Below are positions 1 to 64,000 of a stretch of DNA of 64,000 bases, one piece after another; within the stretch, counting starts at the first letter, position 1; each line of letters begins with the position of its first letter. This DNA is from Hyphococcus flavus. GTDB taxonomy: Bacteria; Pseudomonadota; Alphaproteobacteria; Caulobacterales; Parvularculaceae. The position numbers and the translations under genes are program-made. The notes below the pieces were generated by a model. That model made no database searches and had not been told where the DNA came from. It saw only the letters and a list, made by a program, of their open reading frames with translations. The stretch lies in assembly GCF_028748065.1 (NCBI RefSeq), contig NZ_CP118166.1:3053501-3117500 (forward strand), in the 5' to 3' direction.

Positions 1-2
1 AG

Positions 3-1337
3 ATCATTGCAGAAGGTCTCTCACAGGCTGGCGTCCCTGTATTTGTTGCAGATGTCAAAGGCGATCTCGCGGGGCTCTCTCACCCGGTAAAAATGAAAGA
101 TTTCCTGCTCAAGCGTGCAGAGACAATCGAATTCAAGGACTATGAGCCCGGCAGTTTTCCGGTCTGCTTCTGGGATCTTTTTGGACAAAAAGGTCACCCC
201 ATCCGCGCGACGGTTTCAGAGATGGGGCCGCTGTTACTCTCCAGACTGCTCGACCTCAACGAAACACAGGAAGGCGTGTTAACGCTCGCATTCCGGCTGG
301 CCGATGATGAAGGCCTGTTATTGCTCGACTTAAAAGATCTGCGTTCTTTACTGGTGGAAATAGCAAACCGTGCGAAAGAATTATCCGCCGAATACGGTCA
401 TGTTTCTCGCGCTTCCGTTGGCGCCATTCAGCGGCGTCTCCTTGCCTTGGAAGAACAAGGCGCGGAGAATTTCTTTGGCGAGCCCGCCCTAGAGCTAAAT
501 GACTTTCTGACGACCGATGAAAACGGCGCGGGCGTTATTAACATTCTGGCTGCAGATAAGTTAATGCAAACCCCGAAACTCTACGCGACGTTTTTGCTTT
601 GGCTGTTATCCGAGCTGTTTGAAGAACTGCCGGAGATTGGCGATCCGGATAAGCCGAAGCTGGTTTTCTTTTTCGATGAGGCGCATCTTCTGTTTGATGA
701 CGCTCCGAAGGCGCTGGTTGAAAAAGTCGAACAGGTTGTTCGTCTGATCAGGTCGAAGGGCGTCGGCGTATTTTTTGTAACGCAAAATCCGCTGGATGTG
801 CCTGATTCTGTGTCCAGCCAGCTCGGCAACCGTGTGCAGCACGCACTGCGCGCATTCACCCCGCGTGAGCAGCGCGTCGTGAAAGCCGCAGCGGAGACTT
901 TCAGGCCCAACCCCGCCTTTAAAACTCTCGACGTCATCACTGAACTTGGGATTGGCGAGGCGCTGGTGTCCACACTTCAAAGCAAAGGCGTCCCGGGTAT
1001 GGTTGAACGGACGCTCATCCGTCCGCCGTCATCGCGCATGGGATCAATTACCAAGGCAGAACGAACGCAAATCATGCGCTATTCAGACATGGCCGATAGA
1101 TATGACGAGTCGATAGACCGTGAGTCCGCCTATGAAGTGCTGCAGGAACGCTCTGAAAAACGCATGAAGGCGGAGGAGAAGGCTCGTAAAAAAGAAAAGA
1201 GCGCGAGATCCAGCAAAAGAAAAACCACAAGACGTTCAAACCGGCAAACTGTCAGCGAAGCAGCATTTAAAACAGCGGCTCGTACGCTCGCGCGTGAATT
1301 GGTCAGGGGTGTGCTAGGCAGCCTCAAGCGGCGATAG
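3..1337 (+). CDS. HerA-like helicase/ATPase, DUF853 (YjgR) family, 5'-truncated by window edge
   Basis: The reading frame is open from base 3, so the gene starts outside the window; the internal ATG at 93 is not the true start because the residues before it ([20 protein letters not shown]) match the family's region just after the P-loop. About 444 residues are visible. The Walker B strand reads [12 protein letters not shown], followed by a sensor-like [12 protein letters not shown]. The C-terminus is a strongly basic tail rich in K, R and S, possibly for nucleic-acid contact. The Walker A motif must lie upstream, unseen. DUF853 proteins are predicted HerA/FtsK-type ATPases of unclear role. 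The next gene begins 11 bases downstream and may be cotranscribed. Confidence 0.9.
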
Positions 1338-1348
1338 GCGAATGGCCC

Positions 1349-1939
1349 GTGCCGAGTAATCCACACGACGGAAACAAGTATTCCGAAACACAAACTTTTC
1401 TATTTGTGCTTGGCGGAACAATATTGCTGGGACTCGTCGCCTTTGCGCTCAGCATTTTGCTCGGCGTGCCGATTGGGCCGCAATTCGAGTTGAACCCGAA
1501 TGATTTTTTTATTGGCGTTATCGCGACATTGCCGCTCGTTGTTTTCCTGTGGTGGTTTTCGAACACGACGCTCGAGCATCTCGCTGTATTTCGGCGCTCA
1601 CAAATCAAGTTTTTTGCTGAAATTGGTTTTACGTTTACGCCATTGCGGATCGCCTTGATGGCGCTCGGCGCCGGCATCACCGAAGAATTGCTATTCAGGG
1701 GCGTCGTGCAGTCATGGATCAGCGGATTTGCCCCTGTCTTAGTCGCAATAATTGCATCCAATATCCTGTTTGGCGCTCTTCATATGCGAACTGCGCTTTA
1801 TGCTTTGATCGCCGGGCTGGTTGGCGTCTATCTGGGTGTACTGTTTGCGTTTACCGACAATTTATTGGCGCCAATGGTAACCCACGCGCTTTATGACGCT
1901 GCCGCGCTGGAATATACCCGCAGGGCGGTAAAAAACTGA
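1349..1939 (+). CDS. CPBP family intramembrane metalloprotease
   Basis: This is a 196-residue membrane protein of the CAAX-protease/bacteriocin-processing (Abi) family. Hydrophobic segments cover roughly residues 17-40, 53-70, 101-110 and 125-170. The family's metal-binding motifs are present: EELLFRG (E112, E113, R117) and FGALH (F141, H145), with a third histidine near VTHALYD. The start is a GTG at 1349; the ATG seven bases earlier hits a stop after five codons. The substrate cannot be deduced. It lies 11 bases after the DUF853 gene and is probably in the same transcript. Confidence 0.88.
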   Translation: MPSNPHDGNKYSETQTFLFVLGGTILLGLVAFALSILLGVPIGPQFELNPNDFFIGVIATLPLVVFLWWFSNTTLEHLAVFRRSQIKFFAEIGFTFTPLRIALMALGAGITEELLFRGVVQSWISGFAPVLVAIIASNILFGALHMRTALYALIAGLVGVYLGVLFAFTDNLLAPMVTHALYDAAALEYTRRAVKN

Positions 1940-2048
1940 CGGACGCACAGCATCTGATTGAAGTTGCATACGGACTGTTAATCAAACCAGCGCGAAAATC
2001 ACGCTTGCCTGTGCTAAAATAGTGGCGAAGCGCCGCAGGAGTTAACCA

Positions 2049-3578
2049 ATGCGTATATTGTTCGGGTCCGCAGGAGCGAGTTTCTTAGCACTCGCGCTAA
2101 CGGCGTGTGGAGGCAGCAGTGACGGCACCCCTCCACCAGCACCGCAAAACCCGCCGGCGAATAACGCGCCCAGTTTCACCTCAGGCGGTACTGCGAGCAT
2201 ACAGGAAAATACGATCGGTGCTTTTTACACCGCGACAGCGAATGACGCTGATGGAGACAGTTTGACGTTTTCTATTTCTGGCGGAGCAGATGCAGCGCTA
2301 TTTACGCTAACAGGCGCAACGCTTTCCTTTGTATCGCCGCCTGATTTTGAAGCACCGCAAGACGGCAACACCGATAACGTCTATGCACTGACATTGCGCG
2401 TAAGCGACGGAACTGCAACTTCAACTCTTAACTTAAACGTCACAGTGACTGACCAGGCTGAAAATTTTGCCGTCCGCCGCGTGACCGCATCCGCTTCTGC
2501 GCCACTATCTCTTGTTGGACGCGCTGGCGGTGACGTGCTTGTCGGAGAGCGCAGCGGCGTCATCCGTATTCTCAACCCCGCTACCGGTACATTTAACGCA
2601 ACGCCATTTCTCGATATTTCTGCGACTATCGGCACGGCTGGCGAAGGCGGCCTGCTAGGTTTCACGCTGGCGCCTGATTACGCCGCTAGCGGAACATTTT
2701 ACGTTCACGTCACCAACACGCTAGGCGATACTGAAGTTCGCAGTTACCAGCGGTCCGCAGGCGACCCCGATGTGGCTGACGCCGGCAGCGGCGATGTCAT
2801 TTTGACAGCCCCGCAACCGGACACAAACCACAATGGCGGCTGGATTGATTTTGGTTCTGACGGATTTTTATACCTTTCCATTGGTGATGGCGGAGGCGCG
2901 GGCGACCCATTTGCAAATGGTCAGGATCAAGACACCCTGCTCGGCGCGATCTTGCGCATCGACCCGGCATCTGATGACTTTCCGGGCGATACGGCGCGCG
3001 ACTACGCAATTCCGGCAGGCAACCCATTCGCCGGCGGCGGCGGCGCGCCAGAGATCTGGGCGTATGGGCTGCGAAACCCGTTTCGCGCCAGCTTCGACCG
3101 CGATACCGGCGATCTTTATATTGGCGATGTTGGTCAAGCCGTTATTGAGGAAATTGACCTGATTGCAGCCGGCGACGGCGGGCGGAATTTTGGCTGGAAC
3201 GTACGCGAAGGCACGCAGATGTTTACGGGGCCTGACAGCGGAGCGTTTACTTCTCCGATCGCAGAATACGGCCACGGTTCTGGTCCGCGTCAGGGAAATT
3301 CCATAACCGGTGGGTTCGTTTATCGAGGACCGGTGACGTCGCTTCAGGGACAGTATATTTTCGCGGACTTTATTTCAGATAACATCTGGTCATTCCCTAT
3401 CGACGCGACTGGTCAAGGGTCAACGCTTTCATCCGACAGTTTTATACTTCGGAACGACGCCTTCACGCCTGATGCCGGAACCCTTGAGGGTATTGTCGGA
3501 TTTGGCGATGATGCGAGCGGCAATCTCTACATCTTGACGATTTCAGGATCGATTTTCGTAATCGAACCGACGCCCTAA
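2049..3578 (+). CDS. Lipoprotein PQQ-dependent sugar dehydrogenase with N-terminal cadherin-like domain
   Basis: The 509-residue protein starts with a lipoprotein signal (LALALTACGG, lipobox LTAC, Cys20), then a Pro/Asn linker. Residues about 40-135 look like a cadherin/CADG-type beta-sandwich (IQENTIGAF, ATANDADGDSLTF). From about 145 the six-bladed soluble glucose/aldose dehydrogenase fold follows, with NHNGGWIDFGSDGFLYLSIG and GLRNPFRASFDRDTGDLYIG. These match the GSDH/YliI family, which oxidises sugars with PQQ. Likely site: an outer or periplasmic membrane surface. The start has a good ribosome site (GCAGGAG, 6 bases before ATG). The cadherin-like fusion is not part of E. coli YliI. It ends in a 4-base stop-codon overlap with the convergent NUDIX gene. 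Confidence 0.85.
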   Translation: MRILFGSAGASFLALALTACGGSSDGTPPPAPQNPPANNAPSFTSGGTASIQENTIGAFYTATANDADGDSLTFSISGGADAALFTLTGATLSFVSPPDFEAPQDGNTDNVYALTLRVSDGTATSTLNLNVTVTDQAENFAVRRVTASASAPLSLVGRAGGDVLVGERSGVIRILNPATGTFNATPFLDISATIGTAGEGGLLGFTLAPDYAASGTFYVHVTNTLGDTEVRSYQRSAGDPDVADAGSGDVILTAPQPDTNHNGGWIDFGSDGFLYLSIGDGGGAGDPFANGQDQDTLLGAILRIDPASDDFPGDTARDYAIPAGNPFAGGGGAPEIWAYGLRNPFRASFDRDTGDLYIGDVGQAVIEEIDLIAAGDGGRNFGWNVREGTQMFTGPDSGAFTSPIAEYGHGSGPRQGNSITGGFVYRGPVTSLQGQYIFADFISDNIWSFPIDATGQGSTLSSDSFILRNDAFTPDAGTLEGIVGFGDDASGNLYILTISGSIFVIEPTP

Positions 3579-4354
3579 ATCCGGAACGCTGTTTCCAGCA
3601 ATTCTGCCGTGACCGGATAACCAAGATCTTCCGGGATCGTCAAATAGGCGACGCCATCGCGTGTTTCCGGTGCAGGCGTTACAGGCCTAATCGGTCTTTC
3701 GTTTGCAAATGCGATGGCTTCTTCGGTGTTATTGCTCACGCCTAACAGCTCCACATTGCGCGTTGTTGGAAAAATCATTTTCCGGCGCCCGGCGTCTTTG
3801 TCGGCAAGCACGTCTTTCGGCTGTGTCCAGATGACGTCAGTGGCTTCGCCGCCATCGGGCCTCGCCTGTTGCTTCGGCGGCGCTTTTGCCGCGAAAAACC
3901 ATGTATCGAAACGCTTGTGCGTCGCTTCTTTAGGCGGGCGCCAGCGGGCAAACAAATGAAGTGCATCCAGCGCCAGTTTTAATTTTTCTTTGCAGATGAG
4001 TTCCAGAAATAAAGCGTCTTTTTCCTCGACGCTGCCGCGCAGATCTTCAAAATTCATGGCTTCGCGGCCAAGAAACTCACCGTCTTTACGAGCAAGCAAC
4101 ATTCCCGTTTCTTCAAATGCTTCACGGATAGCGGCAACGCGATGACTAATTTCATGTTCCGGCGTCTGCTCAAGCCCGTCACAATGGGCGAGCCACGCCT
4201 TATCCGCGTCACTTGCTTCCATCCGCCCGCCAGGAAACACCATGGCGCCGCCAGCAAATTCAATATTTGCATGACGCTCGACCATCAAAACTTCAAACGC
4301 CGGCTCGTCCCGCAGCAGCAAGATTGTCGCCGCCTGGATATAATCGCTACTCAT
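3575..4354 (-). CDS. NUDIX hydrolase (NUDT7/NUDT19-like)
   Basis: A 259-residue NUDIX enzyme. The catalytic helix reads REAFEETGML, matching the REUxEExGU core, and the glycine-rich part GGAMVFPGGRMEASD lies about 40 residues earlier. This spacing, longer than in classical MutT, is typical of NUDT7/NUDT19-like enzymes acting on CoA or acyl-CoA; the substrate here is inferred only from that resemblance. The upstream membrane-protein gene on the same strand overlaps its start by 8 bases, so the two are probably translated together. Confidence 0.86.
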   Translation of the reverse strand: MSSDYIQAATILLLRDEPAFEVLMVERHANIEFAGGAMVFPGGRMEASDADKAWLAHCDGLEQTPEHEISHRVAAIREAFEETGMLLARKDGEFLGREAMNFEDLRGSVEEKDALFLELICKEKLKLALDALHLFARWRPPKEATHKRFDTWFFAAKAPPKQQARPDGGEATDVIWTQPKDVLADKDAGRRKMIFPTTRNVELLGVSNNTEEAIAFANERPIRPVTPAPETRDGVAYLTIPEDLGYPVTAELLETAFRI

Positions 4355-4739
4355 CGAACAGACCGTCTTTTGAATTCTGTTGTGGTAAGGCGTAACTCGC
4401 GCTTGTCACTTTGATAGCCAAAGCGCCGCCGCAAAAGGTAAGCACTGCCGCCGCTGGCCATAAGATCCAATGTAAAGGCGACGATACCAGGACAACAATT
4501 GCTGATACGAACATGGACGCCGCAGCAATAACGCCAACCGGAACCCAACGTCTTGCAATGAATAGAGCAATCAGAGCAGCAGAAAACGAACCCGTAAACC
4601 AGCTTAGGGCCAAAAAAGCCTGATAGATGGTTGAGCTTGCCGATGCCTGCATAAGCGCAGCAGCGCCGCCCTCAATTAGCTTCGCAACGGCGAGTCCTGC
4701 AACTACAGCAATAATGACAGCGACAAGAGACCTCAACAT
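4347..4739 (-). CDS. Small integral membrane protein, four predicted helices, unknown function
   Basis: A 130-residue hydrophobic protein I do not recognise. Four helices are plausible at about residues 3-22, 42-63, 68-88 and 91-112, with a polar C-terminal tail ending in NSKDGLFDE. No catalytic motif is visible. It shares 8 bases with the start of the NUDIX gene and is divergent from recG. A role linked to the NUDIX gene is only a guess from this overlap. Confidence 0.75.
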   Translation of the reverse strand: MLRSLVAVIIAVVAGLAVAKLIEGGAAALMQASASSTIYQAFLALSWFTGSFSAALIALFIARRWVPVGVIAAASMFVSAIVVLVSSPLHWILWPAAAVLTFCGGALAIKVTSASYALPQQNSKDGLFDE

Positions 4740-4813
4740 AACCTTTCCTCAAGCGTTCTTTTACAGCGATTGGAAAAATGGAAAACCCATCAGAACCACG
4801 CTAAATTAGAGTG

Positions 4814-6901
4814 ATGCGCCCCACGATACTCAATCCCTTGTTCGCGGATATCACGGTTTTGAATGGAGTCGGCCCGAAAATCGCAGCGCTGATCTCGCGC
4901 GTCGCGGGCTCTCGTGTAGTGGATTTGTTGCTGACGCCGCCCTCAGGGCTCATCGACAGGTCATTTAGGTCTACTATCGCCGACGCGCCGCTGGGGCGCA
5001 TCCTAACATTGCGCGTAACCGTCGATCGGCATGATCCGCCGCCAAAGGGCCGTCGTCTCCCATATAAAGTGATCTGTTCCGATCATACCGGCTTTATCAC
5101 GCTGGTGTTTTTTCACGCCCGGCAGGACTACCTGAAAAAAGTCTTGCCAGAAGGTGAAACCCGGCTGGTGTCCGGCAAAATCGAAGACTTCAACGGCGCG
5201 CGCCAGATGGCCCATCCGGACTATATCGCCGATCCTGAAAAGCCCGATGACATGCCCGATTTCGAACCTGTTTACCCCTTGACGTCTGGTCTTACTTCTG
5301 CAGTCATGCGCAAAGCCACTGCCCAGTCGGTTACACGGGCTCCCGATCTGGAGGAATGGCAAGAACCCAACTGGCTGAAGGCACGCAACTGGAGCTCATG
5401 GAAAGCTGCTACCGAAACCCTGCATGCGCCAAAAAGCGATGCAGATCTCTCACTTTTAGCGCCAGCGCGCCAAAGACTTGCCTATGATGAACTTCTCGCC
5501 AACCAACTGGCGTTGATGCTGATCAGGCAAGCGCGAGTGAAATCCAAGGGGCGGGCGATAAAAGGCGATGGAATTCTGCGCGCACGGGCAAGGAAAGCAT
5601 TGCCCTTTTCACTGACCGGCGCACAGCAAAGTGCGTTGCAGGAAATTTTCGCCGACATGGAATCCGGCGAACGCATGGTCCGGTTATTACAAGGCGATGT
5701 CGGTTCGGGTAAGACTATTGTCGCCTTTCTAGCCATGCTGGCCGCTGTTGAAACGGGCGCACAGGCCACCTTAATGGCGCCGACGGGGATACTTGCTCAA
5801 CAGCATCTGGAATCCTTAAGCCCCCTCGCCTCTACGGCCGGAGTGAGGCTCGATGTTCTGTCCGGCAGGGACAAAGGCGCTGTGCGATCGGAAAAACTAC
5901 AACGCCTGAAAAACGGCGAAACGAACATTCTCATCGGGACGCATGCGTTATTTCAGGAAAGCATTGAATTCCAGGACCTCGCATTGGTCGTCATAGACGA
6001 ACAGCACCGTTTTGGCGTTCGCCAGCGTATGGCGCTAACGCAGAAAGGGCCCAAGCCAGATCTTCTGGTTATGACAGCAACCCCTATTCCACGTACATTG
6101 TCTTTGACTGCATACGGCGACATGGATCACAGCCGGATCACAGAAAAGCCGCCAGGCAGAAAGCCTGTCGATACGCGCACGGTGCCGGCGAGCCGAATAC
6201 ACGACGTAATCGCCGGGCTTAAACGCGCGACTGCGCAAAATGAACAAGCCTATTGGGTCTGTCCGCTGGTTGAAGAGTCCGATGTCCTTGACCTGACAGC
6301 CGCTGAAGAACGGTTTGAAACACTGAAATCCGCTATCGGCAGTGATAAAGTCGGGCTGGTGCATGGACGCATGACAGGCCCAGAAAAAGACGCCGTCATG
6401 GAACGTTTTCACAGCGGCGAGCTTTCAATTTTGATAGCAACGACAGTCATTGAAGTCGGCGTTAACGCCCCGAATGCGACCATCATCATTATCGAGCATG
6501 CGGAACGTTTTGGCCTCGCCCAATTGCACCAGCTTAGGGGCCGCGTGGGCCGCAGTGACAAAAAATCAAGCTGCATACTGCTCTATAAGCCACCGTTGGG
6601 CGAAACAGCAAAAGCACGCCTTAATGTTCTACGCGATACGGAAGACGGCTTTTTAATTGCAGAAGAAGATTTACGCTTACGCGGCGCAGGTGATGTGTTG
6701 GGAGCGGCCCAGTCCGGTTTCCCAAAATTCCGGCTTGCAGATATCGCTGTTCATGGCGAGTTACTGGCCGCCGCGCGGGACGACGCCAAGCTGATACTAT
6801 CAAGGGACGGGCAATTGTCTTCTGCGCGCGGCAAGGCGCTTCGTGCGCTGCTATACCTCTTTAGCCGCGACGACGCAGTGAAAATGCTGAGTGCAGGTTA
6901 A
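4814..6901 (+). CDS. recG: ATP-dependent DNA helicase RecG
   Basis: RecG remodels stalled replication forks and recombination intermediates in the cytoplasm. The wedge/OB domain occupies about residues 1-190. Helicase motifs follow: Walker A GDVGSGKT near residue 294, motif II VVIDEQHRF, motif III MTATPIPRTL, and motif VI QLRGRVGRS, with the TRG-like C-terminal region after it. Length (695 aa) is normal. GTG ATG occur in tandem at 4811 and 4814; I chose the ATG. The 3' end shares its stop codon bases (TTAA) with the convergent DUF502 gene. No SOS box was seen upstream. Confidence 0.97.
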   Translation: MRPTILNPLFADITVLNGVGPKIAALISRVAGSRVVDLLLTPPSGLIDRSFRSTIADAPLGRILTLRVTVDRHDPPPKGRRLPYKVICSDHTGFITLVFFHARQDYLKKVLPEGETRLVSGKIEDFNGARQMAHPDYIADPEKPDDMPDFEPVYPLTSGLTSAVMRKATAQSVTRAPDLEEWQEPNWLKARNWSSWKAATETLHAPKSDADLSLLAPARQRLAYDELLANQLALMLIRQARVKSKGRAIKGDGILRARARKALPFSLTGAQQSALQEIFADMESGERMVRLLQGDVGSGKTIVAFLAMLAAVETGAQATLMAPTGILAQQHLESLSPLASTAGVRLDVLSGRDKGAVRSEKLQRLKNGETNILIGTHALFQESIEFQDLALVVIDEQHRFGVRQRMALTQKGPKPDLLVMTATPIPRTLSLTAYGDMDHSRITEKPPGRKPVDTRTVPASRIHDVIAGLKRATAQNEQAYWVCPLVEESDVLDLTAAEERFETLKSAIGSDKVGLVHGRMTGPEKDAVMERFHSGELSILIATTVIEVGVNAPNATIIIIEHAERFGLAQLHQLRGRVGRSDKKSSCILLYKPPLGETAKARLNVLRDTEDGFLIAEEDLRLRGAGDVLGAAQSGFPKFRLADIAVHGELLAAARDDAKLILSRDGQLSSARGKALRALLYLFSRDDAVKMLSAG

Positions 6902-7722
6902 CTCGACCACAGTTTGAAAAGGTTGCGCCGCGGGGCCGGTTTTTCACGATTGAGATCGCCTGCAATCTCTTCAAGCTTTTTTACGGCGTCAGCACCATCT
7001 GCAAATTCCGGCACCACGAGCCCAAGCGAGAAAACGACTTTCGCCGCCTCTTCAACACTCATTTTCAGAACGCGCAGATCTTTCCGCGGCACAAACAACA
7101 AAAACCCGGATGTGGGGTTCGGCACTGTCGGGATAAAAATAGACGTCAGCCCTTCGCCCATGTCATCAAGCTTTGTACGGACCTCGCCTTTTGTTTCACC
7201 CACCACAAAAGACATGACCCATGCACCTTTGCGGGGGTATTCCACAAGCGCCACTTCCTTGAACGACCGGTCCGACTGTTGCAGCGCAGTCTGAAAAACA
7301 TTTTTGAAAAAGCCAAAAACGTTTCGGACAACGGGTACGGACTCAAACAGCCTCTCGCCAGCACGAATGAAAGACCGGCCGACGAAATTTTTTGCAAAAG
7401 CGCCAAGCAGGACCACCACAATGAACGCAACCAGCACGCCGACACCAGGCAGCACCTGAAGAATGGATTCGAGTGTGCTGTCGCCAACCGGAAGGGTTCG
7501 TTTAACGAAGGCGTCGAGGCGAGCCATGGGGCCCGTAAACAAAAGATAGAACAGCCAAATCGTGATGCCGATTGGCGCAACAACCACAATACCGGCCAGA
7601 AAGCTTGACCAGAGCGAACCCAAAAAGCTCTGCTTTTTGGGCTGTATCAAAGGACCGTCACCGGTGATGCCTGCTCTTTTTGCGGCATTTCCCTGATTAC
7701 TGTCTGTGTTCTTGTCGTTCAT
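6898..7722 (-). CDS. DUF502 family inner-membrane protein
   Basis: A 274-residue DUF502 protein. Two strong transmembrane segments (about residues 35-65 and 87-110) flank a periplasmic loop, and the soluble half contains the family's conserved stretches VPVVRNVFGFFKNVFQT and FIPTVPNPTSGFLLFVP. Function is unknown; plant relatives of this family are called COV-like. It lies divergent from galU and convergent, with a 4-base overlap, with recG; a recG-DUF502 neighbourhood is common in alphaproteobacteria as far as I recall. Confidence 0.9.
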   Translation of the reverse strand: MNDKNTDSNQGNAAKRAGITGDGPLIQPKKQSFLGSLWSSFLAGIVVVAPIGITIWLFYLLFTGPMARLDAFVKRTLPVGDSTLESILQVLPGVGVLVAFIVVVLLGAFAKNFVGRSFIRAGERLFESVPVVRNVFGFFKNVFQTALQQSDRSFKEVALVEYPRKGAWVMSFVVGETKGEVRTKLDDMGEGLTSIFIPTVPNPTSGFLLFVPRKDLRVLKMSVEEAAKVVFSLGLVVPEFADGADAVKKLEEIAGDLNREKPAPRRNLFKLWSS

Positions 7723-7981
7723 TCGATACCTGTTTCGCCGCCATCTGTCCTATGCGGTACGCCAACATATGTACGTCGCCCCCGTCAGACTGCAAGTCAA
7801 CAAGCGGTAAGCGGCGGTGATGGGGCGGCGGCGTGTTTCGGCGGGGGCCATTTCAGGGTGAAACCGCAGCGCGCCGATCACCGGTTGATCTTCCCTTCAG
7901 CCTTTAGGATAAGGACGAAGGGTATCGAAAGTCTTGCCAGATCTCCCCAATTCTTAACACCCGTTCATAAATGGAAGTTCT

Positions 7982-8860
7982 ATGAAACCGGTTCGAAAAG
8001 TCGTTATTCCTGTCGCCGGCCACGGCACTCGCGTTTTGCCTGCCACCAAATCAACCCCGAAAGAGCTGTTGCCGCTCGTGGACCGGCCCTTAATCGACTA
8101 TGTGGTCAATGAGGCCTTCGAGGCAGGTATTGAGCATGTAGTATTGGTAACCGGACGCGGCAAAGGCGCAATTGAAGACTATTTCGATCACGCATTTGAA
8201 CTGGAAGCCGGCCTTGAAGCGAAAAACAAAACCGAGATTTTGGATAGCGTCCGGTCAGTAATCCCAAAAGCCGGCGCTCTTTCTTACACACGCCAGCAAG
8301 CGCCCCTTGGTCTGGGCCATGCAATCTGGTGCGCGCGCGATATTATTGGAGATGAGCCATTCGCTGTTTCGCTACCTGATGTAGTGATTGATGGGCAGGC
8401 CGGCTGTCTAAAACAGATGGTTAGCGAATATGAAAAAACCGGCGGCAACATCATTGCCGTTGAAGAAGTCGCGCGCGAAGAGACAAACAAGTACGGGATC
8501 GTCGCTCCCAAAGGAGACGTCTCAGGAAATTTATTCCAGATGTCCGGCATGGTCGAAAAACCGGCGCCGGACAAAGCGCCGTCAAACCTCGCGATCACAG
8601 GAAGGTACATTCTGCAGCCGGAAATTTTCAATCTGCTTGAAAAAACACCTCGCGGCGCCGGCGGCGAAATTCAGCTCACGGACGCTATGGACGCGCTGAT
8701 GAAGCAGCAATCATTTTACGCTTATATATATGATGGACAGAGCCATGATTGCGGGGACAAGCTGGGCTGGTTGAAAGCAAACATCGCGCTCGGACTGAAG
8801 CGACAGGAATTTTCAAGCGCTCTGAAAACATTTCTATCAGAACAGATTGCCAGTAATTGA
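7982..8860 (+). CDS. galU: UTP-glucose-1-phosphate uridylyltransferase
   Basis: GalU makes UDP-glucose from UTP and glucose-1-phosphate for polysaccharide and glycolipid synthesis. The nucleotide-binding signature VIPVAGHGTRVLPATKS and the following PKELLPLVDRPLIDYVV lie at the N-terminus, and VEKPAP plus GGEIQLTDAM occur further on, as expected. Length (292 aa) is normal. The ATG is preceded by GGAAG at a proper distance. The 259-base gap upstream is shared with divergent DUF502 and holds no gene. The 3' end stops two bases short of the convergent dnaE stop. Confidence 0.96.
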   Translation: MKPVRKVVIPVAGHGTRVLPATKSTPKELLPLVDRPLIDYVVNEAFEAGIEHVVLVTGRGKGAIEDYFDHAFELEAGLEAKNKTEILDSVRSVIPKAGALSYTRQQAPLGLGHAIWCARDIIGDEPFAVSLPDVVIDGQAGCLKQMVSEYEKTGGNIIAVEEVAREETNKYGIVAPKGDVSGNLFQMSGMVEKPAPDKAPSNLAITGRYILQPEIFNLLEKTPRGAGGEIQLTDAMDALMKQQSFYAYIYDGQSHDCGDKLGWLKANIALGLKRQEFSSALKTFLSEQIASN

Positions 8861-8862
8861 AC

Positions 8863-11800
8863 CTAAATCAGCTCAACATCCGTAACGCCTTCAAGGCTTT
8901 TTAACGCACCGCGCATTGCAGGCGTACAGGCTGCTTGCTCCGGCAATGTGATATCAACCTCCCTGCCGGTTTCCGGCAGGCGCAGCACAACAACAACCGA
9001 GCCGCTTTCGCGCTGACTTGCCGGCTTAACAGCAGCCAGACGCCGCTTCAGACCATCAAATGCATCTGCCGTAGAGATTGATATGCGAAGCTTAGAAACT
9101 GCAGCAGCAGCGGCGGCGTCAAGTCCGCGGATCGTTTCACAGGTAAAACGCGCATCACCATCACGATCTTCCACTGTGACGCTCACGAGCAACATTGCGC
9201 CAGTTTCCAGAAGGTCGCGTGAACGATTTAAGGTCTCGGCGAAAACAGTAATTTCATAATCACCGCTTTGATCTGAAAGCTCAACCCATGCAAACGGATT
9301 TCCGTTTTTCGACCGCCGCATGCGTACCGTTCGGACCACGCCCGCCATCTGAATTAAGGCGGCGCCCGACTTCGCTAACGAAACGGCTTCAGTAAATGAC
9401 GTAACGTTGAGACGCTTTAATTCTTTTTCGTAATCATCCAGCGGATGCCCGCTAAAGTAAAAACCCACGGCCGCCCGTTCCTCATCCAGAAGCGCCTGCG
9501 GCGTCCAGTCTTCTACGATTGGCAATTTTGGCTTTGCGAGCGCAGGCGCGCTATCAAGGGCAAAAAGCCCGGCCTGATCGCTGTTCCGCTCCTCGAGGAT
9601 AGCGGCTGATGTGCGGATTAATAATTCTGCAGCGGCAAAGGCCTGGGCCCTTGAGGCGCAAAGCCCGTCAAAAGCGCCAGCGCGAGCGAGGTTTTCCAAA
9701 GAGCGCTTGCCGATGAGTTTGAGGTCCAGGCGTTCGGCAAAATCGATTAAGTCTTTAAACGGCCCGTTTTGCGCCCGCTCCAGAGCGATATGGCTCATCG
9801 CCCCTTCACCAACATTCTTGATCGCTGAAAGGGCGTATGTGATAGCGCCGTCTTCCACAGAAAAATCCGCCTGCGAATGATTGACGTGCGGGGGAAGAAC
9901 CTCAACGCCCGTGCGGCGCGCTTCCTTTAAAAAGATCGCAAGCTTGTCTGTATTAGCGCGGTCGAGCGACATTGAAGCGGCCAGAAATTCCGCCGGATAA
10001 TTCGCCTTTAGCCAGGCGGTCTGATAAGCGATGTACGCATAGGCGGCAGCGTGGGATTTGTTGAAGCCGTAGCCGGCGAACTTCTGGACAAGATCAAAAA
10101 TGGAAGAAGCCTTGGCGGCCGGAACATCGTTGTCTTTTGCACCATCGATGAACCGTTTGCGTTGACGGTCCATTTCCTCTTTCTTCTTCTTGCCCATGGC
10201 GCGGCGCAACAGATCAGCCTCACCAAGGGAGTAGCCCGACAGAATTTGCGCAATTTGCATCACCTGTTCCTGATAGATGATGACGCCGTAAGTCTCCTTC
10301 AGCACGTCCTCGAGCATCGGATGCAGGTAATCCGGCTTTTGGTTGCCTTGCTTGCGCTCGATATAAGTCGGTATGTTCTCCATCGGCCCCGGGCGATAAA
10401 GAGAAACAAGAGCGATAATATCCTCAAGCGTATCGGGTTTCATGGCGCGCAGCGTGGATCGCATGCCTGCGCTTTCAAGCTGGAACACGCCGGTCGCCGC
10501 GCCCTCGCCCAGCATCTCGAAAGATGCCTTGTCGTCGAGGGGTATTTTGCTCATATCGAGGATAGCGCCGCGCTTGCCGGCAAGCGCCACGGCGCGGTCG
10601 ATAACAGTCAGGGTTTTCAGACCCAGAAAGTCAAATTTTACGAGCCCCGCCGGCTCGACCCACTTCATGTTAAATTGGGTCGCAGGCATGTCAGACCGAG
10701 GGTCGCGATAAAGCGGAACAAGCTCGTCAAGAGGACGATCGCCAATCACCACGCCCGCAGCATGCGTTGACGCATGCCGGTAAAGCCCCTCAAGTTTCAG
10801 CGCCTTTTCGATGAGCGCAGACACCGCCTCGTCACTGTTGCGCTCCTCTTTAAGGCGGGGTTCGGTTTCGAGCGCTTCAGCAAGCGTCACCGGATTGGCG
10901 GGATTGTTGGGTACGAGTTTGCAGATGCGGTCAACCTGCCCAAAGGGCATGTTCAGCACACGGCCCACATCCCGCAGCACCGCACGCGCCTGCAGTTTTC
11001 CGAACGTAATGATCTGTGCGACACGATCACGACCGTATTTTTCCTGAACATAACGAATGACTTCATCGCGCCGGTCCTGACAGAAATCGATATCGAAGTC
11101 CGGCATCGAGACGCGTTCAGGATTCAAAAATCGCTCGAACAGAAGACCGAACCGCAATGGATCAAGATCGGTGATCGTCAGCGACCAGGCGACAAGTGAA
11201 CCGGCGCCGGACCCACGTCCGGGCCCCACCGGAACGCCGGCGTTTTTCGCCCACTTGATGAAGTCCGAAACGATTAGAAAATAGCCGGGAAAACCCATGC
11301 TATTGATGATGTCGAGCTCGGTTTTCAACCGTTCCCAATAATCACTTTCCGATGCAAAGAGCGGGTTATGGCGCAGACGCTCTTTCAATCCTTCGCGCGC
11401 CTGGCGCTCAAGTTCCATCGCCTCGGCATTGGCCGTATCGCCATCGGCGCTTTCAGCAAAGCTCGGAAGAATGGGATCGTGAAAACGCGGCCGGAACGCA
11501 CAACGGCGCGCCACCTCAACAGTATTTTCAATGGCTTCCGGCAGATCGTGAAACAACGCCGTCATTTCTTCCGTGGATTTGAAAAAATGATCCTGCGTTA
11601 CCTTGCGGCGGTCATCCTGATGAACATAGGCTCCGTCCGCCACGCACAGTAACGCGTCGTGCGCCTCATAATCGTCCGGTGTCGGGAAAAACGGTTCGTT
11701 TGCAGCGACCAGCGGCAGATCAAGATCGTAGGCAAGGTCGATGAGATCAGCCTCGGCGTTTTCGTTTTCCCGTCCGCGATGGCGTTGCAACTCGACGTAA

Positions 11801-12312
11801 AGGCGATTGGGGAAAAGCCGCGCAAGCTTTTCCATCACCATTCGCGCTTCTGCGGACCGGCCTTCACGAAGAAGGCGATCAACCGGCCCATCGAAACCGC
11901 CCGTCAGGCAAATCGTCCCGCTGTTTGCGTCTTCCAGCCATTCCATGCTGGCGCACGCCCCTTCTTCTGAACGAGAATCGAGAAACGCGCGGCTCGTAAT
12001 CTTCAACAGGTTTTTGTACCCGGCTTCATTCTGCGCGAGCAGGACAATGGCGGGCGGGCGGACACCGCTCGTTGCCGGCAGCCCGAAGTCGGCTGGGTCA
12101 AACGCCTGCTGCAACCCTGTAATTGGCTGAATCCCGGCGCCAGCAAGCGTCGTGGACGCCTCCAGCGCGCCAAAGAGGTTATTAGTGTCTGTTACCGCGA
12201 CAGCGGGCATGCCTGCTTCTGTGCAAAGATCTTTCAACCTGCTTATGGGAATGGCGCCCTCAGCAAGGGAATAAGCCGAATGCAGGTGGAGATGAACAAA
12301 TGGCGCCGTCAC
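8863..12312 (-). CDS. dnaE: DNA polymerase III alpha subunit (replicative)
   Basis: Catalytic subunit of the replicative polymerase. The PHP domain opens with FVHLHLHSAYSLAEGA; the polymerase core has GPGRGSGAGSLVAWSL and the metal-binding PDFDIDFCQDRRDEV; a helix-hairpin-helix and an OB domain (GVVRTVRMRRSKNGNPFAW) follow. The start is uncertain: GTG at 12312 gives a family-like N-terminus (VTAPFVHLHL), while GTG at 12345 would add 11 residues. Length of about 1,149 aa and an intact OB/C-terminal part favour replicative DnaE over the error-prone DnaE2/ImuC. It follows a 31-codon membrane-protein gene controlled by an SOS-type promoter, so part of dnaE transcription may be damage-inducible. 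Confidence 0.96.
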   Translation of the reverse strand: MTAPFVHLHLHSAYSLAEGAIPISRLKDLCTEAGMPAVAVTDTNNLFGALEASTTLAGAGIQPITGLQQAFDPADFGLPATSGVRPPAIVLLAQNEAGYKNLLKITSRAFLDSRSEEGACASMEWLEDANSGTICLTGGFDGPVDRLLREGRSAEARMVMEKLARLFPNRLYVELQRHRGRENENAEADLIDLAYDLDLPLVAANEPFFPTPDDYEAHDALLCVADGAYVHQDDRRKVTQDHFFKSTEEMTALFHDLPEAIENTVEVARRCAFRPRFHDPILPSFAESADGDTANAEAMELERQAREGLKERLRHNPLFASESDYWERLKTELDIINSMGFPGYFLIVSDFIKWAKNAGVPVGPGRGSGAGSLVAWSLTITDLDPLRFGLLFERFLNPERVSMPDFDIDFCQDRRDEVIRYVQEKYGRDRVAQIITFGKLQARAVLRDVGRVLNMPFGQVDRICKLVPNNPANPVTLAEALETEPRLKEERNSDEAVSALIEKALKLEGLYRHASTHAAGVVIGDRPLDELVPLYRDPRSDMPATQFNMKWVEPAGLVKFDFLGLKTLTVIDRAVALAGKRGAILDMSKIPLDDKASFEMLGEGAATGVFQLESAGMRSTLRAMKPDTLEDIIALVSLYRPGPMENIPTYIERKQGNQKPDYLHPMLEDVLKETYGVIIYQEQVMQIAQILSGYSLGEADLLRRAMGKKKKEEMDRQRKRFIDGAKDNDVPAAKASSIFDLVQKFAGYGFNKSHAAAYAYIAYQTAWLKANYPAEFLAASMSLDRANTDKLAIFLKEARRTGVEVLPPHVNHSQADFSVEDGAITYALSAIKNVGEGAMSHIALERAQNGPFKDLIDFAERLDLKLIGKRSLENLARAGAFDGLCASRAQAFAAAELLIRTSAAILEERNSDQAGLFALDSAPALAKPKLPIVEDWTPQALLDEERAAVGFYFSGHPLDDYEKELKRLNVTSFTEAVSLAKSGAALIQMAGVVRTVRMRRSKNGNPFAWVELSDQSGDYEITVFAETLNRSRDLLETGAMLLVSVTVEDRDGDARFTCETIRGLDAAAAAAVSKLRISISTADAFDGLKRRLAAVKPASQRESGSVVVVLRLPETGREVDITLPEQAACTPAMRGALKSLEGVTDVELI

Positions 12313-12359
12313 CGGATCCCAAGACCTTTCGTGGAGTTGCCGCACTAACCGGCGGGAGC

Positions 12360-12455
12360 TCAGGCCCCCAGTAAGACGCCCCAGAATTGCGCCGCCCCGA
12401 TCACTGTCATGAGTACGCCGAGTCCGATGATGTCGCGCAAGCCTTCGTTTTCCAT
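12360..12455 (-). CDS. Very small single-helix membrane protein upstream of dnaE, candidate SidA-type SOS cell-division inhibitor
   Basis: A 31-codon gene reading MENEGLRDIIGLGVLM... and ending in WGVLLGA. After a charged N-terminus, residues about 8-30 form one hydrophobic helix. The ribosome site is strong: AGGGAG followed by seven bases to the ATG. A -35/-10 pair (TCGACA, 17 bases, TATAGA) lies just upstream, and an alphaproteobacterial SOS box (GAAC-N7-GAAC on this strand) overlaps the -10. From memory, Caulobacter sidA is a 29-residue SOS-induced membrane peptide that blocks FtsW/N and is encoded just upstream of dnaE; size, topology, control and position agree. Sequence homology was not tested. 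It could instead be a TisB-like toxin or a leader gene for dnaE. Confidence 0.72.
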   Translation of the reverse strand: MENEGLRDIIGLGVLMTVIGAAQFWGVLLGA

Positions 12456-12473
12456 AGTGACGCTCCCTTTTGA

Positions 12474-12488
12474 GTTCGTCTTTTGTTC
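12474..12488 (-). promoter_or_regulatory. LexA/SOS box (GTTC-N7-GTTC)
   Basis: The plus strand reads GTTCGTCTTTTGTTC, a perfect match to the direct-repeat LexA site GTTC-N7-GTTC known from alphaproteobacteria such as Caulobacter, Rhizobium and Rhodobacter. Its second half overlaps the -10 element of the promoter for the 31-codon gene, where bound LexA would block RNA polymerase. A third GTTC occurs at 12503-12506, 14 bases further, and may be chance. Confidence 0.78.
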
Positions 12489-12515
12489 TATATTCCCTTT
12501 TTGTTCTCCTGTCGA
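12487..12515 (-). promoter_or_regulatory. Promoter of the small SOS gene and dnaE
   Basis: On the minus strand a -35-like TCGACA (12510-12515) is separated by 17 bases from a -10-like TATAGA (12487-12492). Transcription would begin about 25 bases before the start codon at 12455. The SOS box overlaps the -10. A short inverted repeat, GTCGA-N6-TCGAC (12511-12526), lies over the -35 and could be a further protein site. No other obvious promoter separates the 31-codon gene from dnaE. Confidence 0.6.
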
Positions 12516-12560
12516 GACAAATCGACTATTGCCAGACCAGCGTTTTCCACAGATCGGTTT

Positions 12561-13217
12561 TTAGGCTGTATTATCAACAGCTTGTAGCGCTTCGAGTTCA
12601 CCACCGCGGATGGCGGAAAGGTTGGCCGTCACTTTTTCCACAGGCCAGTTCCACCAGGCGATGCGGCCAAGCTCCAGCACCGTCGCATCGTCAAAACGGC
12701 GTTTGATGGTGCGCGCCGGGTTCCCCACTGCTATGCCATAAGCAGGCACGTTCGAACCTACCACCGCGCGAGCGCCGATGATCGCCCCGTCACCGATGGT
12801 AACGCCGGGCAGGATCATCGCCTCCGTCCCGATCCAGACGTCGTTACCGATAACCGTATCGCCTCGCGAATTATTGGCCCAGTCGTATCCCGGATCTTCC
12901 CAGCCCTGCCCGAATACGGCGAAGGGATAGGTCGAAAGCCCGGTCAAGGTGTGGTTTGCGCCGTTCATGATGAACTGGACGCCGACAGCGATGGCGCAAT
13001 AGCGCCCGATGATCAGCCGGTCACCCAAATGCTCAAAATGATAACGAACGCAGCGCTCAAGAAAACACTCCGGTCCCGCAACGGGATCGTCATAATAAGT
13101 GTACTCGCCAATCTCCACCATCGGGTGATCGACCAGCGGCTTTAGAAAACCGACCTGAGAGAAGCCGGTCATTGGATGAGGGTTGTCAGGGTCCGGACCA
13201 TTCGTGCGAACAGACAT
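12561..13217 (-). CDS. CatB-type xenobiotic O-acetyltransferase (left-handed beta-helix)
   Basis: A 218-residue hexapeptide-repeat acetyltransferase. The C-terminal half has the repeats ([35 protein letters not shown]) and the family stretch [11 protein letters not shown]. An insertion of the CatB/VatD type ([18 protein letters not shown]) carries the expected catalytic-region histidine. The start at 13217 is preferred because GGAGG lies four bases upstream; an ATG 12 codons earlier lacks a ribosome site. Relatives include chloramphenicol and streptogramin acetyltransferases, but many chromosomal members have unrelated substrates, so resistance is not implied. The SOS promoter region lies downstream. 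Confidence 0.88.
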
Positions 13218-13363
13218 AAAACCTCCAAAATTCTGGATTTCAAAAAAGCGCACTAAGCGCCATTAATCACGAAAACTGGAAGTTAGTTGTTCACTTTAAG
13301 AATAGTCCTTATTCCAAAATATGTTTCGCAGATAACACCAGATCACGACAAAGTCCAGAAGCT

Positions 13364-13492
13364 CTATTCAGAAGATACTTCTACCTCATCAACTGTCGGC
13401 CCTGACCGGTTACCATTGGCGACGATCAAGAGCACGCCCGCGATGAGTAATACAGCGATGAAGGCAAAGAGCAGCCAATGGCGAGGGGTCAT
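13364..13492 (-). CDS. Small single-pass membrane protein, unknown function
   Basis: A 42-codon gene beginning MTPRHWLLFAFIAVLLIAGV, with one transmembrane helix at about residues 6-25 and a polar, acidic tail ending EVEVSSE. GGAAAG lies five bases upstream of the ATG. It sits 25 bases after the threonine synthase stop codon on the same strand, so it may be the last gene of that operon. The longer opposite-strand frame over this region has no ribosome site or recognisable content. I do not recognise the family. Confidence 0.6.
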   Translation of the reverse strand: MTPRHWLLFAFIAVLLIAGVLLIVANGNRSGPTVDEVEVSSE

Positions 13493-13517
13493 GAATACTT
13501 TCCGTATGGATGCATGC

Positions 13518-14732
13518 TTAGTTGAACTGAGCGTAGTCGATTGGCTGATGGCGGTCGATGGTTTTTGATTCTGCCGTCATGGGGTATTTAAGGCCCGTCG
13601 CGCAATTATATAAAACCACCCTGTCTGTCTGGGCGATGCGGCCATCAGCAAGCGCGGCTTTGAACGCCGCATAGGTGGCCGCGCCTTCCGGGCAAAGGAG
13701 CAGCCCCTCGCTTTTTGCGACTTCCGCGCGGGCGTCAAAGATGTCGTCTTCATCGACGGCAATAGCGAAGCCGTCGCTTTGCCTCACCGCACGGATGATC
13801 AGGAAATCACCCACAGCCGCCGGCACGCGAATACCCGCCGCCGCCGTCCAAGCGTTTTCCCAGAGCGGCGCGTGCTCCTCGCCTGCCTCCCACGCCTTGA
13901 CGATCGGCGCGCAGCCAGAAGCCTGAACAGCGATCATTTTCGGCCGCTTCGGTCCGATCCAACCCATGGCCTCAAGCTCATCAAACGCCTTCCACATGCC
14001 GATGAGCCCTGTGCCGCCGCCCGTCGGATAAAAGATCGCGTCAGGCAATTCCCAACTCATCTGTTCGGCAAGTTCGAGACCCATGGTCTTCTTGCCTTCG
14101 ATCCGATAGGGCTCTTTCAACGTGGAAACATCGAACCAACCGACGGCTTCCTTGCCTTCGCCGACAATCTTGCCGCAATCGGTGATGAGCCCGTTTACGA
14201 GATAGGTCTCTCCACCCTGCAGCGCGATTTCTTCAATGTTTACGCGCGGCGTGTCGTCGGGGCAGAACACAGTCGCTCGCATGCCGGCCGCGCGCGCATA
14301 AGCGGCAAGCGCCGCGCCCGCATTCCCATTAGTCGGCATCGCCAGATGGGAAAGACCGAATTCTTTCGCCATGGAAACCGCGAGGCAAAGGCCGCGCGCC
14401 TTAAAGGAACCGGTGGGCAAGCGCCCTTCATCCTTGACGATGATTTCACCTGAAAAGCCAAGCGTTTCCGCCGATCTCGGAAGCAACACAAGCGGCGTGA
14501 CGACCTCGCCTAACGAAACCCTGTTCCCAGCCTGCGTTACGGGCAGTAGCTCACGATAGCGCCAAAAGCCTTCAGTACGCGTAGCCAGTTTTTCTTTCGT
14601 AAGCGCGGACTTTACGGCGTCGAGATTATAACGAACCAGTAAAGGCTTACCAGCCTTGGAAAGATTGTGCGGACGGTTCGCCTCATATTGTTCGCCGGTA
14701 TAAGAGCATTCCAGATGCGTTACAAAACTCAA
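13518..14732 (-). CDS. thrC: Threonine synthase (PLP-dependent)
   Basis: A 404-residue PLP enzyme of the tryptophan-synthase-beta fold. The cofactor lysine is in TGSFKARG (K111), followed by MPTNGNAGAALAAYA and the phosphate-binding GGGTGLIG. The opening CSYTGEQYEA resembles the N-terminus of the short, threonine-synthase-like class. The reaction would be O-phosphohomoserine to threonine plus phosphate. This type differs from the long proteobacterial ThrC, so a related PLP enzyme (for example a cysteate synthase-like or other paralogue) is an alternative. The TPR gene ends ten bases upstream on the same strand. Confidence 0.82.
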   Translation of the reverse strand: MSFVTHLECSYTGEQYEANRPHNLSKAGKPLLVRYNLDAVKSALTKEKLATRTEGFWRYRELLPVTQAGNRVSLGEVVTPLVLLPRSAETLGFSGEIIVKDEGRLPTGSFKARGLCLAVSMAKEFGLSHLAMPTNGNAGAALAAYARAAGMRATVFCPDDTPRVNIEEIALQGGETYLVNGLITDCGKIVGEGKEAVGWFDVSTLKEPYRIEGKKTMGLELAEQMSWELPDAIFYPTGGGTGLIGMWKAFDELEAMGWIGPKRPKMIAVQASGCAPIVKAWEAGEEHAPLWENAWTAAAGIRVPAAVGDFLIIRAVRQSDGFAIAVDEDDIFDARAEVAKSEGLLLCPEGAATYAAFKAALADGRIAQTDRVVLYNCATGLKYPMTAESKTIDRHQPIDYAQFN

Positions 14733-14742
14733 TTTAATTCCT

Positions 14743-15276
14743 CTAGTTTTTGGCCTCTAGTTTTTGGATAGCCATGGTGAAATCAGGGTTTTCTTCCAGC
14801 GCCTTTTGATAGGCTTCACGCGCTTTGTCATCTTCTTTGCGCGCGTCATGAACAAGGCCGATATTGTACCATGCAGCCCATGGCTGAGCCACGCCGAGGT
14901 CCAGGGCCTGCTGGTAGTCAGCAAGCGCCTCGTCCAATCGCGAAGCCAGAAAATAACTGTTGCCGCGATTGAGATAAGCCTCAGCCAACGTATTGTCGAT
15001 CATCAACGCTGCATCGAAGTCGCTGATCGCCGCCGCAATATCTCCATTCCGATTGTGGATGACGCCGCGGTTAACGAGTGTCTTTTTCCTGTCGCTTCGG
15101 GTGATGGCGGCATCCTCTAACGCTTCATCACACGGTTTCGTATTGGTTGAAAAATCATTGGACGCGCTTTCAAAGCACACCGACGCTTCGCTGGCCCCAA
15201 AGGTCGAGACGGACATCTGCGCGGCCGCGGGCGAGCCTGACATGATCAGCGCAAATCCTATAAATAATCGTTGCAT
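14743..15276 (-). CDS. Secreted tetratricopeptide-repeat protein
   Basis: A 177-residue protein with a signal peptide (MQRLFIGFALIMSGSPAAAQ, cleavage after AAAQ or nearby) and three or four TPR units, for example VNRGVIHNRNGDIAAAISDF, AYLNRGNSYFLASRLDEALA and WYNIGLVHDARKEDDKAREA. Probably periplasmic and used for protein contacts; no partner can be named. It heads the minus-strand run TPR - threonine synthase - small membrane protein. The divergent hydroxybutyrate dehydrogenase starts 143 bases away. Confidence 0.85.
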   Translation of the reverse strand: MQRLFIGFALIMSGSPAAAQMSVSTFGASEASVCFESASNDFSTNTKPCDEALEDAAITRSDRKKTLVNRGVIHNRNGDIAAAISDFDAALMIDNTLAEAYLNRGNSYFLASRLDEALADYQQALDLGVAQPWAAWYNIGLVHDARKEDDKAREAYQKALEENPDFTMAIQKLEAKN

Positions 15277-15418
15277 GAGAACCGTCCTATTAAAGGCCTT
15301 TCCAAGCTTAACCCTTACCGGGCTTCGCTAGGTGCGGCTATAGCGCCCTTCTCCGTTGCCTTGTGCGCTGCAACAACTATGTTGGCGGCAACATTCAGCA
15401 AATGAGAAAGGCACCTCC

Positions 15419-16201
15419 ATGAGCATCCCCAGGAACGCCGTCATCACAGGTTCAACCTCAGGTATTGGTCTCGGCATCGCGACAGCATTCGCTGCTGAGG
15501 GGTTGAACGTGATGCTCAACGGTTTTGGCGATGCTGATGAAATCGAAAAGACCCGCGCAGGTCTTGAGGAAAATCACGGCGTCAAGGTGCTTTACAACGG
15601 CGCGGACATGACCAAACCGGAAGAGATCAGAAACCTGATTTCCGAAACGGAAAGCGCGTTCGGATCTGTGGATGTCCTCGTCAACAACGCCGGCATTCAG
15701 CACGTATCGCCCGTGGAAGAGTTTCCCGAAGCCAAATGGGATGCAATCATCGCCATCAATCTGTCATCGGCTTTTCATACAACGAAGGCTGTTTTTACAG
15801 CCATGAAGAAACGCGGCTTCGGGCGCATCATCAACGTTGCGTCCGCGCATGCGCTTGTCGCCTCGCCTTTTAAGTCTGCTTATGTGGCGGCGAAACATGG
15901 CGTACTGGGACTGACCAAGGCGGTCGCCCTCGAAGGGGCCGAACACGGCGTAACCTGCAACGCTATTTGCCCCGGTTATGTAAAAACGCCACTGGTTGAG
16001 GCGCAAATCCCCGATACCGCCAAGGCCCGCAATATGAGCGAAGAGGAAGTCGTGCAAAAAGTTATCCTTGAAGCACAGCCGACAAAAAAATTCGTGACGG
16101 TCGAACAGGTCGGCGCGCTCGCTGCATTTCTTGCTTCTGACAACGCCGCTTCCATCACTGGCGCAGCCTATCAGATCGATGGCGGTTGGGTCGCCAAGTA
16201 A
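15419..16201 (+). CDS. bdhA: 3-hydroxybutyrate dehydrogenase (SDR family)
   Basis: A 260-residue short-chain dehydrogenase converting D-3-hydroxybutyrate and NAD+ to acetoacetate. It has the NAD motif TGSTSGIGLGIA, the NNAG motif (VNNAGIQHVSPVEEF), the catalytic SAHALVASPFKSAYVAAKHG, and the substrate-pocket stretch CPGYVKTPLVEAQI typical of this subfamily. I chose ATG 15419, with AAAGG seven bases upstream; an upstream in-frame start adds an unlike extension. Its TAA overlaps the next gene's ATG by one base, so it is coupled to the patatin. Together they fit mobilisation of polyhydroxybutyrate or lipid. Confidence 0.93.
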   Translation: MSIPRNAVITGSTSGIGLGIATAFAAEGLNVMLNGFGDADEIEKTRAGLEENHGVKVLYNGADMTKPEEIRNLISETESAFGSVDVLVNNAGIQHVSPVEEFPEAKWDAIIAINLSSAFHTTKAVFTAMKKRGFGRIINVASAHALVASPFKSAYVAAKHGVLGLTKAVALEGAEHGVTCNAICPGYVKTPLVEAQIPDTAKARNMSEEEVVQKVILEAQPTKKFVTVEQVGALAAFLASDNAASITGAAYQIDGGWVAK

Positions 16202-17235
16202 TGGCGAAAGCGAAAACGAAAAACATCAACCTCGCATTTCAGGGCGGCGGCGCGCACGGCGCCGTGACCTGGGGCGTGGCGGACAGGCTTTTAGAAGATG
16301 ACAGGCTCGAAATCGATGCGATCTCAGGCTCCAGCGCTGGCGCGGTCAATGCGGCCGCTGTCGCCTATGGGCTTCACAAGAACGGATGCGAAGGCGCGCG
16401 CGAAACCCTGGACCGCTTATGGAAATCCATCAGCGACGCAGGCCGTTATTATAGCCCGGTACGCGCCAACCCGTTCCCAATAAGCGCTGGTGCAAACGAC
16501 CTGGTAAATGCATTTTCCTATCGGATGTTTGAAACGGTCACGCGCGCCCTATCGCCTTATCAGTTCAACCCGTTCGATATAAACCCGCTCCGTGATATCC
16601 TTGAAACTTGCATCGACTTTAAAAGCCTGAGGACTTGCAAAACAACGAAGCTGTTTATCGCCGCAACGAATGTACGTTCCGGCAAGGTTCATGTTTTCAA
16701 TACGAACGACGCGTCCACCGATGTCGTGTGCGCTTCCGCATGTCTCCCGTTTTTGTTCAAGGCCGTGGAAATCGACGGCGAGCATTATTGGGACGGCGGA
16801 TATATGGGAAATCCGGTTTTGTACCCTTTTTTCTATGAAGCAAAGTCATCCGACATTGTGATCGTTCACGTAAACCCGATTGAGCGGGAAGAATTACCAA
16901 AAACCTCGTCCGAAATCATGAACCGGGTGAATGAAATCAGCTTCAACTCGTCGCTGCTGCGTGAGCTGCGCGCGATAAGCTTCGTTCATAAACTGCTCGA
17001 CGACGGCTGGATCAAAGATGAATACCGTGACCGGCTTCGCGATATTCGCATACACTCAATTAGGTCTGACCTTGCACTCGCTGATTTCGATATTTCCAGC
17101 AAGTTCCGGACGGATTGGGCGTTTCTGACCAAACTGAAAGAACAAGGCCGCGAGATTGCCAACGCCTGGCTTGATGAAAATTTTGAAATGCTTGGTAATG
17201 AGTCTTCGGTAGACTTGCAGCAAATGTTTGCCTGA
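16201..17235 (+). CDS. Patatin-like phospholipase with DUF3734 C-terminal domain
   Basis: A 344-residue serine hydrolase. The oxyanion-hole motif is GGGAHG (15-20), the nucleophile elbow GSSAG (Ser45), and the catalytic Asp lies in YWDGGYMGN. The C-terminal part (RIHSIRSDLALADFDIS, TDWAFLTKLKEQGR) matches DUF3734. The start codon overlaps the bdhA stop (TAATG). Patatin plus hydroxybutyrate dehydrogenase is a recurrent alphaproteobacterial pair, suggesting a role in lipid or PHB breakdown, but the substrate is not shown here. Confidence 0.92.
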   Translation: MAKAKTKNINLAFQGGGAHGAVTWGVADRLLEDDRLEIDAISGSSAGAVNAAAVAYGLHKNGCEGARETLDRLWKSISDAGRYYSPVRANPFPISAGANDLVNAFSYRMFETVTRALSPYQFNPFDINPLRDILETCIDFKSLRTCKTTKLFIAATNVRSGKVHVFNTNDASTDVVCASACLPFLFKAVEIDGEHYWDGGYMGNPVLYPFFYEAKSSDIVIVHVNPIEREELPKTSSEIMNRVNEISFNSSLLRELRAISFVHKLLDDGWIKDEYRDRLRDIRIHSIRSDLALADFDISSKFRTDWAFLTKLKEQGREIANAWLDENFEMLGNESSVDLQQMFA

Positions 17236-17390
17236 GCACAAAACCGCCGACCACTCCATAACAAGATTGTCATTAAGCGCGTGTCATGACCCAAGCTTAA
17301 CTACAACAACAAACGATTGTAATTAACTTACTCCTTGCACGGCGCATTCACCCCACAGCGCCAAAGTAAATAAACGCAAGGAGTTAACTC

Positions 17391-17942
17391 ATGTTACGTC
17401 AATCAATTCTCGGCATTTCCACTCTAGCGCTGATGACCGCTACAGCCTGCGCCGACGAAGGGACTAGAGCCAGCAGCGATGATACAGCATCCTCCTCAAC
17501 CGAAACGGCCATAAAAACCAGCTCGCAATCCACTATTCTTGATGCCGCGCAAGTGAAGACAAAAAGCGAAGCAAAACTCTATGCTGAGTCAGAATTTAAA
17601 CAGGCGGATATCAATAATGACGGTTCTGTCGACAAGAATGAATTCATCGCCTATGCCGCCGTACGTGCGCCAATGAACGTCACCGCAACGCCAGGTGAGC
17701 TGGATACAAAATCAATGAGCGACCAAAAATCCGCCATGACAGATGAACCGGAAAGCGCAGAACAGCAATTTTCGGAAATCAGTAATGGCGATGAGAAAAT
17801 TTCCGAAACTGAAATGGTTGAAAGTCGTGTTGCCCAGTTCGAGGAAGCTGATGCTAATGACGATCAGCAACTCGACCAAACCGAACGTGAGAAATTTATT
17901 CAACTTGCACAACTGAAACCATCAGCTGGCACATCACTTTAA
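17391..17942 (+). CDS. Secreted EF-hand calcium-binding protein
   Basis: A 183-residue protein with an N-terminal export signal ending ATACADEG, possibly a weak lipobox. The canonical EF-hand loop DINNDGSVDKNE has ligands at positions 1, 3, 5, 9 and 12; a second, DANDDQQLDQTE, is good except for the position-6 glycine; NGDEKISETE in between is a degenerate third. AAGGAG lies seven bases before the ATG. Probably a periplasmic or surface calcium binder. A strong terminator follows 10 bases after the stop. Confidence 0.82.
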   Translation: MLRQSILGISTLALMTATACADEGTRASSDDTASSSTETAIKTSSQSTILDAAQVKTKSEAKLYAESEFKQADINNDGSVDKNEFIAYAAVRAPMNVTATPGELDTKSMSDQKSAMTDEPESAEQQFSEISNGDEKISETEMVESRVAQFEEADANDDQQLDQTEREKFIQLAQLKPSAGTSL

Positions 17943-17952
17943 TATTGGCGTT

Positions 17953-17988
17953 AAAAAGGCCCCCGCTATATCAAGCGGGGGCCTTTTT
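17953..17988. terminator. Bidirectional rho-independent terminator
   Basis: A GC-rich stem (GGCCCCCGCT / AGCGGGGGCC) with a six-base loop is flanked by A5 on the left and T5 on the right, so it can end transcription from both sides: the EF-hand gene on the plus strand and the TonB-receptor operon on the minus strand, whose stop codon is two bases away. Confidence 0.93.
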
Positions 17989-17990
17989 GT

Positions 17991-20150
17991 CTAAAATTCG
18001 CCGCGAATGCTGAACTTCACATTCCTGCCCGGCAGAGGCGTAAGGTCTTTCAGGAAAGATGTATGCAACCGCACCTCTTCGTCAGTCAGGTTATTACCTG
18101 ACAATCGTAGAGATACTCTGGGCTGATTGCTGAACGGACGGAGCGTCAAGAACGCATTGAATACCTGATACCCGTCGGTAGGCAATTCAAAGTCAGTGAC
18201 ATCATCCTGGCTTCCCGCATATTCAAGCTCTGCCCGCACATCAGCAAAAGCAGAACGCGCCTCCAGCCCGATTATGCCAGATAGAGGGGGAATGCGAGGC
18301 AAGTTGTCATTACCGGTGACATCGATTGTTCCTTTAACAAGGTCAACAGATGCATCCGCGTGGATATCAAACGTTCCCGCCCGGAATAGCTCACCAGCCG
18401 CTTGCGCTTCAAAACCGCGGAACGTCGCATCATTGGCGAAGAACTGAAATACGGGCAACTCGTCTTCTTCCATTCCCGTGGCCGCCTCATAAATGAAGTC
18501 GTCATAAGACGTGTAGTAACCGCTGACGGAAAAGGTAAACCTGTCCGTGTTGACGCGGGCGGTCGCCTCAACGCCGGTTGCAACTTCTTCATCCAGCGTC
18601 GGATCGCCGATTTCAAAAGCGTTTGTGGCCAGGTGCGGCCCGTTTGAAAACAGCTCCTCAGTAGATGGCGCCCTTTCCGTACGGAACCCGGTCACGCCCA
18701 TGAAGAAACTGTCGGTGGCCTGATATCCAATGCCGCCCGAAACCGAGAGACCGTTAAACTCACGTTCGAACCCGGTTTCTTCCACTTCGTGATTGGTGTT
18801 TTCATAGCGTCCGCCAAGCTCAAACCGCCATTGGCCGACGGAAAGTTCCTTCAAAGCAAATACGCCTAACTGGTTCGTATTTGTCGGCGGTACGAACGCC
18901 TCTTCACCAACTGCAGAGAAATCGCGTTTTCTGTATTGTAATCCGAGAGCGCCGTTCACCTCACCGCCAAGAGCATTGAACGGTTTATCGACAAGTTCGA
19001 AGCGACCCTCCCAACCTTCGTTAGTAAAGAGCGTGCCGATTTCACCGCTTGGTTCGATTTCAGCGTGCTCATAGTCGGCATAGCCAAAACGAATTTTAGC
19101 CTTCCGGAATAAGCCGAAGTCACCTTCAACTTCACCATTTAGATCGAGCCGGCGCTGGCGAAGATCGATGGTGACGCCGCCCTCTTCCTCCTCACCATGC
19201 TCTTCTTCGTCATGGTCTTCCTCATCGTGATCCTCGTCCTCTTCATCTTCGTGCTCATGGCCGTGTCCATGACCACCCGGGACGCCGTAGTTTGTATCCA
19301 TCGCCGTGCCGGAGATGCCAAAAAACCCGTTATCGAAGATGAGAGAAAGGCCTGCAGATCCACCTTTCGTTTCATAGGCTGAGTTTTCTGCAGTGCCGAA
19401 AACTTCTTCTTCCTCTTCGTGATCGTGATCTTCTTCGTCTTCGTGATCTTCTTCAGCCTCTTCTAGGGCGCGAAGTCTCTCTGACTCTGCAAACCCTGGA
19501 ATGTCATAGTCATCGGCATCGCGATAGAAACCATCACCATGGAAAACCAGCGCTGCCCCGCCTAGATCACCCAGTTTCAGATCAAATCCACCCGACGCTT
19601 CCACACCATTGTCGACTGTTGAACCTCCAACTCGGAGCGCACCGTCAATGCCTCCCTCAGGTTCCTGACTTGGGATGCGGCCATTAAATATATTGACGAC
19701 ACCTCCTGCAGCAGAAGATCCGTAAAGCAACATTGCCGAACCGCGAACGATTTCAATTTTCTCGGCTGTAGCTGGCTCAACAGCGGCTGCGTGATCAGGA
19801 CTTGTAGCTGAAGCGTCAATCGAGCCGATACCAGCGTCAAGAACACGTATGCGATCTCCGGTTAAGCCTCGTATGACCGGACGGCTGGCGCCAGGGCCAA
19901 AATAGGTGGAAGAGATGCCAGGCTCACGACGCAGAGTTTCGCCAATGGAGTTTTCAAGCCTGCGTTGTAAATCCTCTCCGCTGACCACGGATGTGCTGAT
20001 AATGGTCTCACCGACGGTCCGTTCAATCGGAGAGGCGGTTACGACAATACGGTCTTCTTCCTTATCGAAGGGTTCGTCCTGTGCGTGAACGCTATTCGAA
20101 CAGAACATTGTAAGCGTCGCGGCGCTGGACAGCAGCAGATAGTTTTTCAC
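17991..20150 (-). CDS. TonB-dependent outer-membrane receptor, ZnuD-like (probable zinc uptake)
   Basis: A 719-residue TonB receptor. A signal peptide ends near SVHAQ, a TonB-box-like DRIVVTASP follows, then the plug (GASRPVIRGLTGDRIRVLD, EIVRGSAMLLYGSSAAGGVV) and a beta-barrel ending in aromatic-rich strands. Two extracellular-loop-like stretches, around residues 225-250 and 290-325, are packed with His, Asp and Glu (for example GHGHGHEHEDEEDEDHDEED). Such His/acid-rich loops are known from the zinc receptor ZnuD; copper or nickel are alternatives. It lies 72 bases after a small His/Cys protein gene on the same strand, and a bidirectional terminator follows. Confidence 0.9.
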   Translation of the reverse strand: MKNYLLLSSAATLTMFCSNSVHAQDEPFDKEEDRIVVTASPIERTVGETIISTSVVSGEDLQRRLENSIGETLRREPGISSTYFGPGASRPVIRGLTGDRIRVLDAGIGSIDASATSPDHAAAVEPATAEKIEIVRGSAMLLYGSSAAGGVVNIFNGRIPSQEPEGGIDGALRVGGSTVDNGVEASGGFDLKLGDLGGAALVFHGDGFYRDADDYDIPGFAESERLRALEEAEEDHEDEEDHDHEEEEEVFGTAENSAYETKGGSAGLSLIFDNGFFGISGTAMDTNYGVPGGHGHGHEHEDEEDEDHDEEDHDEEEHGEEEEGGVTIDLRQRRLDLNGEVEGDFGLFRKAKIRFGYADYEHAEIEPSGEIGTLFTNEGWEGRFELVDKPFNALGGEVNGALGLQYRKRDFSAVGEEAFVPPTNTNQLGVFALKELSVGQWRFELGGRYENTNHEVEETGFEREFNGLSVSGGIGYQATDSFFMGVTGFRTERAPSTEELFSNGPHLATNAFEIGDPTLDEEVATGVEATARVNTDRFTFSVSGYYTSYDDFIYEAATGMEEDELPVFQFFANDATFRGFEAQAAGELFRAGTFDIHADASVDLVKGTIDVTGNDNLPRIPPLSGIIGLEARSAFADVRAELEYAGSQDDVTDFELPTDGYQVFNAFLTLRPFSNQPRVSLRLSGNNLTDEEVRLHTSFLKDLTPLPGRNVKFSIRGEF

Positions 20151-20174
20151 TTTTAAATTCCCTCAAGCCTTTAA

Positions 20175-20190
20175 CCGGCGCATGCGCCGG
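20175..20190. repeat. Perfect 16-base palindrome between small metal gene and TonB receptor
   Basis: CCGGCGCATGCGCCGG is a perfect palindrome in the 72-base gap before the TonB-receptor start codon. It could fold in the mRNA as a short hairpin between the two genes, or bind a dimeric protein. There is no T-run, so it is not a standard terminator. Confidence 0.6.
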
Positions 20191-20222
20191 CATTTACAAT
20201 CAAAACGTCAAATGTCGGATTG

Positions 20223-20537
20223 TTATCGGCTTGGGGGTCCACGCGGCCGGGCGGCGCGGATGGTCTGAAGAGCGTGTTCGGATTGCGTGATCTGATCGGC
20301 TGCTCGCCAAACAGTCAGTGAAAGCAGAACTGCGACAGCAGCGGTCGCGATCGCCTTATCCACATGAGGCGCAACCAGAGACAAGACGCAAACCTGTCCG
20401 CCATGATCGTGCGGGCCATCGCCATAGGCTGACGCGTGAGCAGAAACGAGTATTTGAGACAACGCAAAAACGGCGACAGCAGCGACAAGCACTGCGCCGA
20501 TTTTAGAGCGCCAATGTAACAACGCATTTCGCGTCAT
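20223..20537 (-). CDS. Small membrane-anchored protein with His/Cys motif, probable metal-related
   Basis: A 104-residue protein with one hydrophobic segment near residues 14-32, a short motif GDGPHDHGGQVCVLSL with two His and a Cys, and a second hydrophobic stretch about 62-76. The C-terminus is basic. It resembles the DUF2946-type proteins often beside metal TonB receptors, but I cannot confirm the family. AGGAG lies six bases before the ATG. It heads a two-gene operon with the ZnuD-like receptor, and a Zur-like site overlaps its promoter region. Confidence 0.68.
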   Translation of the reverse strand: MTRNALLHWRSKIGAVLVAAVAVFALSQILVSAHASAYGDGPHDHGGQVCVLSLVAPHVDKAIATAAVAVLLSLTVWRAADQITQSEHALQTIRAARPRGPPSR

Positions 20538-20566
20538 TCCGTCTCCTGCCCTACTGGCTGCAAGAC

Positions 20567-20582
20567 GTTATATTCTCACATT
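20567..20582. promoter_or_regulatory. Candidate Zur-type operator
   Basis: GTTATATTCTCACATT lies 30-45 bases upstream of the start of the small His/Cys protein. Compared with the Zur palindrome as I remember it (GTTATA...TATAACATT), the left core is complete and the right half differs at about two positions. The rest of the left half is poor. On the minus strand it contains TATAAC, which could be the -10. The metal-receptor operon downstream makes zinc repression plausible, but this is a by-eye match. Confidence 0.35.
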
Positions 20583-20605
20583 CCGGCTATGTTGTCTATT
20601 GAGGG

Positions 20606-20812
20606 TTAATTCGCCTCGCCGCGATCCACAGGCGCTCCCTCGCTCTCGTCATCCTCAGAGGGAATAGCGTATTGGCCGGTTAACCAGCGGTGAAGGTCAA
20701 CATCCGCACACCGTTTCGAGCAAAACGGCTCATATTCCGTGTTCACTGCCTTGTGGCATATTGGACACTGCGCTGACTTTTGCGCCGCATTGTCATTGCT
20801 CGCTGAGGTCAA
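20606..20812 (-). CDS. yacG: Zinc-finger DNA gyrase inhibitor YacG
   Basis: A 68-residue protein with the four zinc cysteines in CPIC (C16, C19) and FCSKRC (C31, C35), followed by ADVDLHRWLTGQYAIP and an acidic tail, as in YacG, which binds GyrB and inhibits gyrase. The start is decided by the ribosome site: GGAGGA precedes a TTG at 20812 by eight bases, and no ATG in this frame gives a normal-length protein. It overlaps the end of the RNase E/G gene by 20 bases. Confidence 0.88.
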   Translation of the reverse strand: MTSASNDNAAQKSAQCPICHKAVNTEYEPFCSKRCADVDLHRWLTGQYAIPSEDDESEGAPVDRGEAN

Positions 20813-21965
20813 AGGAACGCTCCTCCAAATTGTCGCGCCTGGAAAATCTGAACCGCGCGCCGTAGCGCTCTTGAAGCCGCTCATTCCAGGTAGTCTGGCT
20901 TTCAGTATATTCGTGGAGAGCAAAGCCCATATCAAGGTTGACCCGTATAGCCGGATACATCTTCAACCGCGCCTCCAACTGATGGATCGCATCCTTTGCA
21001 ATTGCTTCCAGCGTAAACCGCCTGCCACTGGCCGGCGCTGTCAAAGTTGGTTCAGTAAAACGTTCCAACAGCGATAGGGTTTCGCGAGGTAGGGTAAAAC
21101 TATACAAACCGGATTTGGAAAAGCTCGCTGCAGAAGCGTTGCCGAGTTTTTCCATTTCTTTTCTTAACGATGCGTTGAAACGGTTGCGCTGCGTCTCCCC
21201 TGAAAGCGATGGAAAGTCGATCACGACATGCCCGCCGATACCCCGAAGGCTGACCTGCCTGATCGCTTCCCTGGCAGAGGCCGTGCAAATCTTTTCCCTA
21301 AGGCGTGCTGGCGAAGCGGCGGTCAACCCCGCCGTGTCGACGTCTATAGCCGTAAGCGCTTGCGCTTCATCAATGGTCAGAATTCCGCCGCCAGGGACTC
21401 GGACGTTCCTTTCAAAGGCGGATGAAAGTTCTGTACTCAACCCAAACTGTTCAAGTACCGGTTGCAGGTCGCTATGATGGGTTACATTAAGATAACCAGA
21501 ATCTTTCAAGCGGCGGGCAGCGCCTCCATCGTCGATCAAGATAGATGATTCACTTTCACCCAGCGCAACTGCGGCTTCCAGCACAGGGTCTGTGAAAGAC
21601 TCAACCCGCCCTGGCGTGCGCGCGCTGTTGACAACATCAACAAATTTCAGCGTCGCACCTTTGTGCTGGCGCGCTGGCGATTTCACTTCCACTTCAACCC
21701 AGGCGCCATTGACAATTTCACGCTCGCGAGAGGCATTTATAGGAAGATAACCGTCCCGTTCGTCGCCAATATCAATGAAAGCAGCATTTAGCGCTTTGTC
21801 GATCGCCCTCACTTTTCCAGTGTATCGCTGACCTTTATGTGGTGTTCGATCTATCTTTTCATCGCCTAGCGCCGGGCCAAACCAGAACTTCCATGCGATG
21901 TCATCAATCAAGAATGCGGCGCGAGTGTCCGCAGCGCCGCATTCAATCACGACCCGCGTAGTCAC
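20793..21965 (-). CDS. Short ribonuclease E/G-family protein without Zn-link
   Basis: A 390-residue RNase E/G homologue. An S1-like RNA-binding segment (GQRYTGKVRAIDKALNAAFI) and the catalytic region with the paired metal-binding acids (LTAIDVDTAG and VVIDFPSLSG) are present. The CPxCxG zinc-link that joins dimers in E. coli RNase E and G is missing: the segment after GLYSFTLPRETLS has no cysteines. The likely start is GTG 21965, which overlaps the maf stop codon (GTGA); ATG 21974 is an alternative. Processing of rRNA or mRNA is inferred from the family. It sits between maf and yacG. Confidence 0.85.
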   Translation of the reverse strand: MTTRVVIECGAADTRAAFLIDDIAWKFWFGPALGDEKIDRTPHKGQRYTGKVRAIDKALNAAFIDIGDERDGYLPINASREREIVNGAWVEVEVKSPARQHKGATLKFVDVVNSARTPGRVESFTDPVLEAAVALGESESSILIDDGGAARRLKDSGYLNVTHHSDLQPVLEQFGLSTELSSAFERNVRVPGGGILTIDEAQALTAIDVDTAGLTAASPARLREKICTASAREAIRQVSLRGIGGHVVIDFPSLSGETQRNRFNASLRKEMEKLGNASAASFSKSGLYSFTLPRETLSLLERFTEPTLTAPASGRRFTLEAIAKDAIHQLEARLKMYPAIRVNLDMGFALHEYTESQTTWNERLQERYGARFRFSRRDNLEERSFDLSEQ

Positions 21966-22540
21966 TTGGACCATCCAGCGCCAGTCAACAGATTGTATGT
22001 CTCGTAGAGGGGCAGGCCGACGACATTCGAGTGAGAACCGATCAGTTGCACGATATGCTTTGCGAACAAGCCCTGGATTGCATAACCGCCCGCCTTGCCG
22101 CGCCATTCATCACTGGCGATATAATTATCTATGGCTGAACGATCGAGCGAGCGCACCTTGACGCGCGTTTCGCATACGCGGCTCATCACGTCGCCGCCAG
22201 GCTTGACCACCGCCACACCGGAAAACACCCGATGGCTTCGGCCGGAAAGTAATTCCAGACAAAAACGGGCGCTTTGTTCATCCTCCGTTTTTGGAAGGAT
22301 GCGCCGGCCAACAGCGACGGCCGTATCAGAACCCAGCACCAGGGCATGCGGATTTTGCCCTGCTACATGCAAAGCTTTCTCGCGCGCCAGGCGTGTAACG
22401 TAAACTTCGGGCTTTTCGCCCTTAAGCTCCGCCTCATCAATGTCAGCGGGAATGATCTGATCCGGGGTCACGCCGATCAGTTCCAGAAGCGCTTTGCGTC
22501 TGGGGCTTTGGCTTGCGAGGATCAGCGGCGGAGCTGACAC
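21962..22540 (-). CDS. maf: Maf-family nucleotide pyrophosphatase
   Basis: A 192-residue Maf protein with the signature LASQSPRRKALLELIG at the N-terminus, and later LGSDTAVAVGRRILPKTED and GKAGGYAIQGLFAKHI. Maf enzymes hydrolyse non-canonical nucleoside triphosphates (dTTP/UTP or modified forms), protecting nucleotide pools. It starts ten bases after the infA stop and overlaps the RNase gene by four bases, so infA-maf-RNase-yacG is one transcription unit. Confidence 0.94.
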   Translation of the reverse strand: MSAPPLILASQSPRRKALLELIGVTPDQIIPADIDEAELKGEKPEVYVTRLAREKALHVAGQNPHALVLGSDTAVAVGRRILPKTEDEQSARFCLELLSGRSHRVFSGVAVVKPGGDVMSRVCETRVKVRSLDRSAIDNYIASDEWRGKAGGYAIQGLFAKHIVQLIGSHSNVVGLPLYETYNLLTGAGWSK

Positions 22541-22550
22541 CGGCCCGGAT

Positions 22551-22769
22551 TTACTTGAAGCGATAGGTAATACGGCCTTTGGTCAGGTCGTAAGGCGTCA
22601 TTTCGACCAGAACCTTGTCGCCTGCCAGAACACGAATGCGGTTTTTGCGCATCTTACCTGCCGTATGCGCGATGATCTCATGATCATTCTCGAGCTTCAC
22701 CCGAAAGGTCGCGTTGGGCAGCAATTCTTCCACTGTGCCCTCAAACTCGAGTAATTCTTCTTTCGCCAT
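22551..22769 (-). CDS. infA: Translation initiation factor IF-1
   Basis: A 72-residue S1-fold protein, [20 protein letters not shown]..., with the RNA-binding core [20 protein letters not shown] and the end GRITYRFK. Length and sequence are typical of IF-1, which blocks the ribosomal A-site during initiation. The 104-base gap upstream may hold its own promoter. Confidence 0.98.
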
Positions 22770-22873
22770 TCGCTCCTCAGACCGTACTTATGGGTTCGCG
22801 CGCAGCACACCTGCGCCCGATGCGGCGGGAACATGGTTGGCTGCGGCGCGAAAATCAAGGTTTTTCATGGGGA

Positions 22874-23281
22874 TTATGCAAATCGCTGGCGCATTTTCTC
22901 GGCCAGATTGTCCCGAACGCTGCGATAGGCGGCGATAATCGCTTCCCGGCCGCCACGCTCTTCCGACGGATTGTCGGTGTCCCAAAACTCTATGGCGGCG
23001 CGCGGAAGATGACGGCGCGCCTCCACAGCCGCTTCGGGGGTCAAGGTTATGACAACGTCGAACTTCGACAAATCCACAGCATCGAGCGTCTTCGGTTCGT
23101 GGTCATGCATGGCGACCCCCAACTCTCCCATGACAATTTCCACAAAAGGATCCAGTCCGCCCTCGTAAACACCCGCTGAGTCCACTTTGTATGCCTCACC
23201 GGCCTGCTTGCGGAGTAACGCCGCCGCCATGGGCGAACGCACGGAGTTCATGTTGCAGGCAAAGAGTACGGATTTTGTCAT
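22874..23281 (-). CDS. Low-molecular-weight protein-tyrosine phosphatase family protein
   Basis: A 135-residue protein with the phosphatase loop CNMNSVRS (C9-x5-R15) and the general-acid region WDTDNPSE. The fold is shared with arsenate reductases; the CX5R loop favours a phosphatase. ATG 23281, with GGAG upstream, fits the family's start; a GTG at 23305 overlaps the UPF0262 stop (GTGA) and would add eight residues. It is placed between UPF0262 and infA as in many alphaproteobacteria. Confidence 0.87.
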   Translation of the reverse strand: MTKSVLFACNMNSVRSPMAAALLRKQAGEAYKVDSAGVYEGGLDPFVEIVMGELGVAMHDHEPKTLDAVDLSKFDVVITLTPEAAVEARRHLPRAAIEFWDTDNPSEERGGREAIIAAYRSVRDNLAEKMRQRFA

Positions 23282-23301
23282 TGGTTCTGTTTTCTCCGCG
23301 C

Positions 23302-23790
23302 TCACCGCATATGGAAACTGCAGATCAGCGTAAACAAACGCCGTGCGGTGTTTTCATTAAATTCGATTTTGTCTTTGAGGCGTTCTCGAAGAATATCCGA
23401 GCCTTCATTGTGCATCGAACGGCGCGCCATATCGATGGTTTCAATTTGCGCCGGCGCCGCATTACGGATGGCGTCGTAATAACTTTCGCAAAGCATGAAG
23501 TAATCTTTGATGATTTTCCGGAAAGGCGTCATGGACAGATGCACTTGCCCCAGCGCCTCGCCGCCAGCCCGGCGAACGTCAAAGACGAGGCGACGCTCAA
23601 CATTCGAGAGGTAAAGCTCAAACGGCCCTTCTCCGGCGCCGCTCGGTTTGAAATAATTCTCCTCTAGAAGATCGTAGATCGCGATTTTTCTTTCATGCTC
23701 GATATCGGCGGTGGCCGGCGCAAGAGAGCGTTCGTCAAGCTCAATCTTGACGATGCGGTAGCCGGGCTGGTTGTCTTGTTCGTCAGTCAT
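23302..23790 (-). CDS. UPF0262 family protein
   Basis: A 162-residue protein of a conserved alphaproteobacterial family with unknown function. Family-like stretches are YRIVKIELDERSL, FDVRRAGGEALGQVHLSMTP and FRKIIKDYFMLCESYYDAIR. It contains no signal peptide or helix and is presumably cytoplasmic. It starts the run UPF0262 - phosphatase - infA - maf - RNase - yacG. In most relatives hisD lies directly upstream; here three plus-strand genes intervene. Confidence 0.9.
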   Translation of the reverse strand: MTDEQDNQPGYRIVKIELDERSLAPATADIEHERKIAIYDLLEENYFKPSGAGEGPFELYLSNVERRLVFDVRRAGGEALGQVHLSMTPFRKIIKDYFMLCESYYDAIRNAAPAQIETIDMARRSMHNEGSDILRERLKDKIEFNENTARRLFTLICSFHMR

Positions 23791-23925
23791 AGACCTTTCC
23801 GAATCGGCAAGACCGTCTTAGCCGGGCGCGCTCTCCACGTCACGGGGTCATTGACGTTTAGGCTGCGTGATCGAATCACGGAACTTAACCTCCTCTAAAC
23901 CGTTTGTGTTGAGTTAAGTGTGCTT

Positions 23926-24894
23926 ATGACCTGTAAAACTTTGATATCTTCTCTTGCGATCACCGCTATGCTCAGCTCGGCAGCGTTCGCACAAGACCAT
24001 CAGGAGATGCCCGATATCGCAAGGGCGATGTTGAAAGTCGCCTATGACAGCGGCGATCCGGCAGACATCAAGGCCGTCGCCAAAGCGGTGAAAGCGGTTT
24101 TCCCCGATTATGAGAGCGCTATCGCGGCGGACGCGGACGCCAAGCTTGCCGCACTTTCTCCGCCCGAAGAGGATGCTGCAAAAGCGCAGACGGCAAAAGC
24201 GACACTCGAGACAGAACAAGCGCAGAATAAGCAGCACGGCGTGTTTGCCGTTTCGCCGTGGGACGGGAAGATTAGCGCTTCGGGTATATTGTCTTCTGGT
24301 AATTCTGAAAACGCCGCTGTCGGCGTCGCCGTTGATGCGGCGCGCACGGCCGGTGCCTGGACCCACAACATCAAGGGCTATTTCGACCTTGGCGAGTCGA
24401 ACAACGTCACCAGCCAAAAGCGATGGGGCGCCTCCTACAAGCTTGATTACAACTTTGGCGAGCGCACCTATGCCTATGGGCGCATCTCCTATGACGAGGA
24501 TCAGTTTTCCGGATTCGATTATCGGCTGTTCGGCGGCGCTGGTTTGGGTCACTATCTTTTTAAAGGCGAACCCTTCTCGTGGAAGGTCGAAGGCGGCCCA
24601 GGCTACCGCTATTCGCCCATCGATATTTCGCGTGAAGTTGAAAGCGAACTTGCTCTGTACGCTGCAACAGAAATCGACTGGCTGATCCGCGAGGGCTTGA
24701 AATTCGATCAGGATGTCAATGTCACCTGGACGTCGCCGACGACCACGATCCAGTCTGTGACCGCACTCACGACTAAGCTTTGGGGCGATCTCTCCACCGG
24801 GCTGTCTTTCGAATACCGGTATGAGACCGACCCGCCGCTGGGCCAGGAAAACACCGATACGATCGCCAAAGCGTCACTCATTTACGGGTTTTAA
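23926..24894 (+). CDS. DUF481 outer-membrane protein (YdiY-like)
   Basis: A 322-residue secreted protein. After a signal peptide ending SSAAFAQ there is a helical, alanine-rich segment (about 25-85), then a beta-barrel-like DUF481 domain with alternating strands ([38 protein letters not shown]) and a terminal aromatic (LIYGF) suited to outer-membrane insertion. E. coli YdiY is described as salt/acid-induced. ATG 23926 is preferred to a GTG two codons earlier. Lone plus-strand gene inside an otherwise minus-strand conserved block. Confidence 0.86.
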
Positions 24895-24941
24895 CCCTTA
24901 AGGTTGAGGGTTGGCGGCGGCTGGCCTACATACCCGGCGTT

Positions 24942-25880
24942 ATGGCTGAATTCGTTGTCGCTGCGTTTTACAGATTTACGTCCCTGCCGGACTTTGCGGA
25001 CTATCAGGCGCCATTGCGCGAAACCGCTGAGGCCGGAGACGTGCGCGGTACGATCCTGCTGGCGCCCGAGGGGTTAAACGGCACTATCGCGGGCCCGCGA
25101 ACAGGCGTCGATGCAGTTCTCAAGCATCTCAAATCCCTGCCCGAATGCGCGGAACTAGACTGGAAAGAATCCTATACTGACGAAAACCCGTTCCTCCGGA
25201 TGAAAGTGCGGCTCAAAAAAGAAATCGTCACTATGGGCGTTACTGGGATCGAGCCGGAAAAAAGCCATGAACGCTATGTGGAGCCAGATGACTGGAACAA
25301 AGTGATCTCTGATCCTGACACCATCGTTATCGATACGCGCAACGATTACGAAGTCAGCATCGGCACTTTCGAGGGGGCGATAAACCCCAATACAACATCA
25401 TTCCGCGAATTCCCGGAATGGTTCCGCAAATTCCGTGAAGAGAACCAGTTCAAAAAAATCGCCATGTTCTGCACGGGCGGCATCCGTTGCGAGAAATCGA
25501 CAGCGTTTTTGCGGTCCGAAGGCGTAGATGACGTTGTGCATCTCAAAGGCGGCATTCTGAAATATCTGGAAAACGTGCCGCAGGATGAAAGCCTGTGGCG
25601 CGGCGAGTGTTTCGTTTTCGACAATCGCGTTTCAGTCGGCCACGATCTCGCGCCCGGCACATACGATATGTGCCACGCCTGCCGCCAGCCGATTACAGAA
25701 GAAGACAAGACTTCAGAACATTACGCACCCGGCGTTTCCTGCCCGCATTGCCATGACAAATATTCGGAAGAAAAACGCCGCGCCTTCGCCGAACGCCAGA
25801 AACAGATTGAACTCGCGAAGGCGCGCGGCGAGATGCATTTGGGTGCTCATCAGCCAGGCTCAAAAGGCTCGAATAATTAA
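24942..25880 (+). CDS. trhO: tRNA uridine(34) hydroxylase TrhO (rhodanese-related)
   Basis: A 312-residue protein of the YceA/TrhO family, which hydroxylates U34 of certain tRNAs in an oxygen-dependent way to give 5-hydroxyuridine. The N-terminal domain has [14 protein letters not shown]; the rhodanese domain carries [15 protein letters not shown] and the active-site loop [10 protein letters not shown] near residue 177. A cysteine-rich segment follows ([17 protein letters not shown]). Length and motifs are normal. Confidence 0.93.
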
Positions 25881-25891
25881 AAACTTTCTCC

Positions 25892-25993
25892 CCGCTCATC
25901 CCGACGAAAGTCGGAAACCAGTTACAACAATAAAGTCGGGCTTCGCCCGGCATTTTTCTTTCACTGGATTCCGACTTACGCCGGAAAGAGCGG
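25892..25993. repeat. Imperfect inverted-repeat intergenic element (102 bases)
   Basis: Two 31-base arms (25892-25922 and 25963-25993) are inverted copies with 26 of 31 positions matching, each arm itself carrying a short palindrome of the type CCGAC...GTCGG. The middle holds a small hairpin CGGGC-TTC-GCCCG (25937-25949). It fills most of the gap between trhO and the GST gene. It looks like the REP/MITE-like palindromic repeats scattered in alphaproteobacterial genomes. Confidence 0.75.
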
Positions 25994-26033
25994 ATGGGGT
26001 TATCATCACGCACAAAACAACTAGATTGTGTGT

Positions 26034-26687
26034 ATGACTAACCTTCCCATGCTTTATTCCTTTCGGCGCTGTCCCTACGCCATGCGCGGGCGGATGGCGA
26101 TTGCTGTCAGCGGAACACCTGTGCGCCTGCGTGAGATCCTCTTGCGCGACAAACCGGAGGAAATGCTTGAAGCTTCACCCAAGGGCACTGTTCCGGTGAT
26201 AGTGATCGGCGATCAGGTTATCGATGAAAGCCTAGACGTCATGCGCTGGGCGCTTGAGCAGAACGACCCGGAAGGCTGGCTGAAAACGGAAGATACTGAA
26301 GGCTTGATCGAAGAATGCGACGGGCCGTTTAAACACCATCTCGACCGCTACAAATATTCAACCCGCTACGAAGGCGCCGACGCAGAGGAACACCGCGCCG
26401 AAGGTTTAAAATTCCTGCAAAAATTGGAAACGCAGCTGGCTGATACAGGTTACCTCTATGGAAACGCGCGGACGCTCGCAGATATCGCGATTTTCCCGTT
26501 CGTACGTCAGTTCCGCATCGCCGATATGGAATGGTTTGACGCCGCACCCATCCCGAACGTCCAGCACTGGCTTAAGACCCTGATGGAATCGGAGCTGTTC
26601 GCATCAGTCATGGAGAAATATCCGCTGTGGAAGGAGACAGGGGAAGAGTTTGGATTTCCTAACTCTCCATCATCATCCCGGAATTGA
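26034..26687 (+). CDS. Glutathione S-transferase family protein
   Basis: A 217-residue two-domain protein. The thioredoxin-like domain has YSFRRCPYAMRGRMA and the cis-proline/gamma-Glu motif GTVPVIVIG...VIDESLDVMRW; the helical domain ends with TLADIAIFPFVRQF, the usual GST N-capping region. The motif RCPYAMR is shared with a glutaredoxin-like bacterial GST group. ATG 26034 was chosen over an in-frame GTG two codons earlier. The final codons (about SSSRN) and the stop codon lie inside a palindromic repeat, suggesting that the repeat insertion reshaped the C-terminus. Confidence 0.87.
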   Translation: MTNLPMLYSFRRCPYAMRGRMAIAVSGTPVRLREILLRDKPEEMLEASPKGTVPVIVIGDQVIDESLDVMRWALEQNDPEGWLKTEDTEGLIEECDGPFKHHLDRYKYSTRYEGADAEEHRAEGLKFLQKLETQLADTGYLYGNARTLADIAIFPFVRQFRIADMEWFDAAPIPNVQHWLKTLMESELFASVMEKYPLWKETGEEFGFPNSPSSSRN

Positions 26688-26750
26688 TCCGGGATCCATT
26701 TTACCATTGGTTTGTTTCTGATTGGATTGCGGATCGAGTCCGCAATGACG
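26671..26750. repeat. Imperfect inverted-repeat element overlapping the GST stop codon
   Basis: Arms of 28 bases (26671-26698 and 26723-26750) match in inverted orientation at 21 of 28 positions. Each arm holds its own palindrome: CCCGGAATTGATCCGGG and ATTGCGGATCGAGTCCGCAAT. This has the same design as the 102-base element upstream of the GST gene. It lies between the convergent GST and hisD stops and could stop transcription from both sides. Confidence 0.75.
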
Positions 26751-26757
26751 ACTGAAG

Positions 26758-28050
26758 CTAGGGTTTCAACCGCACCCTAACTGACTTCGCATGCGCCGGA
26801 AGACCTTCCGCGTCGGCGAGGCGCGCAGCTTGCCGACCGATTTTATTTAGCGCCGCTTCATCGCAGCCGATGATCGATGTGCGTTTCATGAAATCGAGCA
26901 CAGACAAACCAGAGGCATAGCGCGCCGCGCGTGCCGTGGGCAGCACATGATCCGGTCCGGCCACGTAATCACCGACAGCTTCCGGCGCATAACGGCCGAG
27001 AAAGATCGCCCCTGCGTGACGGATTTTTTTCAGCATCACTTCAGGGTCATCGACGGCAAGTTCCAGGTGCTCCGGCGCAATCGCGTTCACCAGCTCGGGC
27101 GCATCGTTCAGAGATCCGACAACAATAATCGCGGAGTTATCGTTCCACGCCGCCTGAGCGATCTCGCGCCGTGGGCTTGCTTCTAGTTGTTCCTCTACCG
27201 CCGCAGCGGCTTTATCAGCGAAAGCAGCATCATCCGTAATCAGAACGCTTTGGGATGACGGGTCGTGCTCGGCCTGACTGAGCAGATCGGCGGCGATCCA
27301 TTGTGGATCGTTTTTGCCGTCCGCCACTACGAGGATTTCGGAGGGGCCCGCGACGCTGTCGATGCCGACGGCACCGAATACCTGCCGTTTCGCCTCGGCC
27401 ACAAAGGCATTGCCCGGCCCGACAATGACGTCCACCGGCTTGATCGGCCCAGCGCCATAGGCGAGCGCTGCAATCGCCTGCGCCCCGCCGATACGGTAGA
27501 TTTCACTTACCCTTGCCCGCTTAGCGGCGGCGAGAACCAAGGGGTTCATGTCTCCTTTTGGCGAAGGCGTGACCATCGCCAAGCGGGAAACGCCCGCCAC
27601 TTTCGCCGGGATGGCATTCATCAAAACGGAAGACGGATAAGCGGCGCGACCGCCTGGCGCATAAAGCCCCGCCGCATCGACGCAAGTCCAGCGCCAGCCC
27701 AGCGTCACGCCTGCATCATCCGTATAACGCACATCGATGGGCAGTTGTTTTTCGTGATAGTCTCGTATGCGTTCCGCCGCGAAATCGAGCGCTTTCAGAT
27801 CTTCAGTGTCGCAAGCCGCTTCAGCTTGGTCGATCTCATCTGATGCGACACGTAAATTTTCATCTGTCAGCGCAAATTGATCAAACTTCGCGGTGTACGC
27901 CTTCACCGCTTCCATGCCTTCCATGCGCACTTTCGCAACTACCTCGCGCACGACGCCGCTGACATCCGCGTCGCCGTTGCGATCGCACTTCACATAAGTC
28001 TCGAACGCTGAATCAAAATCAGCGTCTGCTGAGTTCAGGCGCAGAGCCAT
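26758..28050 (-). CDS. hisD: Histidinol dehydrogenase
   Basis: HisD carries out the last two oxidations of histidine synthesis, histidinol to histidine, with NAD+ and Zn2+. The 430-residue protein shows the family signatures APGGRAAYPSSVLMNAIPAK, GGAQAIAALAYG, GPGNAFVAEAKRQVFG and the zinc/catalytic region SQAEHDPSSQSVLI, with APEHLELAVDD further on. Length is normal. It starts three bases after the DUF2948 stop, and the order murA-DUF2948-hisD is typical of alphaproteobacteria. Confidence 0.96.
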   Translation of the reverse strand: MALRLNSADADFDSAFETYVKCDRNGDADVSGVVREVVAKVRMEGMEAVKAYTAKFDQFALTDENLRVASDEIDQAEAACDTEDLKALDFAAERIRDYHEKQLPIDVRYTDDAGVTLGWRWTCVDAAGLYAPGGRAAYPSSVLMNAIPAKVAGVSRLAMVTPSPKGDMNPLVLAAAKRARVSEIYRIGGAQAIAALAYGAGPIKPVDVIVGPGNAFVAEAKRQVFGAVGIDSVAGPSEILVVADGKNDPQWIAADLLSQAEHDPSSQSVLITDDAAFADKAAAAVEEQLEASPRREIAQAAWNDNSAIIVVGSLNDAPELVNAIAPEHLELAVDDPEVMLKKIRHAGAIFLGRYAPEAVGDYVAGPDHVLPTARAARYASGLSVLDFMKRTSIIGCDEAALNKIGRQAARLADAEGLPAHAKSVRVRLKP

Positions 28051-28053
28051 GAC

Positions 28054-28506
28054 TTACTCGTCGTGTTTCGGTTTCGCGCGGGTGCGCCACGGATCGGATA
28101 TATCCGACATATAGGCGTTGACGCTTTCGACCTCGAGGCGTACGGCTCCGCCGCCAGCGAAATCGAACATGATAACGCCAGCGCCGTCCTCGCCCTTTTC
28201 AAACCTGATTGAGAGGAGTTCAACCACCGCATCCTTGGCGTTGGTTCGCAGGTGCTGGAACTGTGCAGACTTTACATCATCGAAATGCAGTCCCGATCGG
28301 ACGCGAACGAAAGGCCCGGAACGGCGATCAACAGCAATTTCCCAGACAAAGCGATTGGCGACCAGGGCAAACCGTCGTTCATCAGGCAAAAAGGCGAAAT
28401 CACCCAGTTTCGCCACCGCATCCTGCAGGCAAGCCGAAATGACGCCGAGATCTTCTTCATCGCCCGCCATCAATTTCAGTGGTTTATAGTCTTTTAGAGA
28501 AGCCAA
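28054..28506 (-). CDS. DUF2948 family protein
   Basis: A 150-residue protein of unknown function found in alphaproteobacteria between murA and hisD. Family-like segments are LKLMAGDEEDLGVISACLQD, ERRFALVANRFVWE, VRSGLHFDDV and the C-terminal MFDFAGGGAVRLEVE. No catalytic motif is evident. It is tightly packed between murA (nine bases) and hisD (three bases). Confidence 0.9.
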   Translation of the reverse strand: MASLKDYKPLKLMAGDEEDLGVISACLQDAVAKLGDFAFLPDERRFALVANRFVWEIAVDRRSGPFVRVRSGLHFDDVKSAQFQHLRTNAKDAVVELLSIRFEKGEDGAGVIMFDFAGGGAVRLEVESVNAYMSDISDPWRTRAKPKHDE

Positions 28507-28515
28507 CGCTCTTTC

Positions 28516-29775
28516 CTATTCCTTCACCCGTTCGATCAAGGCGCCGCACGCCTGCAGCTTTTCCTCAAGCCGTTCAAAGCCGCGGTCAAGGTGATAAACA
28601 CGATTGACCATCGTTTGTCCTTCTGCGGCAAGACCGGCAATAACCAGCGACATGGAGGCGCGCAAGTCAGTCGCCATCACCGGCGCGCCCTTAAGCCGCT
28701 CAACGCCGCGCACCGTCGCCGTCTGTCCGTCAACGGAAATTTTGGCGCCCATGCGCGATAGCTCCGGCGCGTGCATAAAACGATTTTCAAATATCGTTTC
28801 CTTGATTTTGGAAACACCGTCCGCAGTCGCCATCAGCGCCATGAACTGCGCCTGCAAATCCGTTGGAAAACCCGGAAAAGGCTGCGTTATGATATCAACA
28901 GCCTTGTATCGTTCGCCGTTTCGTTTAACGCGCAAGCCGTTGTCAAGATCTTCCACATACAAGCCAATTTCCTCAAGCACTGACCAGGCGGCGCCAAGGA
29001 GGTCGCTGCGCGTTCCTGTCAGCGTAAGTTCGCCTCCCGTGGCGCCGACAGCCATAATGTAGGCCCCGGTTTCAATCCTGTCAGGCAATACCGCATGTTC
29101 GGCGCCGTGAAGGCGATCAACGCCTTCGATGGTGATGGTCGATCTTCCCGCGCCGGTAATTTTTGCCCCCATGGCGTTAAGACAATCCGCAAGATCGGCG
29201 ATCTCCGGTTCGCGCGCTGCGTTCTCTATGGTCGTTTCGCCCTTCGCCAGCGTTGCGGCTAGCATGGTGTGTTCTGTTGCGCCTACAGAGACGAAGGGAA
29301 ATGCGATATCGGCGCCGTGCAGTCCATCTGGCGCCTCCGCGAAAACGTACCCTTCATCGAGTTCTATTTTCGCGCCCATTGCAGTTAGCATTTTCAAATG
29401 CAGGTCTACGGGCCTGGCGCCGATGGCACAGCCGCCGGGGAGCGAAACCTTCGCCTTACCCTCACGCGCAAGAAGTGGGCCCAAGACATTGAAACTCGCC
29501 CGCATTTTACGCACAAGATCATACGGCGCCTCAGTTGAGGAAATGGTCTTTGCATGAAGGCTTAGGGTCGAACCGTCAAATTCAGTCGTCGTGCCGTGCT
29601 GCTCAAGAAGACGCATGAGCATATCCACGTCTGCAAGTCGCGGCACGTTGGTTAGAGTCAGCTTCTCATCGGTGAGAAGCGCCGCCGCCATTACTTTCAG
29701 CGCCGAGTTTTTCGCCCCGCTGATGGGGATCGTACCGTAGAGCGGCCGTCCGCCGATGATCGCCAGTTTATCCAT
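28516..29775 (-). CDS. murA: UDP-N-acetylglucosamine 1-carboxyvinyltransferase MurA
   Basis: MurA transfers enolpyruvate from PEP to UDP-GlcNAc, the first committed step of peptidoglycan synthesis. The N-terminal [17 protein letters not shown] and the catalytic loop [16 protein letters not shown] (C116) are intact; a cysteine here means fosfomycin sensitivity is expected from the enzyme itself. Length (419 aa) is typical. The start codon directly abuts the stop of a small conserved gene (TAAATG). Confidence 0.97.
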
Positions 29776-29943
29776 TTACTCGTCTTTCGTTTCTTCTTTT
29801 TGGCTGCCCTGTTTGCGCCGACGTAAATTCGCCCGAAGCGCTTCGGCAAGCCGAGCTTCACGTTCGGAGCTTTTTACGCCAGAGCCCGGTTTTTTCTGGG
29901 CCTCAGTTTGATCATCCTGCGATTTATCAGAATTTGGGGGCAT
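29776..29943 (-). CDS. Small conserved basic/charged protein upstream of murA
   Basis: A 55-residue, highly charged protein: a Gln/Asp/Lys-rich N-terminus and a helix reading REARLAEALRANLRRRKQGS. I recognise the pattern (ARLAEALRENLRRRK) from small conserved genes just upstream of murA in alphaproteobacteria, without known function. ATG 29943 was chosen; an in-frame TTG at 29982 would add 13 residues. Its stop abuts the murA start codon. Confidence 0.68.
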   Translation of the reverse strand: MPPNSDKSQDDQTEAQKKPGSGVKSSEREARLAEALRANLRRRKQGSQKEETKDE

Positions 29944-30045
29944 GGCTTGCGGACTTAAACGGGCTGGATAGCTTCTCGTCAAGCGCTGCTATGTCGCTGA
30001 AAATCAGCTTCCTTCAAGCTGTTCTACCCCCTAAACCCCTCTCCC

Positions 30046-30495
30046 ATGAAAGGCAAAATCGAACTTTCGGGCGATCTGACGGGCGCGCAGTCGTATGAGA
30101 CAGCGGTGATGATGACGCGCGTCGCTGATGAGGCCGATATTGATGAACTGGGCCACGTAAATAATGCGGTCTACCTCATCTGGGCGCAGGACATAGCTGT
30201 CGCTCATTGGCGCACAGTCGCGCCTGAGACGCTTGTGCGAGATTTCGTCTGGGTCGCGCTCCGCCATGAAATCGACTATCGCGATCAGGTGCTTAATGGC
30301 GAAACAGTAGAGATCCGAACATGGCTGGGGCGCGCCGCTGGACCCCGCTTTGAACGACATGTGGACATCCGAAAGCCCGGTGCGGTGCGGTTTTCGGCGA
30401 AAGTTCTTACCGACTGGTGCCTGATCGACGCTAATAGCCGGCGTCCAAAGCGGGTTGGCAATGACGTACTGAAACCTTTTGGCGTCACGGGCTAG
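30046..30495 (+). CDS. Acyl-CoA thioesterase (4HBT hotdog fold)
   Basis: A 149-residue hotdog-fold protein with the 4HBT active-site segment VADEADIDELGHVNNAVYLIWAQD around residues 26-49, where the Asp-x-x-G-H-V-N-N pattern fits an acyl-CoA thioesterase. The rest (HEIDYRDQVLNGETVEIRTW) matches YbgC/FadM-like enzymes. Substrate not known. It lies divergent from murA's small partner and just before tRNA-Thr. Confidence 0.85.
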   Translation: MKGKIELSGDLTGAQSYETAVMMTRVADEADIDELGHVNNAVYLIWAQDIAVAHWRTVAPETLVRDFVWVALRHEIDYRDQVLNGETVEIRTWLGRAAGPRFERHVDIRKPGAVRFSAKVLTDWCLIDANSRRPKRVGNDVLKPFGVTG

Positions 30496-30582
30496 GAACC
30501 ATTTTTCCTGGGTATTCCCGCTTCCCATCAGCGACGGCCCGCGTTATACCGCCGCCTCTTTCGAAGTCCGCCTCACGGATCT

Positions 30583-30657
30583 GCTGCCGTAGCTCAGGGG
30601 TAGAGCACTCCCTTGGTAAGGGAGAGGCCGAGAGTTCAATTCTCTCCGGCAGCACCA
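30583..30657 (+). tRNA. tRNA-Thr (GGT anticodon)
   Basis: The 75-base sequence folds as a standard cloverleaf: acceptor GCTGCCG/CGGCAGC, D-arm with AGCTCAGGGGTAGAGC, anticodon stem CTCCC/GGGAG with loop TTGGTAA (anticodon GGT), T-arm GAGAG-TTCAATT-CTCTC, discriminator A and encoded CCA. It reads threonine codons ACC and ACU. The CCA ends two bases before the stop of the convergent hisG gene, so no separate terminator fits between. Confidence 0.97.
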
Positions 30658-30659
30658 TT

Positions 30660-31547
30660 TCAAGGCATCATTTTTTCAATTGGCAGAACCAGGATTGCGC
30701 TAGCGCCCAGTTTTTTCAAATCTTCAAGCGTGTTCCAAAACACGCTTTCGCGGCAAACCGCATGAATTGCGACCTTTCCCGAACTGCCGGCCAGCTCCAG
30801 CACTGTTGGCGCATCAGCCCCGGGCAGGTTTTCTGTTATAGCCGCAACTGCATCGCGCGGCGCATTCATCATGATGTATTTCGCATCGCGCGAAGTTATC
30901 ACGCCGTTGATCCGTTTTAGCAGCGCTTCAAAAACCGTCTGTTTTTCAGGCGAGAACGGCGCTTTGCGCCGGATCAGCGTTGCCTCAGACTCAAAGACTG
31001 TAGCAACGGGCTTCATTCCGTTGGCGTCAAGCGTAGCGCCTGTGGAGACGATATCGCATACCGCTTCAGCGATTTTCAGCCGTGGCGCAACCTCAACAGA
31101 TCCTTTCATCATGACAGGCCGTGCTTTAACATTCTGCTTTTTCAGCCAAGCACCGGTCAAACCTGGGTAGGACGTAGCTATACGTCTACCCTCAAGCATT
31201 TCCACACCTTCGAATGTCCAATCCTTTGGCGCGGCCAGCATCAATTTGCAACGCGCAAATCCGAGCGGCATGACCTCTTCAGCGGGCTGTTCACGGGTTA
31301 TCTGCAGGCAGTCTTCTTCAAAGACATTTTGGCCTACAATCCCTATATCGCAAGCGTCATCAGCCACGAATGAGGGTATGTCATCATCACGCAACAAGAG
31401 CACGTCGATGGGTAATTCCTGAACGCGTCCATAAAGTTTATCCTTGCCGCGAGAAATTTTGAGCCCGCACTGTTTAAGTAGCTCAAAACTTCCTTCGGAC
31501 AGGCGTCCGGATTTCTGGATTGCGATGCGCAATCGCTCCTCACTCAT
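30660..31547 (-). CDS. hisG: ATP phosphoribosyltransferase HisG, long form
   Basis: HisG condenses ATP and PRPP, the first and feedback-controlled step of histidine synthesis. The 295-residue length marks the long form with its own C-terminal ACT-like regulatory domain (about 225-295), which needs no HisZ. Signatures are IAIQKSGRLSEGSFELLKQ, DIGIVGQNVFEE and the PRPP loop region IVSTGATLDANGMK. It starts 18 bases after the TrpR-like regulator gene and probably shares its promoter. Confidence 0.95.
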   Translation of the reverse strand: MSEERLRIAIQKSGRLSEGSFELLKQCGLKISRGKDKLYGRVQELPIDVLLLRDDDIPSFVADDACDIGIVGQNVFEEDCLQITREQPAEEVMPLGFARCKLMLAAPKDWTFEGVEMLEGRRIATSYPGLTGAWLKKQNVKARPVMMKGSVEVAPRLKIAEAVCDIVSTGATLDANGMKPVATVFESEATLIRRKAPFSPEKQTVFEALLKRINGVITSRDAKYIMMNAPRDAVAAITENLPGADAPTVLELAGSSGKVAIHAVCRESVFWNTLEDLKKLGASAILVLPIEKMMP

Positions 31548-31565
31548 CTTACTTTCTCCATAACT

Positions 31566-31847
31566 CTAGGAAAGGCGGTCAAGCATCAGCCTGTAGCCCT
31601 GATGCTTTTCCTCACGCAGGAAGCGCGCTACCCGGCCAACGGTCGTAGTGGAAGCGCCTGTTATTGCCGCTATTTCACGATATGACCTCTCACCTGCGTC
31701 AAGCATGCGGGCAATGCGCCATCGCTCCGCGAATGCTTCCAGTTCTGCTGGCGTCGCCAGGTCGGAAAAGAAACGCTCAACCTCATTTTTGGTCTCAAGC
31801 GCTGCTATAACGGCGAACAGTTCGCTAAATCCTTTTTTATTTGGCAT
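31566..31847 (-). CDS. YerC/YecD-type TrpR-like transcriptional regulator
   Basis: A 93-residue helix-turn-helix protein of the TrpR superfamily, YerC/YecD branch. The HTH reads GERSYREIAAITGASTTTVG, followed by RVARFLREE. Conserved TPAELEAFAERWRIARMLD precedes it. A consensus-like promoter and a 20-base inverted repeat lie upstream, which suggests autorepression. With hisG 18 bases downstream, the regulator may control histidine synthesis; ligand and targets are not known. Confidence 0.9.
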   Translation of the reverse strand: MPNKKGFSELFAVIAALETKNEVERFFSDLATPAELEAFAERWRIARMLDAGERSYREIAAITGASTTTVGRVARFLREEKHQGYRLMLDRLS

Positions 31848-31905
31848 TTGTGTAGACCGTTAAATAAATAATCAGGTCGCACCTCAAATTCTGCAACCGT
31901 ATGAC

Positions 31906-31925
31906 TGTATTATCACGCTAATACA
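31906..31925. promoter_or_regulatory. Inverted-repeat operator overlapping the yerC-hisG promoter
   Basis: TGTATTA-N6-TAATACA is a perfect 7-6-7 inverted repeat. It overlaps the -10 box and probable start site, about 60-80 bases before the TrpR-like gene. A dimeric helix-turn-helix repressor bound here would block transcription. The gene immediately downstream encodes such a protein, so autoregulation is the simplest reading. Confidence 0.7.
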
Positions 31926-31945
31926 CTTTAAATGAAAGGTGTCAA
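31918..31945 (-). promoter_or_regulatory. Promoter of the TrpR-like regulator and hisG
   Basis: On the minus strand a perfect -35 TTGACA (31940-31945) is followed after 16 bases by the -10-like TATTAG (31918-31923). The transcript would have a leader of about 65 bases before the start codon at 31847. Confidence 0.7.
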
Positions 31946-31997
31946 CAACCCGAGCTGGAAAAAGCGACCTATGCTATAGTATTGGCGAAACTGGCGT

Positions 31998-34583
31998 TTA
32001 CGCGGATATTCGCCCAGCAGACATGCATTCTGCGCCCAGCCACCTGTCAAATGCTTCTTCAACAGCAGCTTTTTTCATAGGCTTGGAGAGAAAATCGTCC
32101 ATGCCGGATTGTTTGCAGCGTTCTCGGTCTTCTTCGAGAACGTGTGCTGTAGTCGCAACAATCGGTGTATGTGAAAGGCCGTTATCCCTCTCGTGAAGCC
32201 GAATGTTTTTTGCTGCTTCAAAACCGTCCATCACCGGCATTGAAAGGTCCATAAATACAAGCGCCGGCGACCTTTCCTTAAATACAGCCAACGCCTTTTC
32301 ACCGTTCTCTGCAAGCAGCACCTCATACTGATCTTCATCGATAAATTTCGTCAGGACCATCTGATTAACAATGTTATCTTCAGCTATCAGAACCCTTGTA
32401 CGATGATCACTGCATTGATGAACTTCTTCATCGACCGGCGTTTCATTATCTCTGATGGTTTTCTGCAATAACTTTGGCGCATCGTCAGCCAATACCTGCG
32501 CCAAAGCGTCCATTAATTGCGATGGGCGAACCGGCTTTGATAAATATGCTGCAATATTCGCTTCCTGAGCGCGCTCCGACGTCGTCGCATCATCGATAGA
32601 TGATAAAATCAGCGCTGGCGTTGAAGCGAATTTGGGGTCCGCCTGAATTCGTTTAGCAAGGGAAACACCGTCTTCGCCGGGCATTTGATAATCTAACAAC
32701 AACGCATGGTAACGGTCGCTTTCGGACACTGATTTCTCAAGTGCAGCCATCGCGAGCACAGGATCGCCTACAATGGTCGAACGGAATCCCCAAGCGTCTA
32801 TTAGCTCCTGCAGAACCCGGCGGTTCACAGCATTATCATCAACTGCAAGTATCCTGACGCCGTCAAATGTAGATTTGTCAACGCTAGGCAAAGACGCAAT
32901 GTTATCATCCACCGGCATTGTCAGTTTGAACCAGAACGTTGAACCTTTGCCGAGCTCGCTCTCGGCTCCGATTTCACCGCCCATTAACTCGACAATATTC
33001 TTGCAGATTGAAAGGCCGAGTCCCGTACCGCCGAAACGGCGAGTATGCGAGCCGTCTGCCTGTTCGAATTTTTCGAACATTCGGGGTATTTGTTCAGCAG
33101 ATATTCCGACACCAGTGTCTTTAACGCTGATATGCAGCGAAACCTCATCACCAGTGCGTTTTCCTGTCACGTCAATTAGTACGTATCCGTGTTCAGTAAA
33201 CTTGACGGCGTTGCCAATCAAATTGCCCAACACCTGACGAAGCCGGGAGTCATCTCCCACTACCCCCTCGGCAAGATCTGGCGCATATCGAACAATCAGC
33301 TCAATATCCTGCTCCAACGCACGCGCCTGCATCATGGTTGCGACTTCATAAACTGTTTGACGCAAGTTGAAGGGACGCGGCGAAAGCCTAAACTTTCCGG
33401 CCTCCAGTTTAGCAAAATCAAGAATATCATTTATTACCGTCATCAAGGCATTGCCTGACGAAACAATGATTGAAGCAAGCTCACGCTGGCGTTGGTCTAG
33501 ACTGGTTCCGGCAAGCACTTCCGCCATACCGAGAACGCCGTTCATTGGCGTTCTAATTTCATGACTCATGGATGCCAGAAATTCAGATTTGGCGACGTTC
33601 GCCGCGTCAGCATCCATTCGGGCTTTCATTAGCGGGCGAACGAGAATTCTATGAATGACAAAGCCAAGCACCGCAATCATCAAGACAGCTGCAGCGAGCG
33701 TGGCTATCGCAACGGAAGTTCTAAACTCGTAAAGGTTTTGAAATGCGAGCCGCTCATCAACAGAGATGACGAGATACCAGTCAACGGAATTTAATGAGGG
33801 TATCCTGTGAAAAGTAACAATCTGGGGACTATCGCCCGAGTCTATATACTGGATATCAGATGAGATGTCCGGTCGCTGACCCGAATATGCGAAGGCAATA
33901 TCTTTCGACACAAGCTCGCGATTAGGGTGCGCCAGAACCTTCCCTGCACCCGTCACAAGGTAAGCGTATCCAAGACCGCCAAGGTTTGTTTCCTTGAGCA
34001 TTCCCATAAGCGACTCGGTGGAAAAGTCCGCCCCAACAACACCAAGCAACTCTTTTTGTCTGTAAACAGGCGCCGTTACAGTTATGGTTTCAACATTGGT
34101 GCTGATGTCAAAATAGGGTTCAGTCAGCGTACTTTGACGCGCCATCAGTGCGGCTGAGTACCATGGCCGTGTTCGAGGGTCGTAATCACTTGGAAGTTCG
34201 TCATCTGCCGGCCACAAATGATAAGCACCGTTAGCCGCACCGAAGTAAGTCCAAATGAACGTGTCTTCATAAATGGGTTTGCTAACATATTCTATGGCGT
34301 TCGCGCCATCGAACGAAGTCGAGATTGAATGAGCAAGGTTTTCAGCCAGGCTTATACGGTGCGAAAGCCAGTTATCCGCCCCCCAGGCTGTAGCTTCGCC
34401 AAGCGTTTCGAGGTTTTTTTCTAACTCTTTCTGGCGCAAGTCGTATTCTGATTTGTACTGATAGACCGCGAAAATGAGAAATATCGCCAACACGGTCAAC
34501 GTGCCCGCCGCCAGCGCCATAGCCATCAGCCGCGCACCTGATGGCGTAGAGCGTTCTGCATCCAAACTTTTGATGACTTTCAT
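31998..34583 (-). CDS. Membrane hybrid sensor histidine kinase with dCache sensor and two receiver domains
   Basis: An 861-residue hybrid kinase. TM1 (about 19-42), a periplasmic dCache-type sensor (about 50-290, with YDPRTRPWY and GVVGADFS), TM2 (291-317), HisKA with H341 in [18 protein letters not shown], HATPase with [14 protein letters not shown] and [15 protein letters not shown]1 (about 577-697, D631 in LLLDYQMPG) and REC2 (about 730-850, D779 in [12 protein letters not shown]). No HPt domain is visible, so phosphotransfer must use a separate partner. dCache domains usually sense small amines, amino acids or carboxylates; the ligand is unknown. No response-regulator gene is adjacent. 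Confidence 0.93.
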
Positions 34584-34823
34584 TGCGCCCAGTGGTGTTT
34601 TGTTATCCCTTGAACCGCAACGCTAAACTCGTTTGGTTAACAGGCCCTTCAAACCCTGGCGGCTAACTGCCGAGACAGAGTTCAGGCGGATATTATCCTG
34701 CAGGCTAAAAAGGCCTATGCTGGAATCTGTCAGGGTCTGCCGGTGACCCATAGTTTTTACAGAAGCACGGCCCCAGACGAATTTGACGCGCCAACCGATT
34801 GAAAAGAATAGTTTTTTCAGCGC
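34584..34823. other. Intergenic region upstream of rplY without recognised gene
   Basis: The divergent gap between the hybrid kinase and rplY is 359 bases long. The first 240 bases show no convincing reading frame, tRNA or terminator. It should hold the kinase promoter, but I could not single one out. The rplY promoter and leader hairpin occupy the remaining part and are listed separately. Confidence 0.5.
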
Positions 34824-34852
34824 TTGCAGTTCTTACGCCTTTCCTCTATAGA
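34824..34852 (+). promoter_or_regulatory. Promoter of rplY
   Basis: TTGCAG (34824-34829) and TATAGA (34847-34852) are spaced by 17 bases, a good match to a housekeeping promoter. Transcription would begin near 34858-34860, leaving a leader of about 85 bases before the L25 start codon. Confidence 0.6.
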
Positions 34853-34877
34853 CCGCCGCTCAATCAGGAATTCCGCG

Positions 34878-34921
34878 CCGCCGCGCGGGCCGTCATCAGG
34901 CTCGCCGCAGCGGCGGTTTTT
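34878..34921 (+). promoter_or_regulatory. Terminator-like hairpin in the rplY leader (possible attenuator)
   Basis: CCGCCGC (34878-34884) pairs with GCGGCGG (34910-34916) and is followed at once by T5. An inner helix GCGGGCC/GGCTCGC around the loop GTCATCA lengthens the stem. This is a rho-independent-terminator shape lying between the rplY promoter and the gene, 21 bases before the ATG, so transcription must read through it or be controlled there. It could be an L25 autoregulation leader, or a simple terminator for a short leader RNA. Confidence 0.55.
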
Positions 34922-34942
34922 GCATGAAGGACGCCGAAAACC

Positions 34943-35620
34943 ATGGCCGAGACGGACATTTTTTATTGTGAGCCCCGCGAAAAAACGGGCACAGGCGGCG
35001 CCAGAGCTGCAAGACGGGCGCAATGGGTGCCGGGCGTGCTTTACGGCGGCGGCGCCGATCCGGTGGCGATCCAGTTAAAAAAGAACGAAGTTGAGAAGGC
35101 CTTCAAAAACGGCCGGCTTCGCTCCCACCTCGCCAAGATCGATGTTCCTGGCGAAGATGGTCAACAGCCAGTCATCGCTCGAGACGTGCAGATTCACCCG
35201 GTCAAAGGCCTCCCGGTTCATGTCGACCTTATGCGAGTCGACGAAAAGACACGCCTCGACGTTGCCGTTCCTGTTCGCTTCATTAACGAAGAAAAATCGC
35301 CTGGCCTGAAAAAAGGCGGCGTTCTTAACGTTGTCCGGCACGCGGTTGAGGTTTACGCACCAGCCACAGCCATTCCGGAAGTATTCGAGCTTGACGTTGA
35401 CGGTCTTGAAGTTGGCGACAGCATCCATGCTTCTGCTATTAAATTACCTGACGGGGTGACCCACGTCATCACTGATCGTGATTTTACCATTGCCACAATC
35501 GCTGCTCCATCCGCCCTTCGTTCAGCGGACGAGGAAGCAGAAGCTGCCGAGGCCGATGCAGAATCTGAAAGTGATGAGGCTGGCGATGCGGAAAATGAAG
35601 CAGAAGATAAAGAAGAGTAA
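34943..35620 (+). CDS. rplY: 50S ribosomal protein L25/general stress protein Ctc
   Basis: A 225-residue long-form L25 (Ctc type), which binds 5S rRNA. The N-terminal L25 domain has GTGGARAARRAQWVPGVLYG; the C-terminal TL5/CTC domain includes VDLMRVDEKTRLDVAVPVRF and LDVDGLEVGDSIHASAIKLP. The tail is extremely acidic (EAEAAEADAESESDEAGDAE), a common feature in long forms. It leads the operon rplY-pth-ychF. Confidence 0.96.
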   Translation: MAETDIFYCEPREKTGTGGARAARRAQWVPGVLYGGGADPVAIQLKKNEVEKAFKNGRLRSHLAKIDVPGEDGQQPVIARDVQIHPVKGLPVHVDLMRVDEKTRLDVAVPVRFINEEKSPGLKKGGVLNVVRHAVEVYAPATAIPEVFELDVDGLEVGDSIHASAIKLPDGVTHVITDRDFTIATIAAPSALRSADEEAEAAEADAESESDEAGDAENEAEDKEE

Positions 35621-35672
35621 CACCCTCTTCTTTGTCTGATCCGTTTGCTACTGACGCCTATGGAGCGCATCC

Positions 35673-36386
35673 ATGCTGCTGCTTGTGGGGCTTGGAAATC
35701 CGGGCGAAAAATATGCCCGTCATCGGCACAATGTTGGATTCATGGCGGCGGATGCCATAGCTGACGCTCACGGTTTCGACGCGCAAAAATCAAAGTTTCG
35801 GGGTGAATTGCGGGAGGGGTTTCTTGCTGGGCCCGCTGGCCGCACGAAAGCGCTTATACTCAAACCGCAAACCTATATGAACGAATCCGGGCGTTCTGTG
35901 GGCGAAGCCTTGCGGTTTTACAAGTTACCGCCCGAAGACGTTTTTGTGTTTTACGATGAGTTGGACCTCGCGCCCGGAAAGCTGCGCGTGAAAACAGGCG
36001 GCGGCGCGGCGGGACACAATGGTATCAGGTCAATAGAAGCTCATATTGGCAATGAATTTCACCGCATCAGAATTGGCATAGGGCATCCGGGAGACAAGTC
36101 CCGAGTTACAGGCCATGTTTTAGGTGACTTCGCAAAAACTGATTATGAATGGTTATCTCCAATGCTTGATGCGATCGCACAAGCAGCGCCTCTGCTCTCA
36201 GACGAAAACTCAAACAAATTTGCAAGCTCAGTCGCCCAAAACCTAGTTCCCAACAGATCGGAACCGGCAAAAGCCGAGAATTCAACAACCGGTACTAACA
36301 CTGCAAGCGCTCGCGTTACGGACGAAAAAACAACAAAGAACCCTTTTGCCGACGCGCTTCAGAATCTTTTACGCGGCAAAGAATAG
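35673..36386 (+). CDS. pth: Peptidyl-tRNA hydrolase
   Basis: Pth releases tRNA from stalled peptidyl-tRNA. The N-terminus LLVGLGNPGEKYARHRHNVGF carries the catalytic Asn and His, and LILKPQTYMNESGRSV and FYDELDLAPGKLRVK are present, along with GGGAAGHNGIRSI. At 237 residues it is longer than the usual 190 or so: a Thr/Ser/Lys-rich extension follows residue 190. It is 52 bases after rplY and 12 before ychF. Confidence 0.96.
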   Translation: MLLLVGLGNPGEKYARHRHNVGFMAADAIADAHGFDAQKSKFRGELREGFLAGPAGRTKALILKPQTYMNESGRSVGEALRFYKLPPEDVFVFYDELDLAPGKLRVKTGGGAAGHNGIRSIEAHIGNEFHRIRIGIGHPGDKSRVTGHVLGDFAKTDYEWLSPMLDAIAQAAPLLSDENSNKFASSVAQNLVPNRSEPAKAENSTTGTNTASARVTDEKTTKNPFADALQNLLRGKE

Positions 36387-36398
36387 AAAGATAAGTTG

Positions 36399-37496
36399 AT
36401 GGGTTTCAAATGCGGAATTGTCGGCCTTCCAAACGTTGGAAAGTCAACACTGTTTAACGCACTGACGAAAACAGCGGCGGCGCAAGCAGCCAATTACCCT
36501 TTCTGCACAATTGAACCAAACGTCGGAGATGTTGCTGTTCCTGAACCACGTTTGAGCAAACTCGCTGAAATCGCAACATCGGCAGAAATCATTCCTGCAC
36601 GCATGCAGTTTGTTGATATCGCTGGTCTTGTGAAAGGCGCATCAAAGGGCGAAGGTCTCGGCAACCAGTTTCTTGCAAATATTCGCGAGGTGGACGCGGT
36701 TGTATACGTTTTGCGATGTTTTGATGACGACGACATCACCCACGTGGCTGGCAAGATCGACCCTATTGCTGACTTTGATGTTGTTGAAACAGAACTCATG
36801 CTCGCAGATCTCGAAAGCCTCGAAAAGCGCCGCATCAACACAGAAAAAAAAGCAAAGGGTCAGGATAAAGAAGCGAAAGCCACACTTGCCTTGATAGACA
36901 AAGCTCTGGTGGAGTTGCGGGAAGGACGCCCTGCCCGTCACGCAGAAGTTGAAGAAGACGAGAAAAAAGGCTGGGCTGAGCTACAGCTCCTGACATCGAA
37001 ACCAATTCTTTTCGTCGCCAACGTCGACGAAGAATCGGCTGCGGAAGGCAACGAATACTCAAAATTGGTTGAGCAACGCGCGCAGGAAGAAATGGCGGCC
37101 GCGATTGTTATATCCGCCAAAATTGAATCGGAACTCGCTCAACTTTCCGATACCGAACAAGCCGAGTTTCTCGAAACGATCGGACTGGAAGAGCCAGGCC
37201 TTAACCGGCTGATAAGAACTGGTTACGACCTTCTTAACTTGCAAACATACTTTACGGCGGGACCGAAGGAAGCGCGCGCATGGACTGTTCGCCGGGGTGC
37301 TTCAGCACCTCAGGCAGCAGGCGTCATTCATACGGATTTTGAAAAGGGCTTTATCCGTGCCGAAACGATTTCCTATGACGACTACGTCGGTTTAGGCGGC
37401 GAGCTTGCAGCCAAAGAGGCGGGAAAGATGCGCCTGGAAGGCAAAGACTACGTTGTTCAGGACGGAGATGTCATGCACTTCCGCTTTAACAACTAA
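36399..37496 (+). CDS. ychF: Redox-regulated P-loop ATPase/GTPase YchF (OLA1 family)
   Basis: A 365-residue Obg-superfamily protein with P-loop GLPNVGKSTLFNALT, DIAGLVKGASKGEGLGN (G3 region) and the altered G4 motif NVDE, the mark of YchF proteins that prefer ATP. The C-terminal TGS domain (QTYFTAGPKEARAWTVRRG) is intact. YchF binds the ribosome and dampens stress responses. ATG 36399 was chosen over a TTG one codon earlier. Confidence 0.97.
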   Translation: MGFKCGIVGLPNVGKSTLFNALTKTAAAQAANYPFCTIEPNVGDVAVPEPRLSKLAEIATSAEIIPARMQFVDIAGLVKGASKGEGLGNQFLANIREVDAVVYVLRCFDDDDITHVAGKIDPIADFDVVETELMLADLESLEKRRINTEKKAKGQDKEAKATLALIDKALVELREGRPARHAEVEEDEKKGWAELQLLTSKPILFVANVDEESAAEGNEYSKLVEQRAQEEMAAAIVISAKIESELAQLSDTEQAEFLETIGLEEPGLNRLIRTGYDLLNLQTYFTAGPKEARAWTVRRGASAPQAAGVIHTDFEKGFIRAETISYDDYVGLGGELAAKEAGKMRLEGKDYVVQDGDVMHFRFNN

Positions 37497-37572
37497 TCAG
37501 GCCTCACACCCTCAAGACTTTGTTTAGCTTTGTTTTACGCGTGATTAAGCTTAACATTGTATCTTTAATTCT

Positions 37573-38301
37573 ATGAACGCGCCATTAGATACACACCGTC
37601 GCCGAGCACGCCGTCATGATGCTGCTCTGATTGTGCGTTTCTCAATTAATGGCGGCGCTGAACAAACCAGCGAGACGCTAAACTTCACATCCAAGAGCCT
37701 TGCAGTCAGAAGCGCTTGCAGTGCTAGAAAGGGTGACTTTGTCAGTGTCCGCTTCGGGCTCTTGCCGTCCATTTCAGGCGAAGTCGTTCGAGTTTTTCCA
37801 GAAGGTTTTGCAGTGATCCTTAGCGAGGAGTCATTGGAACTCCTTGCACAAACCGCTAACGACCCAGCAATGGATGCAGCAGCGGATTTCACTGAAGCGT
37901 CTTCAGAAAATAATGTTTTAAGTCCTTATATTCGGGCAAATTCGACCATAGAAGCACGCATCCGGTTGAGCACAGCACCGGAACAAAACAAGATGTCCCG
38001 ACGTCATTATCTGACGTTGATCACTGCAGACGCGACACCGTTGGCGAATGTCGGCAGTATTTGGTTGAAATCCAATCAGACACGTTGGAGCTCACGTGCA
38101 TTGCAATTCAAACGTCATGGCGACCGCGGCTATGCGCTCATCGGAATGAATGACTGGCAACTGCACATGGCGGCAGCGTACGGCCTAACGATTGGAATCA
38201 TAAACTCAGCGATGGAAGATTGGTCCTTCGCTATTGACGCTGAACCGTTTGCCGATCACCTCTATGCTTTAGAGCCCAACGAATTCGCCATTAGCGCTTA
38301 A
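37573..38301 (+). CDS. PilZ-like domain protein with unassigned C-terminal half
   Basis: A 242-residue protein. The N-terminal segment RRRARRHDAALIVRFSING, then NFTSKSLAVRSACSARKGDF and VRVFPEGFAVIL resembles a PilZ (c-di-GMP-binding) domain: an RxxxR-like arginine cluster is present, but the second motif (usually DxSxxG) is only NFTSKSL. The C-terminal part (about 110-242) is unfamiliar. Binding of c-di-GMP is therefore doubtful. It overlaps the convergent mtnP stop by 11 bases. Confidence 0.62.
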   Translation: MNAPLDTHRRRARRHDAALIVRFSINGGAEQTSETLNFTSKSLAVRSACSARKGDFVSVRFGLLPSISGEVVRVFPEGFAVILSEESLELLAQTANDPAMDAAADFTEASSENNVLSPYIRANSTIEARIRLSTAPEQNKMSRRHYLTLITADATPLANVGSIWLKSNQTRWSSRALQFKRHGDRGYALIGMNDWQLHMAAAYGLTIGIINSAMEDWSFAIDAEPFADHLYALEPNEFAISA

Positions 38302-39172
38302 GAAAGCGGCCCGCGACAGCATCCAGCTTTTTCAAAGCCGCTGACGAGCGCGCCGAAGGCGGCGTTATGACCGCCATATCGAGCATTTTTTCAACGCCGG
38401 ATGGCGAAGGAGTTCTCTCCGGCCCGAGGCGGACGGCAATATTTTCTATCAGTTTTGCAGCGTTGTCTTTATTGGCTTTGATCGTTTCGAGAACTTTAGC
38501 CACCTCCACCGCACCTTCACTTTCATTCCAGCAATCGTAATCAGTCACCATGGCGGCGATTGCATACGGCAACTCTGCCTCTCGAGCCAGTTTCGCTTCA
38601 GGCATCGCAGTCATACCTATCACATCACACCCCCAGGACTTGTACAGGTTAGATTCAGCCCGTGAAGAAAACTGCGGCCCATCAATGCAGATATATGTTC
38701 CGCCGTGGCTGTTCGGGATAGAAAGTTCAGAGCAAGAAATTTCTAACGCTTCAGCAAGCGCCGGACAAACGGGATCCGCCATGGAAACATGCGCAACAAA
38801 GCCAGATTCGAAAAAACTTTTCTCCCGGCCGCCTGTCCGGTCGATAAATTGATCGGCAATTACAAACATTCCGGGAGGCAGCGCCTCCTTAAATGAACCG
38901 CACGCCGAAAGCGAAATCAGGTCTGTCACGCCTGCCCGTTTCAGCGCATCAATATTCGCGCGATAGTTCACTTGGTGTGGCGGAATTGCGTGTCCATTGC
39001 CATGCCGCGCAAGAAACACGAGATCGACATCGGCAATTGTTCCTTTGACTAGGCTGTCAGACGGCTTGCCCCATGGCGTCTCGACTTCGACACGCTGGAC
39101 GGCATCTAGCGCCTCAATCGCGTAAATGCCTGAACCGCCGATAATTCCTATTACGCGTTTGTTCTGAACCAT
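38291..39172 (-). CDS. mtnP: S-methyl-5'-thioadenosine phosphorylase
   Basis: MtnP splits methylthioadenosine with phosphate, the first step of methionine salvage. The 293-residue protein has IGIIGGSGIYAIEAL, LARHGNGHAIPPHQVNYRAN, the phosphate/adenine-site region SACGSFKEALPPGMFVIADQ, IDGPQFSSRAES and IGMTAMPEAKLAREAE, all typical of the MTAP branch. A terminator for the upstream cytochrome bc1 operon lies just ahead of its start codon. Confidence 0.95.
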   Translation of the reverse strand: MVQNKRVIGIIGGSGIYAIEALDAVQRVEVETPWGKPSDSLVKGTIADVDLVFLARHGNGHAIPPHQVNYRANIDALKRAGVTDLISLSACGSFKEALPPGMFVIADQFIDRTGGREKSFFESGFVAHVSMADPVCPALAEALEISCSELSIPNSHGGTYICIDGPQFSSRAESNLYKSWGCDVIGMTAMPEAKLAREAELPYAIAAMVTDYDCWNESEGAVEVAKVLETIKANKDNAAKLIENIAVRLGPERTPSPSGVEKMLDMAVITPPSARSSAALKKLDAVAGRFLKR

Positions 39173-39190
39173 ATTTAGCTATTCCAATTG

Positions 39191-39227
39191 AAAAAAACCG
39201 GCGCCGCAGTGTGCTGCCGCGCCGGTT
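39191..39227 (-). terminator. Rho-independent terminator of the petABC operon
   Basis: On the minus strand AACCGGCGC pairs with GCGCCGGTT, with an inner GCAG/CTGC helix, and is followed by a T-run (A-run 39191-39197 on the plus strand). It starts 33 bases after the cytochrome c1 stop codon and separates petABC from mtnP. Confidence 0.9.
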
Positions 39228-39259
39228 CTATCGCAACTCGTAATCTTGTGATCAGGCCG

Positions 39260-40183
39260 TTAGTGCTGATCTGACCAGACTTGGCGATAAGACCAGTAGA
39301 GGATGCCCGCTAGAATGATCAGGTAAATGATCGACATAACGCCCAACGCCTTGCGCTGTTCCATTTTAGGCTCTGCGGCCCACATCAGGAATTCAACGAC
39401 GTCCTTGGCATACTGCTCGGTGGTCTGCGGGCTATCGTCACCATACTCGATAATCCCGTCTGCTAAAGGCGGAGCCATTGCAAGTACGCCGCCGAGCGGA
39501 ACCTCGACGCCTTCAACGGCGTGTCCGTCATGCATGTATTCCGGCTTCATGTTTTGAGACATATCGCCCGGGAAATAAGGATTGTAGTACTGGCCAGGTG
39601 CGATCTGAACCGTCGATGGCGCATCTTCGTAGCCCGTAAGTAGCGCATAGAGATAGTCTGGGCCTGCGTGGCGCGCCTTGGTGATCAACGACAGGTCGGG
39701 CGGTACTGCATTGTTATTGGCCAGCCGCGCAATAGCATCGTTGGCATAGGGGCCGGGAATGCGGTCAGACGGCAACGCCGGACGCTGAAACATTTCACCA
39801 GTGTCATCCGGACCATCAGTCACTTGAAATTTATAATTAGCCGCCAGCGCTTTAACGACCGGATTATCGTTCGGGTTGGAGCAGTCAATATTTTCCGGAA
39901 TACCGGCTGGGCAACTATCGAGATAGAACGGCCCGCTCTGTTGGCCGAGATTTCGGAACGAGACGAGATCAAGGCTATGGCACTGCGAACAGACGGCTTC
40001 ATAGACCTGATAGCCGCGCTGAAGCGCATTCTGGTCAAAGCTGCCGAATGGACCGTTAAAGTGCCAATCCTCTTTGTGAGGATGTTTCGCTTTGCCTGAG
40101 GCGGCATCCGCAGCGGTGGTTGCAGCCAGAGCCGCTGCAAAGCTGATAAAGGCGACGCGGGCGATTGATTTTATCGTCATCAT
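39260..40183 (-). CDS. petC: Cytochrome c1 (bc1 complex)
   Basis: A 307-residue cytochrome c1. The signal peptide ends ATTAADAA, the heme-binding CSQCH is at 65-69 (C65, C68, H69), and the distal methionine is probably in the LAMAPPLAD region. A C-terminal anchor LGVMSIIYLIILAGILYW holds it in the inner membrane. It carries electrons from the Rieske centre to cytochrome c. It is the last gene of petABC, with a gap of five bases after cytochrome b. Confidence 0.95.
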   Translation of the reverse strand: MMTIKSIARVAFISFAAALAATTAADAASGKAKHPHKEDWHFNGPFGSFDQNALQRGYQVYEAVCSQCHSLDLVSFRNLGQQSGPFYLDSCPAGIPENIDCSNPNDNPVVKALAANYKFQVTDGPDDTGEMFQRPALPSDRIPGPYANDAIARLANNNAVPPDLSLITKARHAGPDYLYALLTGYEDAPSTVQIAPGQYYNPYFPGDMSQNMKPEYMHDGHAVEGVEVPLGGVLAMAPPLADGIIEYGDDSPQTTEQYAKDVVEFLMWAAEPKMEQRKALGVMSIIYLIILAGILYWSYRQVWSDQH

Positions 40184-40188
40184 GGGTC

Positions 40189-41481
40189 TTACTCCGCCGG
40201 CGCAACAGCGCCAGGCGCTTCAGAAGTTTCAGCTTTCGATGATTTTTTCAGCACCGACTCGGCGATCGATTTAGGCAGCGGTTTGGGCGTTTCGAGAATT
40301 CCGAGCAAGGGCAGAATGATCAGGAAGAACCCGAAATAATAAGCGGTAGCGATCTGTGCGAACATCACATAGCTGCCTTCCGCTGGCTTGCCGCCAAGGT
40401 AGCCAAGAGCGATACATGCGATCACAAACAAGAAGAACCACATACGCGCCACTGGACGATAACGCATGGAGCGCACCTTCGACGTGTCGAGCCACGGCAA
40501 GACAAACAAGATCAGGATCGAGGAGAACATAGCGATGACGCCGCCGAGTTTCGACGAGATCGGGCCGATGTCGAAAGTGACAGCGCGCAGGATCGCGTAG
40601 AACGGCAGGAAGTACCATTCGGGTACGATCGACGCAGGCGTCGAAAGCGGGTTTGCCTCAATATAGTTATCCGGGTGACCAAGACCGCTCGGATTAAAAA
40701 AGACAAACATCGCGAACAGGATAAGGAAGACGACAATCGCAAAACCGTCTTTCACCGTATAATAGGGATGGAAAGGCACAGCGTCTTTCTTAACGTCTTT
40801 GATCTCAACACCTGACGGGTTGTTGTTTCCACTCGTGTGGAAAGCCCAGATGTGCAGCGCCACAACACCGAAGATCGCGAACGGCAACAAATAGTGCAAC
40901 GAGAAGAAACGGTTCAGCGTCGGGTTATCAACGGAAAAACCGCCCCATAACAGTGTCCGGATATCCTCGCCGATCAGCGGGATCGCCGAGAACAGGTTTG
41001 TGATAACCGTCGCACCCCAATAGGACATCTGCCCCCATGGCAAAACGTAACCCATGAACGCTGTCGCCATCATCAGAAGGAAAATCACAACGCCCAGCAT
41101 CCAGACAACTTCACGTGGCTCTTTATAGGAGCCGTAATAAAGACCACGGAACATGTGGATATAGACAGCAAGAAAGAACATGGACGCGCCGTTAGCGTGA
41201 ATGTAACGCATCAACCAGCCGTAATTCACATCGCGCATGATATGTTCGACACTGGCGAACGCCAGATCCGTGTGCGGCGTATAGTGCATGGCGAGCACGA
41301 TCCCAGTGATAATCTGGATGACGAGACACACGGCCAGGATCGCACCGAACGTCCACCAGTAATTCAGGTTCTTCGGCGTCGGAAAGTCCATGAAATCGGC
41401 GCCAAACCGAACGATCGGCAGCCGCTTGTCCAACCATTTTTCGATGCCGGTGGACGGATTGTAATTAGAAGGATGGCTCAT
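40189..41481 (-). CDS. petB: Cytochrome b (bc1 complex)
   Basis: A 430-residue polytopic membrane protein, with heme-ligand helices ([20 protein letters not shown] and [20 protein letters not shown]), the Qo-site [11 protein letters not shown] and eight hydrophobic segments. A short C-terminal polar tail ([15 protein letters not shown]) follows. It is the quinol-oxidising and quinone-reducing core of complex III, encoded separately from c1, as usual in alphaproteobacteria such as Rhodobacter. Confidence 0.97.
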
Positions 41482-41495
41482 TTGTTCTTCTACTC

Positions 41496-42092
41496 CTAAC
41501 CAATCTTGACGACGGTGTCGGTGATGAACTCATACGGTGGAACATCGAGGTTCTGCGGCGCCGGTCCTTTCCGGATACGGCCAGCAAGATCGTAGTGCGA
41601 TCCGTGACACGGGCAGAACCAGCCGTTGTATTCACCGCGGTTCTCACCAGCGGTCGTTCCAAGCGGAATACAGCCGAGGTGTGTGCAAACGCCCACCAAG
41701 ATCAGCCATTCAGGTTTTGCTTCGCCGCTTGCCCCGGTGGTAAGATTAGCGTCGGTCGCATCGGCGCTCCCCGACAGGTTCGCGTTTCGCGCAACCGGGT
41801 CTTTCAGAGCCGACAGCGGCGTTGCCTCAGCCTCGCCGATTTCCTCAGCCGTTCGGTGCCGGATAAAGACCGGCTTGCCCTGCCACATAACCTTGATGGC
41901 TTGGCCCGCCGGCACGGCGGTGAGGTCCACTTCTTTTGTGGAAAGCGCCAGAACCGAAGCGTCAGGGTTCATCTGGTGCACCAGCGGCCAGAGCACGGCG
42001 CCAGCGCCGGCGGCGGCAGTCGCTGCGCCAAAGATATGAATAAAATCACGGCGGGTCGGTTCGCCGTCTTCCGTCACGTCTGATGTGGTCAT
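41496..42092 (-). CDS. petA: Rieske iron-sulfur subunit (bc1 complex)
   Basis: A 198-residue Rieske protein. A twin-arginine-like signal anchor ([20 protein letters not shown]) leads, and the [2Fe-2S] ligands lie in CTHLGC (C136, H138) and CPCHGSHYD (C160, H163), with the disulfide cysteines C141 and C162. An insertion with Asn/Ala/Asp repeats lies between residues 100 and 125. I chose the ATG at 42092 because it places the signal normally; an in-frame ATG at 42167 adds 25 unlikely residues. It is the first gene of petABC. Confidence 0.94.
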
Positions 42093-42246
42093 GGCTGGTC
42101 TTCGCCCTTGGAAATTGCGCCCTAAACGAGAAGAATCGCGGGGCTGTTTGTCATGTTCTATGTACAAAGTCTAGGCGGCGAAGCGCTGCGGCCTAGCGTC
42201 GCTGGATGGGCGGGACATCTATCGAAAACTGTGTAAAAACAGCCCC

Positions 42247-42693
42247 ATGCGCTTGGCCCTGTATCAGCCGGATATCCCCCAGAATGTAGGCGCGGCGATT
42301 CGCGCCGCCGCATGCTTCGGTGCGGCGCTCGATGTGATCGAGCCTTGCGGGTTTCCCTTGAATGCGCGCGAGGTCCGACGGGTGGCTATGGACTACGGCA
42401 ATGGCGCCTCCCCCAGGGCTCATGCGGGTTGGGCGTCGTTTCTGGATACTCTAGGCGCTGCGCGGCTCATTCTGCTGACGACGGCTGCGAAACATTCGAT
42501 CTGGGAGTTTGAATTCAGGCAGGACGATACCCTGCTCATGGGACGGGAAAGCGCCGGCGCGCCGGACGAGATTCATAGCGCCGCCCATGCCCGCCTCAGG
42601 ATTCCCTTGGCGCCCGGCGCGCGCTCCCTCAATGTTCATGTGGCAGCGGCCGTGGCGCTCGCCGAGGCGCGACGGCAAATTGGGTGGGGCTAG
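42247..42693 (+). CDS. trmL: tRNA (cytidine/uridine-34-2'-O)-methyltransferase TrmL
   Basis: A 148-residue SPOUT-class methyltransferase that 2'-O-methylates the wobble base of certain tRNA-Leu. LALYQPDIPQNVGAAIRAAACFGA at the N-terminus and the knot region LLMGRESAGAPDEI and RIPLAPGARSLNVHVAAAVAL match TrmL. It begins the closely spaced plus-strand run that continues through hemF and the peptide transporter. Confidence 0.94.
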   Translation: MRLALYQPDIPQNVGAAIRAAACFGAALDVIEPCGFPLNAREVRRVAMDYGNGASPRAHAGWASFLDTLGAARLILLTTAAKHSIWEFEFRQDDTLLMGRESAGAPDEIHSAAHARLRIPLAPGARSLNVHVAAAVALAEARRQIGWG

Positions 42694-42695
42694 TC

Positions 42696-43067
42696 ATGAC
42701 CAAAGAAAAAGAAAAGCCGCCGATAGAACCGTTTAAATCTTATGTGCGCGGCCTGGCTGTCCCGGGAATAATCATACTGGGGTGCGCCGTTATTGGCGCG
42801 ATTATTTCCATTTTGAACGGAAACACAGCCCCGTCTCAGATTTGGGGGGCGGTAAAATTTGGCGGGTTCATTGGGTTTTTTATTTCAATGGTTGGGGTTT
42901 TCGAAATGGCGGCAGCGCTTTTGTTCGCAGATCGTCGATTGATGAATGGCGTTTACATGACGCTCGGTTATCTAACAGTCTGGTCTATTACCGCCTACGC
43001 GCTGGGAATCTTTGACGGCAATGATGCTTCCTTTTTCGATTTGATAGAATCCAAAGAAGATGAATGA
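42696..43067 (+). CDS. Small integral membrane protein between trmL and hemF
   Basis: A 123-residue protein with four hydrophobic segments, at about 18-38, 50-70, 75-90 and 92-108, and an acidic end (DLIESKEDE). I do not recognise the family. The ATG at 42696 lies two bases after the trmL stop, and hemF starts six bases beyond its stop, so it is in an operon with both. Confidence 0.75.
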   Translation: MTKEKEKPPIEPFKSYVRGLAVPGIIILGCAVIGAIISILNGNTAPSQIWGAVKFGGFIGFFISMVGVFEMAAALLFADRRLMNGVYMTLGYLTVWSITAYALGIFDGNDASFFDLIESKEDE

Positions 43068-43073
43068 CGCCGA

Positions 43074-43946
43074 ATGAATGCTGAAGCGCAAAAAACGAAG
43101 GCAAAATCGTGGTTCGAGAAACTGCGCGACGATTTATGCGCTGCGTTCGAACATATTGAGGACGCCGCCGGCCCGCTTTACGATGGAATGCCCGCAGGGC
43201 GCTTTGAGAAAACACCGTGGCGGCGCGGCGATGGCTCGAAGGACGAAGGCGGCGGCGTTATGGGCATGCTCCACGGACGCGTTTTCGAAAAAGCCGGAAT
43301 CCATACATCGACCGTTTACGGAGAGTTTTCCGAAGAATTCCGGAATCAGATTCCCGGCGCTGAAGAAGACCCGCGTTTTTGGGCGTCTGGCATTTCCCTG
43401 ATCGCGCATCCGCGCAATCCGCATGTGCCGGCAGCGCACATGAACACGCGAATGATTGTCACGACAAAATGGTGGTTCGGCGGCGGTGGCGATCTCAACC
43501 CCATGCATCCAGACTACCGCTCCGAAACCCATGAAGACACCCTCGCCTTTCTTACCGCCATGCAAGCCGCATGCGCTGCTCATGACCAATCTTACTTTTC
43601 AAAGTTCAAGAAATGGTGTGACGAATATTTCTGGCTGCCTCACCGCAATGAACCGCGCGGCGTCGGCGGTATCTTCTATGATCGCCACAACACAGGCGAT
43701 TGGGAGAAAGACTTCAACTTCACGCAGGACGTCGGCAAGGCGTTTCTCGATATTTACCCTAAACTCGTCGCCAAACGCAGGGATCAGCCATGGTCGGACG
43801 ACGACCGTGAAAAGCAGTTGATTCAGCGCGGACGTTACGCCGAGTTCAACCTGCTTTATGATCGCGGCACAACATTCGGCCTAAAAACCGGCGGCAATGT
43901 GAATTCGATTCTTTCCTCACTCCCGCCCGAAGCGAAGTGGCCGTAA
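43074..43946 (+). CDS. hemF: Oxygen-dependent coproporphyrinogen III oxidase
   Basis: HemF decarboxylates coproporphyrinogen III with O2 in heme synthesis. The 290-residue protein has [55 protein letters not shown] and [20 protein letters not shown], all family signatures. Proximity to petABC links heme supply with cytochromes. The peptide-transporter gene starts nine bases later. Confidence 0.97.
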
Positions 43947-43955
43947 GGAAGCTGG

Positions 43956-46520
43956 ATGCGTTTCGCTTCAGAAGTCACTAGAAGAATCTTAACTGGCTTG
44001 TTCGCGCTCGCCATCTCGGTCTTCAGTGTATCAATGTCGGCGCTTGCTGCCGGCGCCATCAATGTAGGCGTGCAGCTTGAACCTCCCAATCTCGATCCGA
44101 CCAGCGGTGCGGCAGCAGCCATTGACGAGATTGTCTACGTGAATGTGTTCGAGGGACTAACGCGCATCAATGAAGACGGGTCGGTTTCACCACACTTGGC
44201 GACTGACTGGACCATTTCAGGCAACGGCCTCGTTTATGAGTTCATGCTCCGCGAAAATGTTACTTTCCACGATGGTACCGCTTTCGATGCCAATGACGTT
44301 GTCTTTTCGCTAAACAGAGCGAAGGCGCCATCATCGACAAACGCTCAGCGGCCGATCTTTGAACAAGTCGATAAAGTTGAGGCTATCGCCACTAATGCAG
44401 TCCGTATTACCTTGAAAGAACCTCTTGGCGCGTTGCCTGTCTATCTCGGCTGGGGCGACGCCGTTATCGTCGCTCCGGAAAGCGCGGCTAATAACGCATC
44501 CAATCCGATTGGCACTGGTCCTTACAAGTTCCAGCGATGGCGAAAGGGCGCATCCGTCACACTCAACAGGAACGCAAATTACTGGGGCGCGCACACACCC
44601 CTAGATCAGATAAATTTTATTTTCATCCCTGACCCGACAGCCGCTTTCGCCTCACTGATGGCGGGGGATGTCGATGGTTTTCCAAATTATCCCGCCGCGG
44701 AAAACTTAGGGCTTATTGAACGCGATGACCGGTTCAAGATCATCACCGGCACAGGCGAAGGGGAGATGATCCTCGCTATCAATAATGGCAAGGCGCCCTT
44801 CAACGACATACGCGTTCGCCGAGCACTGACTTACGCTATCGACAAGCAAGCGGTTATTGACGCCGGGCTGTTCGGCTATGGAACGCCCATTGGCAGTCAC
44901 TTTCCACCGCACCACCCATCTTATATCGATCTGTCGGGCCGCTATCTTTACGATCCAGACGAAGCAAAACGCTTGTTGAGGGAAGCTGGTTTCTCAAATG
45001 GACTTAACGTCACCCTCACACTTCCGCCGCCGGCGTATGCCCGACGCGGCGGTGAAGTCATCGCGGCGCAATTGGAAGCTGTCGGCCTAAATGTAACCAT
45101 CCGAAATATGGAATGGGCTCAATGGCTCGATCAGGTGTTTTCCAACAAAAATTATGACCTCACCATCGTTTCGCATACCGAACCTCTCGACATCGATATT
45201 TATGCTCGGGACAATTATTATTTTCAGTACAAGAATGACGACTTTAACTCGACAATCACCAAACTACGCGGAGCGGCAAATAAAGCTCAACGCGATGCGC
45301 TTTTCAAAAAGGCGCAACAAATTCTTGCCGATGATGCTGTCAATGTATTCATCGCATCCACACCAAAGATTGCCGTGTGGTCCAAAAATGTTGAACATGT
45401 ATGGGCGAACGCGCCTTTGCAGGCAAATGACCTGACCAAAGCCGATGTTATCGGAAGGCCTCCGCTGACTACGCAAAATTCCACAAAAGCTTCTCTTCCA
45501 CTTTGGCCGTTATTTGTTTTTGCCGTCACCACATTTGTTATCGTCGCCGTCTATGCGCGGGCAAGCCCGGCTTTTCTGGCTGCTCGTATTTTTTCCATGA
45601 TCGGCACGTTGTTTCTCGCTTCGCTTTTCATCTTTCTTTTGATTGAAGTCGCTCCGGGTGATCCCGCCTCATTCATGATGGGGCTAAACGCCGACCCGGC
45701 AGCACTCGCTGCTTTAAAATCAGAGCTCGGCTTGGATAAGCCGCTGCCAATACGTTATGTCAGTTGGATTGGCGGTATAATTACCGGCGATTTTGGCATC
45801 AGCTATACCTATCGCATCCCAGTGACTGAACTACTCGCGGAACGGATATGGGTTTCGTTACCGCTTGCATTATTCGCCTTCGCAATTTCGACGGTCATCG
45901 GCTTGCCGGCTGGTCTCTTCGCCGCATCATTACGGAAAAAGCTTTCTGGCAAAGCGATCTTCGGCGCGGCGCAGGCAGGCGTAGCTATTCCGAATTTCTG
46001 GCTCGCGATCCTGCTTGTGCTGTTTTTTGCCGTTACGTTGCAATGGTTTTCCGCTGGCGGCTTTCCTGGGTGGGATGCTGGCTTTTTACCAGCCATGAAG
46101 GCACTTTTACTTCCCGCAATCGCGCTCGCTTTACCTCAAGCAGCCATCCTGACCCAGATTATGCGTTCAGCAACTATTGAAACACTGCGTGAAGATTATA
46201 TTCGCACGGCGCGCGCCAAAGGTTTGAACAATGAGACCGTGTTACGAAAACACGCCATGCGCAACGCAATGATTCCGGTGCTAACGATCCTCGGTCTTCA
46301 ATTTTCCTTTCTGCTCGCGGGCAGCGTCATCATCGAGAATGTGTTTTACCTTCCCGGTATTGGCAGACTTGTATTTCAAAGCATTGCGCAAAGAGATTTG
46401 ATTGTCGTTGAAAGTATTGTCTTGGTGCTAGTATTTTCTGTTGTGATCGTCGCGTTCCTTATCGATCTTGCTTACGCCATTGTTGACCCGCGCCTGCGCC
46501 GACAAGGAGCAAGGTCTTGA
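43956..46520 (+). CDS. Peptide ABC transporter: substrate-binding protein fused to DppB-type permease
   Basis: An 854-residue fusion. Residues 1-33 are a signal/anchor, and about 36-500 are a family 5 peptide-binding protein (LATDWTISGNGLVYEFMLRE, NPIGTGPYKFQRWRKGASVT, RVRRALTYAIDKQAVIDAG). A transmembrane segment at 514-534 links it to a permease at 541-854: DppB-type LIEVAPGDPASFMMG, the EAA loop with RTARAKGLNNETVLRKHAMR and about six helices. In most bacteria these are two proteins. The start has AAGGA six bases upstream. It overlaps the next permease gene by four bases. Confidence 0.92.
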   Translation: MRFASEVTRRILTGLFALAISVFSVSMSALAAGAINVGVQLEPPNLDPTSGAAAAIDEIVYVNVFEGLTRINEDGSVSPHLATDWTISGNGLVYEFMLRENVTFHDGTAFDANDVVFSLNRAKAPSSTNAQRPIFEQVDKVEAIATNAVRITLKEPLGALPVYLGWGDAVIVAPESAANNASNPIGTGPYKFQRWRKGASVTLNRNANYWGAHTPLDQINFIFIPDPTAAFASLMAGDVDGFPNYPAAENLGLIERDDRFKIITGTGEGEMILAINNGKAPFNDIRVRRALTYAIDKQAVIDAGLFGYGTPIGSHFPPHHPSYIDLSGRYLYDPDEAKRLLREAGFSNGLNVTLTLPPPAYARRGGEVIAAQLEAVGLNVTIRNMEWAQWLDQVFSNKNYDLTIVSHTEPLDIDIYARDNYYFQYKNDDFNSTITKLRGAANKAQRDALFKKAQQILADDAVNVFIASTPKIAVWSKNVEHVWANAPLQANDLTKADVIGRPPLTTQNSTKASLPLWPLFVFAVTTFVIVAVYARASPAFLAARIFSMIGTLFLASLFIFLLIEVAPGDPASFMMGLNADPAALAALKSELGLDKPLPIRYVSWIGGIITGDFGISYTYRIPVTELLAERIWVSLPLALFAFAISTVIGLPAGLFAASLRKKLSGKAIFGAAQAGVAIPNFWLAILLVLFFAVTLQWFSAGGFPGWDAGFLPAMKALLLPAIALALPQAAILTQIMRSATIETLREDYIRTARAKGLNNETVLRKHAMRNAMIPVLTILGLQFSFLLAGSVIIENVFYLPGIGRLVFQSIAQRDLIVVESIVLVLVFSVVIVAFLIDLAYAIVDPRLRRQGARS

Positions 46521-47362
46521 AACGGACCTCGCCGCAGCCATACGATAGCTTAGGCACAGCCTCTATTGCTGGGCTCGTCATCGTTGGCGCCTTTACAGCT
46601 GCTGCCCTTCTTTCATTTTTTTGGACACCCTATGATGTCTCTCACATTGAGACATCGGACCGCTTTACGCCGCCTTCACTTCAACACTTGTTTGGAACCA
46701 ACCATTTGGGCCGCGATGTATTCTCCATGATAATGGTTGGTGCGCGCATGTCGATCATGGTCGCTTTTTTTGCTGTCGGTATTGGCATGCTAATTGGCGC
46801 ACCGTTAGGTCTGCTCGCTTCAGGCGCGCGTGGCGTCGCAGAAGATGCTGTCATGCGATTAAGCGATATCGTTTTTGCATTCCCGGCCCTTGTTCTCGCT
46901 ATTCTCATAGCAGCGGTCTATGGGCCCGGAGCTATGAACGCCATTATCGCTATCGGAGTTTTTAATATCCCCGTGTTCGCACGGGTTGCGCGCGGCGCCG
47001 CATTGCCGATTTGGACTCATGGGTACATCATGAGCGCTAAAACAGCAGGCAAAAATAAATGGCGGATTTCATTTGAACATGTTTTACCGAACATCGCGCC
47101 GGCCTTGATCGTTCAAGCAACCGTGCAGTTTTCCCTTGCCGTACTCGCCGAGGCTGGTCTTTCCTATGTTGGCCTTGGGGTTCAACCACCAACTCCGAGT
47201 TGGGGGCGAATGCTTGCAGAAAGTCAAACTATGGTCAGCTTCGCGCCATGGCTTGCTATCTTTCCCGGGCTTGCAATTTTTCTGTTTGTATTTGGGTTAA
47301 ACCTGTCAGGCGATGCAATGCGAAGACGATTGAATCCTCATGAGAGGATGCGACGACTATGA
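46517..47362 (+). CDS. Peptide ABC transporter permease (DppC/OppC type)
   Basis: A 281-residue inner-membrane permease with six helices. The N-terminal region has the DppC-type HLFGTNHLGRDVFSMIMVGA, and the EAA loop reads MSAKTAGKNKWRISFEHVLP. It pairs with the permease half of the upstream fusion to form the channel. Overlaps of four bases on both sides point to tight translational coupling. Confidence 0.94.
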   Translation: MKRTSPQPYDSLGTASIAGLVIVGAFTAAALLSFFWTPYDVSHIETSDRFTPPSLQHLFGTNHLGRDVFSMIMVGARMSIMVAFFAVGIGMLIGAPLGLLASGARGVAEDAVMRLSDIVFAFPALVLAILIAAVYGPGAMNAIIAIGVFNIPVFARVARGAALPIWTHGYIMSAKTAGKNKWRISFEHVLPNIAPALIVQATVQFSLAVLAEAGLSYVGLGVQPPTPSWGRMLAESQTMVSFAPWLAIFPGLAIFLFVFGLNLSGDAMRRRLNPHERMRRL

Positions 47363-48969
47363 GCTGCGTCTTGGCAATTGAAAATCTGTCGCTGCAACTC
47401 GGTGGAAGGCGTGTTCTAGAAGATGTTAGCTTAACTCTGCAGTCCGGTGAGGTCACGGCGCTTATCGGTCGTTCCGGTTCCGGTAAATCCATGACAGCGC
47501 TTGCTATAATGGGGCTCGCTCCTGGCGACGCGCATATTTCCGGAGCCATCAAACTTGATGACGTTGACTTATTAAAGATGGATCAGAAGTCGCTTTGCGC
47601 TGTGCGGGGCGCTAAGGTTGGCATGGTCTTTCAGGAGCCGATGACGGCGCTCAATCCCTTACATACTATTGCCGCGCAGGTGGCGGAAGTTTTTCTCACG
47701 CATGAGAATACATCTCGAGAGGATGCCTATAACAAAGCGCGCAATACGCTAACTCGCGTTGGCCTAGACCCGAATATCATTCCTCACGACCGGTTTCCGC
47801 ATCAGCTTTCCGGCGGACAGCGCCAGCGCGCGGTTATCGCAATGGCCATCGCCATGAAACCGAAAGTGTTGATCGCCGACGAGCCCACGACTGCGCTCGA
47901 TGTGACAACTCAGGCACATATTTTAGATCTCTTGCGCCATCTTGCCAAAGTCGAAGGTATGGCGCTGTTGTTGATCACGCATGATCTCGCGGTAGTTTCC
48001 AATATCGCTGACAACATCGCTGTTATTAAAGACGGTTCAATTATCGACTATGGCCATGCAGATCGCTTCTATAGCCGTGAAGCTGATTCAAGATCTCGCG
48101 AATATCTTCCCGCACGGGTTGTTCGCAATAAACGAAAGTTATGTGAAGAAACAGTTCTTTCTACCCAAAACATTATTTGCGAATATGCACAAAGGCCGCA
48201 TTCCTTGTTATCGAGGCCGACAAAATTTCGCGCTGTAGAGAACGTTTCATTTGAGCTGAAGAAAGGTGAAAACCTTGGGCTCGTCGGAGAATCGGGATGC
48301 GGAAAATCGACATTGGCGCAAGCGTTATTGGGCCTTGTTCCTTTGGCCGATGGGGGCATTGCTTTAGCAAAAGAGAAATTTCCAACTAAGGACGCTGCAG
48401 CTATGCGGCGCTTGCGACGCAAAATTCAGATTGTATTTCAAGACCCTTATTCGAGCTTCAATCCGCGACAACATATTATCGATATCATCGCCGAACCTTT
48501 TCATCTTCACGACCAGAAACTTAGCGCGTATGAAAAACGGTCACGTGTTTGCGCGCTTCTCCAAAGCGTCGGACTTTCTGAAAACGACGCTGACAAATAC
48601 CCGCATCAATTCTCCGGCGGCCAGCGGCAACGCATTGCCACAGCACGCGCTTTAGCGACAGAACCTGATATTATAGTTCTCGACGAAGCGACATCCGCAC
48701 TGGACGTCGTATCGCGCAATCGCATCCTCGCTTTGCTTGAAAAATTATCTGAGGAACGCGGTGTTTCCTTATTGCTGATCACGCATGATTTATCCGTTAT
48801 CCGCGACATAGCCGATCGAGTGATGATCATGCGCGCCGGACGGATTATCGAAACAGGGCAAACCCGTGCTATATTCGAAGCGCCTCGAGAGCCTTACACT
48901 AAAGCCCTGATTGAAGCAGCCCCAGCAATAAAGTGGCGTGATACTGGTAGCGGAGAAGAATATGTCTGA
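47359..48969 (+). CDS. Peptide ABC transporter ATPase, fused DppD-DppF type
   Basis: A 536-residue protein with two complete ABC domains. First: Walker A GRSGSGKS, signature [20 protein letters not shown], Walker [13 protein letters not shown]. Second: Walker [29 protein letters not shown], Walker [13 protein letters not shown]. This matches the one-chain DppDF/GsiA layout energising the transporter. The N-terminal domain overlaps the permease gene by four bases, and the last 8 bases overlap the P1 peptidase gene. Confidence 0.95.
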
Positions 48970-49963
48970 ACCAAAACTGCAACCAGGCTCCAAAAACCTG
49001 ATTACCGATATCTCTCACCTTACAGTAGGGAACGCCACGGACGAAAAAGCTCAAACCGGTGTAACCGTGCTTCGTTGTACTGACAGTTTCGTCAGCGCAG
49101 TTGATATTCGCGGCGGCGCGCCGGGTACGCGTGAAACAGATGTTCTCTCGCCGGAAAACCTTGTCGGCCGCACTGACGCAATTGTCTTAACGGGCGGATC
49201 GGTATTCGGTCTGGCGGCGGCGGATGGCGTCACTGCCGTTTTGTCTTACGATAATGTGGGGTTGAAGTTAGGGGACAAAGGTCCCGCTATTCCCATCGTC
49301 CCGGCGGCGGTGCTGCACGATCTCAATAATGACGGCGATAAAAATTGGGGTAATACACCGCCCTACCGCACCCTAGGTGCAGAAGCAGCAAAAGCTGCCA
49401 AGGTGGATTTCAATATTGGTGCTGTCGGTGCTGGCTGTGGAGCCATGGCGGGGACTTTGAAAGGCGGAATCGGCTCCGCCTCAATCACGCTTGAAAATGG
49501 CGTTATCGTTGGCGCGCTTGTAGCGGTTAACCCTGTAGGTTCTGTCGTCATGTCCGATGGAAAAACGTTTTACGCATGGCCATGGGAACTAAATGGTGAG
49601 TTTGGAGGTCGAAAGCCGCCGCCATCAGGTGACAGCGTTGACCCGTTCCCCGCGCATTCACGACTTGGCTGGGCACGAGCCGGTGCAAATACGACCATCG
49701 CAATCATTGGGGTAAACGCCGATCTTACAAGTGTTGAGGCTAAACGCGTGGCGATGATGGCTCATGACGGTATCGCCCGCGCTATTCGTCCTGCGCATAC
49801 TGCTTTTGACGGCGATATCGTATTTTCAGTCGCGACAGCGGAGAAAGAGCTTCCGCATGAACCTTCGCCCTTGCGTCATGGTGCGGTCGCCCGGATTGGC
49901 GCCGCCGGAGCAGATTGCCTTGCTCGCGCCATAGCGCGCGGAGTTTACGAAGCGCAACGTTAA
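48962..49963 (+). CDS. P1 family aminopeptidase (DmpA-like, Ntn-hydrolase fold)
   Basis: A 333-residue member of peptidase family S58 (DmpA). Signatures: ITDISHLTVGNATDEKAQTG, RGGAPGTRETDVLSPENLV, AIVLTGGSVFGLAAADGV, and a likely autocleavage region around GALVAVNPVGSVVMSDGK. Such enzymes remove N-terminal residues, sometimes D-amino acids, from short peptides. No signal peptide is visible, so action on imported peptides in the cytoplasm is likely. The ATG at 48962 has GGAG six bases upstream and lies within the end of the transporter ATPase gene. Confidence 0.9.
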   Translation: MSEPKLQPGSKNLITDISHLTVGNATDEKAQTGVTVLRCTDSFVSAVDIRGGAPGTRETDVLSPENLVGRTDAIVLTGGSVFGLAAADGVTAVLSYDNVGLKLGDKGPAIPIVPAAVLHDLNNDGDKNWGNTPPYRTLGAEAAKAAKVDFNIGAVGAGCGAMAGTLKGGIGSASITLENGVIVGALVAVNPVGSVVMSDGKTFYAWPWELNGEFGGRKPPPSGDSVDPFPAHSRLGWARAGANTTIAIIGVNADLTSVEAKRVAMMAHDGIARAIRPAHTAFDGDIVFSVATAEKELPHEPSPLRHGAVARIGAAGADCLARAIARGVYEAQR

Positions 49964-50054
49964 CTTTTGAGCCTATTCGTCAAAACCGGCCTGTTCCTTG
50001 TATATATGTTTAACCGCAGGGCGGCCCGTCCCGCTTTGATTTGGCGAACGAGAT

Positions 50055-51389
50055 ATGCGCGACGCAATTCTGCTCACATTCACAGCGGCATGCCTTGTCA
50101 TTGCCTTGCGGCGTCCATTCGCGGGACTCCTGACATGGGCCTGGTTTACCTTAATGACGCCGCATCAGGCCGCATTCGGCGTTTACGGCATCCCGCTCAA
50201 TGTCATCATCGCTGGCGTCACCATTGCCTCATATATCATATCCGGCGAAGTTACGAAGTTCAGGTTTAACCTGATTACCAGCCTGATCATCCTTTTTGCA
50301 GGCTGGTTAACAATAGCCCAGATATTCTCCCTCGATGCAGCAAACTCCGCGCCCTACTTCGACCGGTTTATCAAGACGCTGTTGTTCATCATTCTTTGCG
50401 CGCAGATGGCGTCAGGAAAATTGCGGTTCAACGCGCTCGTTTGGACTGTTGTAGCTTCGATTGGTTTTTTCGCCGCCAAAGGCGCTGCGTTCACCATGGC
50501 GACGCTCGGGCAGTATCGCGTACAGGGCCTGGAGAACACCGTACTTGAAGACAATAATCACTTCGGTATCGCGGTCGCATCTATTCTGCCGCTCATATTA
50601 TATTTGCGTGCCGAAGCGGCAAATCCATGGATTAAACGCGGGCTTCTGGCGCTTTTTTGTCTGTCAATCATCGCTATTGTCGGCACTCACTCACGCGGAG
50701 CGTTTATAGCGCTTGTGTTTTTTGGCGGGTTTTTCTGGATGCGCGCAAAACACAAATTCACAATTCTGGCAGGGCTTTTGTTGCTTTTGGCGCCAACGAT
50801 CGCATTCATGCCAGGCAAATGGTCTGAACGCATGATGACGATTGGCGAGGCGACACAAGATGATTCCTTTATGGGTCGCGTCGATGCCTGGGTCATAAAC
50901 TGGAAACTGGCGCAGGCCCATCCTGCAACCGGTGCAGGGCTTCGCAATTCTTATCAAAAGGAGGTTGCACAATCGGTCGATATTGATCGCGCCGAAACGG
51001 CGAAAGCCGCACACAGCATCTACTTCGAGATCCTTGGCGGCTCGGGTTTTATAGGCCTCATCATCTATCTGAGCATATTCGCGTCCGCATTCTTTTCAAC
51101 CTGGGGAATCTCTTTGTCGCGAAGTAAGCACAGCCTTGAGCCCTGGAAATGGCGGTTTGCATACTACGCGCAAATGTCACTCGTGGTGTTTGCTGTTGGC
51201 GGTGCGTCGACTTCCATGGAAATGTGGGATGGCTATCTGATCGTCATTGCCCTGATCGCCGCGTTAACCAACATGACGACGGCAGAAAATAAACCAACAG
51301 GGTTTGCCCTCGCCACCGCCAGAGGTCGAAATTGGCGTGGCCGGAAGCGTTTGCAAAAAATATTGAACGATAGTCCCGAAACTACTTAG
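50055..51389 (+). CDS. O-glycosylation ligase, exosortase-A-system type (Wzy_C)
   Basis: A 444-residue polytopic protein. It resembles the putative O-glycosylation ligase family associated with exosortase A: MRDAILLTFTAACLVIALRR, TWAWFTLMTPHQAAFGV, QYRVQGLENTVLEDNNHFG and the Wzy_C segment HSRGAFIALVFFGGFFWMRA, with the HPATGAGLRNSY loop. It should transfer a lipid-linked glycan to an acceptor in the periplasm. No exosortase, PEP-CTERM or glycosyltransferase genes are in the window. It starts 91 bases after the peptidase and shares a 4-base stop overlap with the CDF gene. Confidence 0.86.
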   Translation: MRDAILLTFTAACLVIALRRPFAGLLTWAWFTLMTPHQAAFGVYGIPLNVIIAGVTIASYIISGEVTKFRFNLITSLIILFAGWLTIAQIFSLDAANSAPYFDRFIKTLLFIILCAQMASGKLRFNALVWTVVASIGFFAAKGAAFTMATLGQYRVQGLENTVLEDNNHFGIAVASILPLILYLRAEAANPWIKRGLLALFCLSIIAIVGTHSRGAFIALVFFGGFFWMRAKHKFTILAGLLLLLAPTIAFMPGKWSERMMTIGEATQDDSFMGRVDAWVINWKLAQAHPATGAGLRNSYQKEVAQSVDIDRAETAKAAHSIYFEILGGSGFIGLIIYLSIFASAFFSTWGISLSRSKHSLEPWKWRFAYYAQMSLVVFAVGGASTSMEMWDGYLIVIALIAALTNMTTAENKPTGFALATARGRNWRGRKRLQKILNDSPETT

Positions 51390-52405
51390 TCAGAGGCGGC
51401 GAAAGCCGCAGCGCCCCCGTTAGCGGTGAGATTCGGTTTCACTTCAGTCTGATTCTCGTGGACTTCGAACTTTTTCGCGCCGTCGCCGATGTCAGGGCAC
51501 TTGCCGCCGATTTCAACCTGAATTGTGGACTGCTTGATATTGTATTCTTGCTCCAGGAACATCTTGGCTTCTTTAAGAGCCTCGGCTGCATCTTCAGATT
51601 CTTTAACGCATGCGTGCAAGGTTAAACGCAATTGCTCGGGTGTGATCTGCGAAATCTGCACCCGATGAACATCGACGATTTTATCGGAAGATAACTTAAG
51701 CCCCTCCTTCAATTTCTCAACATCAATTGCAGATGGAGCGCCTTCAAGCAGAATAAACCCTGTTTCACGTACAAGTCGAAATGCAGAAAAGCCAATTAAC
51801 ACGGCTACTGCTATAGATAAGAGCGGGTCAATCGCCATCCAACCTGTAGTGATGATGACGATTGCTGCAATGATCGCTGCTACCGAACCGAGCAGATCAC
51901 TCATCACATGCAAGAGCGCCCCTCGGACATTCAGGTTTTCTTCGCCACGCCTGTGCAAGATAAAAAATGCGATGGCGTTGGCGAGCAGACCGGCTGCTGC
52001 GATCCATAACATCAGACCTGAATCGACCGAGATCGGCTGCATAAAGCGGCGAATTGCTTCGTATACAATCCAGCAGAGCAGAACAGCGAGCAATATACCG
52101 TTGACAAAGGCTGCCAGTACCTGGGCCCGCCTGTATCCAAAATGAAGCCGGGAATCGGCAGGACGCGCCGCAAAAAATTGTGCACTTGCAGCAAGCGCCA
52201 GCGCCGCCGCGTCAGTAAGCATGTGAGTTGCATCTGCTAGCAGCGCTAAGGAGCCAGCAATGATCCCACCGACCACCTCGACCACCATGAATATGGAAAT
52301 AACGGCAAAAGCCGCCAGCAGACGGCTGGTGGCTTTGCTGTGAGTTTGATGATGATCCTGATGATTACAGTTAACCATACCCTCGCCAAAAGCGCCGAAT
52401 TCCAT
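51386..52405 (-). CDS. Cation diffusion facilitator (zinc/cobalt/cadmium exporter)
   Basis: A 339-residue CDF transporter with six helices. The paired metal-site motifs HxxxD appear as HMLTD (helix 2) and HVMSD (helix 5). A His-rich N-terminus (CNHQDHHQTHS) precedes the first helix, and the cytoplasmic domain holds VHRVQISQITPEQLRLTLHA. It would export Zn2+ or related ions by proton exchange, as do ZitB and CzcD. It lies divergent from a ZIP importer across 184 bases. An internal ATG at 52378 is an alternative start. Confidence 0.92.
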   Translation of the reverse strand: MEFGAFGEGMVNCNHQDHHQTHSKATSRLLAAFAVISIFMVVEVVGGIIAGSLALLADATHMLTDAAALALAASAQFFAARPADSRLHFGYRRAQVLAAFVNGILLAVLLCWIVYEAIRRFMQPISVDSGLMLWIAAAGLLANAIAFFILHRRGEENLNVRGALLHVMSDLLGSVAAIIAAIVIITTGWMAIDPLLSIAVAVLIGFSAFRLVRETGFILLEGAPSAIDVEKLKEGLKLSSDKIVDVHRVQISQITPEQLRLTLHACVKESEDAAEALKEAKMFLEQEYNIKQSTIQVEIGGKCPDIGDGAKKFEVHENQTEVKPNLTANGGAAAFAASD

Positions 52406-52589
52406 AATGGACGGTACAAAGCGCGCAAACCTTAGTCTGACGGCGTAATCAAGAGCAAGGCGATATCTGTTCCTTTCACAGGAATTTCAACAAATTACCC
52501 TGTTGCTTTGACTTCGAGGCGCAAAAAAAGTGACGTGATAACATTTTCATTGCTATTCTTTTTCCGATACCATTTATAGTGATGGCGGC

Positions 52590-53375
52590 GTGCGTATTAC
52601 GCGGCAGGAAGGGGCCTGCGGGTTGTCTGGGGCGGATTTTATCTATTTTGGCCTGATGGCCAGCATTGTGGCAGCTGCCATTAGTACGATCGGCATCTTC
52701 ACGATGTCGATGTTCAGTGGCTGGGCGCAACGCAACGGCGCTATATGCTCAGCTTTCGCCGTCGGCTTGCTAAGCGTCGGCGTCCTCTTTCATCTGATCC
52801 CGGAAGCATTGAGTCTTTCCAAGCTCGCACTGAGCTGGGTAGCGGCTGGCTTTATGTTCATGGTGCTGGTCGGCATCGCGGTGCAGACTGCGGTTGACCG
52901 ACGCCCAGACGGCGCCGCCCTCACCTTCGGTTACGCTTCCATCATTGCCTTGGCGGTTCACTCTTTCCTCGACGGCGGTATATACGCCGCATCGTTTCAG
53001 GAAGAAGCTTTTACGGGATGGATGGCCACGGGCGGCCTCTTGTTTCATGAGTTCCCGGAAGGCGTGATCGCATTTGCGTTACTCTCGCAAGCAGGTATCG
53101 GCAAGCTACGTTCGCTTGTCCTTGCATTCATTGCCGCTGCGGTAACGACGATTAGTGGCGCAGTGGTTGCGAATATCATTATTGCCGTGTTCGACGGCCT
53201 ACCCATTGGCGCAATGTTAGGCACCGCTGCTGGCGCTCTTATCTATGTGCTCATTGTCCATTTAGGGCCTCACGCAGCCAAGACGCCAAACAAACGAGGG
53301 TATGATATTGCTTCCTTGGGCGTCATTGTTGGAACAGCGGCAATCGTTTTAGAGCGGCTTAGCGGCGTTCATTAA
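52590..53375 (+). CDS. ZIP family metal (probably zinc) importer
   Basis: A 261-residue membrane protein with about eight helices. The two ZIP metal motifs are HSFLDGG (helix 4) and HEFPEG (helix 5), and the chain includes RRPDG in the variable loop. ZIP proteins take Zn2+ or Fe2+ into the cytoplasm. The start is uncertain: GTG at 52590 has no ribosome site, whereas TTG at 52623 lies about 8 bases after AGGAAGGGG. It is divergent from the CDF exporter. Confidence 0.85.
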   Translation: MRITRQEGACGLSGADFIYFGLMASIVAAAISTIGIFTMSMFSGWAQRNGAICSAFAVGLLSVGVLFHLIPEALSLSKLALSWVAAGFMFMVLVGIAVQTAVDRRPDGAALTFGYASIIALAVHSFLDGGIYAASFQEEAFTGWMATGGLLFHEFPEGVIAFALLSQAGIGKLRSLVLAFIAAAVTTISGAVVANIIIAVFDGLPIGAMLGTAAGALIYVLIVHLGPHAAKTPNKRGYDIASLGVIVGTAAIVLERLSGVH

Positions 53376-53384
53376 TGTAATGAT

Positions 53385-53888
53385 TTAAGTGCGACAACCA
53401 GCAATTCCCGCTGTCGGCGCAACCATGCTCCAGCCTTCTTGATCATTAAGCTTGATCAAACCGCGTTCCAGATAAGCCCCATTTGCAAAATCCAACCCAA
53501 ACCTTGCAGAGATTTCAATCTCAATGCCTTCATGCGACCGAAAGGTTTGTTGTTCGTAGACCCCGAACCCGCTGGCGCCACTGAAATCCACTCGTTCTAG
53601 GAGGACATTTTGGCCTGCCAAGTTTATTTCCGCCTGCTCGCCTGAAACGAATCGAAATATTGCCGATGGCCTTGTTCCCTCAAGGGTCCACAACACCATG
53701 CCGCATTTTTTTTCCGGCAACGCAGCGTTTTGTATCGGACCTAGCCCTGACAACCGGTCTTCGGTGTTGGAAAAGCTGACTGAATTATTTGATAAATCCG
53801 CCACCGCAGTATTGGGTGACTTTTCGAATGCCGCACAGCCGGTGACAAAGAACAAGATTAGCAGGATCAAGGGTTTCAATACGCTCAT
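53385..53888 (-). CDS. Lipoprotein at the end of the type II secretion operon
   Basis: A 167-residue lipoprotein: signal LILLILFFVTGC with lipobox VTGC, then an Asn/Ser-rich spacer (about 20-55) and a compact domain with two cysteines (KKCGMVLWTLEGTRPSAIF, AGIAGCRT). I do not recognise the family. Its ATG overlaps the gspN stop by four bases, so it belongs to the same operon, and a role as a pilotin or assembly factor is possible but not shown by sequence. Confidence 0.75.
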   Translation of the reverse strand: MSVLKPLILLILFFVTGCAAFEKSPNTAVADLSNNSVSFSNTEDRLSGLGPIQNAALPEKKCGMVLWTLEGTRPSAIFRFVSGEQAEINLAGQNVLLERVDFSGASGFGVYEQQTFRSHEGIEIEISARFGLDFANGAYLERGLIKLNDQEGWSMVAPTAGIAGCRT

Positions 53889-54664
53889 GTTCCGGGTCCT
53901 TTGAATACGCCCGCAGCTCCGTAGGTCATTGTATCCGCATCGCCTTCAAATCCAAAAAGGCGCAGCGCGGACGCGAGCTCTGCTTCGCTTGGCCGTGCAA
54001 CCGCAGACACCTCGTAAGTTAGATCTGGCTGCACACGAACTAATAAATCTACTCCTGCACGATCATTGTTTCCAGAAACAGCAACTAAGAGCGCTTGTTC
54101 TTCGCACTGCATATCCCCCGATAACGGCAGGTCCGGCAATTCATAGCGCCGCGCTGGCGCGTTCAGAACATTCGTCCACACGGAACCTTGCGCATTCTGA
54201 CAACCGTGTCGTTGAGAAAAAGTCAGGCGATCAATGGAAACTTCCGCGATGCCTTGAGCCGGCCGCCCCAAAATTCCTGTCGGCGCCACGGCGTTCAAAT
54301 CGATTTGCGCATGTACGTCAGAAAAAGAAACGCGTGAACCAAAGCCTACTGAAACTGCACCCTTGCCAAGAACTGCTCCGTCCCGCGCTGAAAGCCTAAC
54401 GCGAGGAGACAGCATCGCTATTGAGATTGGCGACATTTTGAAATTAACTTGGCCAATCAAAACACCGTTGATCGATAATCGTTCAATAGCGCCGTTCCAG
54501 ATTGTCCCGGTTACATTCGAGTATGCCAGACCAGTCCGATCTTCATCTACGAACATTGCAAAAACGCTCGCTGGAATCTGACTAAGCACTGTTACGAGAA
54601 ACGACAGCACGCCTAGTAAAATCCACAAACGAGAGATAAGCTCATGATTGCTTTTGACGGTCAT
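53885..54664 (-). CDS. gspN: Type II secretion protein GspN
   Basis: A 259-residue inner-membrane bitopic protein. One TM (about 10-32) is followed by a periplasmic domain with YSNVTGTIWNGAIERLSING, typical of GspN, and a second beta-rich region with a cysteine pair (RHGCQNAQGS, GDMQCEEQ). GspN is present only in some T2SS operons and has an unclear role. Both ends overlap neighbouring genes by four bases. Confidence 0.85.
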   Translation of the reverse strand: MTVKSNHELISRLWILLGVLSFLVTVLSQIPASVFAMFVDEDRTGLAYSNVTGTIWNGAIERLSINGVLIGQVNFKMSPISIAMLSPRVRLSARDGAVLGKGAVSVGFGSRVSFSDVHAQIDLNAVAPTGILGRPAQGIAEVSIDRLTFSQRHGCQNAQGSVWTNVLNAPARRYELPDLPLSGDMQCEEQALLVAVSGNNDRAGVDLLVRVQPDLTYEVSAVARPSEAELASALRLFGFEGDADTMTYGAAGVFKGPGT

Positions 54665-55128
54665 ATCCGTCTCTCGAAAACAAGAACTTGCGCGTTTATT
54701 AGCCCGGCTTCACCACGGGTCATGTCCGCAAAGGTCACAGAGATGCCGTAGCGGCTTTCAAGTTCTGCAAACCAGGCGAACATTGCTTCGGCGTTAGCCG
54801 GCGCAGCTTGAATCTCAATTTGCGATTCTGTCACCGATCCGATTCTGACGAGATCGATCCCAGCCTGATCAGCGGTTGAAATAACGGCCTGGCGAAGCGG
54901 CGCTGCGCTGTTCGTCGCCGCGGGCGACGATGAACCGGATACTGCCGCCGCAGTCGCGGTCAGCTCATACCCGTCACGAGCTCTTTCAGCCTTACTGTTC
55001 GCCTCTTCGTTCCAAGTGATCACCGGTCTGATAATCAAAAGAGAAACAATGAGGAAAGCCGCCAATGCGCCAGCGACGAAGATCAGCATCCGTTCTCTTG
55101 AAGAAATGCCAGTCCACCATAAACTCAT
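54661..55128 (-). CDS. gspM: Type II secretion protein GspM
   Basis: A 155-residue inner-membrane protein: a single N-terminal TM (about 16-36, LIFVAGALAAFLIVSLLIIR), a helical linker and a ferredoxin-like periplasmic domain (IEIQAAPANAEAMFAWFAEL ... RYGISVTFADMTRG). It would bind GspL and GspE in the assembly platform. The position between gspL and gspN supports the call, as primary sequence is poorly conserved in this family. Confidence 0.85.
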   Translation of the reverse strand: MSLWWTGISSRERMLIFVAGALAAFLIVSLLIIRPVITWNEEANSKAERARDGYELTATAAAVSGSSSPAATNSAAPLRQAVISTADQAGIDLVRIGSVTESQIEIQAAPANAEAMFAWFAELESRYGISVTFADMTRGEAGLINAQVLVFERRI

Positions 55129-56327
55129 GACAGGCTCACCCTCATCTCACCCAGGAAAAAACCGCCTGACCGCCTAAACCCGCCAGCTTCTATTGCGGCG
55201 ACCCCCCTTCCCTGCAACGCGCGCTTGAATTCTTCAAGACGCTGCACATCTGCGACACGCAAGTTGATTGAATATTCACCGCGCGCTGCATTGTACCGTA
55301 CTCTATCGATTTGCACGCCTTCGATCTCTTCAAGCGACTCCGCAATGTGTGTAGAAATCGGCAGGAAAACCGGCGCACCACCACCAGAGGCCAGAATAGC
55401 GCGCGCATGTGAGCGCGGATCGGCGTCGACGGCGTCTGGAAAAGCCGTTGCATGCAAGTCCAGCGTTCTATCCTCCAGGCGATCTGCCAGCCGCAATGAA
55501 CGCATACCATCTGCAAGTGAGAAAAAAGCAATCGTCGCCAATGACGCCGCCGCCAGCATGCCTGCCCGGCGCCATCTGCCTGCTGCGGCAGTCCAATCCC
55601 TCTTCTTTCGATACTCGCCCTGCAAAAGGTTTGGGATGGATTTGCCATGCAAGGCAGTGCCGTAGAGCCGAAAAAGCACATCGTCCGTTACTGGCCCGCG
55701 CCAATCGACAGAGACTTCCTCACTGTTTGCAACGGCTATGGTCCGATCGCCATAGATGATTATTTCTTTGATGGATGAGTCAGAAAGGAGCGAAACAACA
55801 ACATTTTCCGCCATCGGATACTCAAGCGCAAACCCTTGCAACCCTATGCATCCCAGCACCCTTTCCGGTGAGTCTAAAATAACCGCCCGCTCGAGAGCGG
55901 CTGGCAGTAATGAAAAATCAGGTGCGAACACATCTGGTGAAAAGCCCATCTCGCTAAAAGCATTGCGCCAACTATCCAACACTGAGCGCTTGATAGCGAA
56001 AACCTGCCCTGCCCCATTTTCATTGCGGCTGACCGTGTGGTGGATGCCCGCCATAGGTTCGGCCAGTTCATCTTCAAGCAGGAACCCGGCGGCGGCCCGA
56101 AATTGCCCGGCGGCTCGCGGCGGCGCCGGCATGGCGCGCATGGCGGCTGACTCCCCTGTCACTACGGCTGCGATCTGCCGGGCCGTTCGCGCCCGATCTG
56201 CAATTAGGGCAAGCGCGGCGACATTTTCAGCCTTATCCGCCAGACGGACTTCGCCATTGTCGAGAAAGGCCCATTTGACGCTCTCGTCAGGCGAATGCCC
56301 TAAAATGAGAATTAAGGTTTCGTTCAC
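55125..56327 (-). CDS. gspL: Type II secretion protein GspL
   Basis: A 400-residue protein with an actin-like cytoplasmic domain (about 1-245, contacts the GspE ATPase), one TM near 260-280 (RRAGMLAAASLATIAFFSLA) and a periplasmic ferredoxin-like domain (about 310-400). The sequence is diverged but length, topology and position between gspK and gspM fit. Confidence 0.88.
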   Translation of the reverse strand: MNETLILILGHSPDESVKWAFLDNGEVRLADKAENVAALALIADRARTARQIAAVVTGESAAMRAMPAPPRAAGQFRAAAGFLLEDELAEPMAGIHHTVSRNENGAGQVFAIKRSVLDSWRNAFSEMGFSPDVFAPDFSLLPAALERAVILDSPERVLGCIGLQGFALEYPMAENVVVSLLSDSSIKEIIIYGDRTIAVANSEEVSVDWRGPVTDDVLFRLYGTALHGKSIPNLLQGEYRKKRDWTAAAGRWRRAGMLAAASLATIAFFSLADGMRSLRLADRLEDRTLDLHATAFPDAVDADPRSHARAILASGGGAPVFLPISTHIAESLEEIEGVQIDRVRYNAARGEYSINLRVADVQRLEEFKRALQGRGVAAIEAGGFRRSGGFFLGEMRVSLS

Positions 56328-57310
56328 TCTTCCGCTCCGATACGGCGCGCAATCACACTCGTTTCGCCATTATCGCCTATGGCGAAATCCGTTGTTATCT
56401 CAACTAACGCAGTATCATAAACAATCTCTGCACGCGCCTGCAGATAAGCTGACCGCACGTCAAATCTTTCTCCTGCCTGTTCACCGCTTTGCAAGGCCTT
56501 TACCTGCGGGCTCGCGAGGAAAGCCTCGGCTGTCTCATATCCGCCGACCGGGCGGGAGGCGATGATTTCTCGCGCCAACTGCACCGCTACGCCGTCGCCG
56601 AAAACAGCCGCCAACAAGGGGGCATGCCGTTCTGTCGCCATGTTGATATTCATGGGGCCCGAGACGGAATCATTTCGCGCGCACAGATATGGTTTAAGTG
56701 TCGCGTAAAGGTTCCGCGTAAACCCTTTTACAGCCCGCAGTTCTGTTACGGACGCCATAAAACGATTTCCAGTGCGGTAGGGCGAAGGAAGGGTCGTGTA
56801 ATATTCGTCTTCCGCACCCTGCGGACGGCGATTGCTATCTTCGTCCACCCAATCCGTTATTGCGTCCGCAAGCGCCATCGCCTCGAATTCGTTGATGCCA
56901 AGATTAACCGCAAGACGAATGAATTCCGCTAATTCCTGTGGCGGTTGATCAGACGGAACTACCGGCGGCAGGGACGCGAGGCTATTGACGTTATAACAGA
57001 GCGAAGCATCAGCGAAAAATATTCGCACACCGCCATCATCAAAGGGGATTTCCAGGGGTTGCGTTGCCCACGGATCATCAAGCGACAGTTTTCCGCTGTT
57101 TGCGGCATAAGCTCTCTCGATTGCGGAGCGCGCCAGCGCCTCAGCGGCAAACCCTCGCCAAATCGCTTCTCCTCGAGCCTGAACATTAGCGGCGCGAACC
57201 GACGCCAATGACGTATGTTCAAGGCTTGCTAGCGCTACGAAAGAAAGCGTCGCCACAAGAAGCAAGACAATCAGCAGAGCAGCGCCTTTTTGTTGCTTGC
57301 GGTCTATCAT
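56324..57310 (-). CDS. gspK: Type II secretion minor pseudopilin GspK
   Basis: A 328-residue minor pseudopilin. The prepilin-like leader is MIDRKQQKG, cleaved before AALLIVLLLVATLSF; as usual for GspK there is no Glu5. The large globular domain includes DAITDWVDEDSNRRPQGAED, the conserved calcium/insert region, and AVKGFTRNLYATLKPYLCA. GspK caps the pseudopilus tip with GspI and GspJ. Confidence 0.93.
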   Translation of the reverse strand: MIDRKQQKGAALLIVLLLVATLSFVALASLEHTSLASVRAANVQARGEAIWRGFAAEALARSAIERAYAANSGKLSLDDPWATQPLEIPFDDGGVRIFFADASLCYNVNSLASLPPVVPSDQPPQELAEFIRLAVNLGINEFEAMALADAITDWVDEDSNRRPQGAEDEYYTTLPSPYRTGNRFMASVTELRAVKGFTRNLYATLKPYLCARNDSVSGPMNINMATERHAPLLAAVFGDGVAVQLAREIIASRPVGGYETAEAFLASPQVKALQSGEQAGERFDVRSAYLQARAEIVYDTALVEITTDFAIGDNGETSVIARRIGAEE

Positions 57311-57960
57311 ACTTCGCCGCCAATTTCGCCGAGCCAGAAATACTGTTCAAGCGGCACCTGATCTCTCTCTTCGAATGTAATTGACACCGCAAGCGGCGGC
57401 GCGGCGGCCCCTGAAACCGGCCAGATATCCGCCCATGCCAACTCGCCTTGCTGCTCGCCGATCAGAAACGAAGCGCGGGCATCATCCAGTCCTTCAAACA
57501 ATATGCGTTCGATGTCATCGGATTGAGCATACTCATCAAGGTAAATACGCGCCCTGCGGATGAGTGCCCCACCTTTTAAAACATATTCTATGTATTGGAG
57601 CGAACTGCGCGGCGCTTCGGCGTTAGGGTTCACCCAGCCATTTCTAACAAACGAAATCAACAGTTTTTCATCGTCCTCAACGCGCCCACCGTAACTGACA
57701 AGATTGCCCAGGAAAGACGCTGACTGCGTCTGGCCAAACTCGTCACGAACCGGACGATTGACTACTTGCGCCAGATCCTCCTTGATGAGGGTGCGTGCGA
57801 GCTGGAACCCTTTTAAGCGATTGTCGGCGTCTTCAAGCTGATCGCGTGAATCAACGCCAAGACGAAGCGCATAGACGCTGGTTGAGGCAATCGCCGCAAA
57901 GACCAGCAAGGCAATGAGCACCTCCGGCAACGTCATGCCCTTTTGACGCCGGGCTCTCAT
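57307..57960 (-). CDS. gspJ: Type II secretion minor pseudopilin GspJ
   Basis: A 217-residue minor pseudopilin with leader MRARRQKG and mature MTLPEVLIALLVFAAIAS, with Glu at +5. The domain has family-like DQLEDADNRLKGFQLARTLI and LQYIEYVLKGGALIRRARI. It overlaps gspI and gspK by four bases each. Confidence 0.92.
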   Translation of the reverse strand: MRARRQKGMTLPEVLIALLVFAAIASTSVYALRLGVDSRDQLEDADNRLKGFQLARTLIKEDLAQVVNRPVRDEFGQTQSASFLGNLVSYGGRVEDDEKLLISFVRNGWVNPNAEAPRSSLQYIEYVLKGGALIRRARIYLDEYAQSDDIERILFEGLDDARASFLIGEQQGELAWADIWPVSGAAAPPLAVSITFEERDQVPLEQYFWLGEIGGEV

Positions 57961-58334
57961 TCAACTCTCCGCAGACTGGTCGTGAACGCCAGCACCTGTT
58001 CGCCATCGGGCGGCGTGATTTCGATATCAATGCGGACGACGTTCTCAATGGGCGTTTCAGAGACGATGCGCCGGAAATTCCAGGTTCGATCTCCGACAAT
58101 AGTCTGGCCGTCGGTTTCACCAATTTCACGCGCGTTTGAAAGCGTTAACGCTTCCACCATTAGATTATCGGCGGCAATTGAAGCATAAGTCCGTTCTTCC
58201 ATTGAAGACGCAAAGCGCGTGTTCTGGCCGATAAGAACCAGAAGGCCAGCAACTACAAACCCCATCACCGCCAGCGCGACCAGCGTTTCGACCAAGGTTA
58301 CGCCTTGCTGTTTATGGCGCATGCTAACCGTCAT
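57957..58334 (-). CDS. gspI: Type II secretion minor pseudopilin GspI
   Basis: A 125-residue minor pseudopilin: leader ending MRHKQQG, mature VTLVETLVALAVMGFVVAGL with Glu at +5, and the C-terminal EARTYASIAADNLMVEALTL region (starting ERTYAS). ATG 58334 was chosen because GAAGGA lies five bases upstream; ATG 58322 is an alternative. The start lies inside the end of gspH. Confidence 0.92.
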   Translation of the reverse strand: MTVSMRHKQQGVTLVETLVALAVMGFVVAGLLVLIGQNTRFASSMEERTYASIAADNLMVEALTLSNAREIGETDGQTIVGDRTWNFRRIVSETPIENVVRIDIEITPPDGEQVLAFTTSLRRVE

Positions 58335-58887
58335 TTTTGTCCTTCGAGATGCGCACCTTGCCAACATTGTCCAGTACTACTATCGCGCTGCCCCGGGCCG
58401 ACTGAAACCGGACTTCAAGCGGCGTTGTCTCTCCGGTCGGCGTAAACCGAATGGCCGGGTTCGGTTTATCCTCGTCCTCTTCACGCTGTTCATCACGTTC
58501 ATTTTTCTTGGCGGGCGCTTCCTCAGCAAAAGCGACCGCAATATCAGCCGGGAAGCTTTGCGCGGCGAATTCGGGATCGGTTAACTCCGACCACTCGCCG
58601 CGGCGATACGTCAAAAAGCGGTAGCCGCTTTCGGAGTACTCCAACCCAAGCGTCACACCTGCTGTAACCGAGTATGCAGCAGCAAAGTCGATGCGCGCTG
58701 CAAGCTTTTCACTGGCGTCGTCAACTGCGCGTGCGGGCGGCGGCGCGTTTAACACAACTACGCTGGCGGCCATTGCGATGATTGCCAGAACAACGAGCAA
58801 CTCAACGAGTGTCAGACCTCGCGATCTGTTCCGCCTGAAGGCTGTATCGCTACAGCTCGTCTTCGGTCCAATTGCCGATGTCAGCAT
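58324..58887 (-). CDS. gspH: Type II secretion minor pseudopilin GspH
   Basis: A 187-residue pseudopilin. The prepilin site is RSRG|LTLVELLVVLAIIAMA (cleavage after G24, Glu at +5). The globular domain is beta-rich with an unusual charged insertion (EAPAKKNERDEQREEDEDKP, about residues 123-142), not typical of GspH. The C-terminus (TTPLEVRFQSARGSAIVVLD) is family-like. The start overlaps gspG by 38 bases. Confidence 0.9.
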   Translation of the reverse strand: MLTSAIGPKTSCSDTAFRRNRSRGLTLVELLVVLAIIAMAASVVVLNAPPPARAVDDASEKLAARIDFAAAYSVTAGVTLGLEYSESGYRFLTYRRGEWSELTDPEFAAQSFPADIAVAFAEEAPAKKNERDEQREEDEDKPNPAIRFTPTGETTPLEVRFQSARGSAIVVLDNVGKVRISKDKNDG

Positions 58888-59323
58888 TCAACCCTTCTCC
58901 TCCGGGTTCACCGTCGGCGCCGTAGGAGAACAGGTCATACGCGCCGCCCCGATCACCCGGGATACGATACTGATAAGGATTGCCCCATGGATCCAGCGGC
59001 GCACCGCCGCGCAAATAACCGCCGGGGCGATAGCGAGACGCATTTCGCGCATCAGCCGGCGCCGTTGATAGCGCGCTTAGGCCTTGCTGTGTCGTTGGAT
59101 AATTCAACATATCCAATCGGTACTGATCGAGTGCGGTTTCAATCACCCCGATATCAATTTTTGCTTTGTCCATCGCCGCCTGGTCCCGCGCAGGTAGCAC
59201 ATTAATCACAACAATGGCTGAAATAAGCGCCAGAATGGCGAGAACGACAAGAAGCTCGACCAACGTGATGCCGCGTTGACGGCGGCGTTTTCTCGCCTGC
59301 TTCAGCATCGATAACACTTTCAT
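58850..59323 (-). CDS. gspG: Type II secretion major pseudopilin GspG
   Basis: A 157-residue major pseudopilin: leader KQARKRRRQRG, mature ITLVELLVVLAILALISA with Glu at +5, and the hallmark MLNYPTTQQGLSALSTAP, GGAPLDPWGNPYQYR and FSYGADGEPGGEG (calcium site). ATG 59323 has GGAGG five bases upstream; an upstream ATG would add four residues. It forms the pseudopilus shaft. Confidence 0.96.
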   Translation of the reverse strand: MKVLSMLKQARKRRRQRGITLVELLVVLAILALISAIVVINVLPARDQAAMDKAKIDIGVIETALDQYRLDMLNYPTTQQGLSALSTAPADARNASRYRPGGYLRGGAPLDPWGNPYQYRIPGDRGGAYDLFSYGADGEPGGEGLNADIGNWTEDEL

Positions 59324-59336
59324 GAAGTCCTCCATC

Positions 59337-60551
59337 TCAGCCAGCCGCCAGCGCGTTCAATCGCAGGATCGGCAACAATATTGACAGCACTATTACGAGT
59401 ACCGCGCCGCCCATGCCGACTATAATCGCTGGCTCGAGCAGTCTCAACGCGATCGTTGAGGCTGTGTCAAATTCTTCCTCCAACTGGAGAGCCGCCTTGT
59501 CCAGGAGTTCGGATAGAGCGCCTGCCCTTTCACCCGCTGCGACCATGTGAACAAGCATAGGCGGCAGGGCATTCGCCCTTTTTAGCGCCGCCGCGAGCGA
59601 GACCCCCTCGCCGACCATGGTGACTGTCTTGTTCAGCCGCTCGCGAATAAAGCTGTTCGATACCGTGCGCTGGGCGCCGACTAGGCTGTCCAGGAGCGGC
59701 GCGCCGCCTGAAAACAGCGTCGCCAAGGTTCGTGCGAAACGGGCGCCGTCCACCGCCCGCATAAGCGTTCCAAGAACAGGAACCCGAAGAACAAACTTAT
59801 CGAAGGCGAGCTTTATCGGAGGTTCCTTTAAAGCACGCCATGCGGCGATGCTTAGGATGATGGCCGCAATTAAGGCATAGAGCCCAAAGTTCACAACCCA
59901 GTCAGAAATCCCGACGACGACCCTGGTAAGAAACGGCAGTTCTTCACCAAATGCATTAAACTGAGCGATAATTTTCGGCACAACGAAGATCATCAGCGCC
60001 GTGACGACACCCGCGGCGATGAACGCCAGGGCGATGGGGTAAATCAAAGAGGCGACAGCTTTATTCTTGATCGCTCTGTTTTTCTCGAGCATCGTCGCGA
60101 GACGATCGAGAACACCGGACAAATCGCCAGATGTTTCACCAGCCGCAATAACGGCGCGATAGAGCGACGGAAAGGACTTTGGATCCTCGGCCAGCGCATC
60201 CGCGAAACGCCAGCCTTCCATTACTCTCTCCCTTACAGAAAGAAGACGCGTACGCGCCGGTCCCGCTTCCGCTTGCATGGCGACAGCGTTGAGCGCTTCT
60301 TCCAGCGGCGTGCCGGCGCCGACCAGAGCGGATAGTTGCCGCGTTATGACAACCAATTGCGAGGCTTTAATTCGCGGCGCTTTTCCACCGATCGCCTGTC
60401 CTGATCTTTCGGCGCGCGGCGTCGAAAGTTTCACTGGCGTGAGATTTAACCGGCGAAGCTCGTGCCTTGCCTGGCGCTGACTATCTGCGGACAGCATGCC
60501 CCGGCGGGTTTTCCCGCCCATATCCAGCGCTTCATACTCAAACGCCGGCAT
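59337..60551 (-). CDS. gspF: Type II secretion inner-membrane platform protein GspF
   Basis: A 404-residue platform protein with two repeats (about 60-200 and 260-400) and three TM helices. Family marks include MPAFEYEALD at the N-terminus, VVITRQLSALVGAGTPLEEA, and FARTLATLFSGGAPLLDSLV. ATG 60551 was chosen because GGAGG precedes it by six bases; it overlaps the end of gspE by 14 bases. Confidence 0.95.
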   Translation of the reverse strand: MPAFEYEALDMGGKTRRGMLSADSQRQARHELRRLNLTPVKLSTPRAERSGQAIGGKAPRIKASQLVVITRQLSALVGAGTPLEEALNAVAMQAEAGPARTRLLSVRERVMEGWRFADALAEDPKSFPSLYRAVIAAGETSGDLSGVLDRLATMLEKNRAIKNKAVASLIYPIALAFIAAGVVTALMIFVVPKIIAQFNAFGEELPFLTRVVVGISDWVVNFGLYALIAAIILSIAAWRALKEPPIKLAFDKFVLRVPVLGTLMRAVDGARFARTLATLFSGGAPLLDSLVGAQRTVSNSFIRERLNKTVTMVGEGVSLAAALKRANALPPMLVHMVAAGERAGALSELLDKAALQLEEEFDTASTIALRLLEPAIIVGMGGAVLVIVLSILLPILRLNALAAG

Positions 60552-62043
60552 CGTCATCCTCCTGATGGACGACACGCAAAACTTCCTCCAACGAGGTTAC
60601 ACCCGCCAGCGCGTGACGAAATCCCGACATGGCAAGCGTATCCGATTTCTTGAATGCGTAGTCGGAAATTTCATGTTCGCTCGCATCGTCATGAATGAGG
60701 CGTTTCATTTTGTCATCAACGACAATCAACTCATAAACGCCGATACGTCCTTCGTATCCTGTGTGATTGCAACGGCCGCAACCTTTCGGGCTGTATAGCG
60801 TCAGCGGCATGCCTGTTTGCGCATTCATCAGCCGCCTCGCAGCATCATCAGCATCGTAAGGCTGTTTACAGGATGGACATAACCGCCGCACGAGACGCTG
60901 CGCCATGACGGCGGCTACGGTGGATGACAAGAGGAAAGGTTCAACACCCATGTCACGTAACCGGGTGATGGCGCCAACAGCGGAATTCGTATGCACGGTC
61001 GAAAGAACAAGATGACCGGTAAGCGAAGCCTGCACTGCGATTTCTGCTGTCTCTACGTCCCTGATTTCACCGACCATGACAATGTCAGGATCTTGACGGA
61101 GTATAGCGCGAAGGCCGGTGGCGAAGGTCATGCCGACCTTCGGATTGATTTGCGTCTGACCAACGCCTTCAAGGGCGTATTCCACCGGATCCTCGACAGT
61201 CAGAATATTCCGGCTTGGATCGTTCAGCAGCGTTAGTGCGCCGTAAAGCGAAGTGGTCTTACCAGACCCGGTTGGCCCGGTGACCAGAATAACGCCATTG
61301 GGGCGGTTCAGGACCTGCTTGAACCGGGAGAGTATTTCGCTCGGCATGCCCAGACCATCGAGATCGAGCCTGGCTTCATCCTTATCAAGGATCCGCATGA
61401 CAACGCGTTCGCCAAAACGCGCAGGCAGTGTCGATACGCGCACATCCACGGCTTTACCACCCAGTGCAATCGAAATTCGCCCGTCCTGCGGTACGCGACG
61501 CTCCGCAATGTCGAGCCGCGCCATGACTTTCACGCGTGAAGTCAACACGGGCGTCATTTTCGCTGGCAGCGACAACACCTCCCGCAAAACGCCATCAATC
61601 CGCAACCGAACAGAAAGCGCATTTTCATAAGGTTCTATATGAATGTCGGAGGCTTTGACTTTAACGGCTTCGGCTATCAGCGCATTGATCAAACGTATGA
61701 CAGGGGCATCATTTTCGCTGTCTAACAAATCCGCCGTTTTGGGCAGGCCTTCAGCAAGCGATGCAAGGTCGCCTTCATCATCATCAAGATTTAGATCCGA
61801 AGTGGAGATGCCTTCAACCGAGTAGACTTCGGACAAACGGCGTTCAAACACATCCGCTGGCATGTTATCGACTGTTATCGGCGACCCGACGGCGCGGCGC
61901 GCCTCAACAAGCGCCCATGGATCGGGCTCTCCGCGCGCGCCAAGCACAACCGGCCTTGCTTCTCCATCGAGCACAAGTAAGCCACGCTCCTTGGCGAAAG
62001 CATAGGCAAGTTTGGTGGTCTTGATTTCCGCCGTTTCACTCAT
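60538..62043 (-). CDS. gspE: Type II secretion ATPase GspE
   Basis: A 501-residue secretion ATPase. Walker A GPTGSGKTTSLYG, Asp box and Walker B (MVGEIRDVETAEIAVQASLT), His box (HLVLSTVHTNSAVGAITRLR) and a four-Cys zinc domain (CPSC ... CGRC) are complete. The N1/N2 domain (about 1-130) binds GspL. It powers pseudopilus assembly. Confidence 0.97.
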   Translation of the reverse strand: MSETAEIKTTKLAYAFAKERGLLVLDGEARPVVLGARGEPDPWALVEARRAVGSPITVDNMPADVFERRLSEVYSVEGISTSDLNLDDDEGDLASLAEGLPKTADLLDSENDAPVIRLINALIAEAVKVKASDIHIEPYENALSVRLRIDGVLREVLSLPAKMTPVLTSRVKVMARLDIAERRVPQDGRISIALGGKAVDVRVSTLPARFGERVVMRILDKDEARLDLDGLGMPSEILSRFKQVLNRPNGVILVTGPTGSGKTTSLYGALTLLNDPSRNILTVEDPVEYALEGVGQTQINPKVGMTFATGLRAILRQDPDIVMVGEIRDVETAEIAVQASLTGHLVLSTVHTNSAVGAITRLRDMGVEPFLLSSTVAAVMAQRLVRRLCPSCKQPYDADDAARRLMNAQTGMPLTLYSPKGCGRCNHTGYEGRIGVYELIVVDDKMKRLIHDDASEHEISDYAFKKSDTLAMSGFRHALAGVTSLEEVLRVVHQEDDDAGV

Positions 62044-62059
62044 GAGTTAGCAATTCGAT

Positions 62060-64000
62060 CTATTGCGGCTGCGCTTGCGGTTCGGCCGCGCCGGTGACGT
62101 CATCAATCAGGCGCTCGATTTCTGATACTGGCTGGCCGCTTCTTAACAGTTCTCTGGCGCGCATATAATCCATCTTGCGCTTGGTTGCCGAATTCGCCGT
62201 TGCCTGATCGCGAATAATCGTCGGCCTGATAAAAACCATCAGATTTTGACGGCGCCGCTCCCGCGATGAAGACCTGAACAAGTTACCGACACCAGGAATA
62301 TCGCCAAGCAGCGGCACTTTTTCTTGCCGCTCTTCGGTTTGGTCATCGATCAATCCCCCTATGACGAGAATCTCGCCATTGTCGACGAGCGCCGTCGTCG
62401 TTATCTCGCGCTTGTTTGTAATAAGGTCTGTCGATGTCGAGCTAATCGGTCCGACAATCGAGGAAATTTCCTGCACGATTTCCATCGTCACCGTATCGCC
62501 GTCATTTATTTGCGGCGTAACCTCCAGGATAACCCCGACTTGTTCGCGATTAATTGTGCGAAATGCGTTCTGAAAATTGTCGCCAATCGCTTCGCCCGTC
62601 GTGATCGGAATTTCCTGCCCAACCTGCAAGCGTGCGGTCTGGTTGTTTAAGGTTAGCACAGATGGCGTTGAAAGAACGTTTGAATCTGAATCGTTCTTTA
62701 GCGCTGTCAGAATGCCGCCAAAAAAGTTGCCTTCGCCAAATTCAAAGCCGCCCCCTACTAACAACCCTTGAACGCCCAACAGAGATTGCAGCGCCTGTGT
62801 TGCTAGCTGCGATTGCAACCCTTCTGTTGTGGAGTTCGTCGTAACGCCATCATCAACGACAACTGTGGATGTTGTTTCAAATACATTATTGAACCTGCTG
62901 CCTTCCAATAACGCAGCTCCTGCAGCAGGAAAGATATTGGGAGCCCCCGACCAATTTGTTGCCGAGAACGGAATCTTATCGCCGGTTAAAAAATACTGCA
63001 CGCCCAGAGCGCGCGCAGCCGTATCGGAAATTTCGACGATGATAGCCTCAACCAACACTTGCGGACGGCGAACATCCAGCTTTTCAATGACGTTTTGCAG
63101 CGTACGCTGGATATTGGCGTCACCGTTAATGATGACGGCGTTAGTAGGGCCATGAAATGATACAGTAGCGCGATTGCGCGTCGCCTGTACTTCGCCCTGC
63201 CCTGCCGGCGCAGCGTTATTGGCGACTTCAGTAAGAAGCGGGGCGAGCTCTTCAGCGCTCGCATGTTTAAGATAAACGACCGTAAGGTCCGACGACTCTT
63301 CGCCGTAGCGATCAAGTTCCGCAATCACCATTTCGAGCCGTCGCATCAATGTCGGTTCCGCACGGATCAACAGAGAATTGCTGGCGTCAACGGGCACGAC
63401 ACTAAACGCGGAGGGCCGCCCGTTCCCTTCTTCCGATAACTCTGCGCCAAGGTCTCTCACCAGCCGTGCAATGTCTGATGCGCTGGCGTGTTCCAGAGAA
63501 ATCGTGCGAAAAATCGTGGAGTCTCGATCCAATTGGCGCAGCACCTGCTGGATCCTGGCGACATTATCCGCCGTATCGACAACGATAATCGAGTTACCGG
63601 TTCGCACGGGGCTCACGACGCCATTCTGGCCGACGATTTGTGCAAGATTCGCCGCCGCCTCACGAGCATCGACATAATTCAAACGAACGATCTGTGTAAC
63701 GAAATCGGACCCGCGTCCCTCGCCAACCTGGCCTGCTGCGCGAGCAGCCTCTTGCAATGGAACGATCCGGTATTTTCCATCACCTGCCGGCGTCGCAACA
63801 AAATCGTTGACCCTCAACATCGCCTGGAACAGTTCCCAGGCTTCGTCCGCACAAAGCCCGCCATTGGGAGGCGACTTGACAGTTACCCTTCCCTGCACCG
63901 TCGGATCCAGTAGAAAAGTACGCCCCGTGCGGATAGCGATTTCATCGATTACGGCGCGAATATCAGCTTCTTCGTAATTGAGCGCTGCGCCGCAATTTTC
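62060..64000 (-). CDS. gspD: Type II secretion outer-membrane secretin GspD, 5'-truncated by window edge
   Basis: The frame is open to the last base, so the start lies beyond the window; the ATG-like start at 63898 is an internal GTG. About 646 residues are visible: N0/N1 (NYEEADIRAVIDEIAIRTGR), N1-N3 repeats (RLNYVDAREAAANLAQIVG, VYLKHASAEELAPLLTEV, VIINGDANIQRTLQNVIEKL), and the secretin barrel (VEAIIVEISD, QVGQEIPITTGEAIGDN, VIGGLIDDQTEERQEKVPLL). The C-terminal pilotin-binding stretch is short (DDVTGAAEPQAQPQ). It forms the outer-membrane channel. gspC, if present, is upstream outside the window. Confidence 0.97.
   Translation of the reverse strand, partial: ENCGAALNYEEADIRAVIDEIAIRTGRTFLLDPTVQGRVTVKSPPNGGLCADEAWELFQAMLRVNDFVATPAGDGKYRIVPLQEAARAAGQVGEGRGSDFVTQIVRLNYVDAREAAANLAQIVGQNGVVSPVRTGNSIIVVDTADNVARIQQVLRQLDRDSTIFRTISLEHASASDIARLVRDLGAELSEEGNGRPSAFSVVPVDASNSLLIRAEPTLMRRLEMVIAELDRYGEESSDLTVVYLKHASAEELAPLLTEVANNAAPAGQGEVQATRNRATVSFHGPTNAVIINGDANIQRTLQNVIEKLDVRRPQVLVEAIIVEISDTAARALGVQYFLTGDKIPFSATNWSGAPNIFPAAGAALLEGSRFNNVFETTSTVVVDDGVTTNSTTEGLQSQLATQALQSLLGVQGLLVGGGFEFGEGNFFGGILTALKNDSDSNVLSTPSVLTLNNQTARLQVGQEIPITTGEAIGDNFQNAFRTINREQVGVILEVTPQINDGDTVTMEIVQEISSIVGPISSTSTDLITNKREITTTALVDNGEILVIGGLIDDQTEERQEKVPLLGDIPGVGNLFRSSSRERRRQNLMVFIRPTIIRDQATANSATKRKMDYMRARELLRSGQPVSEIERLIDDVTGAAEPQAQPQ

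Follow-up and report, generated by a model that had tools for sequence, protein, structure and literature searches.

Directly upstream of dnaE in Hyphococcus flavus lies a frame of only 31 codons behind a LexA-type box, which raises the question whether it is a true gene and, if so, whether it encodes a DNA-damage-induced inhibitor of cell division comparable to SidA of Caulobacter. An earlier note on this DNA had proposed a 'diverged or analogous SidA'. We followed up this proposal in the window (the whole stretch analysed, 64,000 nucleotides of contig NZ_CP118166.1, positions 3,053,501 to 3,117,500 of the forward strand) and at the corresponding loci of other bacteria.

The small gene and its neighbours

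The dnaE gene (replicative DNA polymerase III alpha) occupies 8863..12345 on the minus strand, the GTG at 12312 being the likelier start compared with 12345, because most relatives match DnaE from residues 10–15. With this start, about 47 nt separate dnaE from the small frame, which lies on the same strand at 12360..12455, begins with ATG and comprises 31 codons plus stop. The neighbour upstream of the small frame is a hexapeptide-repeat acetyltransferase gene (PF00132; 12561..13253, minus), giving the minus-strand order acetyltransferase, promoter, small frame, dnaE, and thus the position directly before dnaE that also marks sidA. Another short hydrophobic frame (MTPRHWLLFAFIAVLLIAGVLLIV...) was seen at 13364–13492 on the minus strand, where no SOS box was noticed; two relatives (G020: L014/L087; G010: L086) have counterparts near this locus that start with MTPRHW.

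The ribosome site that the earlier note had described was found as GGGAG at 12463..12467 (minus), 7 nt 5' of the ATG, and purine-rich stretches occur near this position in the promoter alignment of relatives. Its single helix was likewise borne out by prediction: AlphaFold, given the lone sequence, models the candidate SidA-type microprotein MENEGLRDIIGLGVLMTVIGAAQFWGVLLGA as one helix spanning residues 2–30 (mean pLDDT 93.3), so that in predicted fold and in length (31 as compared to about 29 residues) the peptide is consistent with SidA. The N-terminal tail (MENE..RD) is net acidic, with E2, E4, and D8 against R7, and in this differs from SidA; beyond D8, the helix lacks charged residues. 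In the window's genus, all 23 orthologues, chosen by their first codons, consist of 31 codons, the second codon position is the most conserved one, and 253 pairwise comparisons gave a pN/pS of 0.274 (mean pS 0.397, mean pN 0.109). A ratio of about 0.27 together with second-position conservation indicates protein-level selection; the small frame is real and selected as a protein.

Promoter and LexA-type boxes

Upstream of the frame, at 12474..12488 (minus), lies the perfect LexA-type box GAACAAAAGACGAAC, GAAC-N7-GAAC or, on the plus strand, GTTC-N7-GTTC, a putative operator that is kept in relatives. The earlier note had named GTTC-N7-GTTC as the binding site of alphaproteobacterial LexA, and GTTCN7GTTC is indeed given in the available part of PMC12700426. 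The box alone was rejected as evidence, since perfect boxes occur at chance frequency both in the window (3 as compared to 2.2 expected) and in the whole genome (97 versus 129 for a reversed control pattern). The combination of box and frame, unlike the box alone, exceeds chance. The 174 regions of DNA upstream of dnaE taken from relatives of the window (including four duplicates) were scanned for a perfect forward box with a frame of 22–45 aa (hydropathy 1.6) no more than 75 nt behind it, before dnaE. This main scan returned 87 of the 174 regions, none of the same number of opposite strands, and 2 of 10,440 Markov-resampled sequences. A laxer scan (21–50 aa, 85 nt, hydropathy 1.5), used for the family and class counts given below, found perfect box and frame in 90/174 forward, 0/174 reverse, and 0/6960 resampled sequences; a separate scan of named loci allowed one box mismatch. 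With one mismatch, the lax scan picks up 34/6960 resampled sequences of this first set and 19/2720 of the class sample described below.

Read by eye, the promoter would consist of a -35 hexamer TCGACA (12510..12515) and, after a 17-nt spacer, a -10 hexamer TATAGA (12487..12492), both on the minus strand; GAATATAGAAC stands at the -10 in 16 of 22 promoters of the genus. Of the promoter previously proposed here, with its box overlapping the -10, the hexamers and the overlap are present, but a consensus promoter scanner run on 12250–12620, which demands T as the final -10 base, does not list the TCGACA/TATAGA pair. Transcription would presumably start inside the perfect box and yield a leader of about 25 nt.

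The follow-up analysis also revealed a second, degenerate LexA-like box, GAACAAAAAGGGAAT (GAAC-N7-GAAT; 12492..12506, minus), which was absent from the earlier description. This putative upstream operator is offset from the perfect box by exactly 18 bp. At this offset, a box with at most one mismatch recurs in all 22 promoters of the genus and in the relocated copy of genome G002 (see below); after deduplication, 32 of 47 family genomes also have it, all but one of them with GAAT (31 of 32). Of the 32 family genomes with the upstream box, 26 have a TTGACA-like hexamer (5 of 6 positions) directly before it. None of eight other SOS-type boxes in the own genome has a partner at 18 bp, and about 97 % of SOS promoters in Caulobacter carry one box (PMC12700426, available part). 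In other orders, a single perfect box occupies the position of the upstream box of the window's family, and TTGACA (5 of 6 or better) lies 1–9 nt before it in 17 of 25 cases, compared to 4.9 % of random positions. It therefore seems that the upstream box is the ancestral operator, with its distal half ceded to the -10, and that the perfect box was added later. Three Brevundimonas-type genomes (L031–L033) and L228 have two perfect boxes, likewise offset by 18 bp; the remaining promoters of families f3 and f5 have second boxes at different offsets or none.

Conservation and relation to SidA

In the window's family (f1, Parvularculaceae), perfect box and frame occur together in 46 of 50 regions (lax scan, deduplicated, own genome included), a count that excludes G017, which has no upstream DNA, and the duplicates L109, L110, L168, and L185, which repeat four of the G genomes and were dropped from the family and class counts. 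All four exceptions retain a frame: behind imperfect boxes in G030, behind degenerate boxes in G099, on a contig ending before the box in G027, and, in G002, on a different contig from dnaE (MENERLQDVVGLGVLLMVIGAAQLWGALLAV, with both boxes; L106 = G002:C33:20500-23000). In the latter genome, the 700 bp before dnaE contain no forward box, even at one mismatch, and the relocated small gene is preceded by an acetyltransferase frame that, by eye, resembles that of the window (L106). Frame and boxes have thus moved together, which argues that the box goes with the frame and not with dnaE.

A profile built on f1 matches 45 of 299 genomes of the order, namely 44 of 60 family genomes and one genome of family f5 (G147, a weak match inside a 481-residue frame away from dnaE); G027 has a second match at a contig end. 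The best matches lie upstream of dnaE within 500 bp in 43 of the 44 family genomes. The profile misses 9 of the 10 genomes of the sister genus g2, which supplies 10 of the 50 family regions; the frames that the scan selected there have 25–33 aa, and their assignment relies on box and hydrophobicity. With one box mismatch allowed, frame and box were found in 20/20 genomes of f5 and in 5/7 of f4. Neither a box nor a small frame was seen before dnaE in the six genomes of f2 (L044–L049) and in two named Hyphomonadaceae (L180, L183), an apparent loss. In f3, 8 of 11 genomes and 5 of 6 named records have both, which are undercounts, since the hydrophobicity filter misses Brevundimonas-type frames (L031, L032, L228). 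The earlier note had named a lack of conservation of frame and box in relatives as the outcome that would speak against it; frame, box, and synteny are kept, and its observation is confirmed.

How, then, does the small gene relate to SidA itself? The NCBIfam model NF033228 (cell division inhibitor SidA, equivalog; curated cut-off 35 bits) matches 48 of the 299 order genomes (33 above and 15 below the cut-off), all of them in f3, which the named loci and the control Caulobacter vibrioides, likewise matched, place as Caulobacteraceae. Counting the best match per genome, all 48 are located 44–359 bp upstream of the dnaE match on the same strand, in line with the earlier note, according to which sidA adjoins dnaE; G049 has a second, weaker match elsewhere. 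The window peptide matches no NCBIfam family up to E 10, it does not reach the cut-off of NF033228, and the own genome has no match to that model, so that the gene is classed as SidA-like rather than as a SidA equivalog. Pfam searches with eight peptides gave only sub-threshold matches to unrelated families. Direct alignment of f1 and f3 by hhalign gave an E of 0.088, whereas f5, whose frames resemble those of Maricaulis and Hellea, bridges both groups (f1–f5, E 7.7e-7; f5–f3, E 1.4e-7).

The same arrangement extends beyond the order. Among 31 named records that belong to neither Caulobacterales nor Rhodobacterales (three of them with less than 250 bp upstream), nine have a perfect box and a frame before dnaE: Devosia sp. 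ZB163, Aureimonas fodinaquatilis, Methylobacterium phyllostachyos, Methylorubrum salsuginis, two PS1-clade records, a Rhodobiaceae, a Hyphomicrobiales, and an unclassified MAG. Commensalibacter, also among the 31, has a box but no frame, and none of 32 Rhodobacterales has a perfect box with a frame. Membership in Rhodobacterales and the other groups of named records was assigned by hand from the titles of the records. In a class sample of other orders, consisting of the best-scoring 68 of 137 non-order genomes with a DnaE match and hence not random, the lax scan found a perfect forward box in 16 of 68 regions and a frame behind it in all 16; the 68 opposite strands held 7 boxes and no such frame, and 2720 resampled sequences held 31 boxes and one frame. 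Two negative genomes (L186/L268, L187/L279) count twice, once among the named records and once in the class sample. None of nine representative peptides from other orders or f5 matched an NCBIfam model.

These distant peptides allowed for a held-out comparison, in which a profile was built from 24 other-order peptides only and scored against 118 decoy hydrophobic ORFs, 106 reversed, and 1060 shuffled peptides; among the peptides compared, L284 was mis-trimmed and long N-terminal extensions were cut. The profile tells the 43 window-family and the 13 SidA peptides apart from decoys (AUC 0.993 and 0.995, respectively), from reversed (0.987 and 0.990), and from shuffled peptides (0.983 and 0.988), with 29 of the 43 and 12 of the 13 outscoring all decoys. 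The window peptide obtains 13.7 bits, a score reached by 0/118 decoys, 0/106 reversed, and 1/1060 shuffled peptides. Three other, held-in mixes gave it lower scores of 6.6 bits (reached by 1 decoy, 0 reversed, and 21 of the 1060 shuffled peptides), 9.3 bits (0, 0, and 3, respectively), and 4.7 bits (1, 2, and 33). A Caulobacterales profile recognises the other-order peptides less well (AUC 0.928, 0.889). The f1-only profile fails to set SidA apart (AUC 0.798 against decoys, 0.626 against reversed peptides), and a Caulobacteraceae-only SidA profile places the window family little above decoys (AUC 0.671) and the window peptide at -2.0 bits, with 83/118 decoys scoring as high. Direct homology to SidA was thus negative by NF033228, by hhalign, and by the Caulobacteraceae-only profile. 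By position, by operator and, indirectly, by profile, the small gene nevertheless groups with SidA. Of the two alternatives in 'diverged or analogous', the shared synteny, the operator, and the held-out profile favour the former, despite the failure of the direct models. Very short hydrophobic helices can converge, which counts against descent from SidA.

Proposed function and origin

We consider it probable, on the analogy with Caulobacter, that the window gene is a diverged, LexA-repressed division inhibitor of the SidA type, that is, a DNA-damage checkpoint microprotein. In the undamaged cell, LexA bound to one or both operators across the -10 and the transcription start would keep the gene off. 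Upon damage, RecA would trigger LexA cleavage and free the promoter, and translation of the short-leader mRNA would then yield a single-pass inner-membrane helix of 31 residues, which may keep the septal wall synthase (FtsW/FtsI/FtsN) from working until the damage has been repaired. LexA binding, induction, membrane insertion, division block, and target are all inferred from the known case. The model is the SidA mechanism of Caulobacter (PMC4211646, available part), where SidA is, as the earlier note had it, a 29-residue inner-membrane peptide; AlphaFold 3 puts SidA on TM7 of FtsW with low confidence (PMC13396833, available part).

With SidA of Caulobacter, the window gene shares a LexA-type promoter box, a length of about 30 residues, one hydrophobic helix after a charged pair, the place directly upstream of dnaE, and the occurrence as a usually single match per genome. 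It differs in being missed by NF033228, in its acidic tail, in its putative 18-bp-spaced double operator, and in the acetyltransferase gene directly upstream. Other small membrane proteins of the damage response offer further comparisons. YneA, SosA, and ChiZ of Gram-positive bacteria are longer than the window peptide, DidA of Caulobacter is also larger, and TisB and DinQ of E. coli act on membrane functions, are controlled by antisense RNA, and have no known link to dnaE. The three Gram-positive proteins, likened here by description, are damage-induced membrane inhibitors for which an action on FtsW has been proposed, but YneA contains a LysM domain (PMC13396833, available part). DidA, too, is a small damage-induced membrane inhibitor of division; however, it is SOS-independent, induced by DriD, and binds FtsN (PMC4211646, available part).

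The E. coli peptides suggest an alternative, in which an SOS-induced membrane-depolarising peptide slows the cell by membrane leak and not by binding to the divisome. Size, single helix, and LexA control are alike (for DinQ, see PMC3567139), and large sequence divergence is what a loosely constrained helix would lead one to expect. Yet TisB and DinQ have long leaders and antisense RNAs, whereas here the leader would be about 25 nt and no Rfam family matches within 11800–13500; in addition, the helix has no charged residue beyond D8 and the gene occupies the genomic place of proven SidA. We consider a depolarising peptide unlikely. The closeness to dnaE in all but one of the 44 matched family genomes, the gap of about 47 nt in the window, and the lack of a terminator-like site in 12250–12620 could also point to a LexA-controlled leader or upstream frame that tunes dnaE, its peptide having no action elsewhere. 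This is quite improbable, since the attachment to dnaE is not constant (in G002, the frame and its two boxes lie elsewhere), the spacing from the dnaE match ranges between 20 and 359 bp, and selection acts on the protein. Just as improbable is a conserved LexA-controlled microprotein of SidA descent whose target has changed, for example, to envelope synthesis or a protease: the failure of the direct SidA models and the different N-terminal charge would fit, but with position, operator, and helix kept, a kept function is the simplest explanation. A chance frame plus a chance box, for which the chance frequency of the box by itself might speak, has a negligible probability, being already refuted by the counts of the main scan against opposite and resampled strands and by the pN/pS.

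Returning to a diverged SidA-type inhibitor, its distribution may reflect an ancient origin, in which case SidA would not be peculiar to Caulobacter. In our view, the balance of the data tips slightly towards the following joint proposal: a LexA-repressed gene for a one-helix division inhibitor upstream of the replicative polymerase gene would be an ancestral alphaproteobacterial checkpoint that predates the split of Caulobacterales and Hyphomicrobiales; it would since have disappeared from Rhodobacterales and from part of the Caulobacterales, and would have escaped notice because its genes are only 25–45 codons long and have diverged past the SidA model; and in Parvularculaceae, the ancestral operator would have lost its distal half-site to the -10, with a second box as backup. 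In the part of the open-licence literature that was covered, no description of SidA outside Caulobacter or of the position of sidA beside dnaE was found. Should these genes work as SidA does, a single conserved gene position would predict a DNA-damage brake across many genera, dozens of natural variants would serve to map how a bare helix stops FtsW, and the question would arise why the brake has remained adjacent to dnaE despite large sequence change. To our knowledge, an SOS division inhibitor has been named in few alphaproteobacteria.

Elsewhere in the own genome, which has one lexA, nine of the 97 perfect boxes were picked by eye and inspected. Six of them adjoin lexA, two Y-family polymerase genes, uvrB, a ComM-type Mg-chelatase gene, and mmcB, which points to a LexA regulon in this genome and counts in favour of the proposed LexA control; no SOS gene was recognised next to another of the nine (L103). 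The fetched upstream DNA of recA (G000:C1, L107) contains no perfect box, the nearest being GAACAAATAGCGTAC, with one mismatch and 64 bp before the assumed start. The remaining two perfect boxes lie directly before a radical-SAM gene (L097) and a glyoxalase-like gene (L100), which may be further SOS genes.
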